The notes below the pieces were generated by a model, which ran no database searches, had not been told where the DNA came from, and was given only the letters and a program-made list of their open reading frames with translations. Of a stretch of 6,751 bases of DNA, positions 1-6,751 are shown piece after piece (position 1 is the stretch's first letter; each line of letters starts with the position of its first letter). The stretch lies in the NCBI GenBank assembly GCA_021827465.1, contig JAKAVX010000144.1:1-6751 (forward strand), read 5' to 3'. This stretch comes from Deltaproteobacteria bacterium (GTDB lineage: Bacteria > Desulfobacterota_B > Binatia > Binatales > Binataceae). The position numbers were made by a program, and so were the translations under genes.

Positions 1-734
1 ATCGGCCAGATGCGCTCAGTGCCCGCCTCGTCGATCACGCGGCGCAGGCTCTCGCGCTTCTCCGCGTCCACGCGCGAGAGCTCGCGTTCGATCGCCTCGA
101 GGTCGGGCGGTTCGGGCGTCGCGTCGACGAAGTAGTCGAACTCGCTCACGTGCATGTAAACGTCGCCGTGCGTGCGCGTGATCGTCGAGTCCATCTCCGC
201 GACCGCGCGCCGCGCGCGCCGGACGTACATGCGCTTGTTCCACTGATGCGGTCCGAAGCTGACAAAGCCCTGGCTGTTGGGCACGCTGGTGGTCACGAAG
301 GTGATGTCCACCGGCTTGTCTTCGGCGGGCCGTTCGTCGTGCGCCTTGAAGCTGGTCGAGAGCAGGTTGGGCAGGTAGGCGGCCTGTTTGCGATCGTGCA
401 GCGGGCGTCCGAGGTTCCCGATGAAGATCTCGAACTCGATGCGAAAGAATTTGCTGAGATCGCGGCTGAACCATCCCGGGTCGACCAGCGGCGAGGACAA
501 CCTTACGTCGACGACTCCGTCAAGTTCGCCCGCCCGCGCCGCAAGCGCGTGCTGCATCACTGGCCCGTTGACAAGCGGGAACTGCACCCGCATGCCCGGC
601 TTCACCATCGCTGCAGCCTCTTCGGCAGAGACCCGGCGCGACTCGAAATAGTCTTTCCAGTCCAAATCCCGTCCCCGAGCAGGGCTTTTTTCGGCACGCG
701 TCGTGCCCCAACGCGCGCCAAAACAACCCGCCAT
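1..734 (-). CDS. Acetyl-CoA hydrolase / 4-hydroxybutyrate CoA-transferase family protein, N-terminal part (3' end outside window)
   Basis: About 244 codons are visible, running off the left edge. The family moves CoA between acyl-CoAs and carboxylates (acetate, 4-hydroxybutyrate) or hydrolyses acyl-CoA in the cytoplasm. Family signatures in order are WKDYFESRRVSAEEAAAMVK near residues 26-45, DITFVTTSVPNSQGFVSFG near 140-158, and TRTHGDVYMHVSEFDYFV near 184-201, which matches the RTHGD...IHVSEIDYFVE block of the N-terminal domain. The catalytic glutamate belongs to the C-terminal domain and is not visible, so hydrolase and transferase cannot be told apart. The ATG at 734 is chosen because AAGGTAGG (747-754) lies 12 bases upstream. 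That spacing is a little long and adds some 24 residues before the family's usual start, so a TTG at 665 is an alternative. The gene is divergent from the DUF72 gene. Confidence 0.88.
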   Translation of the reverse strand, partial: MAGCFGARWGTTRAEKSPARGRDLDWKDYFESRRVSAEEAAAMVKPGMRVQFPLVNGPVMQHALAARAGELDGVVDVRLSSPLVDPGWFSRDLSKFFRIEFEIFIGNLGRPLHDRKQAAYLPNLLSTSFKAHDERPAEDKPVDITFVTTSVPNSQGFVSFGPHQWNKRMYVRRARRAVAEMDSTITRTHGDVYMHVSEFDYFVDATPEPPDLEAIERELSRVDAEKRESLRRVIDEAGTERIWP

Positions 735-824
735 TAGCAAGAACTGCCTACCTTGTCCAGAATTGAGCGATCCTCTACGTTTCACCGAAGCGTCTTCTTT
801 CCACAGAGGTTATGCCCACAAACG

Positions 825-1517
825 ATGCGCCCGGCGGTGATCAGAATCGGAACCTCGGGTTTCAGCTACAAGGAGTGGCGCGGCGGCTTCTATCCGCCGA
901 AGCTCGCGGGCCCGAAGATGCTCGCCTACTACGCCGAGCGCCTGTCGACGGTCGAGATCAATTACACGTTTCGCGCGATGCCGCGGGCGGCGATGACGCC
1001 GGAGCATTTTCGCTTCGCGCTCAAGGCTCCGCAGCGTATCACCCATCTCGCGCGCCTCAGAGGCGTCGAGGATGCGCTCGCGCGCTTCGGCTCCGTCTCG
1101 CAGGCGCTCGGCGAACGGCTCGGCCCGGCGCTGTTCCAGTTGCCGCCCGATTTCAAACGCGACGTACCACTGCTCGCCGATTTTCTCGGGATACTCGGCG
1201 GGAGAATGCGCGCGGCGTTCGAGTTTCGCGACCGTTCGTGGTTCGATGACGCCGTGTTCGAGGCGTTGCGCACGGCGGGCGCCGCGCTGTGTATCGCGGA
1301 GAGCGAGCGGCTTTCGAGCCCGCCCGAGCAAACCGCTCCGTACGCATACTTCCGCCTGCGGCGCGAGGGTTACGACGAGCGCGCTCTCGGCGCCTGGGCG
1401 GAGCGGCTTTCGCGGATGGCCGCGCGATGCGAGGAGATGTACGTTTACTTCAAGCACGAGGAGCGCGCTCCGGCGCTCGCGCTCAAGCTTCGCGGGATGC
1501 TTCCCGGAGCGATTTAG
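825..1517 (+). CDS. DUF72 (YecE-like) family protein
   Basis: A 230-residue protein of the DUF72/YecE family, a TIM-barrel-like cytoplasmic family whose reaction is not established. Recognisable blocks are IRIGTSGFSYKEW (residues 6-18) with GGFYPP following, the VEINYTF strand (43-49), FRFALKAPQRITH (62-74), the LGPALFQLPP block (99-108), FEFRDRSWF (132-140), the short YAYFRLR strand (173-179) and MYVYFKHEE near the C-terminus (205-213). The frame is open from 753, but the ATG at 825 puts the conserved IRIGTSG strand immediately after the start, as is normal for the family. The nearest Shine-Dalgarno-like run, AGAGG (805-809), is 15 bases upstream, so initiation may be weak. In the usual C-terminal motif the residues after VYF are Asn-rich; here they are KHEE. 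It probably heads a two-gene operon with the gene at 1528. Confidence 0.9.
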   Translation: MRPAVIRIGTSGFSYKEWRGGFYPPKLAGPKMLAYYAERLSTVEINYTFRAMPRAAMTPEHFRFALKAPQRITHLARLRGVEDALARFGSVSQALGERLGPALFQLPPDFKRDVPLLADFLGILGGRMRAAFEFRDRSWFDDAVFEALRTAGAALCIAESERLSSPPEQTAPYAYFRLRREGYDERALGAWAERLSRMAARCEEMYVYFKHEERAPALALKLRGMLPGAI

Positions 1518-1521
1518 GTGG
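1516..1521 (+). promoter_or_regulatory. Ribosome binding site that decides the TTG start at 1528
   Basis: AGGTGG differs from the consensus AGGAGG at one base and sits 6 bases before TTG 1528. Its first two bases are part of the TAG stop of the upstream DUF72 gene, an arrangement typical of translationally coupled genes. This is the main support for TTG over the much later ATG. Confidence 0.5.
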
Positions 1522-1527
1522 CTGGGG

Positions 1528-2118
1528 TTGATAAGGGAAGGTCGGTACCGGTACGAAATTCTGCGCGGCGGCGAAACCGTTGCGGTCGAGGAAGCGGAAT
1601 TGCGCGCGGGAGAGCTGCAATGCGTCCGGCGCTCAGCCGACGGGATGAGTCGCTACGAAGCACATGCGTCGTTCGACGCTGACGGCCGTATTGTCCGGCT
1701 CGTGGCGCGCTACAGCCGGGGGCCGTTTTCGCGCAGCGCGACCTACGAGGCGGGAGACGATTTTCTGCGCGGAAGCGTAAGCGCGATGGGCGCGCGCACG
1801 GTCGAGACCGCCAAACTCGGCCGCTTTCGCGAGATTGACGCGGGGATGGTCGTGTTCAAGGCGCTTATCGTCTCGCACGCGCGCGAGCGCGGGCAGTTGC
1901 GATGGACCGGGCGGGTCGTCCTTATCGACCCGAACACGTTGATCCCCGCTTCAATCAAGCAGACCTGCCGGCAGAAGGACGAATCGGGACTGTTATGGAT
2001 CTACGAGCCGCGGATGGGCGATTCGGAGGAAATCCGCTTCGACGAAACCGGCCGGCTCGTGAGCCTCACCGACAACCGCGGAACGGTCGCGCGGCTTGCC
2101 GCCGGCCCGCAGGAATAG
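1528..2118 (+). CDS. Conserved-looking hypothetical protein, probable TTG start
   Basis: The frame encodes a 196-residue protein that I do not recognise. There is no signal peptide, membrane segment or obvious catalytic motif. Short alternating strands (YRYEILRGGETV, YEAHASFDADGRIVRLVARY, LRWTGRVVLIDP, EEIRFDETGRLVSL) suggest an all-beta, possibly barrel-shaped protein. Its coding character looks real: acidic and basic residues are balanced, strand patterns are regular, and the opposite and shifted frames are Arg/Ala-rich noise. No ATG or GTG suits the upstream end, and the first in-frame ATG (1645) would remove well-formed sequence. TTG at 1528 is preceded by AGGTGG (1516-1521) at a spacing of 6. 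The gene begins 10 bases after the DUF72 stop, with its ribosome site overlapping that stop codon, so translational coupling is likely. It converges on the bactofilin gene, leaving a 12-base gap. Confidence 0.72.
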   Translation: MIREGRYRYEILRGGETVAVEEAELRAGELQCVRRSADGMSRYEAHASFDADGRIVRLVARYSRGPFSRSATYEAGDDFLRGSVSAMGARTVETAKLGRFREIDAGMVVFKALIVSHARERGQLRWTGRVVLIDPNTLIPASIKQTCRQKDESGLLWIYEPRMGDSEEIRFDETGRLVSLTDNRGTVARLAAGPQE

Positions 2119-2130
2119 CGCGCGAGGGCG

Positions 2131-2478
2131 TCAGGCGGCGGCCCGTTCCCGCGGCATCTTGCAATCGCCGTCGAACTTGGCGCCGTCGGCCAGCGCAAGG
2201 CTCGGCGTGCTGATCGAGCATCGCACATGCGCCGTAGGCAAAAGCTCGATACGCTCGCGCGCAACGATTTCGCCGCTCACGTTGCCCGCTATCGAGACCC
2301 GCTTGGCCGAAATCCGCGCGGTTACGACAGCGCCGTTTTCGATCACGATTTCGTCACCGGTGATTTCACCGTCGACTTCGCCTTCTATCCTGGCCGGGGC
2401 CTTGAAGAAGAGCTTGCCGGAAACCTTCGTTCCCTTGCCGATACAGGATTCGAAACCGGACTCGCTGGTGCTGCTCAT
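2131..2478 (-). CDS. Bactofilin / polymer-forming cytoskeletal protein
   Basis: A 115-residue protein of the bactofilin family. Bactofilins polymerise without nucleotide into filaments on the inner face of the membrane and help organise cell shape, stalks or chromosome-associated machinery. The core (about residues 15-105) is a run of short glycine-punctuated strands expected of the family's right-handed beta-helix: GTKVSGKLFF, ARIEGEVDGEI, GDEIVIENGAVV, ARISAKRVSIAGNVSGEIVA, and a final TPSLALADGAKFDG. The tails are short: a Ser-rich N-terminus (MSSTSESGF) and a basic/alanine C-terminus, making it a minimal version. GAGGGAG (2487-2493) lies 8 bases before the ATG, a strong ribosome site. It is convergent with the preceding gene and divergent from the AlkP-superfamily gene, so it is probably transcribed alone. 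No peptidase or cell-wall partner of the kind sometimes found beside bactofilins is visible here. Confidence 0.92.
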   Translation of the reverse strand: MSSTSESGFESCIGKGTKVSGKLFFKAPARIEGEVDGEITGDEIVIENGAVVTARISAKRVSIAGNVSGEIVARERIELLPTAHVRCSISTPSLALADGAKFDGDCKMPRERAAA

Positions 2479-2632
2479 AAATCGCGCTCCCTCAAAGTTT
2501 TTTACATAGTCGCGCGTGCGATTCCACCGTGGCCGCTATTCAGGCCGCCGGAGCCGTTCCCCGCCGCCGCGCAACGCGTCTTTGCGCCCCGCGGATGGCA
2601 CGGTAAAGATATTCTCGAAGGGACACAAGAAC

Positions 2633-4540
2633 ATGCTGCGCGAGTATGGACCGGAACGTCTCGGTGGGCAGGGTCTCGACCGCAACCAATACCAATCGGG
2701 CGAGCGCGCGATCCTGGTTCTGCTCGGCGACGAGCCCGCGCGCGAGCAGGTCGATATCGTCGCGACCTGGCGCGAGGGCGCCTACGAGGCGTGGTCGCGG
2801 CGCGGGATGGTCCGCTTCAAGCGCTACGCCGACGACTCCGACGGCCTGCACTTCGAAGTAATCGAGCAAATCGGCGAGAATCCGCTCGAACGCCAGGACC
2901 CGTTCGCCGTTGCGACCATCGAAGAGGAACTGCGCGCCGCCGCGGCCAGCGGCAACCCGTCCGACGATCCCAATCTCGCCTTCTTCGAGCCGCACGCGCT
3001 GAGCTATCCTTTCGCCTACGAGCGTATCGCGCAGGTCTTCGACAGCCCGCGCGGTCCCGACCTCATTGTCAGCCCGAAGTCCTACGCCTACGGCTCGCAG
3101 CGCGGCCAGCACGGAGCGCTCGACGTCGTGCAGTCTCGCGCGCCGCTCATCTTCTCGGGTCCGGGGCTTCGGCCGGGAAGTTACGGGCTTGCCGCGCGCC
3201 ACGTCGATATCGCGCCGACGATCGCGCGCCTGATGGGATTCGCGGCCGTGCGCGGTACCGGCGCGGACGGCTCTGAGCGCGAGGTCTATCTGAAGCGCCA
3301 GGACGGCCGCGCACTTTCAGAGATCTTTGCCGACGGCGGAGCGCCGCGGCCCGAGCGCGCTTACATGATCCTGATGGACGGGCTCGCGCATTCAGAGCTC
3401 GTCTATTGGCTCGCGCGCGATCCCCGCGCGATTCCGAACCTCGCGCGTCTTGCGGCCTCGGGTGCGTTTCTCTCGCACGGCTCGACGGTCAACTTCCCGA
3501 GCATCACCTGGCCGAGCCATTCGACGATCCTGACCGGTGCATGGTCGGGCCATCACGATGTCGTCAACCCGACCTTTCATCTCCGCGAGCATCGCCGCAC
3601 CGTCCCGGTCCAGGGAATCGTCTTCGAGACCGAACAATGGCTCGGCGATCGCGTTGAAACCCTCTACGAAGTCTTCAAGCGCAATTTCGGGCCGCACGCG
3701 ATAACCGCCTCGATTCATGAGCCACAGGGACGCGGCGCCGACCATGCGGTGTTCGAGCGGCGATTCGTCGGCGACAAGGCTCGCCTCAAGGAAATCACTT
3801 CATTGCTCGCCGCCGACGTAAGCCCGCGATGGACCGCCGAGAAGGACCCCGCGATGCATCGTGAGGAGATGATCGACGTGCGCGGGATGGCGCAGCTTAT
3901 CAACCTGATAGAGCATTGCGGCGACCGGCCGCCCGTCTTCGTCGCGCACGAGTTCGTCGTGACCGACGCGGCGGGCCATGAGTTCGGACCCCATCACGAG
4001 GGCCTTCGCGAGGCGCTGTTCAGGACTGATCGCAGGATCGGGCAGGTGATGGAATTGCTGCGCGGACGCGGGCTTCTGGATTCGACATTGTTCGTCGTCA
4101 CGTCGGACCATGGGATGGCGGCGCAGCGTGTCGAGCTTGCCGCGAATCCGACCGCCGAGCCTTTGCAAAGGGGAGTGCGCGGCGTTTACCCGGAGCCGAT
4201 GATCTATCTGAGCGATCTTGCGGTCGAATGCGTCAGGGCGCGCGATGGAAGAACGATTCGCGTAACTGTCTGCGACAACGACGCCGCGCCGGATGGAAAC
4301 CGGCCGCCGGTCGAGGGGGCGCGAGTTGCGATACTTGGCCGCTCGGGCGAGGCGATCGGACGCGCGAGCACGTCAGGCTCGGGCACGGTTGCCTTCGCGA
4401 CGTCGGCGCATCTTCGCGACCATGAAATCCGGGTCGAGGTCGAGCACGACGAGTTCAACCCGCGCACGATGCTTGCCGACGGCACGCCGATTCTGCCCGA
4501 TCTGCGGCGCATCCTCTACGGCGACCTCGCGCGCGGCTAG
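2633..4540 (+). CDS. AlkP-superfamily phosphodiesterase/phosphatase-like protein with circularly permuted motif order
   Basis: A 635-residue cytoplasmic-looking protein (no signal peptide) of the alkaline phosphatase / nucleotide pyrophosphatase superfamily, two-metal enzymes that hydrolyse phosphate mono- or diesters; the substrate is unknown. All expected active-site residues appear, but in unusual order. Residues 22-232 look like the C-terminal half of a normal member: GQHG with His160, the PLIFSGPG strand (171-178), VDIAPTIARLMG (191-202) and DGRALSEIF (224-232). Residues 243-525 look like the N-terminal half: LMDG with Asp249, FPSITWPSHSTILTG with presumed nucleophile Thr292, TDAAGHEFGP with Asp445 and His449, and VTSDHGM with Asp492 and His493. 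No second HG motif follows. Residues about 538-610 form an added beta-rich domain. ATG 2633 is chosen for AAGGGA (2618-2623) 9 bases upstream; the frame is open to a GTG at 2516, but that extension is Arg/Pro-rich noise. The stop overlaps the convergent DUF488 stop in CTAG. Confidence 0.88.
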   Translation: MLREYGPERLGGQGLDRNQYQSGERAILVLLGDEPAREQVDIVATWREGAYEAWSRRGMVRFKRYADDSDGLHFEVIEQIGENPLERQDPFAVATIEEELRAAAASGNPSDDPNLAFFEPHALSYPFAYERIAQVFDSPRGPDLIVSPKSYAYGSQRGQHGALDVVQSRAPLIFSGPGLRPGSYGLAARHVDIAPTIARLMGFAAVRGTGADGSEREVYLKRQDGRALSEIFADGGAPRPERAYMILMDGLAHSELVYWLARDPRAIPNLARLAASGAFLSHGSTVNFPSITWPSHSTILTGAWSGHHDVVNPTFHLREHRRTVPVQGIVFETEQWLGDRVETLYEVFKRNFGPHAITASIHEPQGRGADHAVFERRFVGDKARLKEITSLLAADVSPRWTAEKDPAMHREEMIDVRGMAQLINLIEHCGDRPPVFVAHEFVVTDAAGHEFGPHHEGLREALFRTDRRIGQVMELLRGRGLLDSTLFVVTSDHGMAAQRVELAANPTAEPLQRGVRGVYPEPMIYLSDLAVECVRARDGRTIRVTVCDNDAAPDGNRPPVEGARVAILGRSGEAIGRASTSGSGTVAFATSAHLRDHEIRVEVEHDEFNPRTMLADGTPILPDLRRILYGDLARG

Positions 4541-4887
4541 AGAGACTCTATCGCCTGCTTCAGCACGACGGCCTGGTTGTGCTCTTCGTCCTTTGCGCCG
4601 TAAATCAGCGTCACGGTTCCCTCGCGCGCTGTCTCGGCGATTTCACGCAGCATCGAAACCGCCTCGGGCCGTTTGAGTTCTTTCAGATAGCGCTTTCGGA
4701 ACTCGTCCCATTTTTCCGGATCGTGCCCGAACCATCTGCGAAGCGTGTTGCTCGGCCCGAGATCCTTCATCCAGAAGGAGATTTCGAGCGATTCCTTCCC
4801 GACGCCGCGCGGCCATAGCCGATCGACGAGAATCCGGACGCCGTCGCTCTTCGCGGGCGCCTCATACGCGCGCTTGATACATATCAT
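4537..4887 (-). CDS. DUF488 family protein (YeaO-like)
   Basis: A complete 116-residue protein of the DUF488 family, small cytoplasmic proteins of unassigned function. The family blocks are all present: IKRAYE (residues 4-9), DGVRILVDRLWPRGVGKE (15-32), WMKDLGPS (39-46), LRRWFGHDPEKWDEF (49-63), and the C-terminal VTLIYGAKDEEHN (92-104) before a last helix. The length is normal for the family and there is no sign of decay. The ATG at 4887 gives the expected N-terminus; the ribosome site is weak, with GAGG at 4900-4903 lying 12 bases upstream next to a hairpin. It shares the palindromic CTAG with the stop of the convergent AlkP-superfamily gene, so neither gene has room for its own terminator there. 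It lies 51 bases downstream of the cytochrome c gene on the same strand and may be co-transcribed with it. Confidence 0.92.
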   Translation of the reverse strand: MICIKRAYEAPAKSDGVRILVDRLWPRGVGKESLEISFWMKDLGPSNTLRRWFGHDPEKWDEFRKRYLKELKRPEAVSMLREIAETAREGTVTLIYGAKDEEHNQAVVLKQAIESL

Positions 4888-4907
4888 TTGCCGCCGCTGC
4901 CTCGGCT

Positions 4908-4927
4908 GCCGGGAAAAGTCTCCCGGC
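4908..4927 (-). terminator. Perfect 7-bp hairpin between the cytochrome c and DUF488 genes
   Basis: Arms GCCGGGA (4908-4914) and TCCCGGC (4921-4927) are exact inverted repeats around a 6-base loop. On the minus-strand transcript the hairpin begins 11 bases after the cytochrome c stop and ends 20 bases before the DUF488 start. No U-run follows, so it is not a standard intrinsic terminator. It may act as a weak attenuator or a 3'-end stabilising or processing element. The structure is seen directly; its function is inferred. Confidence 0.4.
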
Positions 4928-4938
4928 GATCGTTCAGG

Positions 4939-5394
4939 TCACTTCTTGAGCGATATGAGATAGTCCGCGACCGCGTTCGCATCCTCCGAATCGAGCCGAA
5001 ACGGGGGCATCGGATGGCGGGCCGGAACGCCGCTCGGCGCTTCGCCGGTCTCCATGAATTGGACAAATTGCGTCCTGCTCCAACCGTTGGGCAATCCCGC
5101 GATCGACGGCGCGAATTTCGCGGCTTTCTTCGAGACCACGAATGGCAGCGAACCTCCCTGAAGCCATCGTTTGAGATCCGGCTTGCCGTGGATTCTCGGT
5201 GTATGGCATTCGCCGCATACCATGACCCGCTTCACGAGATAGCGGCCGCGAGCGACTTCGCTTTTGGCGCTCACATTGGAGGGTGCCGATAGCACGAGCG
5301 TCGCTGCCGCCGCCAGCAGTATCCGGCCGCGGCATTTCACTCCCGTTCCCTCGCACGCGAAGAATTTTTGCGGCTGAGACCCTGTTCGCGCCAT
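4939..5394 (-). CDS. Secreted monohaem cytochrome c
   Basis: A small c-type cytochrome, 151 residues from ATG 5394 or 133 from GTG 5340. It would be exported by Sec, receive haem covalently in the periplasm and carry electrons there; its partner is not visible. The haem motif is CGECH (60-64), with His64 as proximal ligand. The likely distal ligand is Met129 in HPMPPF. The surrounding RGRYLVKRV...CHTPR..GKPDL pattern and the closing DANAVADYLISLKK helix fit the single-domain cytochromes c related to dehydrogenase cytochrome subunits. A signal peptide is clear: basic KCRGR, hydrophobic ILLAAAATLVLSA, and a cleavage-type VSA about residues 41-43. Both starts have good ribosome sites. GTG 5340 gives a signal peptide of normal length (about 25 residues), while ATG 5394 adds 18 residues. 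The gene lies fully inside an open out-of-frame extension of the upstream methyltransferase remnant. Confidence 0.88.
   Translation of the reverse strand: MARTGSQPQKFFACEGTGVKCRGRILLAAAATLVLSAPSNVSAKSEVARGRYLVKRVMVCGECHTPRIHGKPDLKRWLQGGSLPFVVSKKAAKFAPSIAGLPNGWSRTQFVQFMETGEAPSGVPARHPMPPFRLDSEDANAVADYLISLKK
5341..5352 (-). promoter_or_regulatory. Ribosome binding site favouring the alternative GTG start of the cytochrome c
   Basis: Reading the minus strand, GAGGGA (5347-5352) precedes GTG 5340 by 6 bases, followed by the basic and hydrophobic segments of a standard signal peptide. It competes with the upstream site at 5400-5406. The signal-peptide geometry favours this start; the ATG codon favours the other. 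Confidence 0.4.
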
Positions 5395-5399
5395 TTCGT

Positions 5400-5406
5400 C
5401 TCCCTT
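5400..5406 (-). promoter_or_regulatory. Ribosome binding site for the ATG start of the cytochrome c at 5394
   Basis: On the minus strand AAGGGAG stands 5 bases before ATG 5394. It lies just past the natural C-terminus (VVGIK) of the methyltransferase remnant, so it probably served as the intergenic ribosome site when that upstream gene was intact. Confidence 0.45.
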
Positions 5407-5407
5407 G

Positions 5408-5815
5408 TTTTATTCCGACCACCATCCATTGCGGTCCGCTCAGATGCGCGACTCGGGTTTCACGAAAGCCCGTCTCACGCACCCATCCGCTGCAATCCGG
5501 GCCGGTGAAGTCGAACCCTCCGTGCGTCTCGATAAGCATGTTCAGGCTCGTCAGCAGCCCGTCAAGATTCATGCGGCGCTCATCGTCGTTCAAATGCTCA
5601 TAAACGATCAACGCGCCGTCCTTCGGCAGGGCGTGGTTGGCTTTCCCGAGCAACATGTATTTCTCGTCGAGGTTCCAGCCGTGCAGGATATGCCCCATTA
5701 TGAGCACATGCGCGCCCGGCATCGGATCCTTCATGAAATCGCCGGGGTAGAATCGCAGCCGCTTTTGAAGACCGAATGACGCCACGTATTCGTCGAAGAC
5801 CGGGCCGAATGTGCT
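5408..5815 (-). pseudogene. C-terminal remnant of an O-methyltransferase (SAM-binding half lost)
   Basis: About 136 codons match the C-terminal part of the O-methyltransferase family (plant-type/hydroxyneurosporene-type fold). In order: GPVFDEYVASFGL, LRFYPGDFMKDPMPGAHVL, IMGHILHGWNLDEKYMLL, GALIVYEHLNDDERR, LLTSLNMLIETHGGFDFTG and a closing MVVGIK, the usual family end. The dimerisation domain and glycine-rich SAM motif, some 200 residues in a full-length enzyme, are absent. The frame begins right after a TGA at 5816-5818, where it meets a fragment of an unrelated oxidase. The expected stop after VVGIK is missing, so the frame runs on to 4934 through the cytochrome gene. There is no start codon with a ribosome site; the first candidate is GTG 5785. 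Without the SAM site it cannot work as a methyltransferase. Decay after a deletion is the simplest reading; an assembly join is the alternative. Confidence 0.78.
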
Positions 5816-5903
5816 TCATGAAGTTGGCCGGATCGTACTTCTTCTTGATCGCGACCAACCTATCGTGATTCAGCCCGTAGGCGTCGCGCACTTTCCGCAA
5901 ACG
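5816..5903 (-). pseudogene. C-terminal fragment of a berberine-bridge-type FAD oxidoreductase
   Basis: About 29 codons immediately after the TAG of the neighbouring methyltransferase read RLRKVRDAYGLNHDRLVAIK followed by KKYDPANFM. This matches the BBE (berberine and berberine-like) C-terminal signature of FAD-linked oxidases, typically YG.NYDRLVALK.KYDPTN.F. The family's N-terminal FAD-binding domain and substrate domain are missing, as is any start codon or ribosome site. After NFM the match stops, and within a few codons sequence homologous to an O-methyltransferase takes over in another frame. It is in the same frame as the upstream methyltransferase, separated only by TAG, which looks like coincidence because that protein already has a normal end. 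It is too short to fold or function. The identification rests on one short but characteristic motif. Confidence 0.65.
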
Positions 5904-6725
5904 CTATCGCCTGACCGCGCGAAAGTACAGGAACAGCGGCGCATGCTCGCGCCATTTGCGCAGAAACGGATGCTCCGAGCACGCTTGCTCGCTCGGGCGC
6001 GGCTCGTGGATACGCTCGAGCGAGAAGCCCGCATCGAGGATGCCGTTGACGTACTCGGACAGCGTACGGTCGAAACGTGGCACCGCGAACATCTCCGCGT
6101 CAGGCGCGTCCGGCGCGCCTGAAAATTTCCAACGCTCGACCCATGGCGTCGAGTCGAAGTACGCCGCAACCCGAATCCCGTTCTCGACTCCCTGCTCATC
6201 GTGAAGCCATGTGAAACCCTTGGTCGCAAAGCAGGGATGCAGGATGCTGAACGTCAGGCGTCCGCGCGGCTTGAGCACGCGATAAATCTCCCGCATCGCG
6301 CCCGCGAAATCAGGGCCGTCCATCAGCGCCATGAACGACGCCGCCGCATCGAACGCGCCGGCGTCCAGGAGCGCGAGATCCGAGAACGATGCGACTTCGT
6401 AGCGGATGCCGAGCGGTTCGCGGCGCTCCTCGGCACGCGCATGCTCGATCATCCGCGCCGACAGGTCCACGCCCGTCATTCGCGCGCCTCGGCGCGCCAG
6501 AATCCGCGTGTTGTGCCCCTCGCCGCATCCCGCATCGAGCACTCTCTGACCGGCAACGTCGCCGATGAATTCGAGGATGGCCGGGTTGTTGTAGAACTCG
6601 CGGTAGACGTCTATACCCCCGCGCACCCGCGGACTCCACGAATCCGCATTTTGATCCCAATAAGCGGCAACTTCGCGCTCGGTGATGGACCCCTGCTGCG
6701 GCGGAGGATCTTTTGCGGCCGGCAT
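5904..6725 (-). CDS. Class I SAM-dependent methyltransferase
   Basis: An intact 273-residue cytoplasmic methyltransferase of the Methyltransf_11/25 type. Motif I is RVLDAGCGEGHNTRIL (residues 61-76), the SAM-binding glycine-rich loop. The acidic residue that would hold the SAM ribose is Asp87 in GVDLS. FDAAASFMALMD (125-136) is the motif IV region and YRVLKPRGRLTFSILHPC (148-165) is the post-motif strand and turn. The N-terminal YWDQNADSW (22-30) is typical of this group. The second half (TWLHDEQGVENG, RTLSEYVNGILDAGF, PLFLYFRA) forms the substrate-side lid; the substrate cannot be read from it. The C-terminus HAPLFLYFRAVRR is a normal end. ATG 6725 has GGGGGAG 8 bases upstream. It is the first visible gene of the minus-strand block and directly precedes the scar containing a flavin-oxidase fragment. 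Confidence 0.92.
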   Translation of the reverse strand: MPAAKDPPPQQGSITEREVAAYWDQNADSWSPRVRGGIDVYREFYNNPAILEFIGDVAGQRVLDAGCGEGHNTRILARRGARMTGVDLSARMIEHARAEERREPLGIRYEVASFSDLALLDAGAFDAAASFMALMDGPDFAGAMREIYRVLKPRGRLTFSILHPCFATKGFTWLHDEQGVENGIRVAAYFDSTPWVERWKFSGAPDAPDAEMFAVPRFDRTLSEYVNGILDAGFSLERIHEPRPSEQACSEHPFLRKWREHAPLFLYFRAVRR

Positions 6726-6751
6726 CGTGAGACTCCCCCTGTGTTGGTGTG

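Follow-up and report, generated by a model that had tools for sequence, protein, structure and literature searches.

The alkaline phosphatase (AlkP) superfamily is a standard model in studies of catalytic promiscuity and of how active sites evolve. The catalytic set of its members is an Asp, a Thr or Ser, a D..H pair, a DH pair and a His from a later segment of the chain. In NPPs, such as Xanthomonas NPP (PDB 2gsn, 7n1s; Pfam PF01663), an Asn follows the nucleophile at a spacing of +21. PafA (5tj3; NF042991) and phosphonoacetate hydrolase, PhnA (3szy), have the segments in the ordinary order too, and the former binds monoesters through the Lys/Arg pair K162/R164. The protein described here possesses the complete set, but in contrast to the NPPs its segment with the last His is N-terminal, an extra beta domain is present at the C-terminus, and the Asn after the nucleophile is found at T+20 (N312). 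We consider it about 90% probable that this protein is a naturally permuted metal-dependent phospho-ester hydrolase of the AlkP superfamily, on its NPP/PafA-like side, in which the moved N-terminal piece would complete the site.

The gene was found in a 6,751-nucleotide stretch of DNA, the whole of which is called the window below. It is an uninterrupted open reading frame on the + strand, from an ATG at 2633 to a stop codon at 4538-4540; the initial annotation had called the frame unbroken, and it is indeed open over all of its 635 codons for amino acids. The GC contents of the three codon positions (0.711/0.478/0.794) are evidence of coding. A longer frame could begin at an in-frame GTG at 2516, but homology starts only at the ATG at 2633. 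The features of the gene are the following.

2618..2623, + strand: candidate ribosome-binding site AAGGGA, 9 bases 5' of the ATG
2633..4540, + strand: whole gene of the permuted AlkP-superfamily protein, 635 aa (open frame, Pfam Phosphodiest, full-length homologues)
2633..3262, + strand: moved segment, residues 1-210, counterpart of what is the C-terminal part in an ordinary AlkP core; its elements are helix 17-32, strands 40-81, strand 144-148, the last-His loop, strands 172-184 and helix 190-200
3110..3112, + strand: H160, counterpart of the last metal-binding His of the superfamily (H324 of the 2gsn chain)
3263..3352, + strand: linker bridging the former chain ends (C-terminus to N-terminus), residues 211-240; variable, the similarity to ordinary families breaks here
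3353..4216, + strand: front portion of the ordinary AlkP core, residues 241-528, running from the strand of the first Asp up to the one that follows DHGM
3377..3379, + strand: D249, metal ligand (2gsn chain D15)
3506..3508, + strand: T292, nucleophile (2gsn chain T51)
3965..3979, + strand: D445 and H449, metal ligands (2gsn chain D171, H175)
4106..4111, + strand: D492-H493, metal ligands, in SDHGM (2gsn chain D218, H219)
4238..4537, + strand: added beta-rich C-terminal domain, residues ~536-635 (strands in the model; Pfam below cut-off)

No obvious signal peptide was seen by eye at the N-terminus of the protein. The linker is longer than the short stretch at about 233-242 that had been proposed, since the similarity to ordinary C-terminal parts ends at about residue 210, the core starts at about 235-241, and the region between them is variable, with insertions in the aligned relatives. 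The permuted AlkP part extends to about residue 528. The added domain (536-635) is weakly similar to bMG3/CarboxypepD_reg (Pfam, below cut-off) and showed no match in hhalign to the ordinary PafA-like family, A4. A below cut-off CarboxypepD_reg match turned up in the distant relative L147 as well.

The alignments were composed as follows. A1 contains 71 of the 120 listed homologues of the window protein. A2 contains the window protein and 68 of 79 genome loci, these loci being the best of 85 relatives; the partial loci L015, L065, L068, L069, L071, L076 and L077, the frame-split L008 and L079, and the full-length L007 and L024 were omitted. A3 is without L061 and L042, and A4 was built from 35 of the 120 homologues listed for L093.

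The two parts of the protein matched known profiles in swapped order. Residues 245-497 fitted Pfam Phosphodiest (PF01663) with 101.2 bits (cut-off 23), but, as opposed to NPPs, only over positions 3-223 of 342, and the last third of the profile remained unmatched beyond residue 497. Residues 132-209, which precede this region, matched positions 465-544 of 554 in the NCBIfam PafA profile with 38 bits, a value below the PafA equivalog threshold of 650 bits. Using phmmer, residues 244-314, 440-497 and 152-210 were aligned to positions 10-73, 166-223 and 316-375 of the 2gsn chain, respectively, and residues 133-214 to positions 445-527 of 549 in PafA 5tj3 (E 1.6e-5). Among the proteins compared, the moved segment was most similar in sequence to PafA and the PafA-like L093/P0121 family; the order of PafA is ordinary, while that of the window protein is swapped. 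A K-D-R motif is invariant in A4, and the region containing it aligns to the permuted family only with gaps. PhnA gave a lower Z than the NPPs. Many homologues are called phosphonoacetate hydrolase by JGI, which is only a pipeline name.

Comparison with A4 by hhalign resulted, in the native order, in two separate and out-of-order alignments: residues 237-503 on 33-368 (score 99) and residues 133-210 on 473-553 of 562 (score 93, 97.6% probability). When the family was rotated back, a single alignment was obtained (score 152, E 3.8e-19, 405 columns). In the rotation scan the score was 99 at cuts 0-180, 159-160 at 210-235, 149-152 at 240-420, 129 at 450 and 93-99 at 480-510, that is, it climbed whenever the N-terminal piece followed the DH region, with a peak at the linker. 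In the control, A4 itself was rotated against three NPP-type proteins and scored best unrotated (173.5, as compared with 107-162 at cuts 40-520). No rotation gain was observed for the permuted family against the same three NPP-type proteins (137 both in native order and at cuts 30-240), which marks a limit of this comparison. A back-permuted HMMER profile gave sum scores on ordinary ORFs about equal to those of the native one; since HMMER scores the pieces separately, only the order of the pieces is informative in this test. The swapped motif order of the initial annotation was thus borne out by the profile comparisons and by the rotation scan with its control. Both parts resemble one family, their order is swapped and the catalytic core occurs once; judged from the sequence comparisons, the arrangement is a true circular permutation.

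Homologues with the permuted order were sought with HMMs of the N-piece (residues 1-240) and the C-piece (241-500) made from A2. These were run first on the ORFs of loci taken from six genomes searched with PF01663 and then on those of L080-L173; the count was restricted to ORFs of L080 and later loci in which both pieces reached E<0.05. Both pieces were present in 68 ORFs, in N-first order in 43 (35 distinct) and in C-first order in 25; the N-piece alone was matched in a further 11 ORFs and the C-piece alone in 14. The N-piece scored 57-407 bits in the N-first and 12-48.5 bits in the C-first ORFs, so the ranges are disjoint. Among the genome loci, both pieces stand in permuted order in a single frame in 71 of 79 (for L042, one of these, this holds only starting at residue 58), and the remaining 8 are contig-cut or frame-split. 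Not one of the 25 C-first ORFs was matched by a profile of the early part of the moved segment (residues 22-110); that this part would be equivalent to the C-terminal part of the ordinary core as well is suggested by the sequence of structural elements in the model. In the genome of L028 (G004, 3.7 Mb) there are 40 PF01663 matches, an unusual number of AlkP-superfamily segments.

The motifs are all located where the initial annotation had placed them: H160 in GQHG, PLIFSGPG and VDIAPTIARLMG come first and are followed by D249, T292, D445/H449 and D492/H493. Comparison of the A2 profile with PDB chains aligned all seven residues with Xac NPP; the H160 piece comes last in the Xac NPP chain and first in the window protein. 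We take the 2gsn chain numbering plus an offset of 39 to correspond to D54, T90, D210, H214, D257, H258 and H363 of Xac NPP. The H160 piece by itself was weak in single chains (1.5 bits in 2gsn, 5.7 in 4lqy, unreported in 5tcd) and therefore that match alone was not relied upon; the alignment of H160, weak in single chains both by phmmer and by profile, is strong in family A4. The seven residues are identical in 69/69 rows of A2, at 48-85% identity to the window protein, and in 71/71 rows of the closer homologues in A1, except H449 (70/71).

The same permuted order was found in distant Myxococcota-type proteins (L139, L141, L142, L143, L140 and L145-L147); those of them that were aligned share 30-36% identity with the window protein. 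Searching the phylum of G005 (Myxococcaceae record) with the N-piece gave matches in 76 of 188 genomes, ordinary proteins included, and it was this search that brought the distant permuted proteins to light. L139, L141, L142 and L143 are long frames of 981-1102 aa; the long relatives have approx. 320-440 residues ahead of the N-piece, and this extra region had no Pfam match in L139 and L141. Several of the long permuted relatives start with lipoprotein-like leaders (by eye), and the genomes G275 and G325 have two distant permuted copies each. In a wider alignment of 11 rows, H160, D249, D445, D492 and H493 are invariant, T292 is replaced by Ser in 4 rows and H449 by Glu in 3 rows, Glu being present at this position in L145-L147. 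Together with the window family, these proteins quite probably represent an ancient, so far undescribed permuted branch of the AlkP superfamily, having at least three sub-branches, a site rebuilt from both chain ends and a chemistry of its own. The proposed sub-branches are the cytosolic-looking window family of ~630 aa, the long proteins of ~980-1100 aa with lipoprotein-like N-termini, and proteins of ~650-720 aa in which a ligand His is changed to Glu.

AlphaFold2 predicted the full chain as one confident unit with a pTM of 0.90. In our judgement this value would be too high for a 240-residue piece placed randomly against the rest of the model. The local pLDDT around H160 was only 68 and 62. 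This modest confidence around the site, together with the Glu for H449 in three distant permuted relatives, would agree with a permuted AlkP fold that is catalytically dead and has a binding or structural role. We regard such a protein as improbable, since its metal ligands and nucleophile would hardly stay identical in every row of A2 at that level of divergence, and the distant relatives replace the Thr by nothing else than Ser, the other hydroxyl nucleophile of the superfamily.

The protein might also be a two-domain fusion, residues 1-232 being the degenerate tail of a lost AlkP domain that packs apart from a C-terminal domain with its own last His. Residues 1-240 modelled alone gave a confident structure (pLDDT 89.8, pTM 0.85), the linker is variable, and a His at residue 605 is common in the closer homologues, all of which would fit a fusion. 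However, H160 is kept in 69/69 and 71/71 rows, which a degenerate tail would not do, while no His following H493 is universal: the best kept are at residue 612 in A2 (46/69) and at residue 605 in A1 (59/71), thus none of them can be the last ligand family-wide. The alternative His named in the initial annotation as a possible refutation was therefore not found. The whole-chain pTM also speaks against separate domains, and so do the core strands after H160 (172-175 and 182-184), which are present in the full model and lost in the model of residues 1-240, although different alignments were used for the two. Fold searches with the isolated N-piece showed no match to an AlkP structure, perhaps because its core strands depend on the remainder of the sheet. 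Taken with the swapped profile matches, the full-chain model and the comparison of strands support the working permuted fold that had been proposed, indirectly as regards the meeting of the ligands in one metal site, and the fusion is very unlikely.

Among the 7997 best candidates scored, 1259 protein homologues were found at E<=1e-3. The 120 listed ones, the window's own included, have 92-100% query coverage and, the window's own apart, 64-85% identity. An assembly chimera or a frame artefact joining parts of two genes is refuted, its probability being negligible, by the one-frame order in 71 of the 79 loci from separate assemblies and by the coverage of the 120 listed homologues. The copy of Tepidiforma flava (L042/L084/L162, NZ_CP115149.1) is split over two reading frames near residue 58, due to sequencing error or decay; the Tepidiforma copies L021 and L023, unlike L042, are in a single frame each.

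According to the record titles the loci belong mainly to Binatota/Deltaproteobacteria, Chloroflexota, Myxococcota and Actinomycetota, with one Spirochaeta. In the 69-row tree, in which the group labels are the submitters' titles, Chloroflexota (31 rows) and Actinomycetota (10 rows) are each on one side of a branch with 100/99 support, and the window groups with L001 and Binataceae. Since these two phyla are each kept on one side of a branch, the tree suggests an old family. The A2 profile at E<=1e-20 matched 12 of 41 genomes in the family of G002 (Binataceae record), 18 of 38 in that of G001 (Tepidiforma) and 2 of 99 in an even sample of the phylum of G002, with one match each. The N-piece matched 17 of 151 genomes in an even sample of the phylum of G001, and only G001 itself exceeded 51 bits. 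The family is patchy across the two sampled phyla. Four stretches of viral contigs fitted a pattern, none of them coding for a relative, and the protein had no match in the anti-phage library.

The neighbours in the window are acetyl-CoA hydrolase/transferase-like, DUF72, bactofilin, DUF488, cytochrome c and methyltransferase genes. Neither in the window nor in L001-L079 did the neighbouring genes offer a clue to the substrate; the largest neighbour clusters besides the gene itself occur in 9 loci of this set. Some neighbour clusters look like wrong-frame ORFs, as gene calling followed a crude rule of taking the longest ORF. The bactofilin gene (2131-2478, - strand) is divergent from the enzyme gene, and a bactofilin-like cluster is upstream and divergent also in L004, L005, L006 and L018. 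At 5598-5900 (- strand) a short ORF that carries the C-terminal motif of berberine-bridge enzymes (BBE) overlaps a longer ORF at 4934-5785; it may be the remnant of a gene or an unusual end of one.

For the permuted hydrolase the following mechanism is proposed. The old chain would have been cut after the strand following DHGM, probably in the loop ahead of the next helix, and the old ends would be joined via the ~30-residue linker. Circular permutations usually arise when a gene is duplicated in tandem and the outer halves are then lost, and the present one may have the same origin. The N-terminal piece, from helix 17-32 to helix 190-200 and with H160, is predicted to pack on the central sheet of residues 241-528; because it would thereby supply the last metal ligand, each chain would have one complete two-metal site. 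Metal 1 would be bound by D445, H449 and H160, and metal 2 by D249, D492 and H493 with the nucleophile T292, an assignment which we assume to follow the chemistry of Xac NPP. As elsewhere in the superfamily, T292 would attack the phosphate and the covalent intermediate formed would be hydrolysed.

No report of circular permutation in the alkaline phosphatase superfamily was found in open-access PMC, outside of which most subscription papers lie. In a survey of structural outliers, the alkaline phosphatase-like outlier is an insertion, and two other superfamilies are named as permuted (PMC3779223). As far as the open-access literature goes, the fold, the motifs and the chemistry are known and the wiring is new. 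The conservation of this re-wired form across many bacteria from several phyla makes it look like a functional variant that arose in nature rather than an accident of sequencing. The members of this large family are now labelled as ordinary phosphodiesterase, alkaline phosphatase family protein or phosphonoacetate hydrolase, and the current Pfam call on them misses the last third of the profile. A permutation in which all the catalytic residues are kept, in a family whose phyla stay whole in the tree, suggests that the fold tolerates re-wiring through the catalytic core, and the permuted family lends itself to finding out which of the chain connections are required by the site.
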